A stretch of 44,022 nt of DNA, from the IMG/VR virus record IMGVR_UViG_3300046652_000006, positions 1 through 44,022 of that record; one strand, written 5' to 3'. This stretch comes from a virus. Shown piece by piece: positions 1-44,022 of this stretch. The translations under genes were made by a program, and so were the position numbers. The notes beneath the pieces are model-generated. The model ran no database searches and was not told the origin of the DNA. It was given only the letters and a program-made list of their open reading frames with translations. Position 1 is the first letter of the stretch, and each line of letters starts with the position of its first letter.

Positions 1-381
1 CCCGTCTGCCCACATGACGTACTGCGTAATAGTCTGTCCAGACTGCGCCCCGATCTGCATGAAACTGACTGGGTTTGAAGTCGAAAGTCCCGATTTCAGG
101 ACATTGGATGCGTTGGTCTGGTAAACCTTCCCGCCCGCCGCAAACAGATGAAAATAAGACCCATTGCTAAGTCTGAATTGGAATCCGCCCTGAACTCTTG
201 CGGGTAGTGGCGTTCCAAGAAACAAAGCGTTCCCTCCGCGCTTGCTTAATCCATTCTCATGAAAATTAAGGTTTTTCGATGGTAGGACCAGAGAGGTGAC
301 GGGAAGCAGTTCTTGACTCCTGTCATCTCTCAGGCCGGTTTGGAGGAATGGGCTGCGAAGAATTTGGCCGCTGTATCCCAT
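1..381 (-). CDS. Tail hub-like protein, variant copy, truncated by window edge
   Basis: This is the N-terminal ~126 residues of a second, diverged copy of the 518-residue protein at 41147-42703. It begins MGYSGQILRSPFLQ, and most differences from the full copy are silent or conservative. The ATG at 381-379 shares its A with the TGA of the upstream gene (TGATG), the same arrangement as in the full copy. The gene runs off the left edge of the window. Because the window end rejoins the sequence at 991, this fragment is best read as part of a side arm from a related strain and not as a second working gene in the same genome. Confidence 0.85.
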   Translation of the reverse strand, partial: MGYSGQILRSPFLQTGLRDDRSQELLPVTSLVLPSKNLNFHENGLSKRGGNALFLGTPLPARVQGGFQFRLSNGSYFHLFAAGGKVYQTNASNVLKSGLSTSNPVSFMQIGAQSGQTITQYVMWADG

Positions 382-671
382 CAGGAATCCTTTACCTGGC
401 CGGCTTTCTGAAATCTATCTTCATCGGCATCAGAGACTTTCTTCCATGTCGATGAAGGCGTTCCTCTATTCTGGAACCCAGCGTTGCCCGTAGTCGTCCG
501 TCTCCGCCAGAAGAAGAAGTAATCCGTCACAGGCGTAATCCCAGGGTAAAGGTTAAGAATATGGGACCGGGATGCCACACCAATCGTTCCTGATGGGATA
601 GGCATCCCGGTCCCTCGGGCACCTTTCCCGAAATCAATGGCCGATCGACGACGTTCGGGGGTGTCTATCAC
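381..671 (-). CDS. Small tail-associated protein, variant without endonuclease insertion
   Basis: A 96-residue basic protein of unrecognised family, rich in Arg and Gly, with conserved blocks FGKGARGTGMPIPSGTIG and YPGITPVTDYFFFWRRRT. It is the diverged twin of the 97-residue protein at 42703-42996. The start is GTG at 671, overlapping the stop of the 313-residue gene as GTGA, which implies coupled translation; the right-hand copy starts with ATG because an endonuclease gene separates the pair there. Its place between the adaptor-side gene and the hub suggests a structural or assembly role (inference from position only). Confidence 0.8.
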   Translation of the reverse strand: MIDTPERRRSAIDFGKGARGTGMPIPSGTIGVASRSHILNLYPGITPVTDYFFFWRRRTTTGNAGFQNRGTPSSTWKKVSDADEDRFQKAGQVKDS

Positions 672-1609
672 GTTAGTTGACCTTTTGTGTAAACCGAGCC
701 GTCGTCGCTGAGAGCCCCTGTCGCAATCACCGTCCCCGCATTGTTCTTGATCTTCTCCTGGCTCGAAGTCGCCGTATGCTCATTGCGAAGGCTCATGTAA
801 GAAAGCATGAGTGCCTGTTGGATTGTAGGAGTGGCACTCGGAACTCCCGAAAGTTCTGACATCGTATCGGTGCTAAGAGCCGAACGAATTTGCGTCAGAA
901 CCGAAGCTAAAGCTGTCGCACCTAGAGCATTGACCGTTCCAATCGTCACTCCGGTCTGGCTGGCTCCAAGATTGACAGTAGAAACCGTTTGATCAAAATT
1001 GCTTATCTTCCCTGTTAGAGGCAATGCCGCATAAATGGCCTTTAGGTCAACTGCCGCGCTATCAGCCGTTACATGACCCGTCATAGTCTCATTCCATACC
1101 GCTGCGGCAATCGTGGCGGCATCGGGACCGCCGCCGCCAGCATCGGTTATCGCTTCAAGCGAGTCCGTTGTTTGGCTAAAGGTCTGCCCTGCGTTCTTGT
1201 TCATAATCAGGTCAAAAAGGCTTCCGATAGTGGGGGGAGTACCGCCTGCGGTATTCTTGGCGAGCTTATCGAGGAGGTAGGTTACCAGGACTTTCCCTAT
1301 CCCCTGTTCTTCAATTGTGCCATCGAAATATATTTGGCTGTTTCCGATAGGGGGATCTCCGACTACCGGAGTCCCAGTTGGGTTCTGATATATGATGAGC
1401 GTGTATTTACCAGCAAGAAGGTAGGACGGGAACACACCCTTGTAGTAACCCGTAGCACCCTCTTCAGCGACTGTATTCACATAAGTTGCCCAGTTGCTGC
1501 CATTGTAGACTTCCGTGGATACCCCATTGGCAATCTTCCCCGTTGAATCGTGAATGACGATGTAGAGGGCCTGTCCAGACTGACTGACGATTTCTGTAAT
1601 AGCAGCCAT
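668..1609 (-). CDS. Virion/tail-associated protein with N-terminal Ig-like domain
   Basis: 313 residues. The N-terminal ~100 residues have the alternating polar/aromatic strand pattern of a small beta-sandwich (blocks ALYIVIHDSTGKI, YYKGVFPSYLLAGKYTLIIY, IYFDG) often seen in phage tail-region proteins. The rest is Ala/Thr/Ser-rich with short helices and repeated 'ALxTDT/TIGTVNALGATAL' texture. It lies two bases after the adaptor stop and is GTGA-coupled to the next gene. A second copy of its C-terminal ~140 residues is at 43597-44022, nearly identical in protein but clearly diverged in DNA outside the last 103 bases. A structural role is inferred from position; no catalytic motif is visible. 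Confidence 0.75.
   Translation of the reverse strand: MAAITEIVSQSGQALYIVIHDSTGKIANGVSTEVYNGSNWATYVNTVAEEGATGYYKGVFPSYLLAGKYTLIIYQNPTGTPVVGDPPIGNSQIYFDGTIEEQGIGKVLVTYLLDKLAKNTAGGTPPTIGSLFDLIMNKNAGQTFSQTTDSLEAITDAGGGGPDAATIAAAVWNETMTGHVTADSAAVDLKAIYAALPLTGKISNFDQTVSTVNLGASQTGVTIGTVNALGATALASVLTQIRSALSTDTMSELSGVPSATPTIQQALMLSYMSLRNEHTATSSQEKIKNNAGTVIATGALSDDGSVYTKGQLT
991..1093. repeat. Left copy of 103-base exact terminal match
   Basis: Bases 991-1093 are identical to the last 103 bases of the window (43920-44022). The base before it differs (t at 990, g at 43919), and divergence of the two arms continues upstream of that point. This is the signature of a circular or terminally redundant molecule whose assembly closed on itself, leaving 1-990 as a variant side arm. 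Confidence 0.9.
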
Positions 1610-1610
1610 A

Positions 1611-2507
1611 TTAGTAGTCCGTCACCACTTGAGAAAATTCGTGGAGGTCCGTTCCATATTGAGCCGTCACAACGAGCTTTTGAACCTCACTCATCCACAA
1701 TTGCCACTCCTGCGGTCCCCTGGTATCGTCATTTAGCATCAGATGTTTGGCCTTTATGCCCTGAATCCAGAAATTTCGCCATTCGAGGTATAAGCGGCTC
1801 ATCAGGGCCGAATTCAAGTCTGTTTTCATCAAATTCCCGTAGTAGAAGAACTTAATCCCATAGGTGTTCGTCGAATCTGGCGGCGTGTCCAAAATAAACT
1901 CGTCAAAGTCCTCGTCACCGATGGGATAGGCTGTATGCGGACGATTTAGACTTGCTGGACTCGATTTTCGGTAGTATTCAGCGATATGGTCGAATTTCAG
2001 AGGCCATGACTGGTCACAAATCATGTATCCAGAGGTTCCGTCAGGCGTAACCGCGAATCCAGGCGTTACCGTTAGCGTAATCGTCCCTGCCACGTTCACA
2101 AGGTTGATAATTTGTGAGGCGGAAGCCACTCCCGTACCGGAAATGATCAGAACTTCCTTACCCAACACGTCGGAAATTGCCTGGGTTGACCCAGGGGCGA
2201 GAATAATGGTCGTTTGGGATCCGCCTTGCGCCGTTCCCTTGACCGAACCCCATAAAATTTGTGCGCTCATGTCAGAAGAGAAGTCAGAAGGACATGAATA
2301 GCGGCTCTGTCCAGGGGTCAAGATGCCATAAGCGAATGTCTGCATGATCTTGGGTTGCCGACAAGCCTTCCAGACCTCATTTTTAAGTTGTTCCATGACC
2401 TCTGTCTGGTATCGAAGCGTCGTTGCAGAGTCAGGATGGCTCTCATTGGCCTGCATGAGACCTTCTGAGACGATGGATGCCAACGTTGGATTGCTAGGGG
2501 CACTCAT
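1611..2507 (-). CDS. Tail adaptor / head-completion protein (P22 gp4-like)
   Basis: 298 residues. The N-terminal ~60 residues form an alpha-helical segment (LASIVSEGLMQANES, ATTLRYQTEVMEQLKNEVW) followed by YPS/CPSDFSS-type turns and a middle beta-rich insertion. The C-terminal helices include LYLEWRNFWIQGIKAKHLML. Helix-rich adaptor proteins of this size and texture sit under the portal of short-tailed phages, and the family assignment is by pattern and context. Its ATG overlaps the stop of the glycosyltransferase gene (ATGA at 2507-2504). Confidence 0.65.
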   Translation of the reverse strand: MSAPSNPTLASIVSEGLMQANESHPDSATTLRYQTEVMEQLKNEVWKACRQPKIMQTFAYGILTPGQSRYSCPSDFSSDMSAQILWGSVKGTAQGGSQTTIILAPGSTQAISDVLGKEVLIISGTGVASASQIINLVNVAGTITLTVTPGFAVTPDGTSGYMICDQSWPLKFDHIAEYYRKSSPASLNRPHTAYPIGDEDFDEFILDTPPDSTNTYGIKFFYYGNLMKTDLNSALMSRLYLEWRNFWIQGIKAKHLMLNDDTRGPQEWQLWMSEVQKLVVTAQYGTDLHEFSQVVTDY

Positions 2508-3628
2508 TTAGACACCTCGGCGGGTTGCTTAACCAACGATTCGTACGCATCGACCCATTTCTTCCAGTTATTTTCGATATCATAAAAATGTTCGACTGTC
2601 TTTCTGGCCGCTAATCCCATGGCATTCCTAAGTTTATGGTCTTGAGTCATTTTATTCAAGGCCATGAGCCACCCTGTAGGCGAATTTCCTTCAACAAACA
2701 TCCCGTTTTCAGGCACCAAGTCCATCATCTCACTGTAAGGTGAACAAAACGAACTAACTGACGGGACTTCAATAGACGCCATTTCTAGCCACTTAAGAGG
2801 GCTCTTGCAATTATTGAAATCGGAGTCCACGAGGGGAATAACTGCGAAGTCTAGGTCAAGTATTGCGGAAACATAAGGATAGGCCGGCGTCGGGCACCAT
2901 CCACGATATTCTATTCGATCTGGATCAATGCCCTTTAAGGTGCCATCAAATTTTTGCCCAAGCAGCACGAGAGTCACGTTCGAGTTGATACGCAAGAACT
3001 CCGGCAAAACTTGGGCTAGAATTTTCCAATCTTCAAAATGGCTATATCCTCCAGTCCATCCGACCCGTATCCCTCGATGAGAGGCAAAAGGAAGTTTTTT
3101 CCACAATTCAAGGTCGATGCAGTTTGGAAGAACTTTTACATTCGGATTAAATTCCTCAAACACTTTAGCGAGAATAGGCGTTGTCGTCGTCACCATATCG
3201 GCCACAGCCATGGCCTTCTTTGCTCTCTCTAGCGCTGCCTTATTTCTCGCAAGATCGATATTTTTACCGTCTGTCCAAACATCGAGTTTTCCGCCAATAT
3301 AATCATGGCTATAGTTCTCGGTTCCGAAGTCTTTGTAATGGGGAGATAATGGACTCACTTTAAAAAAGTTGTCATCCCAATCAACAATGACTTTTTTCCC
3401 TAGTTTTTTGAACTGTTCAATGCCATTGCAGAATTTTTCATCAAAAACTCTAGGAGTAACGCACACATCTGCCCATAGTAAGTGCTGTGCAATGGTTTCT
3501 TCGTTGTCACCTTTTTCGGCATGACGCACCTCAAATGTTTTATCGTTCATAGCAACCACCTGTAGAGGTTGAGCTAGACGATAGAATCCGCACCCACCAT
3601 TGTCTCGAAGGAAGTAGAGGACTTTCAT
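2504..3628 (-). CDS. Family-4-like glycosyltransferase
   Basis: 374 residues from the ATG at 3628, chosen because it forms an ATGA overlap with the methyltransferase stop; an in-frame upstream ATG at 3772 would add 48 low-quality residues inside that gene. The sequence has the layout of GT-B glycosyltransferases: VLYFLRDNGGCGFYRLAQPL at the N-terminus (nucleotide-independent Rossmann fold start), LPNCIDLELWKK around residue 180, RVGWTGGYSHFEDWK (start of the donor-binding half), and a C-terminal acceptor/donor pocket block KSPLKWLEMASIEVPSV with the conserved late Glu. It probably uses a nucleotide-sugar donor; the acceptor is unknown. Its position inside the capsid/tail module beside a methyltransferase suggests modification of a virion or cell-surface component. 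Confidence 0.85.
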   Translation of the reverse strand: MKVLYFLRDNGGCGFYRLAQPLQVVAMNDKTFEVRHAEKGDNEETIAQHLLWADVCVTPRVFDEKFCNGIEQFKKLGKKVIVDWDDNFFKVSPLSPHYKDFGTENYSHDYIGGKLDVWTDGKNIDLARNKAALERAKKAMAVADMVTTTTPILAKVFEEFNPNVKVLPNCIDLELWKKLPFASHRGIRVGWTGGYSHFEDWKILAQVLPEFLRINSNVTLVLLGQKFDGTLKGIDPDRIEYRGWCPTPAYPYVSAILDLDFAVIPLVDSDFNNCKSPLKWLEMASIEVPSVSSFCSPYSEMMDLVPENGMFVEGNSPTGWLMALNKMTQDHKLRNAMGLAARKTVEHFYDIENNWKKWVDAYESLVKQPAEVSK

Positions 3629-4305
3629 AGCGTCCCTTCCATCATCCATTCCGTCATATTCGTGTTGACGATGGGGATTACAGGATGACGTTGGCCTGGG
3701 ATGCGGTTTGGAATTCGCCCAGGGATATCTGAAAGGTTCATATTGCCCTTGGCCGCTTCCTGTGCAATCCATGACCGCTTATACCACCAGCGGTATCCAT
3801 CCCATCTATAGGCTTGATCTTCTTTTTCATCTAGTGGATGAATTGAAACAAAGCATTTCCCGGTCGTTTCCAATGCTTTTGACAATCCTTGAAACATCTC
3901 TTGGATATCATCAGGATGGACATGGACCGTTACTGAGTTGCATAGGATAAAGTCATATTTCCCTTCAACCGTAAAATCTTCCATCAACTGTAATATGGGA
4001 GTGTGTTGAAATTTAAGTCTTTGACATTCGAGCATGGCTTCTTTGAGAAGGCCGACCGAAATATCTGCGCCACAAAAGTTGCCGTCGCGAAGATAATCAA
4101 CAAGACGGATAGTGCCACGCAAAGCACCGCATCCATAATCAAGGAAAGTATGTTCAGGCTTGAGCCCTTGATGGAGCATGAAGTCATATTGCATCCTCGC
4201 TTCGTAGCCGCCGTAAGCACCGGAGAAAATAACGGCTTCCTCGGAAGTCCCGTTGAACTCCCATCGCTTCTTGTAATCAGGCCACCGATTAACTTTAGTT
4301 GTCAT
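3625..4305 (-). CDS. Class I SAM-dependent methyltransferase
   Basis: 226 residues from the ATG at 4305, which overlaps the upstream stop as ATGA; a start at 4344 is possible but lies inside that gene. Motif I, the SAM-binding glycine loop, is FLDYGCGALRG near residue 57, followed by an acidic strand end (FCGADIS) and the post-motif block YDFILCNSVTVHVHPDD. The C-terminus is basic and aromatic (RWDGYRWWYKRSW). It is coupled at both ends to a small hypothetical gene and to the glycosyltransferase. The layout resembles small-molecule or sugar methyltransferases and not DNA methylases: there is no DPPY/NPPY or PC motif. The substrate is unknown. Confidence 0.85.
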   Translation of the reverse strand: MTTKVNRWPDYKKRWEFNGTSEEAVIFSGAYGGYEARMQYDFMLHQGLKPEHTFLDYGCGALRGTIRLVDYLRDGNFCGADISVGLLKEAMLECQRLKFQHTPILQLMEDFTVEGKYDFILCNSVTVHVHPDDIQEMFQGLSKALETTGKCFVSIHPLDEKEDQAYRWDGYRWWYKRSWIAQEAAKGNMNLSDIPGRIPNRIPGQRHPVIPIVNTNMTEWMMEGTL

Positions 4306-4607
4306 ACTGTTAGAGGGTTGACTGTCGCTGTCGGACGGCCCCAATCGCTGCGCATAAATTCACGCCATGCCTTCTGTCTGTCCTTCAAGTCTCGCCCTTG
4401 TACTCTGAGCATCCACCCAGGATGTTCCTTCTCATAATCCATGAGCGTTGTCGTGTTATAGCGTCCAACCATTCTCATCGTGCGGTTTTTGGTGAACCCG
4501 TTGCTCTGATCCTTTGATAAATCATTTGTATATCGAATAAGATCAGCCATCGGCTCCGCGTGAAGTGCTTCGATCTTGTTCCCGTTTGTATTTGCGCGTA
4601 TCAGCAT
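4302..4607 (-). CDS. Small hypothetical protein downstream of capsid gene
   Basis: 101 residues, basic, no recognised domain. It contains a polar helical block (LIRYTNDLSKDQSNGF) and a Trp-rich C-terminal part (EHPGWMLRVQGRDLKDRQKAWREFM). It lies 44 bases after the capsid gene and its TGA overlaps the methyltransferase ATG. It may be a head-decoration or assembly factor by position only. Confidence 0.6.
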   Translation of the reverse strand: MLIRANTNGNKIEALHAEPMADLIRYTNDLSKDQSNGFTKNRTMRMVGRYNTTTLMDYEKEHPGWMLRVQGRDLKDRQKAWREFMRSDWGRPTATVNPLTV

Positions 4608-4651
4608 AAATTGTGCCTGGGATGCTTTCGCAGAGCCCAGGACTTTAATTG

Positions 4652-5557
4652 CTAGACCTGATAGAACCCGGTCATAAGACCAGAGCCCTTCTCATTGCGA
4701 CTTTCAAGAGTCAGTTCCGCTTCGATCTTGTACCGATCACTCGAACCAGTTTTCGCTAGTTCGACGCGGTTGACCGGACGGAGCCACGCTTTCACCCATA
4801 ATTCCATGACGCCCAGATTCAGGATGTATCCCGGCTGAGTGTCATTCATTACGTGATGCAAGCGAACCATGATCGTTCCGAAGTCAGACTCATAAATGTC
4901 AACGGTGTTGACAAGTTTCTTCTCTTCGGCTTCGATGCGCCGGACGTTCGAGGTAAACCCACTGATCTTACGTTTCTGGTACGAGCCAACGAGAGTGACA
5001 GTCGGATAACCCCCCTGAGCCCAAACGAGCGCCAGGTTTCCGTTGAAGGTCGCCTCATCAAGTGCCTGCGATGTCGCAGTCGCCGTGGTAAGATTCGTCG
5101 CCACCCACCCAAGAACGCCTTTCAACTGCCTAGCTACCGTCGCACTTCCGACCGCTGTATTAGAGTTGATAACCAAGGCATACTCAATGTCTCGAGCAAG
5201 TTCCTTAGTCCGTTTCAGGGTTTGGTAGTCGATTTCGTCGTTACGGCCAGCCGCCACAACCGCCCGCTGCGTTTCAGACACCTGATAGACCTTCCACAGG
5301 ATCTGAGTGTAATTCCCAAGTCGAACGGTAGGAACAGCGGCAGTCGCCGTTGCATCATCACCTTCGATTTGAGCATTTGCAGCAGCCGCAGCCAATACGT
5401 CAGTCTGCCATTCATGTAGGGTCTGAATAGCGCGAGTTGAGCCTGTGTTCGATGTAAACCACGTCTCCATAGGAGAGATGTTGGTAATAACGTCGATCAG
5501 GTCTTCCCGGTTACCAATCGCTTGGTAAGTTTGGAATGTTCCCGATGGTGCATTCAT
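4652..5557 (-). CDS. Major capsid protein, SU10-like (DUF5309 type)
   Basis: 301 residues. The N-terminus has the pattern typical of the SU10 major capsid family: TYQAIGNREDLIDVITNISP followed by an E/TP turn and HEWQTD. A helical spine-like region (TQRAVVAAGRNDEIDYQTLKRTKELARDIEYALV) matches an HK97-fold long helix, and the C-terminal half carries IMVRLHHVMN and ELWVKAWLRPVNRVELAKTGSSD, also typical of the family. Length fits. An AGGA-type ribosome site precedes the ATG. The neighbours, with a scaffold candidate upstream and the portal beyond, fit a head operon. Confidence 0.88.
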   Translation of the reverse strand: MNAPSGTFQTYQAIGNREDLIDVITNISPMETWFTSNTGSTRAIQTLHEWQTDVLAAAAANAQIEGDDATATAAVPTVRLGNYTQILWKVYQVSETQRAVVAAGRNDEIDYQTLKRTKELARDIEYALVINSNTAVGSATVARQLKGVLGWVATNLTTATATSQALDEATFNGNLALVWAQGGYPTVTLVGSYQKRKISGFTSNVRRIEAEEKKLVNTVDIYESDFGTIMVRLHHVMNDTQPGYILNLGVMELWVKAWLRPVNRVELAKTGSSDRYKIEAELTLESRNEKGSGLMTGFYQV

Positions 5558-5568
5558 CTAATTTGTCC

Positions 5569-6654
5569 TCAGCTTGCCGGAGTCTCCCGCTTCAGGCGAA
5601 ATACAGCTTGCCAGTCTTCGGTGCGTCCGGTCTTTTTCGCGGTTTCCATTGCCGCGCTATACCGAGTCTGCCAATCCTGATCTTGAGACACACGACTTGG
5701 AACATTACTTGAACCTTCAACCATCGGGACAATAACGGGCCGATTATTCTTATCCAACACAAGATGAGTCCCTGCCGGCGCTACCATAACTGGCGCCGAG
5801 GGCACAATGCTTGATGGAGTAAGTACCGGAGCCGCTGGTTTCTGACCAGACAAGACATCCCTGAGTTTCATTTCCTGGTATTTGCCATACCAGAATGCTT
5901 GAGAATCAAGCTGTGCAAGAAGCTGAGGATTCGCGGCCACTTCTGGCTTGGCGAATTCAGCATCTACAAACGCTTGAATCTTTGGCACGTAGTCAGTGAA
6001 GTCTTTCGCTCCTAATTCCTGTTCGGCTCGTTTTGCGAGTTGACTGATTCCTGTTTGGAACCTCTGTGGGGCTACGGCTGCACTAAGTTCGGCGATTTGC
6101 CGTTCCATTGCCGCGATTCGAGGATCTTCAGCAGGTGCTTTTCCTGGTGCAGGTGGCGGTTCCGGTGCCTTGGGTGTCGCCGGCGGCTGTTGACGTAAAG
6201 CCGCCCGTTCCGCTTCCAGGCGGGCTCTTTCCTGGGCAAGTTTCTGCCCCTGAATGGTCAAGTGACGTTCGAGTTGTATGCTCTTGAGCGCTTCTTTGGC
6301 AGGCACAGTCATTTCAACGCCATCCACTTTTATTCGCACCATCGTTCCATCTGGCATCTTGCTGAGGTCAAGTTCGCCAGATGCGGTAGGTGCTTGTGGC
6401 TCAGGAGTCGGGGTTGCGGACACCGCAGGAGGAGTGACCCCCGCAGGCGGAAGATCTTTCGACGTGTCAGAATAGGCTTTCACGGGCCGATTGGTAATGA
6501 ACCCATCGGGAGAGATATTCTCTGGAAAAAGTCTTTCTGACGTCGATAGTTTTCTCGGCGCGGGTGGTTCCCCTGCTTTCGGTGCTTGTTCGCTAACCTG
6601 TCTATCTAGATTCAGCGCGGCTTCGACAGCCGTAGCTTGGTCTTTTACTTCCAT
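5569..6654 (-). CDS. Probable head scaffolding protein
   Basis: 361 residues, rich in Pro, Ala, Glu and Gln, with low-complexity Pro runs and a long charged coiled-coil stretch (LERHLTIQGQKLAQERARLE, then AALRQQ). The C-terminus is basic (TRYSAAMETAKKTGRTEDW). This composition, together with position immediately upstream of the capsid gene and downstream of the portal, is typical of phage scaffolds. No protease motif is seen. A strong AGGAGG ribosome site precedes the ATG. Confidence 0.65.
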   Translation of the reverse strand: MEVKDQATAVEAALNLDRQVSEQAPKAGEPPAPRKLSTSERLFPENISPDGFITNRPVKAYSDTSKDLPPAGVTPPAVSATPTPEPQAPTASGELDLSKMPDGTMVRIKVDGVEMTVPAKEALKSIQLERHLTIQGQKLAQERARLEAERAALRQQPPATPKAPEPPPAPGKAPAEDPRIAAMERQIAELSAAVAPQRFQTGISQLAKRAEQELGAKDFTDYVPKIQAFVDAEFAKPEVAANPQLLAQLDSQAFWYGKYQEMKLRDVLSGQKPAAPVLTPSSIVPSAPVMVAPAGTHLVLDKNNRPVIVPMVEGSSNVPSRVSQDQDWQTRYSAAMETAKKTGRTEDWQAVFRLKRETPAS

Positions 6655-6669
6655 GGTCGTGTCCTCCTA

Positions 6670-7014
6670 TTACTCATTCCCGTTGACGGGAGTAGAGTCA
6701 GCCAAGTCATTGAGCTTTTGCGCGGCGTCTCGTGCCTCCTTGATTCGCCCCATAATGCGTCCTTCAATACTATCTAGGGTTTCAAGTTGGCCTTTGATAT
6801 GACCGAGCTGCGCCAATGAACTTGGTACGAAATCGAGTTTGCGAATCATCGCAAGGATGTCTTTCTCCATAGGTCCAAAGACATTCTCTTTCAGAAAATC
6901 GAGTTTCCCTTGCTCAACGAACTCACGAAACGGCTGCGCGTCTCTTATGGTCTTCTGCCAGAGGGTCGCTTGTTCAGCCGCTAGCTTAATGATTTCGTCT
7001 GTTTCAGTCTTCAT
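6670..7014 (-). CDS. Small helical head-module protein
   Basis: 114 residues, mostly predicted alpha helix with heptad-like spacing (EQATLWQKTIRDAQPFREFV, IRKLDFVPSSLAQLGHIKGQ). Family not recognised. It starts within the portal stop (ATGA at 7014-7011) and ends 16 bases before the scaffold candidate, so it is part of the head-assembly set. It could be a scaffold partner. Confidence 0.6.
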   Translation of the reverse strand: MKTETDEIIKLAAEQATLWQKTIRDAQPFREFVEQGKLDFLKENVFGPMEKDILAMIRKLDFVPSSLAQLGHIKGQLETLDSIEGRIMGRIKEARDAAQKLNDLADSTPVNGNE

Positions 7015-8972
7015 ACAGGAGCTAAGAGATTCTGTTGGGCTGGACTCATTGGACCAGAAACGCCAGGAGGTGATGGGTTACCTTTACCACCGCCCTGTCC
7101 CTGCTGGGGTGGCGGCGGTTGCATGGACGGTAATTTCATCTCGTCTATGTTTCGATATCCCAACATCTTTGAAATCTGCTCAAACGGAATCTGAGGATTA
7201 AAGAATCTCACGTTCTGGGCCTGGATAGCCCCTATCTGTAGAAGTTGTCCCATCTGTGCGTTTGCCTGGTTCCCAAGCTCGGATAGCGTCTTCCAAAGCG
7301 CCATCTGCTGTTGCTTGTTCTGTCCAAGGGCCGGCATGAAGTCAAAATCGCCTTGAATGGAAAGAGAGGGCGGTGTTCCGACGTAGTTCCCGTCGTCATC
7401 TTTCACGAATTTCCATCCAAGCGTCCGGCCCGTCACCTGCTCAATGAATACGTCTGACTCGTATTCTTGTTCAAGGCGGAGGAGCATCTGGAATAGAGGA
7501 ACAAGCCCTGTCAGGGCAATATTGCGTATGACCATGTTCGTCTTCTTCGACGAATTGGATGCAAGGATATTGGAAGTCGTCGCGGCCTGTTCATCGTTTG
7601 ATTGGCTGTTGACTCCAAGAGATTCCGGAGATACAGATGAGATTTCAGAGTAAAGGGCATCTGTGCGCTGTTGAGCTGGCAAACTTATAGCGACCGGATT
7701 GGACATCTCCATCTCACGGATACCTTCAGGAGAGATATCGTTTCCTTGAACAACGCCACCGATCTTTCTTAACTTCAATGCCATCAAGTCAATGTTCGCG
7801 TTTTTATTTACGAGCGTTGGAGGCCTAAGCGCTCTAGCCACGGCCTCTCGCTCTTGGTTAAATCTCGCATTCGTTTCTTTTTGGAGTCCTTCCGTAACTT
7901 CTGGGAAGCTCTTGCCATACATAGAATGGCTTTCAGGAAACGATGTCGCGACAACGAATGGCGGTCTAACGGGCTCAGTTGGATCGAATTGATAGGGCAG
8001 ATTGTTATCCACCCAGCCACGGAGTTCCGCCATTGGTCTTTCGGCTGAACCCCCCAAAACAAAACTCCCCGAGATGAGATGGTCGTCATTCCCTTTTGGT
8101 TGTAAGTCCCAACACTCATAGACCCAAATTGTTTGGAGTTCTTGGATATCTTCCGGTGCGCCTGCGAATGGTGAGCCCTGATTGAGATTCCTTTGATTTT
8201 TAATGAGGTCCGTGCCGGGGATCGTGCCGGCCCACGGGATGAGATCGACATTCTTATACCCTCTCCGTTTACAATAATCTCTGGTGCGCTTTACGCGATG
8301 AACGACAGGGAACTGCCAATAGTTCTTCCAAGTCGATTCATAATGAAAGAAAAGATCTTCATAAGGAACGCACTCGACGACTGGCGTAAAGAATTGGATG
8401 ACCTTTTGCAAATCTTTCGGATCTGGCGGTTCGACTGTTTTACCGTCTTCATCGACCATGAACGCTGTGCGAACACCTTTAATCTTGGACTTTATGACCT
8501 TGAATCGCGGATAAATTTTGAGGATTCCAACTTTGTTCTTGATGGCGTCTTGCACAAACTCATAGATTTCTTGATACGCATTGATGGGGTGACCGTTCAG
8601 GCGATAGTTTAAGAGTGCTTTAACAATGTCAAGGGTTTCCCTGGGGACAGACTTCCAAGATCGAATGGTACAGATTTCCTCGAAGTCGAAGAACCACGTT
8701 TCGAGACACTCTTCCATAATGCGTTGGACTTGCGCGTAAGTCTTGGGGATGAATAAACGCGGGACACCAAGCATTTCAGAGAACGCGATTTCTTTCTTAT
8801 CGAACTTGGAGTCATAGAGATCGTTATCTTTCCCCCAACGGAATTCCACTAGGTTTCTGACGTTGCGACTCATTCGGAGGATATCGACGCCGCGACGGAT
8901 CGAATCAAATTCTTCCGTCGATTTTCCGATGTATTCGACCTGCGAATCAGATGGGAAGGTTACGAAGTCCAT
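7011..8972 (-). CDS. Portal protein
   Basis: 653 residues, within the size range of podovirus portal proteins. It has an N-terminal polar helix region, a long mixed core with many aromatic residues and a Gln/Pro-rich C-terminal tail (PPPPQQGQGGGKGNPSPPG). The block ERPMAELRGWVDNNLPYQFD followed by PPFVVATSFPESHSMYGKSF and the helix region TNARFNQEREAVARALRPP resemble portal wing-to-stem segments. It lies directly after the large terminase and before the head genes. The portal forms the dodecameric ring through which DNA enters and leaves the capsid. Confidence 0.8.
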   Translation of the reverse strand: MDFVTFPSDSQVEYIGKSTEEFDSIRRGVDILRMSRNVRNLVEFRWGKDNDLYDSKFDKKEIAFSEMLGVPRLFIPKTYAQVQRIMEECLETWFFDFEEICTIRSWKSVPRETLDIVKALLNYRLNGHPINAYQEIYEFVQDAIKNKVGILKIYPRFKVIKSKIKGVRTAFMVDEDGKTVEPPDPKDLQKVIQFFTPVVECVPYEDLFFHYESTWKNYWQFPVVHRVKRTRDYCKRRGYKNVDLIPWAGTIPGTDLIKNQRNLNQGSPFAGAPEDIQELQTIWVYECWDLQPKGNDDHLISGSFVLGGSAERPMAELRGWVDNNLPYQFDPTEPVRPPFVVATSFPESHSMYGKSFPEVTEGLQKETNARFNQEREAVARALRPPTLVNKNANIDLMALKLRKIGGVVQGNDISPEGIREMEMSNPVAISLPAQQRTDALYSEISSVSPESLGVNSQSNDEQAATTSNILASNSSKKTNMVIRNIALTGLVPLFQMLLRLEQEYESDVFIEQVTGRTLGWKFVKDDDGNYVGTPPSLSIQGDFDFMPALGQNKQQQMALWKTLSELGNQANAQMGQLLQIGAIQAQNVRFFNPQIPFEQISKMLGYRNIDEMKLPSMQPPPPQQGQGGGKGNPSPPGVSGPMSPAQQNLLAPV

Positions 8973-9084
8973 TTAAATTGGTGCCTCAACGCATAAACCC
9001 ATTTTTTCTTTCCAGTCATCCCGCCGAACATAAGGTGGTGAGGAATCACAAATCCATGTCGGTAAAGAAAATAGACAAGTCTCA

Positions 9085-10812
9085 TCAGTACACCGCCTCT
9101 TGGTCCGCAAACGCAAACTCGTCTTTGGTCCCTTGCTCATGCGGATACCATCCAAGTCGGCTCTGAAAGATATACCGCATCGCCGCATGGTGGTCATGCT
9201 TGCCTTCCATGATTGCGTCCCTGGGTCCACGAGTGTCTTCATTCGCCCACGCATCTCGTTGAAGCGTCCGCATGGACTGGATCAAAAGTTGATTCTCCGG
9301 TCTATCGAGGATAAACATCGTCTCGTCTTTAAGCATCTGCCTTATGATGTCAACGCCCGCCAAAATTGATCCTTTATAACTATCGGCTTTACGCAGATTG
9401 GGCACCGGATTGTCGCCATGGGTGAGTATCTTCCAAGCGTTAATGTTATCGAACGCTGTCCGATCTGAATCCGCATGAGGATCACATTTTCCGAACCCAT
9501 AGCGGTATGGTCTGAGCATGGCATGGAGGTCATCTCTCACCTCTCTGAGATTCTTATCCCCGAGATAACATCGGTCGATGTATTTTCTTTCATCCCGATC
9601 AACGCACACAACCACAGCGGCAGTCGCTTTAACCTCGTGCGGATCAAGACCAAGGTAAGCCACGTAAAGTAAATAAGGGCACATAGGATCATGATAGGTG
9701 TCGGCTGGGTTTGAGTATGCATCAGTCCGTATTCCAGGGCAATGACAATCAAGATATTCGCCATCACCCAACCCCAACGCGGACGGAGGTATAACGTGTA
9801 TCCGTCTTTTGAAATATGCGCCGTACACCAGACCTGACAAGGAAATCCATTCGCCAAGAAGCCGCATTCGCAGTTCATCGTAGGTTTTGATGTTTGCACA
9901 GATTTCCCTCAAACTTTTTAGATTTGCTTTTGGATTTGAAATCGAACAGAGCTGAAACCACCGAATAGAATTCTGACCTGTCTCATCGACGTCTTTATTC
10001 CATAACCTGTCATACACCCATGAGAGGCCATTGGTCGGCGTCATCCCGAATGCGATATCCAGTTTTTCTGATGTCGCAAACCGAATTAAATTCTCGTCGA
10101 AGATTTTCTCTCTGGGTTCTTCATCAAAACGAACACGATCGAGAGGCGGACCCTGAAACGTGCCGACATCGGCTTCGTTGGTCATTAACTCGATCGTGGC
10201 GCATATCTGTTTTTCAACAGGATGCACAAGTGTCAGGGTCATTTTCTCCGCTGACCAAGATTTCTCCCATCGCCTGTCAATCAGATAATCTTTCGGCACC
10301 CAGTACCTAAGCGCCGGCAGGTTATGGTTCAACACACCGTGCGTGTAGTCCATGCAGACGACACGGATGCGGTTATTCTTTTTTGTTGCCAACTTTGACT
10401 CAGGATAGATACCTTTGAGAGACGGCGGGATAATACGGCAGGCTTTTATGAGATCTTCGATTGTCGTTGAGACTGTCTTACTGCTCTGGTTGCCTCCCGA
10501 TACGCCGATGATGTTGGCTGTACAGGCATGAACATCGACGGCTGAATCAAGTCTTGTTGGTATATCTCCTGGCCGCAAAAACTCTCCGAGGAACTTCCCC
10601 CGTTCCGGTGTAATCGTTCCATCCGTCGGCTGGTAGAAATAGAACGGATCTTCTTCTTTGAGTTGACGAAGTTCTGCGAGTCTCGCATTTATGAATTCAT
10701 CCTCGGCGGCAATGGCTCTTTGAACGTCTTCCGGCGTCTTCAAATGCCTTGGCCGTCCAGTCGCCCGCATGAGCGACCGATCAGGCTTTGTCGATAACGT
10801 GCCTCTAGGCAA
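9085..10812 (-). CDS. Large terminase subunit (DNA-packaging ATPase/nuclease)
   Basis: 575 residues. The N-terminal ATPase half has a Walker A block GVSGGNQSSKT at about residues 103-113 and a Walker B VRFDEEP at about 227-233, followed by FGMTPTNGLSW (coupling motif). The C-terminal half has an RNase H-like nuclease layout: YLGLDPHEVKATAAVVVCVD (first acidic strand), FGKCDPHADSDRTAF in the middle, and GKHDHHAAMRYI near the end. It cuts concatemeric DNA and pumps it through the portal encoded next door. Its ATG overlaps the upstream 91-residue gene by 8 bases. A gap of 112 bases separates its stop from the portal start. Confidence 0.93.
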   Translation of the reverse strand: MPRGTLSTKPDRSLMRATGRPRHLKTPEDVQRAIAAEDEFINARLAELRQLKEEDPFYFYQPTDGTITPERGKFLGEFLRPGDIPTRLDSAVDVHACTANIIGVSGGNQSSKTVSTTIEDLIKACRIIPPSLKGIYPESKLATKKNNRIRVVCMDYTHGVLNHNLPALRYWVPKDYLIDRRWEKSWSAEKMTLTLVHPVEKQICATIELMTNEADVGTFQGPPLDRVRFDEEPREKIFDENLIRFATSEKLDIAFGMTPTNGLSWVYDRLWNKDVDETGQNSIRWFQLCSISNPKANLKSLREICANIKTYDELRMRLLGEWISLSGLVYGAYFKRRIHVIPPSALGLGDGEYLDCHCPGIRTDAYSNPADTYHDPMCPYLLYVAYLGLDPHEVKATAAVVVCVDRDERKYIDRCYLGDKNLREVRDDLHAMLRPYRYGFGKCDPHADSDRTAFDNINAWKILTHGDNPVPNLRKADSYKGSILAGVDIIRQMLKDETMFILDRPENQLLIQSMRTLQRDAWANEDTRGPRDAIMEGKHDHHAAMRYIFQSRLGWYPHEQGTKDEFAFADQEAVY

Positions 10813-11080
10813 CGTTTATATCCCCATCAGAATCGCCATCGGAACCACCTTTTCGGAGAGGCTGATCCAAGTCCCAACCCTTGGCTGGCTCAAAGTTTAC
10901 AGGCCCTTTCCCTGGTTGGTTTAGGTCCCCAAGATCAATTTCGATAGCTTTTGTTCTTGCTTCATTGGTCACCGGGAGTTCTTTGCGCTCGGGGATGTCA
11001 AACCCGCGTCCACGTCCTTCCGTGAAATAATCCCTGGCGCCACCCTGCCCTCCGCCACTCCCATCAATTCGTTTGCTCAT
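10805..11080 (-). CDS. Small Gly/Asp-rich hypothetical protein
   Basis: 91 residues, probably largely disordered. The N-terminus is Gly-rich (GSGGGQGGARDYFTEGRGRG) and the C-terminus is acidic (GGSDGDSDGDINVA). It is TAATG-coupled to the secreted repeat protein upstream and overlaps the terminase start by 8 bases. No function can be assigned. Confidence 0.6.
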   Translation of the reverse strand: MSKRIDGSGGGQGGARDYFTEGRGRGFDIPERKELPVTNEARTKAIEIDLGDLNQPGKGPVNFEPAKGWDLDQPLRKGGSDGDSDGDINVA

Positions 11081-12831
11081 TATCGTTTCTCCCCATGCAG
11101 ATACGTTTTAACCACCATGCCTCCTGATGTTGCCGGAGGGGCTACATTAAGTTGAAGCCATTTGTAGTCTATGTTCCCGAAGTCAACATAGGTCATCGAC
11201 GATGGGTAAACAAATGACGATCCATTCGTATATGTATACGTGGAACCGACCTGTATCCAGTCGGTCGCATTGTTTGACTGAAACCATCCATAGCTCGATC
11301 CCCCAACGGGAGTCGCAATATACACCGTCCATACATCAGGAGTCGTAACGGTTTGCGAGGATGCCATATACACCGATGTCCCCGCCACCGCACCAGTCGA
11401 CGTAAGCGCCAACGATATTGTGTTCGCGTCTACCGGGATCACATACCATGTCGATCCCATTGTGAGCAAGTTCGCCGTTCCAACCACCGCACTCGAATAA
11501 TACAGCGCCTTGTTCCCGGTCGTTGACGAGATCGACACCATTAGCCCCGTCGGATACCCATGGGCCGGAATTTTAATCGTCGTTCCCGTGAGCGTATACG
11601 AACTCGCCGAGCCTCCATACATGATTCCCGTCGATACGGCTGTTACAGCGGAACTTGACACAAGCGGACTTAAGAGAAGTGCCGTACTAGATGAACTAAA
11701 TGTCGCGTAGTTCCCAACAACGCCAACGGCCGACGCTGTCGTATAAACAACCCCTGCCCGCTCGGTCGATGTGACGATGGTAAATGAACTGTTGATCGCC
11801 GCGTAAATGCTCTGCGCCGTACCAACTACCGTCGCTTTCGGATACCAATGCGTGTTGGCCGTTAGGCACGTCCCGTTAATGCAAAATACCGCATTGTCTA
11901 GGCCTCCCGTCATGGTCGCTCCAGACGTTGATATCGCCAGAGCATTCGACGACGCCAATGCATAGTTCCCGGCCAAACCCGCCACTGTTGCCGTTGCATA
12001 TACTACACCACACCCGTTGGCTATCGTGCATGGAAATGATGCCGTCGACGTCACGAGCGTCGTCGCCGATGAGTTGTAAATCACCTGCGACAAATTCTGC
12101 GCCATCGCCGCCGTAGATGCCCCAATCGTAAAATCACTCCCAGCAACGTACTTATACCCACCAATCGTTACCGTTACTGGATTTATCCCTCCCGCAAATG
12201 CCGCCGACGATATCGCCGTCGAACTCGTGGAAGTTACAGACCAACTATTCCCAAATGTGCCGGAACTAATCGCTGAAATTGTTAGAACCGTTGAGGATGT
12301 GTTGACCTGCGCCATTATGCCCGTCGAACTCGACGATAGGTTGATGGTATCCCTCAAATTAACCGCCATCACCGTAGGACCAGATCCTTGAGCAACATTC
12401 GCCCCAACCGTGTAGTCCTGATTGCCCGGAGGACCCGTAACGTGAATCTGCGCCCCTAACACGTTCGATGAAATAACAACCGTCCCTAAACTCACCGCAC
12501 CCGCCGCAGCCGTCACGGACACCATCGTCAATTGACCGGTGGCCGCAGCCGTCGAGAGCGCCGTCGGATTCACCACCGTCATCGTAAACGCGGACGCTCG
12601 CCCATCGCTGAACGTCGAACTCGCATAATTCCCCGAAGATGTCAGAATCTGCACCGAGGCGTAATCTATATTCTTGTCATCCAAATTAATTCGGTACCCC
12701 GTTGTTGAAGAGGCAACCCCCAACCCCGCATTGGAATCCGTCATCGGGCCATCATACGTCACCGAAGTCCCGGCCTGGACTATAGACCCCACCCCAACAA
12801 TCAAAGCCAGCACTTTCAGTAATCGTTTCAT
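11080..12831 (-). CDS. Secreted Ser/Thr/Ala-rich repeat protein
   Basis: 583 residues with a clear N-terminal signal peptide (MKRLLKVLALIVGVGSIVQA, then G). The body is built of roughly 100-residue repeats around the theme 'G...F.IG.....A.NL...I' and 'GVVYATATVAGLAGNYAL...GATMTGG', at least three of them recognisable, a module frequent in phage baseplate and appendage proteins. A fourth region near residue 410 is beta-rich and mentions a periodic 'TGAVAGTSVYMA' texture. An AGGAGG ribosome site lies nine bases upstream of the ATG. A signal peptide on a protein encoded between two packaging genes is odd. It may be an exported adhesin, or a virion surface protein whose leader serves another use. 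Confidence 0.75.
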   Translation of the reverse strand: MKRLLKVLALIVGVGSIVQAGTSVTYDGPMTDSNAGLGVASSTTGYRINLDDKNIDYASVQILTSSGNYASSTFSDGRASAFTMTVVNPTALSTAAATGQLTMVSVTAAAGAVSLGTVVISSNVLGAQIHVTGPPGNQDYTVGANVAQGSGPTVMAVNLRDTINLSSSSTGIMAQVNTSSTVLTISAISSGTFGNSWSVTSTSSTAISSAAFAGGINPVTVTIGGYKYVAGSDFTIGASTAAMAQNLSQVIYNSSATTLVTSTASFPCTIANGCGVVYATATVAGLAGNYALASSNALAISTSGATMTGGLDNAVFCINGTCLTANTHWYPKATVVGTAQSIYAAINSSFTIVTSTERAGVVYTTASAVGVVGNYATFSSSSTALLLSPLVSSSAVTAVSTGIMYGGSASSYTLTGTTIKIPAHGYPTGLMVSISSTTGNKALYYSSAVVGTANLLTMGSTWYVIPVDANTISLALTSTGAVAGTSVYMASSQTVTTPDVWTVYIATPVGGSSYGWFQSNNATDWIQVGSTYTYTNGSSFVYPSSMTYVDFGNIDYKWLQLNVAPPATSGGMVVKTYLHGEKR

Positions 12832-12832
12832 C

Positions 12833-12997
12833 TCAGTGAGCCTCCTGAACGTAGTCGCCTGTCTTATTTACTTGGTAAAATTCTGTGTCCTTCGCCTTGA
12901 TCGCCGCCATCGTCACTGTCCCGTTCCCAACCTTCGCCGTGGTCGCTATCACGACCTTCCCCGTCTGCTTCATCACGTTCCATCTCCGCAAAATCAT
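12833..12997 (-). CDS. 54-residue hypothetical protein
   Basis: Starts at the ATG at 12997 (MILRRWNVMKQTGK), chosen because it overlaps the preceding 44-residue gene as ATGA and has a GGGAGGG ribosome site; an upstream ATG at 13021 has none. The sequence is short and beta-prone (VVIATTAKVGNGTVTMAAIK). No family recognised. Confidence 0.6.
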   Translation of the reverse strand: MILRRWNVMKQTGKVVIATTAKVGNGTVTMAAIKAKDTEFYQVNKTGDYVQEAH

Positions 12998-13128
12998 CGG
13001 TCCCTCCCACACGTCGGACATTTACCGGGGTTCGCATTCACGGCATCTCCCTCCACTTGCCCCTGCGCCGCCTCTATCCTCTGACCCTCATACGCTTCTT
13101 CCTGCTGCTCTTTATCTTCGGGTCCCAT
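12994..13128 (-). CDS. 44-residue protein ending in CPTCGRD
   Basis: ATG at 13128 with an excellent GGAGGTG ribosome site six bases upstream. The protein is acidic and Gln/Glu-rich (MGPEDKEQQEEAYEGQ) and ends with KCPTCGRDR, half of a zinc-ribbon knuckle that could complete a metal site in a dimer. Its TGA overlaps the next ATG. Function unknown. Confidence 0.6.
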   Translation of the reverse strand: MGPEDKEQQEEAYEGQRIEAAQGQVEGDAVNANPGKCPTCGRDR

Positions 13129-13285
13129 TGGACACCTCCTTCCCACTCATATCCTGATGCCGCACCACTCGATGCACCCCATCTATAATGTCTACCTCCG
13201 GCTCACAATAACAGTCCGTCGGCCTCCCAAATACATGCCCCCACTCGTCACTCTCCACCATCACGTGATGCCAAATGACCTTCAC
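13112..13285 (-). CDS. 57-residue phage protein of the H...CxCxP type
   Basis: GTG start at 13285 with GAGGT six bases upstream; the GTG overlaps the stop of the previous gene (GTGA). The sequence MKVIWHHVMVESDEWGHVFG followed by RPTDCYCEPEVD and a late VRHQD matches, by pattern, a widespread family of small phage proteins with an N-terminal His, a C-x-C-x-P centre and a C-terminal H...D. The family's function is not known to me; metal binding is plausible. It overlaps the next gene by 17 bases in another frame. Confidence 0.65.
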   Translation of the reverse strand: MKVIWHHVMVESDEWGHVFGRPTDCYCEPEVDIIDGVHRVVRHQDMSGKEVSNGTRR

Positions 13286-13512
13286 GATACTACCTCAAAT
13301 ATGCTTTTTGTTTTTTTCGGACCAGAAGAGGGATGGGTAGTACTCCCCTCCCCTACGCCGGCCCCCCCTACCCCTACCTCCGGCGTCGAAGACGCAAGCC
13401 CCCCCCTCTTCATAGCGTAGTACCGCTCTACCATTGCCCTGGTCCCGTCGACAGTCATTGGGTTAGTATCCCCCATAGGGCATGGGCCGAATGTCACGCT
13501 CTGCCTATTCAT
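13282..13512 (-). CDS. 76-residue Gly-rich hypothetical protein
   Basis: N-terminal MNRQSVTFGPCPMGD and a helical VDGTRAMVERYYAMKR, then a Gly/Val low-complexity linker (EVGVGGAGVGEG) encoded by C-rich DNA on the plus strand, and a basic tail. It overlaps the next gene as GTGA. It follows the putative small terminase by about 30 bases. No family recognised. Confidence 0.55.
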   Translation of the reverse strand: MNRQSVTFGPCPMGDTNPMTVDGTRAMVERYYAMKRGGLASSTPEVGVGGAGVGEGSTTHPSSGPKKTKSIFEVVS

Positions 13513-13542
13513 CGTCGATAACTTCTGATAACGAGCATTATA

Positions 13543-13998
13543 TTACTTATTATCCGTCTCAGTTGATCCGTTACTATCGAGCGTAGTTAGCAGCGCTTGC
13601 TTGCGCTCTTGCGCTTGCGATACTAGGCGCTCTATGTTCATGGCTATGTCAACAACGTTGACGATAGGCCTATTGAGTCCTTCCATGTCACGCGCTGCTT
13701 GCACGGCAAGAGATGCCATGCCCATAAGCTGGTAGGCGCTACTAACCTCTAGTTTTTCAAGCGTGATATTCTCTTGTGAGGCACGCGCAAGGCCATAGAA
13801 ATTCCCTACCAGTTGCTTTTTACATTGCTCAACATCTAGTAAATTTGATGGGCATTGCCGTTTTATGGCAATGACTGTAGGCTGTGACATGCCGGAAGCC
13901 TTAGCGACAGCGCGAATAGATAGGCCAGATTCGAATAGAGATTTAACCCAAACTTGTTTAGCATAAGGTGTTCTGCTCAAGCTTGTAGTCTGAGGCAC
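13543..13998 (-). CDS. Helix-turn-helix protein, probable small terminase subunit
   Basis: 151 residues from a GTG at 13998; an in-frame TAA lies just upstream, and no clear ribosome site is visible. Residues ~18-48 form a helix-turn-helix (WVKSLFESGLSIRAVAKASG, then MSQPTVIAIKRQ), followed by long helices (QLMGMASLAVQAARDMEGLN, NIERLVSQAQERKQALLTTL) suited to oligomerisation. As first gene of the late block and on the same strand as the large terminase, a small terminase that recognises the packaging site is the best reading. A transcription regulator is the alternative. Confidence 0.6.
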   Translation of the reverse strand: MPQTTSLSRTPYAKQVWVKSLFESGLSIRAVAKASGMSQPTVIAIKRQCPSNLLDVEQCKKQLVGNFYGLARASQENITLEKLEVSSAYQLMGMASLAVQAARDMEGLNRPIVNVVDIAMNIERLVSQAQERKQALLTTLDSNGSTETDNK

Positions 13999-14110
13999 GC
14001 CATAGATTTAACATATATTGATTGAAAATGCAAATGGCCCATATATTGCACTGTAGGATTCGATTCTAGGCCCATAAAATTTTCTGGCCGATGTTTTATA
14101 CCTGTAACCT

Positions 14111-14442
14111 TATCACATGCGTAGGTTACAAAACAGGCTACAAATCTTCCGTGTATGTTCCTTATGTATCCTATGTATCCTATATGTACTCTATATAGTA
14201 AATAGATAGTGATAGTGTACCGTATGCCCCCCCCCCTTGTAAATACTATATGCCCCCCCTTTTTTATGGCTACATGAGGCTACAGGCTACAAATTTATAT
14301 CACATGATATGCCCTAAAGTCCCGACTACCCCATTAGACCCATGAGCATTACCCCGAAAGGCCCATGTCTGGGTCTAAAGGCTAAATCGTATCACATGAC
14401 TAAATAGTTGTTGACATGTATCATATGTTCTGTTATCATATG
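14111..14442 (+). repeat. Five direct copies of TATCAyATG (putative operators)
   Basis: TATCACATG occurs at 14111-14119, 14298-14306 and 14390-14398; TATCATATG occurs at 14419-14427 and 14434-14442. All are on the plus strand and all lie in the intergenic gap. The last two sit in the spacer and on the -10 element of the early promoter, as repressor sites often do. The second lies in the near-palindrome ATATCACATGATAT. Confidence 0.6.
14411..14439 (+). promoter_or_regulatory. Sigma70-type promoter of the early operon
   Basis: TTGACA at 14411-14416, a 17-base spacer, then TATCAT at 14434-14439. The first ATG of the operon follows about 50 bases later behind GAGGGGGA. The match to consensus is strong, and two TATCATATG words overlap the spacer and -10, suggesting repression. 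Confidence 0.75.
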
Positions 14443-14488
14443 AGTAGTCAGATAGTGACAGTCAGATGATAATGAGGGGGAAATAAAA

Positions 14489-14689
14489 ATGAATAATAAT
14501 TGTCGCGGTCATAGATCAGGGCATGGAGCGAATAAATATAAGTGTTCATCGTTAGCCTGTTTATCAGGTAAGCAATGGATGAAATATTTAGAGCGCGAAC
14601 TAAAAAAAACAGAGCACGGGATGGATGGACTCTGTCAGGTCAATGGGCAATGGCGTAGCGAACATCTGGACATTTCACAGGCTGCCTAA
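14489..14689 (+). CDS. First early-operon protein, unknown function
   Basis: 66 residues, basic, Asn/Lys-rich N-terminus (MNNNCRGHRSGHGANKYKCS) with two or three Cys and a helical middle (KQWMKYLERELKKTEHGMDG). GAGGGGGA precedes the ATG. It is the first gene behind the strong promoter, so it should be the earliest product. A small host-takeover protein is a guess from position. Confidence 0.55.
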   Translation: MNNNCRGHRSGHGANKYKCSSLACLSGKQWMKYLERELKKTEHGMDGLCQVNGQWRSEHLDISQAA

Positions 14690-14690
14690 C

Positions 14691-14843
14691 ATGACTCTTG
14701 GACAACTCATCATCGAGACGATCGGCGCCCTCGCCATGGATCCGGAATCATCACTGCGGCATCTCGTGGTAAACGCGCTCATGAAATACCAGCTAATCAG
14801 TTACCGAGAATCACAAGCAATAAAACAGGGGGAACGAAAATGA
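14691..14843 (+). CDS. 50-residue helical protein
   Basis: Starts at the ATG at 14691, one base after the previous stop (MTLGQLIIETIGALAMDPES); a longer frame from 14625 would overlap that gene. Predicted all helical. The stop overlaps the next ATG (ATGA at 14840-14843). No family recognised. Confidence 0.5.
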   Translation: MTLGQLIIETIGALAMDPESSLRHLVVNALMKYQLISYRESQAIKQGERK

Positions 14844-15046
14844 AAAACCGATACATGGTTGAAATGTGGAAAGACGGGATCGGAGTTGAAGCAGAGGATT
14901 TTGTTTGGTATCACGCAAAACCGAAAGACGCGAAAGAGTGGGCGCGCGCCTATGCTAAGAAAATCGGCGCTCAGGCTTTCATTGTGCTAGACGTTTTCAA
15001 TACCGGACACTATCGCACCATACACTCAGAAAATGTTAATGCCTAA
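14840..15046 (+). CDS. 68-residue hypothetical protein
   Basis: Small mixed alpha/beta protein: MKNRYMVEMWKDGIGVEAED, then KPKDAKEWARAYAKKIGAQA and a final strand FIVLDVFN. A GGGGGAACG ribosome site precedes it. The pattern strand-helix-strand with KDAKEWA resembles small phage proteins of unknown function. Confidence 0.55.
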   Translation: MKNRYMVEMWKDGIGVEAEDFVWYHAKPKDAKEWARAYAKKIGAQAFIVLDVFNTGHYRTIHSENVNA

Positions 15047-15074
15047 CCCCACAACCCCACAGGAGGATACGACG

Positions 15075-15260
15075 ATGATCCGATACGGTGTAAAACAATC
15101 AAAGAAATTCTCAGTCCCAACATGGAAAGGATACGAGGAAATGGTTAACGATAATGGGCTTGTACTCTATCGAATATATCGTGAAGTAAATTTTACTCGA
15201 CCAGAAGACGCTCTAGACAATATCAAGCGTTACGGCGAACTATCGAAGCAGGTGGACTAG
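15075..15260 (+). CDS. 61-residue hypothetical protein
   Basis: The start ATG at 15075 is set by AGGAGG eight bases upstream; an ATG at 15033 lacks one. Sequence MIRYGVKQSKKFSVPTWKGY, then a strand LVLYRIYREVNF and a helix RPEDALDNIKRYGELSKQ. No family recognised. Confidence 0.5.
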   Translation: MIRYGVKQSKKFSVPTWKGYEEMVNDNGLVLYRIYREVNFTRPEDALDNIKRYGELSKQVD

Positions 15261-15261
15261 C

Positions 15262-15522
15262 ATGATCCACCAATTGAAAACATTGCCTGAATACTTCAAA
15301 CACTCTTGGGCAGGATGGAAGACATTCGAGATACGAGCAAATGACCGTAAGTTTGAGGTCGGAGACGAGGTTGTTCTATCGGAGACAATCGAGGGGACAG
15401 ACGACCGATACATGAACCGTACTATCAAGGGTATTATCACTTACCTTACCGACTTCAAACAGCAAGACGGTTATGTGGTCTTCAGCTACAAAGAAATCGG
15501 GAGGTGGCCTAGCAATGGTTAA
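15262..15522 (+). CDS. DUF3850-like (ASCH/PUA-type) protein
   Basis: 86 residues with the layout of DUF3850: HQLKTLPEYFKHSWAGWKTF leads into EIRANDRKFEVGDEVVL, then a TGR-like strand (YMNRTIKGIITYL) and the ending DGYVVFSYK. ASCH/PUA-fold proteins of this kind are thought to bind RNA or modified nucleotides; the exact role in phages is not known. It starts one base after the previous stop. Confidence 0.75.
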   Translation: MIHQLKTLPEYFKHSWAGWKTFEIRANDRKFEVGDEVVLSETIEGTDDRYMNRTIKGIITYLTDFKQQDGYVVFSYKEIGRWPSNG

Positions 15523-15718
15523 ACCTTTCGCCTATCTTAACGAAACCATCATAGCCCTGGAAGCAGATAACGCTGATCTTCTAGAGGCCCTGAAAAAGAT
15601 CGTAAAAGACGGATGCGGAGCCATTAACTATAGAGGGTCTATTGTCGAAACATTCTGTACGAGAACAGCTAGGGAGGCCATTGCAAAAGCACGTAACGCC
15701 GCCCCCGGCGGCCGCTAG
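15515..15718 (+). CDS. 67-residue coiled-coil protein
   Basis: Starts at 15515, overlapping the DUF3850 gene by 8 bases, behind GGGAGGTGG. The helix LNETIIALEADNADLLEALK has heptad spacing, and the C-terminal part TRTAREAIAKARNA is also helical. It is similar in texture to the coiled-coil proteins at 25963 and 26878. Function unknown. Confidence 0.5.
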   Translation: MVKPFAYLNETIIALEADNADLLEALKKIVKDGCGAINYRGSIVETFCTRTAREAIAKARNAAPGGR

Positions 15719-15746
15719 CACAAGCCAAAACCAAGGAGACAACGCC

Positions 15747-16025
15747 ATGAACATATCAGAAACAGTCAAAGAGTTACGAAATGCCGATATGCGCGAGGAC
15801 ATCAAAAACCTAGTCAAGGCTTGCCGCCATAGCATCGGCACAAAGTACACGAATCGCAAAGGCCAAGCTTGCGAGGTAGTCGATGTCCTTCTAACGTTCA
15901 ACGCCACTGGCGAATGGACCGATACAAAATACGTTGTAGCCCATAAGTTTATGGGGCAAGACATTATTGAAAAAGACGTTAACGAAACGACCATAGCCCG
16001 ACGATTATTCTATGGAGGTAAATAG
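15747..16025 (+). CDS. 92-residue hypothetical protein
   Basis: AAGGAG eight bases before the ATG at 15747 sets the start. It has an N-terminal helix (MNISETVKELRNADMREDIK), then a beta-rich part (ACEVVDVLLTFNATGEW) and a C-terminal ETTIARRLFYGGK. No family recognised. Confidence 0.5.
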   Translation: MNISETVKELRNADMREDIKNLVKACRHSIGTKYTNRKGQACEVVDVLLTFNATGEWTDTKYVVAHKFMGQDIIEKDVNETTIARRLFYGGK

Positions 16026-16027
16026 CC

Positions 16028-16246
16028 ATGCCCGAAACACCAACACCTAGAGTTAAATGTCGAAAATGCCGTACCTGTTTCGACGGGACTATTGAACTTT
16101 GCGAATCCCATTCCAAGGCCGTTAATGATCATGAAACATTGCTTGAATTGGCAAAACTTGGAATGAGGTTGATTGACGATCCGCAATTAAGAGGCGAGGC
16201 GCAGGAAGTCATTATTAGATCGGACCAAGGGAGACTAAAATGCTAA
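16028..16246 (+). CDS. 72-residue zinc-knuckle protein
   Basis: The N-terminal VKCRKCRTCFDGTIELCESH has four Cys and a His in a ribbon-like spacing, then a helical C-terminal half (LLELAKLGMRLIDDPQLR). GGAGG precedes the ATG. It overlaps the next gene by 7 bases. Metal binding is inferred; no function is known. Confidence 0.55.
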   Translation: MPETPTPRVKCRKCRTCFDGTIELCESHSKAVNDHETLLELAKLGMRLIDDPQLRGEAQEVIIRSDQGRLKC

Positions 16247-16620
16247 ACGAAAAAGAAGCGACGCCCCACAGCCCGACGCCGACGCCGTGGACCGCCGAAG
16301 GAATGGCTGTTTATGCAGGTGACACAAAAATAGCCCAAGGATTAGACAAGGGCGCAAGAGAATTGTGGTGCAGTCACATCGTCAGAGATGAGCTTGAGCA
16401 GTTTCTCCCCGTCGAAAAAGAAGCGATAGCCAACGCCGCCTACATCGTCCGCGCCGTCAACGCCTACGCGCCGATGGTGGAAGCGTTGAAAGAAGCCCAG
16501 AAAATTATTGGCACAGCCCGTCAGTATTTCCCGAAGTCAATCAAAAATGCCGACACATTCAGCCTTGAAAACACATGCGCCGGAATCGGTAAAGCTATTG
16601 TACTCGCGGAGGGTGACTAA
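16240..16620 (+). CDS. HTPTPW-type phage protein, paralogue 1
   Basis: 126 residues. The N-terminus is HSPTPTPWTAEGMAVYAGD and the middle is NAAYIVRAVNAYAPMVEAL. This combination, a TPTPW start, a short beta part and an 'A.YIV.AVN....MVEAL' helix, recurs in many phages without known function. A related gene follows at 16948-17280, and the two share 65 identical bases over the helix. Low-complexity Ala/Thr codons and GC-rich base use set this segment apart from its neighbours. Confidence 0.6.
   Translation: MLNEKEATPHSPTPTPWTAEGMAVYAGDTKIAQGLDKGARELWCSHIVRDELEQFLPVEKEAIANAAYIVRAVNAYAPMVEALKEAQKIIGTARQYFPKSIKNADTFSLENTCAGIGKAIVLAEGD
16428..16492 (+). repeat. 65-base exact direct repeat, copy 1
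   Basis: Bases 16428-16492 are identical to 17109-17173, in the same reading frame of two neighbouring paralogous genes, encoding the block from NAAYIV through MVEALK. Complete identity including third codon positions points to recent copying or gene conversion. Confidence 0.9.
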
Positions 16621-16621
16621 C

Positions 16622-16822
16622 ATGAAAAATCAACCGACGCACACGCCGATCTGTACGCTTGTTGAATGTTTCTGCGGTAAGCATCCCGAAATCAAGCCCG
16701 TCGGACGATACATGATCAAATGCTCCGAGTGCCGATGCACGATGGGATATACCGACGATGTGAAAGAATCGTATCAGGGCGGTACGTGCAAGGAATGCTG
16801 GATCAATCAGGGAGGTAAATAG
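16622..16822 (+). CDS. 66-residue Cys-rich (zinc-ribbon-like) protein
   Basis: Starts one base after the previous stop. Eight or nine Cys in pairs: CTLVECFCG, then MIKCSECRCTMGY and GGTCKECW. This suggests one or two zinc ribbons, similar to the Lar/restriction-alleviation-like small phage ribbons, but the match is not close enough to name. Confidence 0.55.
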   Translation: MKNQPTHTPICTLVECFCGKHPEIKPVGRYMIKCSECRCTMGYTDDVKESYQGGTCKECWINQGGK

Positions 16823-16845
16823 TCATCAATCATATACACCGATGG

Positions 16846-16944
16846 ATGAGCAGGGGATCAACGGGGACTCTCTTTGAGAGATGGGAAATATATTATTGCA
16901 CCGTCGATGGATGCAATGCAGAAAAAAAAGAACGGGAGGTCTAG
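16846..16944 (+). CDS. Possible 32-residue protein between two paralogues
   Basis: An open frame with ATG at 16846 (MSRGSTGTLFERWEIYYCTV, then DGCNAEKKEREV). The better ribosome site, GGAGG at about 16811-16815, would fit a non-standard ATC start at 16825, adding INHIHRW. The YYCTVDGCNAEK half-knuckle is protein-like. Weak call. Confidence 0.3.
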   Translation: MSRGSTGTLFERWEIYYCTVDGCNAEKKEREV

Positions 16945-16947
16945 ACC

Positions 16948-17280
16948 ATGGAACACGATTGCGATTGCGATGGAACCCGAATAAAGGCAAAGAAAATAAC
17001 CCACACGCCGACGCCGTGGCATATTGCAAATAATATGGACGTTGATATTTACGGTGACACAGGTTTCAGAATTGCCGTTATGAAAGGCGGTGAAATCATG
17101 CGTGACGAAGCCAACGCCGCCTACATCGTCCGCGCCGTCAACGCCTACGCGCCGATGGTGGAAGCGTTGAAAGCCGCCGTTAAACTAATGGAGAGTAAAG
17201 AGACGGCATGGGCATTTCATGAGGATGTATTTATCCAGATGAGAGAAGCCCTCCGCGCCGCCGAAGGGAAGGGGGAGTAA
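16948..17280 (+). CDS. HTPTPW-type phage protein, paralogue 2
   Basis: 110 residues: an acidic-Cys start (MEHDCDCDGTR), THTPTPWHIANNMDVDIYGD, then the same NAAYIVRAVNAYAP helix as the gene at 16240 and a C-terminal helical tail. GGGAGGT precedes the ATG. The family is common in phages with no assigned role. The two paralogues differ in the middle and at the C-terminus, so only the shared helix and the TPTPW start look conserved. Confidence 0.6.
   Translation: MEHDCDCDGTRIKAKKITHTPTPWHIANNMDVDIYGDTGFRIAVMKGGEIMRDEANAAYIVRAVNAYAPMVEALKAAVKLMESKETAWAFHEDVFIQMREALRAAEGKGE
17109..17173 (+). repeat. 65-base exact direct repeat, copy 2
   Basis: Identical to 16428-16492, 681 bases downstream, in the second HTPTPW-type gene. 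Confidence 0.9.
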
Positions 17281-17281
17281 T

Positions 17282-17395
17282 ATGAAAACTTCACACTGGA
17301 TACTATTGATGCTCGCCATACTTGTCTTTGGTATTCAGCTCGGAATAGCTCATGGTCGTGAGATGGGACGGCAAGAAATACTGCAATCGTTTTGA
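17282..17395 (+). CDS. 37-residue single-pass membrane protein
   Basis: ATG at 17282 one base after the previous stop. Sequence MKTSHWILLMLAILVFGIQL then a short polar tail with GREMGRQEI. One N-terminal transmembrane helix. Function unknown. Confidence 0.5.
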   Translation: MKTSHWILLMLAILVFGIQLGIAHGREMGRQEILQSF

Positions 17396-17448
17396 TGGGC
17401 CGAGAGCCTTGATTCTGAGTCTCGGATTAAATGATGGGGGAAAATAAA

Positions 17449-17853
17449 ATGAAAACGGTTACGAAACAGCAAGAGAGCATAGAAGCGTTACGGTTACAAA
17501 TAAAGCCGGGCGATATTATATGGAAAACGGTTAGGCACGTTTCGCGCTCTGGAATGTATCGGGCCATTGACGCCTATGTGATACATGACAGCGAAATGTT
17601 GCGGTACTCCTGGGCGATTGCAAACGCTATTGGTGCGCGGTATGACAAAAATCACGAGGCAATAGGAATGTCCGGCTGCGGGATGGATATGAGGTTTGAA
17701 GTTGTCTATCTGCTTGGGCAAGCGTTATTCCCCGAGGGATTTGAATGTGTAGGCGATAAATGCCCAAGCAACGATCATTCGAATGGTGACAGAGATAGGA
17801 CGCCGCACCACCATGAATCGGGTGGTTATGCGCTTATCAATAGGAGTTTCTAA
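17449..17853 (+). CDS. Conserved phage protein with RHVSRSGM motif
   Basis: 134 residues from the ATG at 17449 (GGGGGA upstream). The blocks TVRHVSRSGMYRAIDAYVI, MSGCGMDMRFEVVYLLGQAL and KCPSNDHSNGDRDRTPHHH with a final GGYAL belong to a family I recognise from many phages and mobile elements; its function is unknown to me. The C-x-P-S-N-D-H-S-N-G-D-R-D and HHH segments could bind metal. Confidence 0.7.
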   Translation: MKTVTKQQESIEALRLQIKPGDIIWKTVRHVSRSGMYRAIDAYVIHDSEMLRYSWAIANAIGARYDKNHEAIGMSGCGMDMRFEVVYLLGQALFPEGFECVGDKCPSNDHSNGDRDRTPHHHESGGYALINRSF

Positions 17854-17854
17854 A

Positions 17855-18034
17855 ATGCCAATACCAGTGATCGCCTTAATAGTAGCAGGAGTGATGTCGG
17901 TGTTCTGGCCGGCGCCGACGGTGACAGAGAGATTGAAGGGACCGCCGCATGGACATATAACGGGCGCTGTGTTTCAACCGGATAGGCCGGCGCCGGCTCC
18001 AGCTTGCCCTAAAGGGGGGCTATGCAATGACTAG
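17855..18034 (+). CDS. 59-residue membrane-anchored Pro-rich protein
   Basis: AGGAG precedes the ATG at 17855. The N-terminal helix MPIPVIALIVAGVMSVFW is a membrane anchor or signal, followed by a Pro-rich tail (PDRPAPAPACPKGG). Function unknown; an inner-membrane or periplasmic role is possible. Confidence 0.5.
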   Translation: MPIPVIALIVAGVMSVFWPAPTVTERLKGPPHGHITGAVFQPDRPAPAPACPKGGLCND

Positions 18035-18137
18035 CGAACCATGCATAGACTGCGGTGAACCAAACTACTTGGCTGATATATTCCCGTATTGCCCTGCCTG
18101 TCTATTGAGACACGAACGCGAAAAGAGGGCCGCATGA
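18027..18137 (+). CDS. 36-residue zinc-ribbon microprotein
   Basis: ATG at 18027, overlapping the previous gene by 8 bases. MTSEPCIDCGEPNYLADIFP then YCPACLLRHEREKRAA: two CxxC knuckles 18 residues apart, a minimal zinc ribbon. Its TGA overlaps the next ATG (ATGA at 18134-18137). Confidence 0.55.
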   Translation: MTSEPCIDCGEPNYLADIFPYCPACLLRHEREKRAA

Positions 18138-18295
18138 TTCCTCACGATCATCGAATAGAATGTATGAAATGCGGCATGGTTATAACGGACATTCGGGATT
18201 GCACTTGTGACCAGTATCGGGAGATTCGCCGAAAGTGTGGGTATTGCCGGGAACAGGATGACTACGAACGGACGGAGAGACAGAGGAACGGGTAA
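18134..18295 (+). CDS. 53-residue Cys-rich microprotein
   Basis: ATG at 18134 in ATGA overlap with the previous gene. Knuckles RIECMKCGMVITD, DCTCDQY and KCGYCREQDDYERTERQRNG give six to seven Cys for one or two zinc sites. It is the last gene before a strong hairpin, so it closes the early operon. Confidence 0.55.
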   Translation: MIPHDHRIECMKCGMVITDIRDCTCDQYREIRRKCGYCREQDDYERTERQRNG

Positions 18296-18301
18296 CAATT
18301 C

Positions 18302-18334
18302 GCCCCTGGGTTGGGTTCCCCCTCGCCCAGGGGC
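18302..18334 (+). terminator. Strong hairpin at end of early operon
   Basis: Perfect 9-base stem GCCCCTGGG (18302-18310) and CCCAGGGGC (18326-18334) with a 15-base loop, seven bases after the stop of the last early gene. The bases after it are CTATTTATC, a weak T-run. A second small GC hairpin (GCGCG...CGCG) lies near 18356-18372. Confidence 0.65.
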
Positions 18335-18479
18335 CTATTTATCGCCGCAAGCCCCGCGCGTGGGTGCGCGAGGTGCTAAGTAAAAGATACGGACATTTCA
18401 AAATAATCGCCTCTGGGCGAGATTGGGGGTTTTAAATGAATGGGGGGACGTGGCATTGCTTGAACAGACGAAAAAAAGG

Positions 18480-18713
18480 ATGGTGGAATTCATTATGGAT
18501 AAAACTATGGTACTGGTTACATTAGCGCAGTATATCAACGGTCAGGGATCGGTCGCTAAGGCGTCACGGTCGCTCGGGGTAAGTCGTCAAACTATGGACC
18601 GTTGGCGCCTTGGTAAGTTTAAACCGTCGCAGGCGATGATTCGGCTGGCGAAACAAGAGGGGATTGATTTGCTTGCGTCTCTTGCGCCGGATACCACAGC
18701 TTCAACATCGTAA
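18480..18713 (+). CDS. Cro/XRE-like helix-turn-helix regulator
   Basis: 77 residues from the ATG at 18480; starts at 18495 (GGTGGA upstream) or TTG 18423 are also possible. The body VTLAQYINGQGSVAKASRSL, GVSRQTMDRWRLGKFKPSQA and IRLAKQEGIDLLASLAPD is a small HTH with a Trp in the recognition-helix area. Its last 95 bases overlap the end of the VapE-type gene on the other strand, so the two are convergent. Alone after the operon terminator, it may have its own promoter and control early genes. Confidence 0.65.
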   Translation: MVEFIMDKTMVLVTLAQYINGQGSVAKASRSLGVSRQTMDRWRLGKFKPSQAMIRLAKQEGIDLLASLAPDTTASTS

Positions 18714-20229
18714 AACCGCGACGGACGTTTTTCCGTTCCCATCCGAAATGACGCAGGATCGCACCGATACGGCGCTGATCCTGTTTGTTGATATCGGATT
18801 TACTAAATCCCATGCTTGAGGCTAAATCCATAAGGCTAATTTCATTTTTTCCGACCATGTATTCCTGGATGACGTTCTCCCATTCGTCATATTCACGACG
18901 GTCCTCCTGCTGCTCCCATGTGGCTTCTGATGGCATGAGATACCAAGGATCACCGGCGATATATTGCGTCACAGCTTCCGCGAATAGTTGATCACGGTCA
19001 GACCGGATACGATCAATATCAATAGATCCGCACGTCATAGGCCAAAACCGCCTAGCCCCTGTATTGTCTCGAAGATAATGTTGCTCGTTGGTGGTTCCAA
19101 CAAAAACGGATTGTCTGGGGTGGTCCTGAGAAGATCTGCCATACGGCGCCCGATAACGATCAGTGCGGCAGGTGATAACCTTCTTGATCCTGGTCGTGTC
19201 GGCGCGAGAGAACGAATCAAGATCGGCTATTTCTATAATGAGTTTCCCTGCTAGAGCGACAAAGAAATCCTTTGACGTTAGTTCCTCGGATGCTTCCATA
19301 TACCACTTGCCGCCAATCGCTTCCAGGGCTTTGGACTTGTAGATACCCTGCTTGCCTTCCAAAATAACCATATTGTCTAGCTGACATCCAGGCTTATAGA
19401 CACGCGCCACCATGCCCACCCAGAAATTAAATCCGACGGCATGATGATATAGAGTCTGCGGAGTTCCAAAATAATCAGGAAAGAATTTAGCAATACGTTC
19501 CTTGCCATCCCATCGTAAGTGAGACATCCAATCCCTTGGCTCATTACGCCGGCATTGATGGCCCCGGCATTGAATGGCTTCCGATACGGTCGCTGTCCGT
19601 AGTCTCGGCAATCCGTACTCGTGCTGTAGAAGAACGGAGAGATTGATATCGTCGATATCTCCCCATTCGGATTTGTTGGCCTTAAAATAGCGCCCATAAA
19701 ACTCGTCATACGAAACCATGTCCCTAAATTTCGGCCAATGCGAGAGTAAACGGACTATGTTATCGACGTTATAAATAACGCCTGATTTATTCTGGGCAAG
19801 ACCGCATGTGTCCCATATCTGCTGAATGTCGGGAGTAATAGGATCGGGGGCTTCGTTTGTTTCAAGGGAAATAGCGGTAGGGAATTCACCGCGTCCAAAG
19901 ATCATCATGGACGCCTTCGCCCACTCCGCTATCTGGGGCCAAGTCAATTTATCCCTCTGGACGGCTGCGGTGATATTCCACCCGTGGGGCTTGCCGTTGG
20001 GTACGATCATCTTGATTTCGGATGCGATATCGTTGATCTTGGCGCCGAACTCACGGAAAGCGGTACGGGATTCCTCGGTAGCATCAGGCCACAGGATCAC
20101 CTTCAGACCCTGGAACGTCGCTGGATCGAACCCGTTAGCGGGCCGGCAAGCTATGGAGTATCCGGTAGCGATAGACGCAGACTCTACGGCTCCTGATTCG
20201 ACAACTATGAGGGGTTTATTTTCAGACAT
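18619..20229 (-). CDS. VapE-type helicase with degenerate TOPRIM-like N-terminus
   Basis: 536 residues from the ATG at 20229 (GAGG six bases upstream). C-terminal half: VILEGKQGIYKSKALEAIGG (P-loop), LAGKLIIEIADLDSFSRAD (Walker B), IKKVITCRTDRYRAPYGRSS and FVGTTNEQHYLRDNTGARRF, the ordered motifs of the virulence-associated E superfamily III-type helicase. N-terminal ~90 residues: LIVVESGAVESASIATGY and VILWPDATEESRTAFREFG read like a TOPRIM primase domain, but the usual D-x-D-x-x-G is D49-A-T51-E-E-S, so catalytic acids are missing. It probably opens DNA for replication by host polymerase. Confidence 0.85.
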   Translation of the reverse strand: MSENKPLIVVESGAVESASIATGYSIACRPANGFDPATFQGLKVILWPDATEESRTAFREFGAKINDIASEIKMIVPNGKPHGWNITAAVQRDKLTWPQIAEWAKASMMIFGRGEFPTAISLETNEAPDPITPDIQQIWDTCGLAQNKSGVIYNVDNIVRLLSHWPKFRDMVSYDEFYGRYFKANKSEWGDIDDINLSVLLQHEYGLPRLRTATVSEAIQCRGHQCRRNEPRDWMSHLRWDGKERIAKFFPDYFGTPQTLYHHAVGFNFWVGMVARVYKPGCQLDNMVILEGKQGIYKSKALEAIGGKWYMEASEELTSKDFFVALAGKLIIEIADLDSFSRADTTRIKKVITCRTDRYRAPYGRSSQDHPRQSVFVGTTNEQHYLRDNTGARRFWPMTCGSIDIDRIRSDRDQLFAEAVTQYIAGDPWYLMPSEATWEQQEDRREYDEWENVIQEYMVGKNEISLMDLASSMGFSKSDINKQDQRRIGAILRHFGWERKNVRRGFTMLKLWYPAQETQANQSPLVSPAESSPATV

Positions 20230-20509
20230 TAAAATCCTCAACCTTTCGGGCAATAATTCCGATTCCGCCGAGACGACGGACGACCTGGATAAATGATTCC
20301 TGGCCTGGAGACGTGCGGCCCTTGGACGTTTTGACTTCTACCGCGATGAACCTACCATCCTTACTTATCCCAATTAGATCAGAACTTCCAGGGCATAATC
20401 CAAACCTGAGTTTCGGATCGTTGCAGAAACCAACATTATTACGCCAGAGCCTATGCCCTAGTTCGGACGCGCGAAACTGGATCTGCCGCATTAAATCGAT
20501 TTCAGACAT
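20222..20509 (-). CDS. VRR-NUC nuclease
   Basis: 95 residues from the ATG at 20509; an in-frame GTG at 20521 is too close to the AAGGAG site. The fold's catalytic blocks are visible: an N-terminal helix ending in LWRNNVGF, LCPGSSDLIGISKDGRFIAV then EVKTSKGRTSPGQESFI and a C-terminal strand GIIARKVEDF. The D (SSDLIG) and E-x-K (VEVKTS) are the metal-binding residues. VRR-NUC nucleases cut branched DNA, useful in resolving phage replication intermediates. It overlaps the helicase-like genes on both sides. Confidence 0.88.
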   Translation of the reverse strand: MSEIDLMRQIQFRASELGHRLWRNNVGFCNDPKLRFGLCPGSSDLIGISKDGRFIAVEVKTSKGRTSPGQESFIQVVRRLGGIGIIARKVEDFNV

Positions 20510-20592
20510 TCGCAGATACACTCCTTATCGGAACATTTGTCGTGAGGATGTATCCCCCAGGCCAGTTTTTCAAGGCAGGAGGGGCACATCAT
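20491..20592 (-). CDS. 33-residue Cys-rich microprotein
   Basis: ATG at 20592 in an ATGA overlap with the helicase stop. MMCPSCLEKLAWGIHPHDKC then SDKECICECLKSI: CPSC and CxxxxCxCxC with an H-x-H-D-K-C, enough for one zinc site. It overlaps the start of the VRR-NUC gene by 19 bases in another frame. Too short for most gene finders, but the coupling and the Cys pattern favour it. Confidence 0.55.
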   Translation of the reverse strand: MMCPSCLEKLAWGIHPHDKCSDKECICECLKSI

Positions 20593-22001
20593 CCGTGGAC
20601 CTTCTTCATCTGTCGCCCCTTAAAAACAAAATACGCCCAAGCTCTTGGATTTTTGTAGCCCCTGGATTTCCCAATTTCGTATAGCTCTTGCATCGACTGA
20701 GCCATTCCCTGTTCCCGTCGAACTATTTTACGTGTCGTTTCGCGCTGTATTTCTTCAAGCTCCCCTTCAACTTGCCTGACTTCGCGCGGCTTAATAGGGA
20801 ACTGAGTTCCGCAGTACTTACACGTCGGAGCCCCGGAGGGTTGCGCGGCGAAACAAGAGGGGCAGATTCTAACGGTTTCTCCAGGCCCTCCCTCTTTCCG
20901 AGGTCGTCCGGCGTGTCCTTCAAGGGACCATTGGCGGTCGTCGTCTGGGAGTCCATGGCGCGACCAATTGCCAACATGGTCGAGTAAGATAGCTTCTTTT
21001 TTACCTGGCGCTGGACGTAACGCTCTCCCCACCTGCTGAAGGAAGAGCCCTGTACTGGCAGTCGCTCGAAGGAGCACAACGCATTCAATCCCAGGAACGT
21101 CCACGCCTTCCCCAAAAATTTCAACGGACGTAATAATTTGCAAGCCATCTTCTTTGAATCGTCGCATCGCCTCATCACGCACCCCCGAGTCAGTCTCACC
21201 ATCTACGTGCATGGCCTTGTACCCCGCCGAGCAAAATTCTTCTGCCACTCTCTGACTGTGTTTGATCGTCGGACAAAATACGAGAGTTTTTTTACCATCG
21301 GCGTATTTACGATAGTGCGTAATGACATCGCCGATGATGGCCGGCTTGTTCATTATTGCTTCAAGCTCTGATCGTACGTAGTCTCCCATGCGCGTATGAA
21401 CGCCGCCGATATTGACCTTCATCGGGGCATACAGCTTATAAGGAGAGAGATAGCCTTGCTCGATGAGAGCCTGGACGCTTGGACCGTGAATCATTTCTTT
21501 GAAGAACGCTTGGAGTCCTTGGCCGTCGAGTCGTTCGGGAGTTGCTGTGAGTCCAATGTGAAACGAATCAGGGAAACTTTTAAAAAGGCTTGACCAGGAT
21601 CCAGCTGCAAGGTGATGGCATTCGTCCCACACAATAAGTCTTGGAGGTCCGAGTCTTCCAGCTCGTTTAACCAAAGTCTGAATTGAGCCGATTTGAACGA
21701 GGTGTCTACGATCCTCAAAAAATCCCGCTGAGATAATGCCATGTTTTAAACCCTCCAATGCAAACGCTGATGTTGACTGTTTGATGAGTTCCCGGCGATG
21801 AACTATGAACAGCGACCGCATCCCTTTGCCGGCGGCGGTATGGAGCATGTGGGCGGTTAAGGCTGTCTTGCCACTCCCACAGGGTGCAGTATATAGGATC
21901 GACTTGCAGCCCTGGGCCATGAGTGATCGCATTTGATTTATGGCGTCGGTTTGGTAGGGACGAAGTTGAAGCACCAGCCCATAGTACAAATCGCTTGCCA
22001 T
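20589..22001 (-). CDS. Superfamily II DEAD/DEAH-type helicase
   Basis: 470 residues from the ATG at 22001 (an earlier ATG at 22025 lies in the promoter). Ordered motifs: Q-like LRPYQTDAINQM, motif I TAPCGSGKTAL, Ia FIVHRRELIKQS, II IVWDECHHLA, III GLTATPERLDG, then TLVFCPTIKHSQ, IV-V ITSVEIFGEGVDVPGIECVV and VI LQQVGRALRPAPGKKEA. A zinc ribbon (CPSCFAAQPSGAPTCKYCG) follows. Such phage helicases unwind DNA during replication or repair. First gene of a leftward operon with the Cys-rich microprotein, VRR-NUC and VapE-type genes. Confidence 0.92.
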   Translation of the reverse strand: MASDLYYGLVLQLRPYQTDAINQMRSLMAQGCKSILYTAPCGSGKTALTAHMLHTAAGKGMRSLFIVHRRELIKQSTSAFALEGLKHGIISAGFFEDRRHLVQIGSIQTLVKRAGRLGPPRLIVWDECHHLAAGSWSSLFKSFPDSFHIGLTATPERLDGQGLQAFFKEMIHGPSVQALIEQGYLSPYKLYAPMKVNIGGVHTRMGDYVRSELEAIMNKPAIIGDVITHYRKYADGKKTLVFCPTIKHSQRVAEEFCSAGYKAMHVDGETDSGVRDEAMRRFKEDGLQIITSVEIFGEGVDVPGIECVVLLRATASTGLFLQQVGRALRPAPGKKEAILLDHVGNWSRHGLPDDDRQWSLEGHAGRPRKEGGPGETVRICPSCFAAQPSGAPTCKYCGTQFPIKPREVRQVEGELEEIQRETTRKIVRREQGMAQSMQELYEIGKSRGYKNPRAWAYFVFKGRQMKKVHG

Positions 22002-22025
22002 GCGGTCAAGACATTTTGTATACAT
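21995..22025 (+). promoter_or_regulatory. Promoter with palindromic TTGTATACAT operator, site 1
   Basis: TTGCCA (21995-22000), 18-base spacer and TATACA (22019-22024) form a possible rightward promoter for the ribbon-helix-helix gene. The -10 lies inside TTGTATACAT (22016-22025), which contains the palindrome TGTATACA. The same 10-mer lies upstream of the exonuclease gene. The site is also upstream of the leftward helicase gene, so one protein could control both directions. Confidence 0.55.
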
Positions 22026-22042
22026 TCTTCAAGGAGATAAAA

Positions 22043-22213
22043 ATGAATAAGAAAAAGAACCCCAAGTTGCGCCAGTTCAACGTCAGAGTGTCGAGAGATG
22101 AGTTCGACCGTCTGAGATCCGACGCAGATGAGAGGGATTTATCCATCTCAGCTTATGTGCGAATCATTCTGAAGTTTACGATGTATCCTGAGACGGTGAA
22201 TAATATCTCTTGA
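22043..22213 (+). CDS. Ribbon-helix-helix (Arc/CopG-like) regulator
   Basis: 56 residues, ATG at 22043 behind AAGGAG. RQFNVRVSRDEFDRLRSDAD and RDLSISAYVRIILKF give the classic strand-helix-helix layout of RHH DNA-binding proteins, with the basic strand RQFNVRV contacting DNA. The basic N-terminus MNKKKNPKLR is typical. Copies of the palindrome TTGTATACAT flank the gene on both sides, which suggests it represses itself, the helicase operon and the recombination operon. Confidence 0.8.
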   Translation: MNKKKNPKLRQFNVRVSRDEFDRLRSDADERDLSISAYVRIILKFTMYPETVNNIS

Positions 22214-22239
22214 CAGTTTGTATACATATTTCCTAGGAT
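22210..22239 (+). promoter_or_regulatory. Promoter-like element with TTGTATACAT operator, site 2
   Basis: TTGACA (22210-22215) overlaps the end of the RHH gene; TAGGAT (22234-22239) after 18 bases could be its -10, and TTGTATACAT (22218-22227) lies in the spacer. If used, transcription would begin at or next to the exonuclease ATG, so a leaderless message or a different -10 (TATACA, 22221-22226) is possible. Confidence 0.45.
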
Positions 22240-22245
22240 GACCCC

Positions 22246-23139
22246 ATGATCGAAACCATCCAGCCGCGAGACGAGAAGCATTGGTTAGAACTGAGAAAGT
22301 TCGACGTAACAAGTACGGAGGTCGCGGCGTTATTCAACGCCTCGCCCTATTGCACCCTGTTTGAGCTTTGGCATCGCAAGCACGATAACCTTGAAGTCGA
22401 TTTCAAGATGAATGATCGCGTGGTATGGGGTTCTCGTTTACAGGACGCCATAGCCGCCGGTATTGCTGAGGACCAGAAGTGGTCTATAAGGAAGATGACG
22501 GAATACGTGCGCGACTCCGAACTGCGGCTAGGGGCATCGTTTGATTTCGCCGTGGAGTCTGACGGCATCCTTGAAGTGAAGAACGTAGACTCGTTGGCGT
22601 TTCGCGATGGATGGATAGTTGACGGCGATAACGTGGAAGCACCGTTGCACATAGAAATACAGGTTCAAGTTCAACTAATGCTGTCGGGGCGCAAGTGGAA
22701 TACCATCGGGGCCTTGATCGGGGGGAATCGTGTCGTCATTATTAAACGAGAACCAGATCAGAAAGTCGTTGCGGCGATTCGCAAGAGAGTTGCGGAGTTC
22801 TGGGATTCGGTTAAAAATAACAGAGAGCCGAAACCAGACTTTGCTCGGGACTCTGATATTATTCAGCGGCTCTATTCTTTTGCCGAACCTGGCAAAATTT
22901 TCAACGCTGACGAAAGAGTCTCTAAACTCGCCTTCGTCTACAAGCAAGCTGCCAAGGAAGCCAAAGAAGCCGACGAGAAAAAATCAGCCGCAAAAGCCGA
23001 AATCCTGACCTTGGTCGGTTCTGCCGAGAAGGTATTGGGAGAGACTTTCACTATCTCAGCCGGATTGACCGGACCAACCAGGATCGAAGCCTATGAGCGT
23101 AAGGGATTCAGGAATTTCAAAATATCATGGAAGAAATGA
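22246..23139 (+). CDS. YqaJ-type viral recombinase exonuclease
   Basis: 297 residues. N-terminus LRKFDVTSTEVAALFNASPY then CTLFELWHRK is the YqaJ 'GGSD.A...G.SP...P..LW..K' block. Catalytic region: GASFDF (metal Asp), GILEVKNVDS (Glu and Lys), HIEIQVQVQLMLSGRKW (helix). The C-terminal part is helical and charged. Digests one strand from double-stranded ends, and works with the RecT protein encoded five genes downstream for single-strand annealing. The C-terminal NFKISWKK is repeated in the gene at 23468. Confidence 0.92.
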   Translation: MIETIQPRDEKHWLELRKFDVTSTEVAALFNASPYCTLFELWHRKHDNLEVDFKMNDRVVWGSRLQDAIAAGIAEDQKWSIRKMTEYVRDSELRLGASFDFAVESDGILEVKNVDSLAFRDGWIVDGDNVEAPLHIEIQVQVQLMLSGRKWNTIGALIGGNRVVIIKREPDQKVVAAIRKRVAEFWDSVKNNREPKPDFARDSDIIQRLYSFAEPGKIFNADERVSKLAFVYKQAAKEAKEADEKKSAAKAEILTLVGSAEKVLGETFTISAGLTGPTRIEAYERKGFRNFKISWKK

Positions 23140-23173
23140 CCCCATGCCGCAAGCCGGACGGGAGGAAGGGACG

Positions 23174-23347
23174 ATGAAGCATGAGCGTTGTGAATGCCAT
23201 GAATGTACGCAAGCAAGGGCCGGAATGCAAAACCCATTCTTGAATTACATACAAGAATCCAGACGATGCCCCGAGTGTATAGCTAAAATTAATAATTGCA
23301 CTACGCCTGGGAGTATTATCGAAGTACATGAAGGATGTATCCGATGA
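23174..23347 (+). CDS. 57-residue Cys-rich microprotein
   Basis: ATG at 23174 with GGAGG eight bases upstream; earlier in-frame starts exist at 23144. MKHERCECHECTQARAGMQN, then RRCPECIAKINNCTTPG with a final EGC. The CxCxxC...CPEC pattern suggests a zinc site. Unknown role, inside the recombination operon. Confidence 0.55.
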   Translation: MKHERCECHECTQARAGMQNPFLNYIQESRRCPECIAKINNCTTPGSIIEVHEGCIR

Positions 23348-23369
23348 CCTCCGCCTCCCCGCTGAAACC

Positions 23370-23471
23370 ATGAACGACGATAGAATCTTGTGGCTAATAG
23401 CAGGAATTTTAGTTGTCATAGCGTGGACGCTATTGGATATTAAATATGCCATTCCCCCGCTAAGGCCATGA
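23370..23471 (+). CDS. 33-residue single-pass membrane protein
   Basis: MNDDRILWLIAGILVVIAWT followed by LLDIKYAIPPLRP: one transmembrane helix. The stop overlaps the next ATG (ATGA at 23468). Function unknown. Confidence 0.45.
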   Translation: MNDDRILWLIAGILVVIAWTLLDIKYAIPPLRP

Positions 23472-23689
23472 CGATGAAACCAAGAAAAGGAGACCGACTG
23501 AAAGGCCCCAACGGAAACGTCGTAACCGTCGTTCGCGCCATGCCGCCTCATCAGTACGTTGTCATCGGCCCCAATGGGAAGCTGTCAACCGTCAGCGAAG
23601 TCTATCTTACGTCGGGTTGGAAACGAGTTGACACCACCGTACACAATTTCAAAATCAGTTGGAAAAAAGATGGACAGAAGAACGCTTAG
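23468..23689 (+). CDS. 73-residue beta-rich protein with NFKISWKK tail
   Basis: MTMKPRKGDRLKGPNGNVVT and VVIGPNGKLSTVSEVYLTSG look like a small SH3-type beta barrel. The C-terminal NFKISWKKDGQ repeats the last residues of the exonuclease (NFKISWKK), and the DNA matches over AATTTCAAAAT. The shared tail may be a common partner-binding tag or a remnant of duplication. Confidence 0.5.
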   Translation: MTMKPRKGDRLKGPNGNVVTVVRAMPPHQYVVIGPNGKLSTVSEVYLTSGWKRVDTTVHNFKISWKKDGQKNA

Positions 23690-23852
23690 GCCAATAGGGG
23701 TATTTGGAGGGTGCGCTCATTACGATGTCTATATTCGAGAACACCGTGATGATGAAAAGTATGAAACTAAAATTATTTCTCTTAGCGTCGAGGAAATAAA
23801 GGTGTTGCAGAAAGATTTGGAAGAATCGTTGCGACTTATAAAAGGAGATTAA
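23670..23852 (+). CDS. 60-residue hypothetical protein
   Basis: Starts at the ATG at 23670, overlapping the previous gene by 20 bases. MDRRTLRPIGVFGGCAHYDV, then YIREHRDDEKYETKIISLSV and a C-terminal helix EEIKVLQKDLEESLRLIKGD. Mixed beta-alpha. Its stop is one base before the RecT start. Function unknown. Confidence 0.5.
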   Translation: MDRRTLRPIGVFGGCAHYDVYIREHRDDEKYETKIISLSVEEIKVLQKDLEESLRLIKGD

Positions 23853-23853
23853 C

Positions 23854-24639
23854 ATGCCAACCGAAGTCAAAAAGATATCCCCCCAAGACGAAGTGTGTAT
23901 GGCCTTAACGGCCGCTGAACCAACGTTCAAAATGTCTTTGCCACCACAGATCCCAAGCACCAAGTTCATTCGGGTAGCGCAGACCGCTATCAGGCAGACG
24001 CCAGCATTGGCCGGCCTGGACCGCCAGAGCCTCTATGCTGCCTTCCATAAGTGTGCTGCCGATGGCCTCTTGCCTGATGGCCGGGAAGCCGCGATCGTTC
24101 CTTTCGGACAGACGGCGACTTATATGCCTATGATCCAGGGAATTTGCAAGAAGGCCCGAAACTCTGGCGAGATCAAGACGATCAATGCCCAGATCGTCTA
24201 CAAGAACGACGCCTATGAGCATTGGATTGACGAGTCAGGAGAACATTTTAAGCATGTTCCTACCCGCGAAGAAAAAGGAGAAGCTATTTTGGCCTATGCG
24301 TTCTGCGAAACAAAGGATGGCGGAATCTTCTTTGAAGAACTCAGTATGCAGGATATTGCTTCTATAGAAAAAATGTCGAAGGGATCTCTATGGAAAGGAC
24401 CATGGCGTACCGAGATGATGCGCAAGTCCGCGATCCGGCGCCTCTTAAAATATCGTGTTCCATCGAGCACAGACATTGACGAGGTGATCCGTGAGAACGA
24501 TGATCCCTTAGATCCACCACCTCCCGCTAAAACGGCCGAGACAACTTCATCCAGACTCAGAGATGCGGTTCAGACGACGGTTGAAGTGCCTGACAACTCC
24601 GATGATGTAGCAGCCAGGGAAGACAATCTTCCTCTATGA
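23854..24639 (+). CDS. recT: RecT-family single-strand annealing protein
   Basis: 261 residues behind AAAGGAGAT. TKFIRVAQTAIRQTPALAGL, SLYAAFHKCAADGLLPDGRE, AAIVPFGQTATYMPMIQGIC and KGEAILAYAFCETKDGGIFF are the ordered RecT core blocks, ending in KGPWRTEMMRKSAIRRLLKY. The acidic C-terminal tail is typical. It coats single strands and anneals them, working with the YqaJ exonuclease encoded upstream in the same operon. Confidence 0.95.
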   Translation: MPTEVKKISPQDEVCMALTAAEPTFKMSLPPQIPSTKFIRVAQTAIRQTPALAGLDRQSLYAAFHKCAADGLLPDGREAAIVPFGQTATYMPMIQGICKKARNSGEIKTINAQIVYKNDAYEHWIDESGEHFKHVPTREEKGEAILAYAFCETKDGGIFFEELSMQDIASIEKMSKGSLWKGPWRTEMMRKSAIRRLLKYRVPSSTDIDEVIRENDDPLDPPPPAKTAETTSSRLRDAVQTTVEVPDNSDDVAAREDNLPL

Positions 24640-24815
24640 ACCCCTTCAATAAACATAAACACGAATGGTTCTATCTGACTCGTGGCATGGGCGAAATGCC
24701 GAAGAGGAATACTCCCGAACCCTTGCGCGTAGCAGGGCATATCTGTAAATGCCCTTGCGGTGCAAAGATGCTATTTCCGGACGATCCTAAACTTAGACCG
24801 GTGGAGGTTGAGTGA
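24636..24815 (+). CDS. 59-residue protein with CKCPCG knuckle
   Basis: ATG at 24636 overlapping the RecT stop (ATGA). MNPFNKHKHEWFYLTRGMGE, then GHICKCPCGAKMLFPDDPK. A half zinc knuckle with a His-rich N-terminus (HKHEW) could make a metal site. Its stop overlaps the next GTG. Confidence 0.5.
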   Translation: MNPFNKHKHEWFYLTRGMGEMPKRNTPEPLRVAGHICKCPCGAKMLFPDDPKLRPVEVE

Positions 24816-24994
24816 CTACCGAATTGGAATGGATTATGCAGAAACGTGCAGAACTCAGACGCGCTAAGAAGCGGGAATTTGATCCGCGTATGCCTCATCC
24901 AGACACATGGGACCAGGCAAGGTTTATCCAGATCATCGGAGATCGAGATAGAGAGATACGACGACTTAAGACAAAACTACAGGTGAAGGTATGA
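24812..24994 (+). CDS. 60-residue basic helical protein
   Basis: GTG start at 24812, overlapping the previous stop (GTGA) with GGAGG upstream. TELEWIMQKRAELRRAKKRE, FDPRMPHPDTWDQ and RDREIRRLKTKLQVKV are highly charged helices. It overlaps the sigma-like gene's ATG. Function unknown; a nucleic-acid-binding role is possible. Confidence 0.5.
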   Translation: MTTELEWIMQKRAELRRAKKREFDPRMPHPDTWDQARFIQIIGDRDREIRRLKTKLQVKV

Positions 24995-25593
24995 TCGCTG
25001 AGGGATTTTTGATTTGTGCGTTGGCGTTGCCTGTTGCTTCTGAGAGAGGAAATTCTCCAATACCTTCAGAGAGTTTTGTTGTTATTGAACAACTACTGCA
25101 AATACCAAGCGATGATGAAGCGTGGAGGAAAGTATCTAAATACATGGCCGCGACAGCAAAGCGCATGAAGGTCGATTACCAGGACATTTCAGACATTGTG
25201 AATGATTCTTGCCTCGCCCTATTGGGCCAACTTCAAAAAGGTGTTTGTCCAACTTTCGTTAAAGGCTATATCAACGGGATCGTGAAACACATGGCATTTA
25301 ATAGCTTCAATAAAAACAAAACAGAACCTCTCGGAGAGACTCAATATAAAGACACTAAAATATCAATCTTTGACAAAACATCGCGCAACGAAACTTTGGA
25401 AATTATCGGAAAGATCCTCTCCGCCATGAGCGATCCTCGGAGAACTGTTGTGCGGATGCACCTTAAGGAAATTCAGGCAGAAATCATCATGGAAAAACTC
25501 AATATCACAGCAACACAATATCGACTTCATTTGAGTCGGGGACTTGATGAGCTGGAAGAGAAAACAAAAAGAAAGTTGAAGTGGTCAGCATGA
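24991..25593 (+). CDS. ECF-like sigma factor
   Basis: 200 residues. Residues ~45-105 resemble sigma region 2 (VSKYMAATAKRMKVDYQDIS, then DIVNDSCLALLGQL and FVKGYINGIVKHMAFNSFNK), and residues ~138-195 resemble region 4 (LSAMSDPRRTVVRMHLKEIQ, AEIIMEKLNITATQYRLHLS, RGLDELEEKTKRKL), the helix-turn-helix that contacts -35 DNA. An N-terminal ~30-residue hydrophobic stretch (MIAEGFLICALALPVASERG) precedes it and is unusual for a sigma factor. It sits in the recombination operon and could direct host polymerase to late promoters. Assignment is by pattern. Confidence 0.7.
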   Translation: MIAEGFLICALALPVASERGNSPIPSESFVVIEQLLQIPSDDEAWRKVSKYMAATAKRMKVDYQDISDIVNDSCLALLGQLQKGVCPTFVKGYINGIVKHMAFNSFNKNKTEPLGETQYKDTKISIFDKTSRNETLEIIGKILSAMSDPRRTVVRMHLKEIQAEIIMEKLNITATQYRLHLSRGLDELEEKTKRKLKWSA

Positions 25594-25673
25594 CGACTCT
25601 TGGAATATGGATTGCAGGATTCGCTTTTGGGATTGCCGTTGGAATAGCGATAGGGTATAGGGGGATCAAATGA
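25590..25673 (+). CDS. 27-residue glycine-rich membrane peptide
   Basis: MTTLGIWIAGFAFGIAVGIA then IGYRGIK. A single transmembrane helix with a GxxxG-like spacing, overlapping both neighbours as ATGA. Function unknown. Confidence 0.45.
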   Translation: MTTLGIWIAGFAFGIAVGIAIGYRGIK

Positions 25674-25966
25674 AAACTGTATTGTTTATTGCCGTTGCAC
25701 TGATTACGTTTAGTGTGGTGTTAGCGTTCGCTAGTTGTCCGAAAGGATGTGAAGAACACCAGGGAACTTGTGCTTGCGACCAAGCCCCGGCTGAATTCGC
25801 CCCTAGCGTCGTTCCGTCAAATGAGAAGCCGCCAAGGTCAGGGCAGTTGTCCCAGGATGCGGTAGAGGCGTCTACGCAAGCAAGTCTCACGTATCAAGAC
25901 GCCCAGCACGACCAGGAGATCAAGGACGCGGATACGGCTGGTAAGACGGCGGCGGGAATCAAATGA
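25670..25966 (+). CDS. Secreted Cys-containing protein
   Basis: 98 residues. N-terminal signal peptide MKTVLFIAVALITFSVVLAF followed by ASCPKGCEEHQGTCACDQAP. The A-S-C could be a weak lipobox, with four more Cys close by. The rest is Pro/Gln/Asp-rich and probably disordered. It would act outside the cytoplasm. Function unknown. Confidence 0.55.
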   Translation: MKTVLFIAVALITFSVVLAFASCPKGCEEHQGTCACDQAPAEFAPSVVPSNEKPPRSGQLSQDAVEASTQASLTYQDAQHDQEIKDADTAGKTAAGIK

Positions 25967-26310
25967 ACAAAGACCAATTCGCCTATTTGAATGAAAACAT
26001 CGTCTCCCTGGAATCCGAGCGCGACCGTTGGTACAAACAGGCGCATGAATCAGAGCAACGGTATTTGAACGCATCGGCTGAGTGCGACCGATTGAAGGCG
26101 GAGTTGGAAAAGCTGAGTTGCCCACATTGTGGATCAGATGTGGACGGAAAGAATTGGAAGGCCCTTGCCGAGAAGATGCGGGAGGCGTCACGCATAGGCA
26201 TGGAGTGGGTTTTACTTGGCAATCATGATGAGGCCCCAGGATGGATAGAAGCACGAGATTCGTTCGAGAGAGCCCTCGCCTTGTTCGACGCGAAAGGGGA
26301 TATGAAATGA
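25963..26310 (+). CDS. Coiled-coil protein with CPHCG knuckle
   Basis: 115 residues. MNKDQFAYLNENIVSLESER and RYLNASAECDRLKAELEKLS are coiled coil, then CPHCGSDVDGKNW (zinc knuckle half), then a helical C-terminal half with WVLLGNHDEAPGW and FERALALFDAKGD. It resembles the coiled-coil proteins at 15515 and 26878. Function unknown. Confidence 0.5.
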   Translation: MNKDQFAYLNENIVSLESERDRWYKQAHESEQRYLNASAECDRLKAELEKLSCPHCGSDVDGKNWKALAEKMREASRIGMEWVLLGNHDEAPGWIEARDSFERALALFDAKGDMK

Positions 26311-26756
26311 CGACTATTGAGCAACGGTTTTTTGCGAAAGTAATTAAAACTCCAAAGTGTTGGTCTTGGATTGGGGCAAAAGGGAGTAACGGCTACGGTC
26401 AGATGCAGATGGGTCCAAGAAAACAGCAAGCGCATCGCATTGCGTATGAATTGTTTGTAGGACCTATCCCCGAAGGTTTAACGATTGACCATATTTGCCG
26501 ATTCAAGGACTGTGTAAATCCTTCCCATTTGCGAACCATGACGATGCTCGAAAACGTAATGGATGGATGCGTCAATGCCAAGAAAGATCATTGTCCGCAA
26601 GGCCACAAATACGACGAAACCAACACGATACGCTACCGGACGTTCCGCTATTGCCGGGAGTGTAAACGCGCGAAGGATAAGGCGCATCATCTGAAATATC
26701 GTGATCGGATTCTTGCCCGAAAAAGAGAAGCCTGGCGCAAGGCGGCGGGGAAATGA
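26307..26756 (+). CDS. HNH homing-type endonuclease
   Basis: 149 residues from the ATG at 26307 (ATGA overlap). KCWSWIGAKGSNGYGQMQMG, HRIAYELFVGPIPEGLTIDH and ICRFKDCVNPSHLRTMTML are the conserved H-N-H block (D61-H62, N71-P-S-H74), and a C-terminal Cys-His ribbon CPQGHKYDETNT...YCREC follows. It nicks or cuts DNA at a specific site and probably spreads by homing. Codon-level overlaps with both neighbours show it is now part of the operon. Confidence 0.9.
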   Translation: MTTIEQRFFAKVIKTPKCWSWIGAKGSNGYGQMQMGPRKQQAHRIAYELFVGPIPEGLTIDHICRFKDCVNPSHLRTMTMLENVMDGCVNAKKDHCPQGHKYDETNTIRYRTFRYCRECKRAKDKAHHLKYRDRILARKREAWRKAAGK

Positions 26757-26881
26757 TTGTCCTTTGCGTCTTTGTTTTGTCATTTGGCATTGCTTTGCTA
26801 GCGATCATGAATTTAATCTATTTGGCATTGAAGGACATCGCCATTACGTTACGGGCCAGGGCGTCAGGGAGGGACAAATGA
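26753..26881 (+). CDS. 42-residue single-pass membrane protein
   Basis: MIVLCVFVLSFGIALLAIMN then LIYLALKDIAITLRARASGR. One transmembrane helix with a basic C-terminal tail. Overlaps the HNH stop and the next ATG (ATGA). Function unknown. Confidence 0.5.
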   Translation: MIVLCVFVLSFGIALLAIMNLIYLALKDIAITLRARASGRDK

Positions 26882-27273
26882 TCGACGAAAAGAAGCTGGC
26901 GGAATGGCAGAGCCGATATGAAGGTTGCTATGACGAAATGGATAGAAACTCTTTTGATGAAATCATGGACACCCTCTCAGCGCTCTGGAAGGAAAACGCG
27001 GAGTTGAAACATCAGGGCAAAGTAAACGTGGAATTATTCGACGAGGTGAAGCGACAACGGCTAGAGATCGAAGAGTTGAAGCGACAGGCCGAGGAGTGCG
27101 GATGCTGGCAAGGACATGGCCGAGGTTCAAGATGCGCCAAGCTCGAAGCCGTCGCCAGGGCGGCGGAAGGATTAAGTCATGGTGTCGATTGGAACAAAGG
27201 GACTCACGCCATAATACACGGCTATCGTAAACAGTTGCTGGAAGCCCTCGCCGCTATCAAGGACAAGCCATGA
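26878..27273 (+). CDS. Coiled-coil protein
   Basis: 131 residues from the ATG at 26878 (GGGAGGG upstream). Helices KKLAEWQSRYEGCYDEMDRN, then NVELFDEVKRQRLEIEELKR, then a GCWQGHGRGSRCAKLEAVAR segment. Cys and His are spaced but not in a clear ribbon. Same texture as the coiled-coil protein at 25963. Function unknown. Confidence 0.5.
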   Translation: MIDEKKLAEWQSRYEGCYDEMDRNSFDEIMDTLSALWKENAELKHQGKVNVELFDEVKRQRLEIEELKRQAEECGCWQGHGRGSRCAKLEAVARAAEGLSHGVDWNKGTHAIIHGYRKQLLEALAAIKDKP

Positions 27274-27446
27274 CCGCCAACGAACTCTATCATAAGTGGA
27301 TGAAGCAATGGGGTTCCTGCATCGGGGAGTATGAAGAGGAGGTCGTCAAAGACATCGAAGATTTTTGTACAGAAAGAACATTACTGCTTGAAGGGGTCTT
27401 ATCATCTTACAAGGCGTTCAAGGATGGGATTGAGAAACTATTCTAA
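27270..27446 (+). CDS. 58-residue helical protein
   Basis: MTANELYHKWMKQWGSCIGE, then EYEEEVVKDIEDFCTERTLL and a final helix YKAFKDGIEKLF. All helical. ATGA overlap with the previous gene and TAATG with the next. No family recognised. Confidence 0.5.
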   Translation: MTANELYHKWMKQWGSCIGEYEEEVVKDIEDFCTERTLLLEGVLSSYKAFKDGIEKLF

Positions 27447-27601
27447 TGTGCGATTGCCGATATTGCCATGAGATCATGGTTATGGCTGTCATGAAAAGGA
27501 GACAGGATGAAGCGTTGCGTAAGGCACAATCCGCCAACCAAGAAACCCAAACGCCTCCAATTCAAGGCGGAGAAGTACCTACACCGCCAAGGGACGAGTA
27601 A
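27446..27601 (+). CDS. 51-residue MCDCRYC microprotein, overlapping another frame
   Basis: TAATG overlap with the previous gene. MCDCRYCHEIMVMAVMKRRQ then a Pro/Gln/Glu-rich tail. The CxCxxCH start could bind metal. Its last 95 bases are shared, in another frame, with the gene at 27507. Confidence 0.4.
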   Translation: MCDCRYCHEIMVMAVMKRRQDEALRKAQSANQETQTPPIQGGEVPTPPRDE

Positions 27602-27641
27602 AGCCGTTCAGGCCAGACTGGATCGGTTCTTTAAGGCGTAA
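27507..27641 (+). CDS. 44-residue basic protein, last gene of the rightward operon
   Basis: AAGGAG six bases before the ATG is the best ribosome site at the operon end. MKRCVRHNPPTKKPKRLQFK then AEKYLHRQGTSKAVQARLDR, highly basic and perhaps nucleic-acid-binding. Its last 11 bases overlap, tail to tail, the leftward gene at 27631. Overlaps the preceding gene by 95 bases. Confidence 0.5.
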   Translation: MKRCVRHNPPTKKPKRLQFKAEKYLHRQGTSKAVQARLDRFFKA

Positions 27642-28095
27642 CGGGTTGCTGTGCTACTACGGGTCCGCCCGCAAACGAGTAGCTAAACGAAATACCCGCT
27701 CCGGCCTTCCCTTGTGCTGAAACCCATCTTCCGAAGACGTTCACATGTGCGGACTTATACTGGCTAAGAGTCGGAATCACGCGAAGGATGTCTAAGCCGC
27801 CGGCCACGTAAGGCTCAATTGTGGCGTCATGCGTCTGCCAGGGTGCCACGGCGCCAAGCTGGATGGCGAATAGACCTTTAGGGTCAGTCCAGACAGGCAG
27901 AGACAGACCGCCAATGGCCTGTTTGACGATTCCGTCATACCCAATAAGAGCTTCTGTTGCCTGGAGAGGAAGTCCGATTGTTCCGATCGGTGTCTGCCAA
28001 GTGATATCCGCATAAACCCTTGAAACACTTTGTAAGACCGCTAAGATCGCTATAACTGCTATGGCTAAGATGAAGATTGGCAAACGCATTTTCAT
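27631..28095 (-). CDS. Secreted beta-rich protein, last gene of the late block
   Basis: 154 residues with AGGAG before the ATG. N-terminal signal peptide MRLPIFILAIAVIAILAVLQ to about residue 28 (VYA), then a beta-rich body (SLPVWTDPKGLFAIQLG, VNVFGRWVSAQGKAGAGISF, SYSFAGG). The amphipathic strands recall outer-membrane or beta-barrel-type proteins. It lies beside the small membrane proteins, so a role in lysis or in host envelope change is possible. Confidence 0.6.
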   Translation of the reverse strand: MKMRLPIFILAIAVIAILAVLQSVSRVYADITWQTPIGTIGLPLQATEALIGYDGIVKQAIGGLSLPVWTDPKGLFAIQLGAVAPWQTHDATIEPYVAGGLDILRVIPTLSQYKSAHVNVFGRWVSAQGKAGAGISFSYSFAGGPVVAQQPVTP

Positions 28096-28105
28096 TTAAT
28101 CTCCT

Positions 28106-28198
28106 TTAGTGCTTAATTGACATCGCCCATCCGAGAAAGGCGAATACTGCTAAAATCCCCACAACGCATCCAATGATGATTCCGAGAAAAACAATCAT
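28106..28198 (-). CDS. 30-residue membrane peptide
   Basis: MIVFLGIIIGCVVGILAVFA then FLGWAMSIKH, one transmembrane helix. ATGA overlap with the gene upstream. Part of the small membrane-protein cluster that flanks the holin-like genes. Confidence 0.45.
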   Translation of the reverse strand: MIVFLGIIIGCVVGILAVFAFLGWAMSIKH

Positions 28199-28284
28199 TG
28201 GTTCTTTCGTCTATATTCTCTGACCCATCGAATGACGGCTCCCACCGAAAACATCGTTCCCAACGTAGCAACAAGAGCGATCAT
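28195..28284 (-). CDS. 29-residue membrane peptide
   Basis: MIALVATLGTMFSVGAVIRW then VREYRRKNQ: one transmembrane helix with a basic tail. ATGA overlaps on both sides. Confidence 0.45.
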   Translation of the reverse strand: MIALVATLGTMFSVGAVIRWVREYRRKNQ

Positions 28285-28610
28285 GGCTTAGGTGGATCTT
28301 CTACCCGTCTTTGTTCCAGGGCAGGATTACCGCTTTGAGGCGCTCCTGTTACTGCAGCCGCCGTATGATGCTGGATCCCTGTAAACAGGGCCATAATTGA
28401 CCCAGAACAAGCCACAAGTGCCCAGGCACCCAAAGTATCCAGGTCAATGGAAATACAGTGTCCTGCGCCATCCCATGTAATTCCAAGGCTATTTAGAAGC
28501 CCCTGGTGAGCTGCCATGATGCCAAGTCCGGCCGCGATAGCCCCTTTAATGAGCGACGGCCCCATTTTCTTTATCGCGACCTCAATGATCCATTCCTTGA
28601 AGTTATTCAT
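28281..28610 (-). CDS. Two-helix membrane protein, holin candidate
   Basis: 109 residues. Two hydrophobic helices: LIKGAIAAGLGIMAAHQGLL and LGAWALVACSGSIMALFTGI, separated by a short loop, with a polar and Pro-rich tail. Size, two helices, charged tail and place near the endolysin fit a holin. AGGAG precedes the ATG. Confidence 0.55.
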   Translation of the reverse strand: MNNFKEWIIEVAIKKMGPSLIKGAIAAGLGIMAAHQGLLNSLGITWDGAGHCISIDLDTLGAWALVACSGSIMALFTGIQHHTAAAVTGAPQSGNPALEQRRVEDPPKP

Positions 28611-28632
28611 TCAGTCTCCTTAAAATCTGGTA

Positions 28633-28659
28633 GGGAGTGGCGTCCATGGGCGCACTCCC
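28633..28659 (-). terminator. Hairpin between small membrane genes
   Basis: GGGAGTG (28633-28639) pairs with CACTCCC (28653-28659), with further partial pairing inside the loop. On the plus strand it is followed by a T-rich CTTTGTTTCT; on the minus strand, the direction of these genes, T-richness is weaker. It may tune expression of the downstream holin candidate. Confidence 0.4.
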
Positions 28660-28666
28660 TTTGTTT

Positions 28667-28774
28667 CTACATCCGGTGAGCAACCCAAACAACGACAGCA
28701 ACAGCTCCAACGATCGCCAGAACCAGGAACAGAAAACCGCTTTCGTCATTCATCTTCTTAGTTATCCAGTTCAT
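28667..28774 (-). CDS. 35-residue membrane peptide
   Basis: MNWITKKMNDESGFLFLVLA then IVGAVAVVVWVAHRM. One transmembrane helix after a polar start. ATGA overlap with the upstream gene, GAGG site present. Confidence 0.5.
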   Translation of the reverse strand: MNWITKKMNDESGFLFLVLAIVGAVAVVVWVAHRM

Positions 28775-28989
28775 TGATTTATCCTCACAATCGGATGATT
28801 CCATCCGAAACTAGGTCCTCCAAACGATCCGAATAGAATACTAATCAGCCACAAACACGCCACCACAATGATGAATACACGAATGATCTGAGCCATCGGT
28901 GCGGGAATGAATGGAAGATTAGCAAGAGCCCACAAGAATAACCCAACAACCAGGGCGACAACAATAACGCTTACAATCAAGTTAAGCAT
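28771..28989 (-). CDS. Two-pass membrane protein, holin-like
   Basis: 72 residues, AAGGAG upstream. Two hydrophobic helices, LNLIVSVIVVALVVGLFLWA and IIRVFIIVVACLWLISILFG, joined by a Pro/Ala loop. It resembles by pattern a family of small two-pass phage membrane proteins next to lysis genes. Either this or the gene at 28281 could be the holin and the other an antiholin. Confidence 0.55.
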   Translation of the reverse strand: MLNLIVSVIVVALVVGLFLWALANLPFIPAPMAQIIRVFIIVVACLWLISILFGSFGGPSFGWNHPIVRINQ

Positions 28990-29000
28990 AAGACTCCTTT

Positions 29001-29025
29001 TGGCCCCCTACCACGAGCAGGGCCA
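29001..29025. other. Small hairpin in intergenic gap
   Basis: TGGCCC (29001-29006) and GGGCCA (29020-29025) form a six-base stem with a 13-base loop just upstream of the ribosome site of the 72-residue gene. No T-run follows on the minus strand. It could be a weak attenuator or processing site. Confidence 0.3.
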
Positions 29026-29036
29026 CGTTCTACAGT

Positions 29037-29366
29037 TTAGGCGTTCGCTTTCGTATCTGCATCCACCAATTGCTGAGCACCGGTCGTCAAAGACGCCAAG
29101 TGCGACTGGATCGCCGTGATCTGTGCTGTGAGATCTGCCGGCGTTCCGCCCGCTTGAATCTTCGCCAAGAGTGCATCCACGTCTGCCGCGATCTTCGTGA
29201 TCGAGGCCATGACCGTTGTCAATTCCACATCTTCCGCCGTGATGGCGGCATTTAAGTCGTCGATTTGTGCCATGAGGTTATTCTCCTTTTCTGCTATTGC
29301 GTCGAGCGTATGCTCAATCGCTTCCAACTTCTTCCTGAAATAGTCGAACGTCCAATTGTCGCACAT
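29037..29366 (-). CDS. Coiled-coil virion-associated protein candidate
   Basis: 109 residues from the ATG at 29366 (GGAGG eight bases upstream). MCDNWTFDYFRKKLEAIEHT then a long regular helix with heptads (LDAIAEKENNLMAQIDDLNA, AQITAIQSHLASLTTGAQQL). A trimeric or tetrameric coiled coil is likely. Function unknown; position suggests a tail or lysis-zone role. Confidence 0.55.
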   Translation of the reverse strand: MCDNWTFDYFRKKLEAIEHTLDAIAEKENNLMAQIDDLNAAITAEDVELTTVMASITKIAADVDALLAKIQAGGTPADLTAQITAIQSHLASLTTGAQQLVDADTKANA

Positions 29367-29367
29367 A

Positions 29368-29904
29368 TTAATGTCCTCCAAGAACTATCGGAGTCGAAAA
29401 GAACTGCTGATAAATCGCATCGCGTAAAACAGCTAAAACGCGGTTACACGTAGGCTGGTCAATATCGACGTGGTTGGTCGTTGTCCCGAACTGCATGTCA
29501 AACATCGTGACGCTAGAGCAATTGACCGCGTAGTAATCGACTTTGCCTAGGTCGTTCCACCTTTCCGAGTCCCGGCCGTCAGCCCATCCGTAGACATAAT
29601 CGTTTGAACTTACTGCGACCAGGGATCGGAGCAAATCCTGTTGGGTGAGTGGCGGTGAATAAGTCGGATTCGGACCGAATAGGGTGAGTTGATAGGTATG
29701 GGAAGCGAGCGGGTTCTTAAACACGGAAGCCGTAAACTGCGCCGTAGTGGCCGCGATAAAAGACTCTTCAAAACCCGGCGCACTCGCTGTCGAGATTCGT
29801 ACCACGGTATAGCCGGCACAAGGAACCGCTTGTATCCATGCAAGAACCAGAGCCGCAAGCGCATATCGGAGTGATTTGAGCAAGGGCATTCTGGTTCGCC
29901 GCAT
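29368..29904 (-). CDS. Secreted protein of unknown function
   Basis: 178 residues from the ATG at 29904 (AAGGAG upstream). N-terminal basic start and signal peptide MRRTRMPLLKSLRYALAALV to about VPCAGY, then a mixed beta body (AQFTASVFKNPLASHTYQLT, LVAVSSNDYVYGWADGRDSE) with three Cys. It ends two bases before the coiled-coil gene. It would be exported, perhaps to the periplasm. No family recognised. Confidence 0.55.
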   Translation of the reverse strand: MRRTRMPLLKSLRYALAALVLAWIQAVPCAGYTVVRISTASAPGFEESFIAATTAQFTASVFKNPLASHTYQLTLFGPNPTYSPPLTQQDLLRSLVAVSSNDYVYGWADGRDSERWNDLGKVDYYAVNCSSVTMFDMQFGTTTNHVDIDQPTCNRVLAVLRDAIYQQFFSTPIVLGGH

Positions 29905-29962
29905 GGGTGACTCCTTTTGTTGTACTGATAGTGAACGTCTTTGTCGTGCCCGCATCGACACT

Positions 29963-30166
29963 TCATCTACGTTTATGCTTACGACGATCTTCGACTTCCT
30001 TTTCACAACCAACACAAAATCGTGTTACCGATGCGACACAAACTCTATTGGCCCCACACTCACATTTTGTCCATGGGTCAGACTCCCAACAGCTTTCAGG
30101 ACACTTCCCTAGGATCTTTAAACCGGAGATAGGGCAATGGTCATGTATGCGTTTCTTCCTGTCCAT
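29963..30166 (-). CDS. 67-residue Cys-rich zinc-finger-like protein
   Basis: MDRKKRIHDHCPISGLKILG, KCPESCWESDPWTKCECGAN, RVCVASVTRFCVGCEKEV: eight to nine Cys in CxxxC and CxxC pairs, then a basic tail. Four bases downstream of the endolysin stop. Probable double zinc site, function unknown. Confidence 0.6.
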   Translation of the reverse strand: MDRKKRIHDHCPISGLKILGKCPESCWESDPWTKCECGANRVCVASVTRFCVGCEKEVEDRRKHKRR

Positions 30167-30170
30167 TCCG

Positions 30171-30563
30171 TCAATTCTGTTCTTCCTTGATGAAAAGAAC
30201 CTCAGACACCTTTGTTGGATCGTCGTCGATATGAATGTGTCTGGTATTCCAGTAGGAGTCCACGTAGATCCCGCGTCTATTGATCCCTGCCGCCATGCAA
30301 GCGTCTACGATCAGAGCCGCTTCACGGCTAGAACGCACTCGCAGATCCACCGCATGACCAGTGAGATGAGAGGAATCTGGAACAGCTCCGATGACGGATT
30401 CGTTCTTCTCAATCGTGCGCTTGCCAGACGTAATGACAAAGGCAACTCCAACGTGGTCAGGATCAAGTTCAATGGTTTTCTTTCTTGCGATAACGAGCTT
30501 CGGAATGAAGTTCTCATCGAGTCCCTCCACTTCAGAATCTTCAAAGTATTCCCATTTACTCAT
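30171..30563 (-). CDS. M15-family peptidase, probable endolysin
   Basis: 130 residues from the ATG at 30563 (ATGA overlap with the small gene upstream). Typical M15 motifs: VITSGKRTIEKNES, then S65-H66-L-T-G-H-A-V-D73 (the SxHxxGxAxD zinc block) and RHIHIDDD with H111. Predicted zinc ligands are H66, D73 and H111. Cuts cell-wall peptide bonds to release progeny. No signal peptide, so export depends on a holin. Confidence 0.88.
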   Translation of the reverse strand: MSKWEYFEDSEVEGLDENFIPKLVIARKKTIELDPDHVGVAFVITSGKRTIEKNESVIGAVPDSSHLTGHAVDLRVRSSREAALIVDACMAAGINRRGIYVDSYWNTRHIHIDDDPTKVSEVLFIKEEQN

Positions 30564-30730
30564 CTTTGTGTACCCTGTCCATTTGAAATCCCAGGCCCAT
30601 TCGAGTCCGATGCCTTGCAGGAAAACCCGCACGCCTGACAGCGATACCATATTCCCCTCATATCCAAATCATCCCAACAGCACTCCATCTCACTATCCTT
30701 TCCAAACTCTTTGCAAGTCGGGCAGTTCGT
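30560..30730 (-). CDS. 56-residue zinc-ribbon protein with apparent ACG start
   Basis: The reading frame encodes CPTCKEFGKDSEMECCWDD, then MRGIWYRCQACGFSCKASD. CPTC and CQAC are 27 residues apart, a proper ribbon. An in-frame TAA lies just upstream, and between it and the CPTC no standard start exists: GGAGGG is followed by CTT ACG AAC TGC. ACG at 30730 would be a one-base change from ATG. Starts at the in-frame ATGs (30688 or 30661) would lose the first knuckle. The TGA overlaps the endolysin ATG (ATGA). Confidence 0.5.
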   Translation of the reverse strand, partial: TNCPTCKEFGKDSEMECCWDDLDMRGIWYRCQACGFSCKASDSNGPGISNGQGTQR

Positions 30731-30747
30731 AAGCCCTCCGCGTTACT

Positions 30748-31029
30748 TTATCTGAACGCTACGTGACTCCAAAACGCTTTAACCGCCAAGGCGATACTCC
30801 CGATTGTAATAAGTCCAACAATCCACTTACCTTTTATGTAGGCAGGGGATATTTCTGACAGCGATAAGGATTGTTCCTTCAGCGTTGCTTCCACCATTCT
30901 CCGCCACTCGCTATTCGCACCGCAGTCGCGATCGTATCTCTCTATGAAGTCGTTGAACCGCTGAGTGAGCGCGATCAAAACGCCGTCGGAATGTCGTCGG
31001 TCTACGTCTTGATTTGGATGTTCGCTCAT
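30748..31029 (-). CDS. 93-residue membrane-anchored protein
   Basis: A polar helical N-terminal part (MSEHPNQDVDRRHSDGVLIA, NDFIERYDRDCGANSEWRRM) and a C-terminal membrane helix (IVGLITIGSIALAVKAFWSH). The layout matches small phage proteins with cytoplasmic coiled part and a C-terminal anchor near lysis genes. Function unknown. Confidence 0.55.
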   Translation of the reverse strand: MSEHPNQDVDRRHSDGVLIALTQRFNDFIERYDRDCGANSEWRRMVEATLKEQSLSLSEISPAYIKGKWIVGLITIGSIALAVKAFWSHVAFR

Positions 31030-31034
31030 TAAAA

Positions 31035-31280
31035 CTATCCGATGGCCACAGTGATTTGTGCCAAAAACTGATCGCAGACTCCTTTAACAGAAATGGCCCT
31101 GGATTTAATCTCGTCTGCCATACGAACCTGATCCCCGTAATCAATGTCCGAAACTGGTGCTGTCAATTTAGAAATCAAAGCATTTAGCGGATCTTGAATC
31201 TGAGACGCCGACACCTGCGCTGCCTCCACGCTGTCTCTTGCCGACGACAATGAATCTTTCAAATCCTGCAATGTACTCAT
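31035..31280 (-). CDS. 81-residue helical protein
   Basis: MSTLQDLKDSLSSARDSVEA then AAQVSASQIQDPLNALISKL and a C-terminal helix VCDQFLAQITVAIG. All helical, Ala/Ser-rich. AAGGAG precedes the ATG. It lies between the big fibre-like protein and the membrane gene. Function unknown. Confidence 0.5.
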   Translation of the reverse strand: MSTLQDLKDSLSSARDSVEAAQVSASQIQDPLNALISKLTAPVSDIDYGDQVRMADEIKSRAISVKGVCDQFLAQITVAIG

Positions 31281-31296
31281 TGGATTCTCCTTTTTA

Positions 31297-34041
31297 TCAT
31301 GGGACGTATATCGGCATTTTTAGCAATGAACCACCGCCCGTCGTGCAGATCGTTTGCTCCGCTCCTGAACTTCCATACATCACCAAATTAGCCGATGTTC
31401 CTCCACTACAACGATAGAGAGCGGTTCCACTCCCTATGGGTGTGCTTACAAATACAGCACTCGTAACCGACATAGAGGCATTGATGACCATAAATTGGTC
31501 AGTTGGAGCACTTGCCATTTTCCCGTACATAAGAGACTGGGCTTGTTCAGTCGCTTCATCACCTCTGTCAACATTGTTGACCATGAAAACATTATCAGAT
31601 GTCTGATAAAATCCAGACTTGTTTCCTAAAAATATTCCTCCTGAACCCGTCGCGGATTGCCCAGCCTGATTTCCTAGGAAAACGCTGTTGTTTCCAAATG
31701 CCGCGTATCCTGCTAAGTGTCCGACGGAAACATTGTAGCTCCCAGTTCCGTAAGCGCCCGCTTGATCTCCTACATAAACATCGTAAGATGCGTTGGGGAT
31801 GTAAGCGCCAGTGTAGTATCCGATGAAGGTATCATATGTGCAACCACCGTTTGCACAGCCATTCCCAGAGTAATCACCATATGCGGAAATGTAAGCCCCA
31901 GGACTAGGGTTATTTATAAACGAAAGATGTGATCCAGCTAAGGTATTTCCGGTCCCTACGTTATCTGTGTAAAAATTCGTCGAAACAGCAGGCCCCGTAG
32001 TCGTAGCGACATCAGCTATCCATGAAAACGGAGAACTTCCGCCGCCACCAGATCCGCAAGCGCTCCCTGTAACAGATAGGCGTCCTCCAGTTGTCGTCTG
32101 GACACATTGACCGCTCGTGAGACCTGAAACAGTTAAGGCTGTGAACGTCGAAGGCTTAGTGTTTGTCCAGGACTGTTGCGCTGTCCAGGTGCTCGTTGTT
32201 GCTATGATTTGATCAAGTGTTTGAGCCGCCGAATATTGTTGAGAATAATCACCGAATGTTACAGGAATACCCGTAGGCATGACAATACCGCTATCGCCAG
32301 ACATAGCAAGAGTTCCAGTTCCTGCTGTATTTACTAATGTTATTGCTCCACCGCCGTAACAATTCCCAGATTGAAATATATCTCCAAGGAACATCGTCCC
32401 TTGGCTGATACTCCCACAATCTCCGAAAAGACCGAGAGTTGAATTAGGGAAAACAATATTCGGAGCATTGAGGGCCGTAATCGTAGCACTTGAAATAATT
32501 GAATTTGTTGCAGAAAATATATTCGTCGTAGAGCTGTAGTTGAGGTTGGCGGTATCGACGGCCATGGTCGAAGAAGGGGAACCAAAGGGAATGGAAGTTG
32601 GTTCGAGAACGACTGAACCACCAGCCGCCGATATGGTGATCTGCGCCGTTGTTCCGCCAACGGAAGCGGTCGTGATCGTGACGCCAGACCCCGCAATGAA
32701 ACTGGCTGTGATTGTGGGACTTGTGACGCGGACATTGTTTCCCATGATTTCGAGAGATAAAGAACCGCCGCCCCCTGTCGGAGTTGACCACTGGGGACGA
32801 ACCCCGGCCCCTTTAGAAGTAAATACCTGCCCATCAGTCCCAGCGCTTCCACTAGCAGAAAGGTAAACGTCGCCCACTCCTAAATACAGAGCGTGGTTTG
32901 TAAGTCCGCTAGAAGCCGTTCCATAAAGACCAATGTTTTGACCACCAGTTGCGTAGGCTGACCCATAAAGACCGTAGACTGTTCCAGTGCTCTGAATAGC
33001 GCCAGAGACGGTTCCTTGTACGCCTGTCAGTCCTTGGACTTTACCACCAGAAGCTACAGCATTTCCCGACAAGGCCGTTGCGATTGACGTATTCCCGGTA
33101 TTCGTTGTAGTGAATGATGCCCCCACCGGGTTGGCTAACCCGGTTGTATTGCTCTGCACGATCGCGCTATTGAAGTTCCATTGGCCGCGAGCGGTCGGGG
33201 AGTCTCCGAATAGATCATATTTTTGAACTTGACCAAAACTGTCTGTTTTTAGAAAAGGGGAATTGTAGTAAGCTGCTGGAAGAGTAAATCCGTTCATGTA
33301 ATATACTCTTGACCCTGAAATATCCATAGCGGCAAGATTATTACTTCCTAACCATAAATCACCGCTAGAGGTTCCTGGATCAGCCATCAGAAGAACATCG
33401 CCTGGCAGAGCGGCAGTGGCGTAATACGTGTCACCATCACCTCCGACATTAACGATATTAAATCTTGAAATTGCTGGAGCTGAGAAATCTGGTGGACCGT
33501 AACTAAAAAACGATGTCAAGAAGGGAGAACTATAATCATTCGATGTGAACATGGGCCCTTGCGAATAATTAGAGGCGTTTACGTTGCTGTTGGTCCTCAG
33601 AGGAGGAGCATATCCATAAAAGGAATCCCCATTGTATACGGTGGTAGTTCCCGTAATAACCAAACTTTTCGTAGTCGATGAATAATTAAGATTATCGGTA
33701 TCGACGGCCATGGTCGATGAGGGGGATCCGAATCCAATGGCGGTGGGAGAAAGAGTGACGGCCCCAGCGCTTGAAGACAAGATCCCAAGATCAACCCAGG
33801 TATAGGTACTCCCTTGAAGTTGGTAGGTATGGCTATTGTCCTTTTGAAAGACAATCATGCCGTTGTAGACCTGGGTCTCCGTCATAGCCAGGCGAGCCGT
33901 CGAATCATCCGCTACGAGTTTGGCATCTAAGGGCCTTCCGCTGTTCTCTTGGAAGTTTGAGGATAACGGGATATCTCCGGTATCAGCCAAGAGTGATGCC
34001 GGGACCAAGAGAGACGCGAGAATGACGAGTTTTTTAATCAT
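31297..34041 (-). CDS. Secreted fibre/adhesin-like protein, 914 residues
   Basis: N-terminal signal peptide (MIKKLVILASLLVPASLLA, then D). The middle contains two copies of a GFGSPSSTMAVDTDNLNYSS module (about residues 105 and 483) and a module SLEIMGNNVRVTSPT to TTAQITISAAGG (~432) shared with the next gene upstream. The C-terminal ~220 residues have repeated G-N/V-x-LG-x-x-AG blocks (YDVYVGDQAGAYGTGSYNVS, VFLGNQAGQSATGSGGIFLG, NKSGFYQT), like the head repeats of YadA-type trimeric adhesins. Probably a trimeric appendage that contacts the host or another surface. TAATG-coupled to the gene upstream. Confidence 0.72.
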   Translation of the reverse strand: MIKKLVILASLLVPASLLADTGDIPLSSNFQENSGRPLDAKLVADDSTARLAMTETQVYNGMIVFQKDNSHTYQLQGSTYTWVDLGILSSSAGAVTLSPTAIGFGSPSSTMAVDTDNLNYSSTTKSLVITGTTTVYNGDSFYGYAPPLRTNSNVNASNYSQGPMFTSNDYSSPFLTSFFSYGPPDFSAPAISRFNIVNVGGDGDTYYATAALPGDVLLMADPGTSSGDLWLGSNNLAAMDISGSRVYYMNGFTLPAAYYNSPFLKTDSFGQVQKYDLFGDSPTARGQWNFNSAIVQSNTTGLANPVGASFTTTNTGNTSIATALSGNAVASGGKVQGLTGVQGTVSGAIQSTGTVYGLYGSAYATGGQNIGLYGTASSGLTNHALYLGVGDVYLSASGSAGTDGQVFTSKGAGVRPQWSTPTGGGGSLSLEIMGNNVRVTSPTITASFIAGSGVTITTASVGGTTAQITISAAGGSVVLEPTSIPFGSPSSTMAVDTANLNYSSTTNIFSATNSIISSATITALNAPNIVFPNSTLGLFGDCGSISQGTMFLGDIFQSGNCYGGGAITLVNTAGTGTLAMSGDSGIVMPTGIPVTFGDYSQQYSAAQTLDQIIATTSTWTAQQSWTNTKPSTFTALTVSGLTSGQCVQTTTGGRLSVTGSACGSGGGGSSPFSWIADVATTTGPAVSTNFYTDNVGTGNTLAGSHLSFINNPSPGAYISAYGDYSGNGCANGGCTYDTFIGYYTGAYIPNASYDVYVGDQAGAYGTGSYNVSVGHLAGYAAFGNNSVFLGNQAGQSATGSGGIFLGNKSGFYQTSDNVFMVNNVDRGDEATEQAQSLMYGKMASAPTDQFMVINASMSVTSAVFVSTPIGSGTALYRCSGGTSANLVMYGSSGAEQTICTTGGGSLLKMPIYVP
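32619..32764 (-). repeat. Shared fibre module, copy in 914-residue gene
   Basis: Encodes SLEIMGNNVRVTSPTITASF and GSGVTITTASVGGTTAQITI. The same module is in the upstream gene at about 34752-34895, with clear DNA similarity. It reads like a joint or shaft piece moved between fibre genes. Confidence 0.6.
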
Positions 34042-35135
34042 TAGAATTTATACGTGTTCGTGAAACTTGTTTGGGATGTCGGAGTATTGAACTCATAGAC
34101 GTAATAATTCTGCGTCGTCGAATCAAGCATAGTCATGGTTCCACTCCTTTTCGTGTAGCCGGAAATCGTCTCAAAATTGCTCGGATCAAGAATGGAAGTA
34201 AGATTCCCGGCGCTCTGAGGGTAAGCAAAATAATAGACCTGACTTGATGGGCTTGTGGTCGTTGCTGTGTTCGCGGGAGTTTGGACGAGCTTTGTTAACC
34301 CTTGGACAGAAGCAAAAGAAAGATTTTGCGCTCCGACTCCATAATAGAAGGGATAGACAAACGTGAAGGTAACGGAATTGGATGTGGTGTTGCTTGTCCC
34401 ATCGCCGTCCACTGCGGTATAGGCTGATGTAGTAGAGCGCGTATCCGTATCGGTATAGACTTCCGTTCCACCCGTTGATACAGGCGTTGAGCTACTCTTA
34501 ATGACCGTCCCGTTTAACTTCCATTGAACAATCGTAATCGGGCTCGATTTTTCGACCGTATAGGCCGAAAGGACGACGTTTGTCATGGTCGTCCCAAGTT
34601 CTTTGACGATCGCACCTGGGCTGGTTCCGAGAGTCACAGCAGGAGCTGTGTATTGAAAATCAAAAATCTGGTCTAATGCAGCGCTTGATGTTGCGACATT
34701 AACGGCTTCGCTAAACCGTCCAGAATAACCAGTCCGAACATAGGCGCTTGAGCCTCCTGTCGCCGATATGGTCATCTGAGCCGTCGTCCCGCCTACGGCT
34801 GAGGTCGTGATCGTTACGCCAGACCCCGCCAGAAAGCTTACGGTTGCGGTGGGGCTCGTTATACGAACTGAGTTACCCATCACTTCCAGAGAAGGAGTTC
34901 CACCACCGCCACCTCCGCATGGTGTTGCTGCCGATGTTAATGATCCCCCTGGACCAGCTTGAACACACATTCCATTCGTAAGATCCCTAACAGAGCCGCT
35001 CGAAACCAATAGCGCTGGACGAGACGCTATCGTGCTTGCGTTTACGAGATAATTTCCGGCTGGCGGCGTAACAGCGGCACCATAAACTGATCCCGCCAGT
35101 CCAAGGAATGCGATGGCTTTAAGGAATCTATTCAC
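34041..35135 (-). CDS. Secreted fibre-like protein, 364 residues
   Basis: GTG start at 35135, chosen because VNRFLKAIAFLGLAGSVYGA is a signal peptide; an upstream ATG at 35180 would add 15 basic residues. The module SLEVMGNSVRITSPTATVSF and TTAQMTISATGGS is shared with the 914-residue protein. The C-terminal ~220 residues are beta-rich, with ITIVQWKLNGTVIKSSSTPV and a late YYVYEFNTPTSQTSFTNTYK of the kind seen at fibre tips. Stop and next ATG overlap (TAATG). Confidence 0.65.
   Translation of the reverse strand: MNRFLKAIAFLGLAGSVYGAAVTPPAGNYLVNASTIASRPALLVSSGSVRDLTNGMCVQAGPGGSLTSAATPCGGGGGGTPSLEVMGNSVRITSPTATVSFLAGSGVTITTSAVGGTTAQMTISATGGSSAYVRTGYSGRFSEAVNVATSSAALDQIFDFQYTAPAVTLGTSPGAIVKELGTTMTNVVLSAYTVEKSSPITIVQWKLNGTVIKSSSTPVSTGGTEVYTDTDTRSTTSAYTAVDGDGTSNTTSNSVTFTFVYPFYYGVGAQNLSFASVQGLTKLVQTPANTATTTSPSSQVYYFAYPQSAGNLTSILDPSNFETISGYTKRSGTMTMLDSTTQNYYVYEFNTPTSQTSFTNTYKF
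34752..34895 (-). repeat. Shared fibre module, copy in 364-residue gene
   Basis: Matches 32619-32764 in protein and DNA. It sits between the signal-peptide region and the beta-rich tip of the shorter gene, which supports a modular shaft. Confidence 0.6.
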
Positions 35136-35283
35136 TTGCCATGCCTGTCGGCGGCTCCTCTTTTTGTGTGCTGTCTCCACTCGGAGCCCATTTCCCGCCT
35201 GGATGGTTCACAATCTGCTTAATTTCTGCGTCTGAAACTGCGTTGCCTTTATTCTGGAATGGATTTAGTTTCCCGTCGCTCAT
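35128..35283 (-). CDS. 51-residue hypothetical protein
   Basis: AAGGAGG four bases before the ATG at 35283 sets the start. MSDGKLNPFQNKGNAVSDAE, then IKQIVNHPGGKWAPSGDSTQ and a short tail. It overlaps the GTG start of the fibre gene by 8 bases. Unknown function. Confidence 0.5.
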   Translation of the reverse strand: MSDGKLNPFQNKGNAVSDAEIKQIVNHPGGKWAPSGDSTQKEEPPTGMASE

Positions 35284-35365
35284 ACGGCCTCCTTGTGATA
35301 TACTTGACATATGGGGATATTGGCTGTCTTCGCTTCAATCCTATTTATCCTTGAAATCGTGTTCT

Positions 35366-37747
35366 TCATTCATCACCCTGTCCTGTTTGCGTTGTATCTG
35401 GCATCGTTGGTCGTTTATTGCCACCGCCAAGAAAAGCCCCGCCAAATAGTCTAGGAAGGTTCTTCACAACTGCCGACTGTACTGAATAGGGATTAGAGAA
35501 CGCGCCCTTCATCATGGCATCGGTAAATGCCTCGTTGTAGAAACCCTTTGAAAAAGCATACCCCGCTGCCCCTGTTACTGATCCGACTATGGGATTATGA
35601 AAGATTTGAAATAGCATTCTAGCGGCTATATTGCTTGGGGCTGTCTTAGAGACGTTCGTAAGAGAGTTAATCTGCGCTCCAATATGATAAAGCGTGTCGG
35701 AATAGTTATTTAGGTGTTCCTGTGTTGGCTTATCAAATAGCCAATTTGTCAGAGGTTCGCCATATTGGTGCCTCATCTTGTCCACCGCTTTCCCTGATAT
35801 CTGGTCGTGGATATCTGGTTTCAGGATATCGGCTAGAACAGCTTCCCCAACAAGCCTCTTTCCATCCTCGCCTTCCGTGCTTAATAATGACGCCAATTTT
35901 GTCACATTGGTCAACTTCTGATTGTCTGTCAATGAGTTACCAACAACTGTTCTTATGACGCCAGCGCCAGTCTCATTTTTCATAATGGACTGGAAAAGTT
36001 TGTTTTGAGATAAGTCAGGGCCGATGTCACGAAGTTGGCTAGGCAATTTGTACCAGTCTGCCGCCTGTTTCTTAGACAGGATGCTGTCGATAGAAAGGTT
36101 CCCCCATTTCTGCGTCGTCGCTTCAAGTGACTCAGGGCTTATATCGTCGGCTCCAAGGGATTCTTTCAACCATCTATCCTGGTAGTTTGCCCTCGTTTTT
36201 GGATCGAAGATCTTCATCGTTTCTTGAATGGGAGTAACATTCCCAGGTTTCATAATGTACGGATATATTCGCTCGGGGTTCTGCTGATTTATAATTGTCT
36301 GAAACGTATCACGATCAATGGCGCCGTGCATATAGCGGCTAAATGTCCTTGCTGTCGTCAAGGCTTCTGATGCCATATCTCCCTGTGGTGCAATACCCGC
36401 TTGCATCGCATTATCAAGAGAGTCAGCATACTGACTCCACCGCTTTGAAAGGGTTGTATTTAGTCCAGTATCTCCCCTAAGTTGGCGATTCATCTGAAGG
36501 GCTGTGCTTCTCATCTCCTGAAGGTCATCGAACGACATTGTGCGTCCTTCAAGACCTTGAACAAGAGCGGGAGATTTCATTACGTTATTCGCGTCGATTC
36601 CCATCCCAAGAAGTTCGGCATCAGCTAATTTCTTTGTTGTTTCTGCCATTACATTTTGTTTTATTGGAACCCCGCCAGCCTGGAAACCTCCTACCGTTGG
36701 TGTTTGACCAACACCATAGGACTTGTATATTGTGTCTATTCTCTGTTGTGCGAGTTTTGCAAAATCTTCTTTCTCTGCCGCACCAGAGGCTTTCCGCAAA
36801 TCGCCAATAAGTTTTTGCGTCCCAGGCAATTGAGAGTATGGCGCCATCTGATCCAGAAGCTCTTGCGAAGGTTCTCCAATATGTTCATGAATAGGTATTT
36901 GAGCTTGCTTATCGAATGGTAGGCTTTCCCATAATTGCTTTTGTTGTGCTTGAAGCGAATCCTGCCATCTCTTTGCCGCCGCCTGGTCGCCCATGGTCAA
37001 TTCGTCATAAGTAAATGGTGACCCATGCGCTTCAAGGAACTTATCAAGAACTCCTTTCTGCGCCACTTCTACGGAATCTTTGCTTTTAGACGTTGCAAGC
37101 GTGACTAAATCCTTTATCTCAAGTCCTTTGGCTTTAACTGCTTCGATAGGGCTCCCGACCCTTACCATATCTTTGTATTCATCAATCATCTTGGAGAGAT
37201 ATCTATTATCGAAATCTTCAGCTACCGTTTTAGTAATAGGGAGTGCCCTGAATGCCGACCCTATAAATTTGACGACTGGATTTCTAGAAATCTGATCCAA
37301 TGACAGGGGAATCCCTCGTCCCTTTGCGTAGTCGTAGATCTGCTTTGCTTCTGAGGACAGGCCTTCATAGAGAGGAGGCAAGATTGCCTTGGCGGCCTTA
37401 GTCATGCCTTGCCCTGCAATTTCAGCAATCCCAGACTCTCCGATAGCTTGAGGAATATCCAATGCTCCAGGCTGATCTCCTATCCCTCGAACAGCATCAA
37501 CTCCCTTGGCTCCAAGAAGTCCTGCCGCGCCACCTAAAATCGATCCACCTGCTGCCCCAATAGGCCCGAGAGGTAACCCCGCAGCGCCACCGAGCATTGC
37601 CCCTGCCACAAAAGATGTAGGCGTATAGATCTTGCTCTGCTCTCTCTTTAAGGAGTCGTCGGGAGGGAGATTGGAGTCATCGACAGCCGTATCCGTTGTT
37701 GGCGGTTTCCAGGCCGGGGTGTCAGTTGCGGGCGGTTTCCATGCCAT
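35366..37747 (-). CDS. Large ejection (pilot) protein candidate
   Basis: 793 residues from the ATG at 37747 (TAATG with the upstream gene). The N-terminus has a Pro/Thr repeat (AWKPPATDTPAWKPPTTDTA), then a glycine-zipper stretch AGAMLGGAAGLPLGPIGAAG continuing GGSILGGAAGLLGAKG at about residues 47-80 that could insert in membranes. The rest is long helices. Size, Gly zipper and place after the hub/collar genes match ejection proteins that travel with DNA into the host, such as P22 gp16 or T7 gp16-type, by pattern and context only. Confidence 0.6.
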   Translation of the reverse strand: MAWKPPATDTPAWKPPTTDTAVDDSNLPPDDSLKREQSKIYTPTSFVAGAMLGGAAGLPLGPIGAAGGSILGGAAGLLGAKGVDAVRGIGDQPGALDIPQAIGESGIAEIAGQGMTKAAKAILPPLYEGLSSEAKQIYDYAKGRGIPLSLDQISRNPVVKFIGSAFRALPITKTVAEDFDNRYLSKMIDEYKDMVRVGSPIEAVKAKGLEIKDLVTLATSKSKDSVEVAQKGVLDKFLEAHGSPFTYDELTMGDQAAAKRWQDSLQAQQKQLWESLPFDKQAQIPIHEHIGEPSQELLDQMAPYSQLPGTQKLIGDLRKASGAAEKEDFAKLAQQRIDTIYKSYGVGQTPTVGGFQAGGVPIKQNVMAETTKKLADAELLGMGIDANNVMKSPALVQGLEGRTMSFDDLQEMRSTALQMNRQLRGDTGLNTTLSKRWSQYADSLDNAMQAGIAPQGDMASEALTTARTFSRYMHGAIDRDTFQTIINQQNPERIYPYIMKPGNVTPIQETMKIFDPKTRANYQDRWLKESLGADDISPESLEATTQKWGNLSIDSILSKKQAADWYKLPSQLRDIGPDLSQNKLFQSIMKNETGAGVIRTVVGNSLTDNQKLTNVTKLASLLSTEGEDGKRLVGEAVLADILKPDIHDQISGKAVDKMRHQYGEPLTNWLFDKPTQEHLNNYSDTLYHIGAQINSLTNVSKTAPSNIAARMLFQIFHNPIVGSVTGAAGYAFSKGFYNEAFTDAMMKGAFSNPYSVQSAVVKNLPRLFGGAFLGGGNKRPTMPDTTQTGQGDE

Positions 37748-38913
37748 TAGTTTTTCACCCATTCTTTTCCATTCACGTCGAGGTAATGAGATCCTTTCGG
37801 CAAAGAGTTGTGATCGTTCGCGTTGGTTATAGTTTTTACCTGTTGCCCTTGGAAGAAATCCTGGACCATCGTTGGATCGCCGCCAAGGTTTTGAATATGC
37901 CTTTTCGTCATATCCGCGTAATCGCTTACTGTCTTAGAGTGTAATTTGTCCTGACTCTTTGCGATTTGAAGCATACGCATGGCGTCCTTGGGATCTATCT
38001 TTGACGTAGTGAGAAGGGTTTCCCCGCCAGGGATTGACGATAAAATTGGGCTACCAGACACTTGAAGATCCTTATAAGTCTGAGCATTAATGACGCCATT
38101 GAAATTTGGGTCAATCGCATGGACATAGCTATTTAGGAAAGACCAGGGATCAACATCGGTCCCTGCCTTTTGAGACTGATTGACGATATTTTGCATTTGC
38201 TGAAAACTCTTATGAGCATTGACGAATGGAGTCACCGAGGCTTTGTATTTATCGTTTTCGTCTAAGGCTTTGCGTTGTGACTCCTGTCCCTGAGTGAACT
38301 CCGTCCGTTTCCTCGTCTGTTCCTGGTCGTACATATTCTGCACAGGCGTTAAAACTCCCTGCAACCGTTCCTGTTGAACCTTTGAAGCCTTGGCTTTTAG
38401 TTTGCTGAGGAAATACATCGTGTCTTCAAGCGTAGCGTCTCCTGCCTGAAGTGCATCGACGGCTTTCCCTGCCTGTTTCATTACTCCACCCATGTCAGGA
38501 GTAAATTGCCAATCGTCAGGGATTGACCCAGGGGCAACCATATCGACGCCTTTTTTAAATGTATTAAAAAGTTCAGGTCCCGCGTCGTCACCCCATCTGT
38601 CATATCCTTCTGCGGCGGCCTTCATAAGTCCAAGACCATTATCTTGTTGGATCTTTTTAGCTTCTGCCTGTTGCTTTGCGATTGCCGCCTGTGTCTGTTG
38701 AACCGCCAATGCCCTGATTTCAGGTGACATCTGGTATTGGGTGATTTGGTTAGCAAGCCCTTGTGCCCTTGCTTGTTGAAGATTTAATCCCATCTGCGCC
38801 CCACCCTGAAGACCACTTGCCAACCCTTGTGCCAATCCCGGTTGTTGCGTTATCTGTGCAGGTCCAGGCAATTGAAAATTAGGAATCTGTGGAATGTATC
38901 CCATGTCAGGCAT
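37747..38913 (-). CDS. Ejection/internal virion protein candidate
   Basis: 388 residues, mostly helical and Gln/Ala-rich (MGLNLQQARAQGLANQITQY, LAVQQTQAAIAKQQAEAKKI), with a C-terminal part SKTVSDYADMTKRHIQNLGG and QVKTITNANDHNSLPKGSHY. TAATG-coupled on both sides with the flanking ejection-protein candidates. The three-gene set resembles the P22 gp7/gp20/gp16 arrangement in order and composition; individual homology is not shown. Confidence 0.6.
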   Translation of the reverse strand: MPDMGYIPQIPNFQLPGPAQITQQPGLAQGLASGLQGGAQMGLNLQQARAQGLANQITQYQMSPEIRALAVQQTQAAIAKQQAEAKKIQQDNGLGLMKAAAEGYDRWGDDAGPELFNTFKKGVDMVAPGSIPDDWQFTPDMGGVMKQAGKAVDALQAGDATLEDTMYFLSKLKAKASKVQQERLQGVLTPVQNMYDQEQTRKRTEFTQGQESQRKALDENDKYKASVTPFVNAHKSFQQMQNIVNQSQKAGTDVDPWSFLNSYVHAIDPNFNGVINAQTYKDLQVSGSPILSSIPGGETLLTTSKIDPKDAMRMLQIAKSQDKLHSKTVSDYADMTKRHIQNLGGDPTMVQDFFQGQQVKTITNANDHNSLPKGSHYLDVNGKEWVKN

Positions 38914-40001
38914 TAGACTGCACCTCCAACCGATTTACCTACTTGAGCCCCTGCCATTGCCCCCCAAGGCCCACCAAAATAGGCTCCAACGCCAGTCCCT
39001 ATAATACTTCCAATTCCTCCAAGCATCCCCTGTTTTGCTTGGTATTGCTGAAGTTGAGCTTGATAGTTCGCTTGCTGTTGTGCGATATTTTGCTGATTTG
39101 GCCCAAGTTGTTGTTGTTGGAATGGTTGATAGTACTGACTTAGACCTTGCTGATACTGTTGAAGATAAGGAGCCAATGAGCTGATATCCTGAGTCGCTGA
39201 ATTCTGTGCATACCCAAGTTGAGCATTTGTAGCGGCCATGCCAGCAGTTGCAGACTGTCCAGCGAGCCCTGCCGTCCCTGCGACCTGCCCACCAAGAGTA
39301 GAAATATACCCAAGACGTTCTGAGCTATTCTGAGCCGCTACATTTTGACTGAATAATTGGATCGCCCGTTGTCCAGCCGTAGAGTCTGAGGTTGCCTTAT
39401 CAGGGGTGTCTCCATTAACCATGATCCCACGTTGAGCAAGTGAATCTTTTAATTGAATGAAATCTCTCTGCTGTTTCTGCTCTGTCGCCTTATTTACCGC
39501 CCCAGTACCCTCAAGCGCGGCCTTATAGACATCGGATTGTGTCTGGGCCACACCGCCTGACCCACTCCCGCCAGTCCCAAAATAATTCTGGAGATATCCA
39601 AGAGCCGCTGATCCTACGCCCTGCGCCTGGGTTAGTTGGCCTTGTGTTCGCTGTTTAAGGTCCGCTAAAGCCTGGGTATCAAGGTTCCCCTGAGAATCGT
39701 AAAGACCAGAGATCTGTTGCAATACCTGTTTATTCTGGGCCAAAGATGTAGCGGAGCCCTGGAGGAGTTGATTAAATTGGTCAAGCGTCATTCCTTGCTT
39801 CTGTAGAATTGCTTGTTCTTCAGGAGTCAGGCCAGGGAATTGACCTAAGTTGGGAGCCCCTGGCGTTTTAGAGCCACCGCCAGCAACACTCCCAGCAAGA
39901 TCTCCTAATTTACCTGACATTCCTCCAATCTCAGCAGTTCCGAATGTCATTACGTCTGTGGCCCCCCTAACAACATCGCTGACCGGATTAGACCCGCACA
40001 T
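38913..40001 (-). CDS. Gly/Gln-rich ejection protein candidate
   Basis: 362 residues from the ATG at 40001 (GGTGG site; an earlier ATG at 40034 lies inside the upstream gene). The N-terminus MCGSNPVSDVVRGATDVMTF is followed by LTPEEQAILQKQGMTLDQFN, a Gln-rich middle, and a C-terminal glycine zipper GIGSIIGTGVGAYFGGPWGA continuing MAGAQVGKSVGG. Such C-terminal zippers are found on small proteins ejected to form the DNA channel. TAATG coupling follows. Confidence 0.6.
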   Translation of the reverse strand: MCGSNPVSDVVRGATDVMTFGTAEIGGMSGKLGDLAGSVAGGGSKTPGAPNLGQFPGLTPEEQAILQKQGMTLDQFNQLLQGSATSLAQNKQVLQQISGLYDSQGNLDTQALADLKQRTQGQLTQAQGVGSAALGYLQNYFGTGGSGSGGVAQTQSDVYKAALEGTGAVNKATEQKQQRDFIQLKDSLAQRGIMVNGDTPDKATSDSTAGQRAIQLFSQNVAAQNSSERLGYISTLGGQVAGTAGLAGQSATAGMAATNAQLGYAQNSATQDISSLAPYLQQYQQGLSQYYQPFQQQQLGPNQQNIAQQQANYQAQLQQYQAKQGMLGGIGSIIGTGVGAYFGGPWGAMAGAQVGKSVGGAV

Positions 40002-40314
40002 GTTCACCACCCACCTTTTGATGTAAATCGCCAACGTTTCGTATAGGCTTCATAAATCTTAGGTATTCCCCAATCACTTCCCTAGGGAGACAGCCAAACT
40101 TTATAAGCAGTTTATGGAAGTTACTATGGTTTATCTCCGATTCTGCGAACCACCCACGCAACTTTTTAGCGTAAATAAACCTCTCAATATCATTCAAATC
40201 CTTGATAAGCCGCTTCTGAAGCCGGCCATGCTTGTTATCCACCCATCGACAGAACACCCACTGACTTGGCATAAGCTTTGCTTCTAGAATGCCGTCGTTG
40301 AAAATCGTTTTCAT
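39988..40314 (-). CDS. Small protein, possible remnant of a GNAT-like fold
   Basis: 108 residues. ATG at 40314 overlaps the collar gene stop (ATGA). MKTIFNDGILEAKLMPSQWV, then RLIKDLNDIERFIYAKKLRG, then EINHSNFHKLLIKFGCLPRE. The last block has the '...N...H.LL.K.G...' layout of the last helix-strand of acetyltransferases near ejection proteins in other podoviruses. The acetyl-CoA pyrophosphate loop is not visible. Tentative. Confidence 0.45.
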   Translation of the reverse strand: MKTIFNDGILEAKLMPSQWVFCRWVDNKHGRLQKRLIKDLNDIERFIYAKKLRGWFAESEINHSNFHKLLIKFGCLPREVIGEYLRFMKPIRNVGDLHQKVGGEHVRV

Positions 40315-41150
40315 AGGATTCGTATTAATTTGTACATGCCGAGGTATGGCGGCAAGTTGTTATGCGCCCCGCCTCCACCAGTATTAGTGTTCGTCGTTGC
40401 CACCGTAACGCCGGTCGTATCGACAGAGGTCAATGATGCGCCGTCCAAAGCCGTTGGGCTTCCAAATACGTCCACGCTCGTTGATCCAGTATTATCAACG
40501 TGGATATTTTGGTTCTTGCTTCTTTTATGCTGATGTCCAGAGTCCGTTACGACGCTTGTCGCCGTATGCGTATGCGATGGCATCTCAGGAGTTGTCAGAA
40601 CATGGGTGGCTTCTCCGCCAGTCGCAGCAAGAGCGTAAGTGGTTCCAGCCCCGATAGACATCCGATCCCTGTAGTCTGGGAGATTAAATGTGGTTGTCGT
40701 ATCTCCAGCCCCAAACGTGGTCCCAATGAGTGCAAATAGAGTGGCATAAGTGACTCGGCTTATAGCCGTCCCGTCAGCCAAATGCCACTTAGCGTTCGGG
40801 GCAGTAGCAACTGGATAATCGATGACACCCCCAAGTGGAACAACCACGTTTCCAACAACCGTCAAATCCGTCGCTGCTGGCTTGTACCAGTAGTCCGTTC
40901 CAAGGATCTGCGCTAACTGATAGCGGAGTCTCTCAAGTTCCCCGGCTATGGATGTAGCATTGCTGAGGACACTTCCTGGGAATGGAGCGGTCTGAATCTG
41001 CGCATCGGCATCAGTATCAGAATGACCGCCTGCCCCTGAAGCATCCAATAACGCTCCGATATTCGCCAGCTCCGCATTTCTCTCAGCCGACGTAATCAGT
41101 TGATCTACGACGACTGTGTTAAGTGGTATCGTTCCGGTTGTTCCGCTCAT
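40311..41150 (-). CDS. Collar-domain tail fibre protein
   Basis: 279 residues. The N-terminal ~110 residues are a helical attachment part (AERNAELANIGALLDASGAG, SIAGELERLRYQLAQILGTD). The collar domain follows: VVVPLGGVIDYPVATAPNAK, WHLADGTAISRVTYATLFAL, IGTTFGAGDTTTTFNLPDYR and EMPSHTHT, ending HNNLPPYLGMYKLIRIL. The DGTAIS...YATLFALIGTTFG...NLPDYR signature is the phage tail collar fold. Probably a receptor-contacting fibre tip or cap. Overlaps the hub gene by 4 bases. Confidence 0.88.
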   Translation of the reverse strand: MSGTTGTIPLNTVVVDQLITSAERNAELANIGALLDASGAGGHSDTDADAQIQTAPFPGSVLSNATSIAGELERLRYQLAQILGTDYWYKPAATDLTVVGNVVVPLGGVIDYPVATAPNAKWHLADGTAISRVTYATLFALIGTTFGAGDTTTTFNLPDYRDRMSIGAGTTYALAATGGEATHVLTTPEMPSHTHTATSVVTDSGHQHKRSKNQNIHVDNTGSTSVDVFGSPTALDGASLTSVDTTGVTVATTNTNTGGGGAHNNLPPYLGMYKLIRIL

Positions 41151-42703
41151 ATGCGAACTCCCCTTGGGCTATATAGGTATATTAGCTCTGACAGAAAAAA
41201 TGGTTGCCCTGTCGCATTGTTAATAAACTCTCCCTGGAAATCTCGCCCATAATACCCAACATCAATGGTCGCCGGCACGAGGCTATCTCCGGCGAATGTA
41301 TCGACATCGTAATGGGCACTATCATACTTGGCTCCACTTCCAGTAAGAGTGAAAGTCGCGTCAGTCCGTCTAACTCCATCAATATAGGATTGCATCGTAA
41401 AATCTACTCCGCTGGATGCGCTTCCCCTGAATACGATCCCCTTGAAATGCTTCCAAGCGCGAGGGGCTCCGAGGTCTTGTCGGATAGTTCTGATCCTGGT
41501 CCTATAAGCGTTCCCGTTATCATCGTCGTCAGATTGCTCTAGCTTCCAAATCCTTCCAGAGTAATCCCCCGTCCACAACTGCCAATCGCCAGGGCCATTT
41601 CTCACTTCCCATACCGCCGAAGCATCGTACCCGCTATCAAAATCCTCGTTATCGTGGATGATCCACGCTTGAGAAGGGTCTTTGTCTACAAAATAGGTAA
41701 GGGCGATGTTATTGTTTGATCCACCCTCCTGCATAAACCATTTTATCGCTCTTAGTTTGCGATCATAGGCGCAACAAAAGTTCTCGATATTGGAGAGCGT
41801 GATATTGTCTCGAATGAATTTGTCGATATACGCAGGACGAGCAATGGGGGAAGCCGAATATGAACCCGTAGCAACGATCCCTTGCAGATTGTAGATCGTC
41901 GAATCCTCGGCCATGATAAAAAGGTTGTTATTTGCCTTGCAGACGAGCCGCCAATGAGCAGCGCCGCCATCCCATAGAGATTCATGGTATCCCCAATTTT
42001 GGCTATTGGAGTCGGTGTCGTCTATGAGATAAGTTTTCGTCTTATCCCAAACAAATAGCTGACCGCCAAGATCAATGCCACCGACAAGCCCGCCCTTAGA
42101 ATAAACTGGAATCTGAATGACATCGGCATCTCCGAAGTTCCAAGGCTCTGCAATCTTAGATGCCCATACACTGTCTTTCGTAATCGCCCATGCCCTGATA
42201 TTGGCGTTCCTAGCGTGATTGATTATTTGGAATGGCATTCCACTCGTTGATCCCCAGGATGTTGCTGTAGTCACCGCCGTTGAAGTCGGCGCGGACCCAT
42301 CCCAATACTGAGGTGCGATTTGTCCATCAGCCCACATGACATATTGAGTGATCGTCTGTCCTGACTGGGCGCCGATCTGCATGAATGAAATTGGATTAGA
42401 CGTTGATTGGCCCGACTTCAAGACATTTGATGCGTTCGTATGATAGACCTTCCCATTTGAAGCAAATAGGTGGAAGTAAGATCCGTTCGACAACCTAAAT
42501 TGGAACCCAGACTGGACACGCGCCGGCAATGGCGTCCCTAGGAATAATGCGTTGCCTCCCCGCTTCGATAACCCATTCTCATGAAAATTGAGGTTCTTCG
42601 ATGGCAGGACCAGAGAGGTGACTGGAAGCAGTTCTTGACTCCGGTCATCTCTCAGGCCGGTCTGGAGGAATGGACTTCGGAGAACTTGACCGCTATAGGC
42701 CAT
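41147..42703 (-). CDS. Tail hub-like protein (P22 gp10-like), full copy
   Basis: 518 residues, full version of the fragment at 1-381. MAYSGQVLRSPFLQTGLRDD then SLVLPSKNLNFHENGLSKRG is the typical start of phage stabilisation/hub proteins. WD-like beta blades follow: FMQIGAQSGQTITQYVMWAD, IAEPWNFGDADVIQIPVYSK, YLIDDTDSNSQNWGYHESLW, QAWIIHDNEDFDSGYDASAV. Proteins with this layout close the tail under the adaptor. Overlaps the neighbouring genes by 1-4 bases on both sides. Confidence 0.68.
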   Translation of the reverse strand: MAYSGQVLRSPFLQTGLRDDRSQELLPVTSLVLPSKNLNFHENGLSKRGGNALFLGTPLPARVQSGFQFRLSNGSYFHLFASNGKVYHTNASNVLKSGQSTSNPISFMQIGAQSGQTITQYVMWADGQIAPQYWDGSAPTSTAVTTATSWGSTSGMPFQIINHARNANIRAWAITKDSVWASKIAEPWNFGDADVIQIPVYSKGGLVGGIDLGGQLFVWDKTKTYLIDDTDSNSQNWGYHESLWDGGAAHWRLVCKANNNLFIMAEDSTIYNLQGIVATGSYSASPIARPAYIDKFIRDNITLSNIENFCCAYDRKLRAIKWFMQEGGSNNNIALTYFVDKDPSQAWIIHDNEDFDSGYDASAVWEVRNGPGDWQLWTGDYSGRIWKLEQSDDDDNGNAYRTRIRTIRQDLGAPRAWKHFKGIVFRGSASSGVDFTMQSYIDGVRRTDATFTLTGSGAKYDSAHYDVDTFAGDSLVPATIDVGYYGRDFQGEFINNATGQPFFLSELIYLYSPRGVRI

Positions 42704-42996
42704 CAGGAATCCTTCGCATCATTGGCTTTCACGAAAATATCTTCATCGGCGTCCTGTGCTTTCTTCCATGTTGATGACGGAGTAGAACGCCCCTGAAATC
42801 CGGTACTCCCTGTCGTCGTTCTCCTTCTCCAGAAGAAGAAGTAATCCGTCACAGGGGTAATGCCGGGATAGAGGTTCATAATGTGGGACCGCGAGGCCAC
42901 GCCAATCGTTCCAGATGGGATAGGCATCCCAGTCCCTCGGGGTCCTTTCCCGAAATCAATGGCCGATCGGCGGCGCTCAGCGGTATCTATTGCCAT
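42703..42996 (-). CDS. Small tail-associated protein, copy beside HNH gene
   Basis: 97 residues; twin of the protein at 381-671 with high protein identity (FGKGPRGTGMPIPSGTIG, PGITPVTDYFFFWRRRT). Here it starts with ATG at 42996, because the endonuclease gene now separates it from the 313-residue gene with which the left copy is coupled. TGATG with the hub gene. Structural role by position only. Confidence 0.8.
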   Translation of the reverse strand: MAIDTAERRRSAIDFGKGPRGTGMPIPSGTIGVASRSHIMNLYPGITPVTDYFFFWRRRTTTGSTGFQGRSTPSSTWKKAQDADEDIFVKANDAKDS

Positions 42997-43025
42997 ATTG
43001 GTGTATGTTGTGCCATAATATATCC

Positions 43026-43619
43026 ATGATTACTAAATGGCCTTGCCTCAAGAAAATGCCTTACCCATGCACTTGCGGTTGCGGTGGATTTGCTCAAAGA
43101 AATAAATACGAAGTTAAGCGTTTCCCTGTATTTATTCGAGGGCACCAATTCAGAGGAAAATTTAATTTTAACTGGAATGGAGGCGTTCGTATAAGTCAGG
43201 GATATCGACTCATTCTTTCTCCTGGACATCCCAATGCAGACCAGTCTGGATATGTTAGGGAGCATTGCCTTGTGATGAGCGCCTATCTCAAACGTCCTCT
43301 TGATAAAACTGAAATTGTGCATCACATCAATGGTGTCAAAACCGACAATCGCATAGAAAATCTTGTGATTACCAATCGCGCTGAACATGCGTCTCATCAT
43401 CATAAAGGAGTCTTGAAGCCAAATAGTCTTAAAAATATTAGAGGTCATACTTCTAAAGAAATGAAAAAAATCTGGAGAACGTCTCGAAAACACCATCGGC
43501 AAAAGCCAATCGTATGTAGGAATTGTAGTGGATCGTTCTTCTCCAAAAAACGAAGACTTAAGCAAATTTATTGTTCCCATCATTGCTATATCCTTTTCAA
43601 GAAAACTGACCTTTTGTAA
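43026..43619 (+). CDS. Free-standing HNH endonuclease inserted between late genes
   Basis: 197 residues if started at ATG 43026; ATG 43056 (MPYPCTCGCGGFAQRNK) or TTG 42990 are alternatives, none with a good ribosome site. It carries an N-terminal CTCGCGG knuckle, an HNH core REHCLVMSAYLKRPLDKTEI then VHHINGVKTDNRIENLVI, and a C-terminal ribbon VCRNCSGSFF...YCSHHCY. It is the only rightward gene in the late block and is absent from the left-hand variant. Its last 23 bases overlap the end of the 313-residue gene copy. Looks like a recent homing insertion. Confidence 0.9.
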   Translation: MITKWPCLKKMPYPCTCGCGGFAQRNKYEVKRFPVFIRGHQFRGKFNFNWNGGVRISQGYRLILSPGHPNADQSGYVREHCLVMSAYLKRPLDKTEIVHHINGVKTDNRIENLVITNRAEHASHHHKGVLKPNSLKNIRGHTSKEMKKIWRTSRKHHRQKPIVCRNCSGSFFSKKRRLKQIYCSHHCYILFKKTDLL

Positions 43620-44022
43620 AAACATTTCCGTCATCCGAAAGAGCAGATGTAGCAATCACCGTTCCCGCGTTGTTTTTAATCTTCTCCTGGCTCGATGTAG
43701 CCGTATGTTCGTTGCGAAGACTCATGTAGGAAAGCATGAGTGCCTGTTGGATTGTAGGAGTGGCACTCGGAACTCCCGTAAGCTCTGACATCGTATCGGT
43801 GCTAAGGGCCGTACGAATCTGAGTCAGAACCGAAGCTAAAGCCGTCGTGCCGAGAGCATTGACCGTTCCAATCGTTACGCCAGTCTGACTGGCCCCGAGA
43901 TTGACCGTCGATACCGTCGGATCAAAATTGCTTATCTTCCCTGTTAGAGGCAATGCCGCATAAATGGCCTTTAGGTCAACTGCCGCGCTATCAGCCGTTA
44001 CATGACCCGTCATAGTCTCATT
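43597..44022 (-). CDS. Virion/tail-associated protein, C-terminal part, variant copy
   Basis: The C-terminal ~140 residues of a protein nearly identical to residues ~173-313 of the gene at 668-1609; it runs off the right edge. Changes are mild (DPTVSTVNL against DQTVSTVNL, SALSDDGNVFTKGQFS against GALSDDGSVYTKGQLT). Beyond 43920 the DNA is identical to the left copy, so past the window edge it is expected to continue as the left sequence. Confidence 0.85.
   Translation of the reverse strand, partial: NETMTGHVTADSAAVDLKAIYAALPLTGKISNFDPTVSTVNLGASQTGVTIGTVNALGTTALASVLTQIRTALSTDTMSELTGVPSATPTIQQALMLSYMSLRNEHTATSSQEKIKNNAGTVIATSALSDDGNVFTKGQFS
43920..44022. repeat. Right copy of 103-base exact terminal match
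   Basis: Identical to 991-1093. Together they allow circular closure with a genome length of 42,929 bases (43920 minus 991). Confidence 0.9.

Follow-up and report, generated by a model that had tools for sequence, protein, structure and literature searches.

An antisense HNH endonuclease gene at a phage gene junction and an open host-strand frame that may bridge it

Introduction

How can a selfish gene settle in a tightly coupled operon? This question is raised by one gene junction in the IMG/VR virus record IMGVR_UViG_3300046652_000006, whose 44,022 bases were analyzed whole (referred to here as the window) and include genes for capsid, portal, and tail-collar proteins. Near one end of the window two neighboring genes overlap, and near the other end homologues of the same two genes are parted by an HNH endonuclease gene on the opposite strand. 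Phage homing genes are located near essential genes, according to the available text of one survey (PMC10448857).

The reading favored here, and held to be probable, is that a free-standing HNH gene was inserted antisense in one of two strains, spread by homing, and is spanned by an open frame on the host strand that acts as a bridge. The parts of this reading differ in strength and are graded below where each is discussed.

Results

Two probable strains at the ends of one contig

The two arms of the window pair without gaps on either side of the insert. Positions 2-668 align with 42324-42990 at 78% identity, and 678-1093 with 43607-44022 at 89%, the final 103 nt being identical. Genes are truncated at both contig ends (the 518-aa and 313-aa genes). 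When the proteins of the two arms are aligned, the product of the 96/97-aa gene is identical at 81 of 97 positions, the C-terminus of the 313-aa protein at 129 of 139, and the N-terminus of the 518-aa protein at 119 of 127. These identities point to strains rather than alleles in one genome, and the two ends are most simply seen as two co-assembled strains. The original prediction had treated the arms as an occupied and an empty allele; a difference of 11-22% speaks against this and fits two co-assembled strains. On a plain reading, the source would be a circularly closed phage of ~43 kb, with the assembly running past its start into the second strain.

An empty and an occupied junction

The junction is made up of the following features.

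668-1609, minus strand: 313-aa gene of the empty (left) arm, an open reading frame
381-671, minus strand: 96-aa gene of the empty arm, with a GTG start that overlaps the 313-aa stop
668-677: insertion point in the empty site, the last aligned base being 668 and the next 678
43597-44022, minus strand: 3' part of the 313-aa gene homologue, the upstream neighbor in the occupied arm, truncated by the contig end
42997-43596: inserted block of 600 bp from the 313-homologue stop to the 97-aa start, defined by arm alignment, junction table, and G+C
42703-42996, minus strand: 97-aa gene, the downstream neighbor in the occupied arm, without an SD-like motif of its own

Insertion of the HNH gene at this junction is nearly certain. 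Arm alignment and junction table agree that the gene is present in one junction copy and missing from the other, as had been predicted. The GTGA coupling described for the left arm is also there, as a 4-nt overlap, though the downstream gene encodes 96 residues and not the 97 it was given. In the right arm, the 313-homologue stop (43597-43599, minus strand) and the 97-aa ATG (42994-42996, minus strand) are 600 bp apart, which bears out the claim that about 600 bases with an antisense HNH gene part the two genes. The insert is bordered directly by the stop codon of the one gene and the start codon of the other. Its edges thus match the boundary between the two genes; a mismatch there had been named as grounds for refutation and is not seen. 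The HNH frame had been placed correctly at 42990-43619. As the inserted block, these coordinates give way to 42997-43596, since the HNH gene ends with 23 nt that overlap the 313-homologue at its 3' end, on the opposite strand. The insert has a G+C content of 39% against 49% for the contig, and only 0.3% of all 600-bp windows are lower.

A search for the empty site in other phages had been proposed. It returned eight further IMG/VR contigs that share this gene order (L004, L005, L006, L008, L009, L010, L018, and L019, with L006 and L009 near-identical at the junction), and all eight are empty, the two genes overlapping by 1 nt (TAATG) or 4 nt (GTGA, ATGA). With the left arm, this makes one occupied and nine empty copies, a ratio that says little about mobility. 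Eight of the nine empty copies (all except L010) carry an SD-like motif within the upstream gene, ahead of the 97-type start; the right arm has none. The idea that the 97-residue gene had gained its ATG is not upheld, as the start is ATG in five of the eight contigs (L004, L008, L010, L018, and L019), and the outgroups L004, L008, and L019 begin ATG-GC(A/G)-AT(A/C/T), as the right arm does. The GTG of the left arm, with one codon fewer, is more likely the derived state.

The empty allele had also been expected to show the target sequence around 660-680. The insertion point does fall in that range, within 668-677. Free-standing homing endonucleases often cut away from their own insertion point, as described in the available part of PMC2988022. 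Given such distant cutting, and since the left junction differs from that of the presumed ancestor of the right strain, the left allele marks the insertion point but is at most a candidate target for cleavage.

On the 313 side, the flanks of the two arms are 70% identical over the first 50 nt and 84-96% beyond; no clear co-conversion tract is seen in these few, diverged arms. A location inside a group I/II intron or an intein was rejected, as no Rfam match above threshold was found at the insert and the neighboring genes are intact on both sides. A transposable element was also rejected: terminal inverted repeats and a target-site duplication were sought, and the edges show repeats at chance level only.

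Elsewhere in the window, the capsid protein is distantly related to many podovirus-like records. A capsid homologue 91% identical to it, with an internal stop, is found in a metagenome contig (L004:2792-3691). None of 50,697 phage records holds a relative of the 518-aa neighbor. A direct repeat of ~69 bp (16424-16492 and 17106-17173, 98.6% identical) lies between two small-gene stretches, and an 88-bp repeat (32614-32701 and 34749-34835, 83% identical) is common to the 914-aa and 379-aa genes. The sole other stretch that matches the insert in AT-richness is 13889-14677, around which the minus strand is without long genes.

The HNH gene and its product

Two features belong to the HNH gene itself.

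43056-43619, plus strand: HNH endonuclease gene, 187 aa from its likeliest start (ATG 43056), recognized by Pfam and PHROG matches, homologue alignment, and an AlphaFold core
42990-43019, plus strand: weak promoter-like sequence upstream of the HNH start, TTGCCA-18-CATAAT, in which TG precedes the second hexamer

The longest frame of the gene runs from TTG 42990 to 43619 (plus strand, 209 aa); the homologues suggest ATG 43056 as the start instead. The protein matches Pfam HNH_3 (E=2.7e-9, 37 bits against a cut-off of 24.8) and has 17 HNH-type matches from other PHROGs, the best at 5.5e-17. In homologue alignments, the conserved HH...N...DN..ENL...H is kept as H89, H90, N92, D97, N98, N102, and H111. 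Read by eye, the sequence shows CxCGCG in its N-terminal part and resembles a zinc ribbon in its C-terminal part. The AlphaFold model has a core of residues ~41-110 with pLDDT near 90, and its first structural match, non-significant at E=0.75, is PDB 1u3e, which we take to be I-HmuI, the HNH homing endonuclease of Bacillus phage SPO1. A sequence search of the PDB gave zinc-finger background only. No close HNH relatives were found by single-sequence search of IMG/VR; relatives were reached by alignment-based searches only. Promoter-like sites in the region number two, against 1.8 expected by chance.

The gene is probably that of a free-standing homing endonuclease, and homing, which would include cleavage, is likely. 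As a homing case, an HNH gene with an empty partner is of an ordinary, known kind. The window holds a second HNH_3 gene at 26241-26756 (E=1.5e-15), with closed antisense frames, the longest of 92 codons.

A stop-free frame on the host strand

The strand opposite the HNH gene, which is that of the neighboring genes, has a long open frame.

42987-43583, minus strand: host-strand "bridge" frame of 198 codons, with AAGGA at 43595-43591, ATG at 43583-43581, and a TAG stop at 42989-42987

This frame spans the whole insert on the minus strand, and its TAG overlaps the start region of the 97-aa gene. It is aligned codon to codon with the HNH gene, which must therefore avoid TTA, CTA, and TCA throughout. 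None of the three occurs in its 210 codons, 15 of them for Leu and 13 for Ser. For the 187-aa core, the chance of a stop-free host strand is 0.003 with the codon usage of the contig and 5e-5 from base composition, for a frame that was spotted in the window after the fact. The remaining two antisense frames are closed by 12 and 16 stops. The minus-strand frame was rejected as a real protein gene, with no family match and no fold (mean pLDDT 33.5). With a product of this kind, translation alone, and not the product, could matter. Whether the bridge is a translatable frame that preserves translation of the operon is an evenly balanced question on the sequence evidence.

Survey of HNH relatives

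Three scans, giving the discovery, second viral, and cellular-genome sets, yielded 200 loci with HNH relatives (L100-L299). Including the window, 198 of 201 loci were usable, three having no clean HNH stretch. Deduplication at 70% identity dropped 21 near-duplicates and left 177 loci, or 176 without the window. Loci were classed by the strands of the neighboring genes, which were assigned from the longest open frames and not from annotation, so that some assignments are wrong.

Codons whose complements are stops (TTA, CTA, and TCA) are depleted according to orientation. Among the 176 deduplicated relatives, HNH genes antisense to both neighbors have 94 of these codons against 215 expected (n=37), those at mixed-orientation loci 194 against 320 (n=56), and those at co-directional loci 533 against 525 (n=79). 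In the discovery, second viral, and cellular-genome sets, in that order, aligned stops seen/expected are 35/112.5 (n=17), 12/26.1 (n=5), and 47/76.7 (n=15) for the antisense class; 54/85.8 (n=17), 40/67.3 (n=13), and 100/167.6 (n=26) for the mixed class; and 167/187.3 (n=29), 149/138.7 (n=20), and 217/197.3 (n=30) for the co-directional class. The effect of orientation (permutation p <=5e-5) holds within G+C quartiles and without the frame-2-open loci.

Other A-ending codons serve as controls and are mildly low in every class. Their pooled ratio is 0.80 in the antisense class, against 0.44 for TTA/CTA/TCA; it is 0.92 in the co-directional class, against 1.01, and 0.87 in the mixed class. Compared with their own neighbor genes, HNH genes at antisense loci have a log ratio of -0.62 (95% -1.04 to -0.23), while the co-directional (+0.10) and mixed (-0.19, -0.39 to 0.01) classes show no clear difference. 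The neighbor genes at antisense loci are themselves somewhat low in TTA/CTA/TCA (0.81).

A fully open host-strand frame, in any of the three frames, is found at 8 of 17 antisense and 2 of 29 co-directional loci in the discovery set (Fisher p 0.0026) and at 3 of 5 and 0 of 20 in the second viral set (Fisher p 0.0043). In the cellular-genome set the counts are 5 of 15 and 4 of 30, which is not significant (p=0.135). In a first-pass count, an opposite reading frame covered 90% or more of the HNH frame at 16 of 23 antisense loci, compared with 2 of 40 co-directional ones; this count was drawn from 84 loci with duplicates, the window, and three intein-chosen loci included, and the stricter deduplicated count is preferred.

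The aligned frame is open at 20 antisense or mixed loci, of which 17 were scored for end points (two have no downstream gene call and one was dropped). The bridge stop lies within 25 nt of the ATG or GTG of the next gene at 12 of these 17, the window being scored as a miss because the 518-aa gene was taken as its downstream gene; the other two frames reach 4 of 34. Clear AT-rich examples are L102 (AGGAGG, and TGATG at the upstream stop), L146, L158, and L225. At L158 the flanking genes encode a tail terminator and a protein with an Ig domain, and L102 has a LamG protein as neighbor.

An origin of bridge frames as a copy of the start of the downstream gene was rejected, being seen at 2 of 18 scored loci (L146 and L249) and not in the window, with two further loci outside the count. 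At L146 and L249 themselves, the beginning of the bridge frame closely repeats the N-terminus encoded by the downstream gene (scores of 52 and 84, reached by 0 of 200 shuffles), as though insertion had duplicated the start of that gene. At L011:2998-3411 (Caudovirales GX15bay), the deposited annotation has a hypothetical protein opposite the HNH reading frame.

Antisense HNH genes inside inteins

Antisense HNH genes were also observed within intein-coding stretches. Five lie in terminase large-subunit genes (L036:4099-6702, L080:4309-6675, L026:1331-3775, L137:1481-3643, and L171:1340-3862), one lies in a clamp-loader-like AAA gene (L148:1613-3436), and one is found in a named isolate, Pectobacterium phage Sabo, again in the terminase large-subunit gene (L300:1032-3296). 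Pfam Intein_splicing matches range from 2.2e-8 (L036) to 0.034 (L026), all below Pfam's own cut-off. In L026, L036, L080, L137, L148, and L171, a frame other than the codon-aligned one is open on the host strand. No description of an antisense HNH gene, or of an intein with an antisense endonuclease, was found in the literature searched, which excludes most subscription journals.

Discussion

Proposed mechanism

The following sequence of events is proposed. An HNH gene of ~600 bp has landed against the direction of transcription in the structural module, exactly between the 313-aa stop and the 97-aa start. It would spread when the HNH protein cuts an empty copy in a co-infecting phage and the break is repaired from the occupied copy. 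The SD-like motif that most empty copies have at the end of the 313-aa gene is cut off from the 97-aa gene by the insert. In its place, the 198-codon host-strand frame offers an SD and an ATG of its own immediately downstream of the 313 stop, and its stop overlaps the 97-aa start. This could let ribosomes that translate the operon mRNA cross the insert and re-initiate, so that coupling is kept and polarity avoided.

In general form, homing HNH genes antisense in phage operons would be selected for a stop-free, codon-aligned complementary strand, which acts as a translated bridge from upstream stop to downstream start and dodges the cost of lost coupling and polarity. In another frame, the same logic would permit antisense HNH genes within intein-coding stretches. 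This general form is given as much credence as doubt. It covers orientation dependence, frame specificity, and end points together.

Comparison with known systems

T4-type mob genes such as mobE resemble the present gene. In the available text of PMC2988022, they are HNH genes without intron or intein, intergenic between conserved genes, and patchy in distribution, and they spread by intronless homing. The homing genes of T4 are co-oriented with their neighbors except for segD, the only antisense one, as given in the same portion of that source; here the HNH gene is antisense and the host strand is open. Like the present gene, T4 segD is an antisense free-standing homing-type gene between essential structural genes (23 and 24). 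It differs in being of the GIY-YIG family, and its host-strand frames are closed, with 9, 12, and 26 stops. I-HmuI differs in being intron-encoded (available part of PMC2988022).

The nearest published idea found to the bridge is the ShiLan domain, as far as the available text of PMC11855218 describes it. There too, HNH DNA keeps a host gene frame open and no intron or intein was found; the domain differs in lying on the same strand in another frame, hidden within one mycobacteriophage methylase gene. None of the words reverse, antisense, and opposite occurs in that text.

Alternative explanations

The open host-strand frame could be a by-product of codon usage or base skew with no role, which is a substantial if doubtful alternative. 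The antisense class is, after all, also mildly low in other A-ending codons taken together (0.80) and lower still in GTA (0.42) and ATA (0.62), its neighbor genes share part of the deficit, and the T4 segD host strand manages without an open frame. Against this, the depletion is about twice that of the control codons, depends on orientation, and affects the codon-aligned frame only, no deficit being seen in the remaining two frames of the antisense class; skew would also leave the arrival of 12 of 17 open frames at the start of the next gene to be explained. A different doubt concerns the gene itself, which might be non-homing cargo in one strain, e.g., a packaging-associated HNH gene or a moron. 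Some phage HNH proteins do assist packaging (available text of PMC11855218), and cleavage and transfer are here presumed. Cargo is nevertheless unlikely for a gene that is absent from all nine other junction copies, AT-rich, antisense, and placed in the structural module away from the terminase, with its nearest relatives in many unrelated contexts, inteins included.

Two further explanations concern the assembly. The contig ends are composite, with arms 78-89% identical and an exact 103-nt match at the end, and the HNH block could in principle have been joined to the phage by mistake. Such a chimera is very unlikely, as the right-arm flanks are the same gene pair and the breaks fall exactly at stop and start codons, which a random join would miss. 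A true linear genome with two diverged copies of the region would account for both copies being on one contig; it is more improbable still, with ends that cut within the 518-aa and 313-aa genes and an exact 103-nt overlap that fits wrap-around assembly. Insertion of a free-standing HNH gene in one of two strains, with its host strand open as a bridge, is the reading carried forward.

Significance

If the bridge is true, host-strand frames of this kind could be called as hypothetical genes, instead of or besides the HNH gene, which is a warning for annotation. Such loci would also make up a large group of sense/antisense coding pairs whose existence has a simple functional explanation. Finally, a true bridge would be an answer to how a selfish gene enters a tightly coupled operon without harming its host.

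Follow-up and report, generated by a model that had tools for sequence, protein, structure and literature searches.

The viral record IMGVR_UViG_3300046652_000006, analyzed here over its whole 44,022 nucleotides (the window), carries two versions of the same tail genes, one at each end, and its last bases recur exactly near its start. This raises the question of whether the phage possesses a true, diverged duplication of these genes or whether the window is a circular genome to which a stretch from elsewhere was attached during assembly. The two versions are referred to below as arm 1 (left end) and arm 2 (right end), and the features involved are listed in Table 1.

Table 1. Features of the window around the place where its ends meet.
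Feature	Coordinates	Strand	Details	Basis
Arm 1, putative side arm of a lasso	1..990		5′ part of hub gene, complete 96-aa gene, C-terminal third of 313-aa gene; without HNH insertion	Self-BLAST, alignment, codon comparison
Hub/nozzle gene, arm 1	1..381	-	N-terminal 127 codons, truncated by contig start	
97-aa gene, arm 1 version	381..671	-	96 aa, GTG start	
313-aa tail gene, read through arm 1	668..1609	-		
Repeat copy 1	991..1093		Merging point of both arms	Exact suffix match
Hub/nozzle gene, complete	41147..42703	-	518 aa; P22 gp10/T7 gp12-like predicted fold	AlphaFold2 model, Foldseek
Arm 2	42324..43919		Continuous with remaining contig; homologous to arm 1, with HNH insertion	Self-BLAST, alignment
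97-aa gene, arm 2	42703..42996	-		
Insertion	42997..43596		600 bases, between 313-aa stop and 97-aa start; absent from arm 1 and nine relatives	
HNH endonuclease gene (HNH_3)	43026..43619	+	197 aa from ATG 43026; antisense to tail operon	
313-aa gene, 3′ part read through arm 2	43597..44022	-	Gives 313 aa with 991-1609	
Repeat copy 2	43920..44022		Contig terminus	Exact suffix match

Probable closure of the contig at an internal repeat

The last 103 bases of the window are identical to bases 991-1093. This is the longest suffix of the window to recur elsewhere in it, and the match begins precisely at 991/43920, the preceding base being T at 990 and G at 43919. No other exact repeat in the window is as long (the next longest measures 65 bases; after shuffling, the longest are 13-17). 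This rejoining is confined to the right end: around base 1, the sequence resembles the circle at about 78% identity and does not run back into it. The arms merge at codon 207 of the gene encoding a 313-amino acid (aa) tail protein. Joining 43919 to 991 yields a circle of 42,929 bases (991-43919), in which the 313-aa reading frame is whole again, its length unchanged, and the minus-strand structural genes form a single continuous block.

We consider it very likely that the window is the product of a lasso-shaped short-read assembly, with a loop (991-43919) from one phage and a side arm (1-990) from a second population. The loop would map a single uncultured phage of the podovirus type as a closed circle. 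Bases 1-990 would belong to another phage population of the sample, related to the first; at 991-1093, midway through the 313-aa gene, the two share no fewer than 103 identical bases, and beyond these they differ by 12-22%. The assembly walk would have led from the relative's arm into the shared segment, around one circuit and back via the other arm, to stop at the shared k-mer. Reads would presumably span the 43919|991 join.

The length of the repeat can be set beside what is known of assemblers. Contigs from de Bruijn graphs break at branch points where paths meet, with an overlap equal to k (COBRA; PMC10914622), and circular templates give end repeats equal to the assembler k, which pile up at k values (CheckV; PMC8116208). 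JGI's published MEGAHIT k-list is 23,43,63,83,103,123 (PMC8125072, PMC6081815, PMC6243002, PMC9302102). An overlap of 103 bases is what would be expected of a contig halting at the merge vertex of a k=103 graph, a coincidence that is suggestive only, 103 being present in the JGI list but not as its largest k, and the list possibly not being that of the assembler used for this record.

Like contigs with a CheckV direct terminal repeat, or those that COBRA terms self_circular, the window has a short exact end overlap of roughly k-mer length, and its size and gene set match those of relatives that close. The difference is that the overlap partner here is an internal position, 991, lying after a variant arm. 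The window thus has no direct terminal repeat of the CheckV type (at least 20 exact bases at both contig ends), and a start-to-end repeat test is blind to this closure because the variant arm precedes the overlap point.

Single-copy tail genes in related phages

Nine relatives were retrieved from IMG/VR and GTDB with the 313-aa protein, the major capsid protein and the hub protein as queries (L003, L004, L005, L006/G004, L007, L008/G006, L009/G007, L018/G008 and L027/G009). In all nine, the 313-aa, 97-aa and hub genes are present in single copy, in an unbroken order spanning the place where the window ends meet. As far as each contig reaches, the portal, capsid, glycosyltransferase, 298-aa, 313-aa, 97-aa, hub and tail collar genes are uninterrupted and occur once each, the order being major capsid ... 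298 aa - 313 aa - 97 aa - hub - tail collar - 108 - 373. The window is therefore a permuted map, since its ends fall in the middle of this continuous run. Two of the relatives close on themselves: G004 (40,921 bases) closes within the glycosyltransferase gene through an exact terminal repeat of 98 bases, giving a circle of 40,823 bases, and G007 (42,807 bases) has a 225-base terminal overlap with one mismatch, located elsewhere on the map, giving a circle of 42,582 bases. Both sizes are near the 42,929 bases proposed here.

The window thus combines an overlap at its end, a gene order that runs across the join in relatives and intact genes at the join, as a closed genome should. The original prediction had equated the last 103 bases with 991-1093, which the suffix match and the differing flanking bases confirm, and had proposed a closed molecule of 42,929 bases. 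This second claim is supported by the continuity of 9/9 relatives across the join, by the two self-closing relatives and by the restored gene, and we infer that the record represents a circular-mapping genome of about 42.9 kb, in the form of a near-complete map. The further claim of a single hub, 97-aa and 313-aa gene agrees with the one copy of each in every relative; judged from these comparisons, the duplicate tail genes would be an artefact of assembly.

The contig does place both arms on one path, and both have intact reading frames under purifying selection (dN between arms of 0.06-0.12 across the hub, 97-aa and 313-aa segments; dN/dS about 0.03-0.1). This speaks for a real diverged duplication, i.e. 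a second, partial hub-97-313 copy on one linear or circular molecule, such as a donor cassette or an unequal terminal redundancy. We rejected this explanation, which we regard as highly improbable, on the single-copy state of the genes in the nine relatives, including the two that close on themselves. In addition, the contig start cuts arm 1 inside the hub gene, the exact 103-base repeat stops precisely where the contig does, in the manner of a graph overlap, and the synonymous divergence between the arms would demand an old duplication that was subsequently lost in every relative.

The phage itself is an uncultured, short-tailed podovirus type of an undescribed lineage. Its major capsid protein belongs to phrog_1328 (E=3e-84) and its portal to phrog_1216 (E=9e-28), and further genes encode a tail collar/fibre protein, an M15-type endolysin, a VapE-like primase/helicase, a ResIII helicase, a RecE-like protein and RecT. 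An AlphaFold2 model of the hub protein, of low confidence (pLDDT 54, TM-scores about 0.3), matches the tail nozzle/hub proteins of Pan3, Pa223, Pam1, P22 and T7 (Foldseek, E down to 1e-11). On this model the protein is a predicted podovirus tail nozzle resembling P22 gp10 and T7 gp12, for which the name 'hub gene' is apt. A phage capsid and portal, together with a nozzle of the gp10/gp12 type according to the low-confidence model, place the phage among the podoviruses. It resembles the structural modules of P22, T7 and Pam1 in the predicted fold of its hub and in having a major capsid and portal that fall into PHROGs families, and differs from them in its hub, for which the 50,697 phage records of INPHARED gave no sequence match, and in its capsid, whose identity to that of any INPHARED phage does not exceed about 41%. 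No DNA relatives were found in INPHARED, and the window gave no Rfam hits and no tRNAs. This is a new but conventional phage genome, the lasso being an ordinary effect of assembly.

The nearest genome record, with 91% capsid protein identity, is a lake-sediment contig assigned to a Phycisphaerales MAG; the close relative L018 (CAIVHJ010000330.1) is binned in a Phycisphaerales MAG whose source is Alinen lake sediment. The binning of phage contigs is unreliable, and this one is either a weak hint of the host or a case of mis-binning.

Several other features of these genomes were noted. In the window, an 81-base direct repeat (16428-16508 and 17109-17189; 91% identical, with a 65-base exact core) sits in two neighbouring small early-region genes (126 aa and 110 aa). 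Short-period tandem-repeat tracts occur in G008 (C330, 36439-36761), G009 (34848-35114), G006 (33531-33769) and G004 (18591-18757), those of G008 and G009 directly downstream of recT; the window is without them. The major capsid gene of L003 (2792-3691) contains an in-frame stop, leaving an ORF of 242 aa vs. about 300, either through a sequencing error or a real break.

Divergence between the two arms

Outside the repeat, identity between the arms is 88% for 719-990 vs. 43648-43919, where the longest identical run is 49 bases, and 78% for 2-668 vs. 42324-42990. The C-terminus of the 313-aa protein is identical at 98/107 aa (synonymous/nonsynonymous changes 37/14; dS 0.68), the 97-aa protein at 81/96 aa (42/24; dS 1.14) and the hub N-terminus at 119/127 aa (65/20; dS 2.26, a value at or near saturation). 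These codon counts bear out the view that the arms encode the same tail genes with scattered, mostly silent changes; their gene content is not identical, however, arm 2 having an extra HNH gene. The attribution of 1-990 to a 'related strain' made the relationship too close. Arm 1 appears to be an anciently diverged allele and not that of a close strain, since 12-22% of its bases differ and dS ranges from 0.7 to over 2. Similarity to G008 or L003 was considered as a guide to which allele is the original, and discarded: the arms are nearest each other and about equally far from G008.

A point against a lasso is that 103 identical bases beside 12-22% divergence would be odd for two independent phages; at 88% identity and with independent sites, the chance of such a run is 0.882^103 = 2.5e-6. 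Identity over at least 103 bases in this setting implies mosaicism among phages that occur together, a chimeric join being the less likely alternative. In a purely chimeric join, arm 1 would derive from an unrelated backbone and be misjoined at a conserved stretch. Metagenome assemblers do produce such joins, and arm 1 has no support from an independent IMG/VR contig: exact scans of IMG/VR with the start of arm 1 and with the shared 103-base segment gave no further contig, with the proviso that such scans may omit records closely similar to the window. A graph join nevertheless requires an exact shared k-mer, and the 103-base identity far exceeds the other identical runs between the arms, making a chimeric origin unlikely in our view. 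Most likely, the arms represent two different alleles of one tail segment, reflecting mosaicism between co-occurring phages that share a backbone, and would be located on different molecules.

The switch at codon 207 adjoins codon 212. In L003, L007 and G004, which lack the middle of the 313-aa protein (about residues 109-211), codon 212 marks the onset of the conserved C-terminal portion. This middle part thus looks like a replaceable module, with the lasso join at its edge, and it is plausible that a domain border near codon 207 serves as the exchange point.

An HNH endonuclease gene in one arm

The only real novelty of the record is the HNH nuclease gene that is present in one arm and missing in the other. 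The boundary between the 313-aa and 97-aa genes is empty in arm 1 and in 9/9 relatives and filled in arm 2; the gene pair overlaps at GTGA in arm 1 and either abuts or overlaps in each of the nine relatives. The insertion has a GC content of 39.3%, vs. 49.0% for the window, placing it in the lowest 0.7% of 600-base segments. Its HNH_3 domain scores above the curated cut-off of Pfam (PF13392, E=2.7e-9) and the protein matches PHROGs HNH families with E-values down to 5.5e-17. An HNH domain and a defined insertion site that is empty in relatives make it a candidate free-standing HNH homing endonuclease. The gene resembles the T4 mob genes and phage HNH_3 genes of this class in its domain, its low GC content, its position as a gene of its own between two conserved structural genes and its present/absent polymorphism. 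It differs from them in its orientation, antisense to the operon, and in its position where two small tail genes meet.

A promoter-like TTGCCA-18-(TG)CATAAT (window 42990-43026) ends 7 bases 5′ of the HNH ATG and would give a leaderless HNH transcript, the scan counts for such elements not being above chance. A match of the HNH protein to a solved structure of PRDM9 was disregarded as zinc-finger similarity. Another HNH_3 endonuclease gene lies in the early region of the window (26241-26756; phrog_826, E=3e-47), and genes similar to it sit elsewhere in G004 and G007.

Free-standing phage endonucleases sit between conserved genes and co-convert their flanks (PMC2988022; PMC10448857), and homing with co-conversion is known for T4 (PMC2988022). 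By analogy, homing might be a special case of the lasso, in which an HNH+ donor converted an HNH-less recipient, the nuclease gene being copied together with donor flanks; we view this as a tentative possibility. Arm 2 would then comprise the HNH gene and, from the donor, diverged flanking sequence of about 1 kb or more, with arm 1 as the unconverted recipient and arm 2 as the converted recombinant, on the same backbone and in the same sample. Such a scheme fits the empty site in arm 1 and the nine relatives vs. the low-GC insertion in arm 2, the divergence of the sequences flanking the insertion on either side, which gives way abruptly to identity at 991, and the RecE/RecT-type recombination genes encoded by the phage. 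It also fits a comparable insertion in the sister phage G007, where an antisense HNH insertion lies between the portal and 575-aa genes (37554-38129, L014; GC 40% vs. 51%); in the window, the portal/575-aa boundary measures only about 112 bases. Ordinary tail-gene mosaicism, however, would give the same picture. At the end of arm 1, identity is still about 78%, leaving the second tract edge out of view, so plain mosaicism is equally possible; moreover, searches of IMG/VR revealed no relatives of the HNH protein, and no donor genome was found. That homing took place in a natural population, with an unconverted arm 1 and a converted arm 2 coexisting on an otherwise identical backbone and one tract edge placed to the base at 991, seems doubtful.

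In the lasso that we favor, with or without homing, one allele of the tail segment would carry a free-standing HNH gene at the 313/97 boundary and the other would represent the empty site. This reading clears the record of a spurious tail-gene duplication, provides an undescribed podovirus lineage with a nearly complete map of 42.9 kb and offers an example of a type of closed genome that is missed by the start-to-end repeat test. The pair of filled and empty HNH sites would, in turn, make a natural homing event testable.
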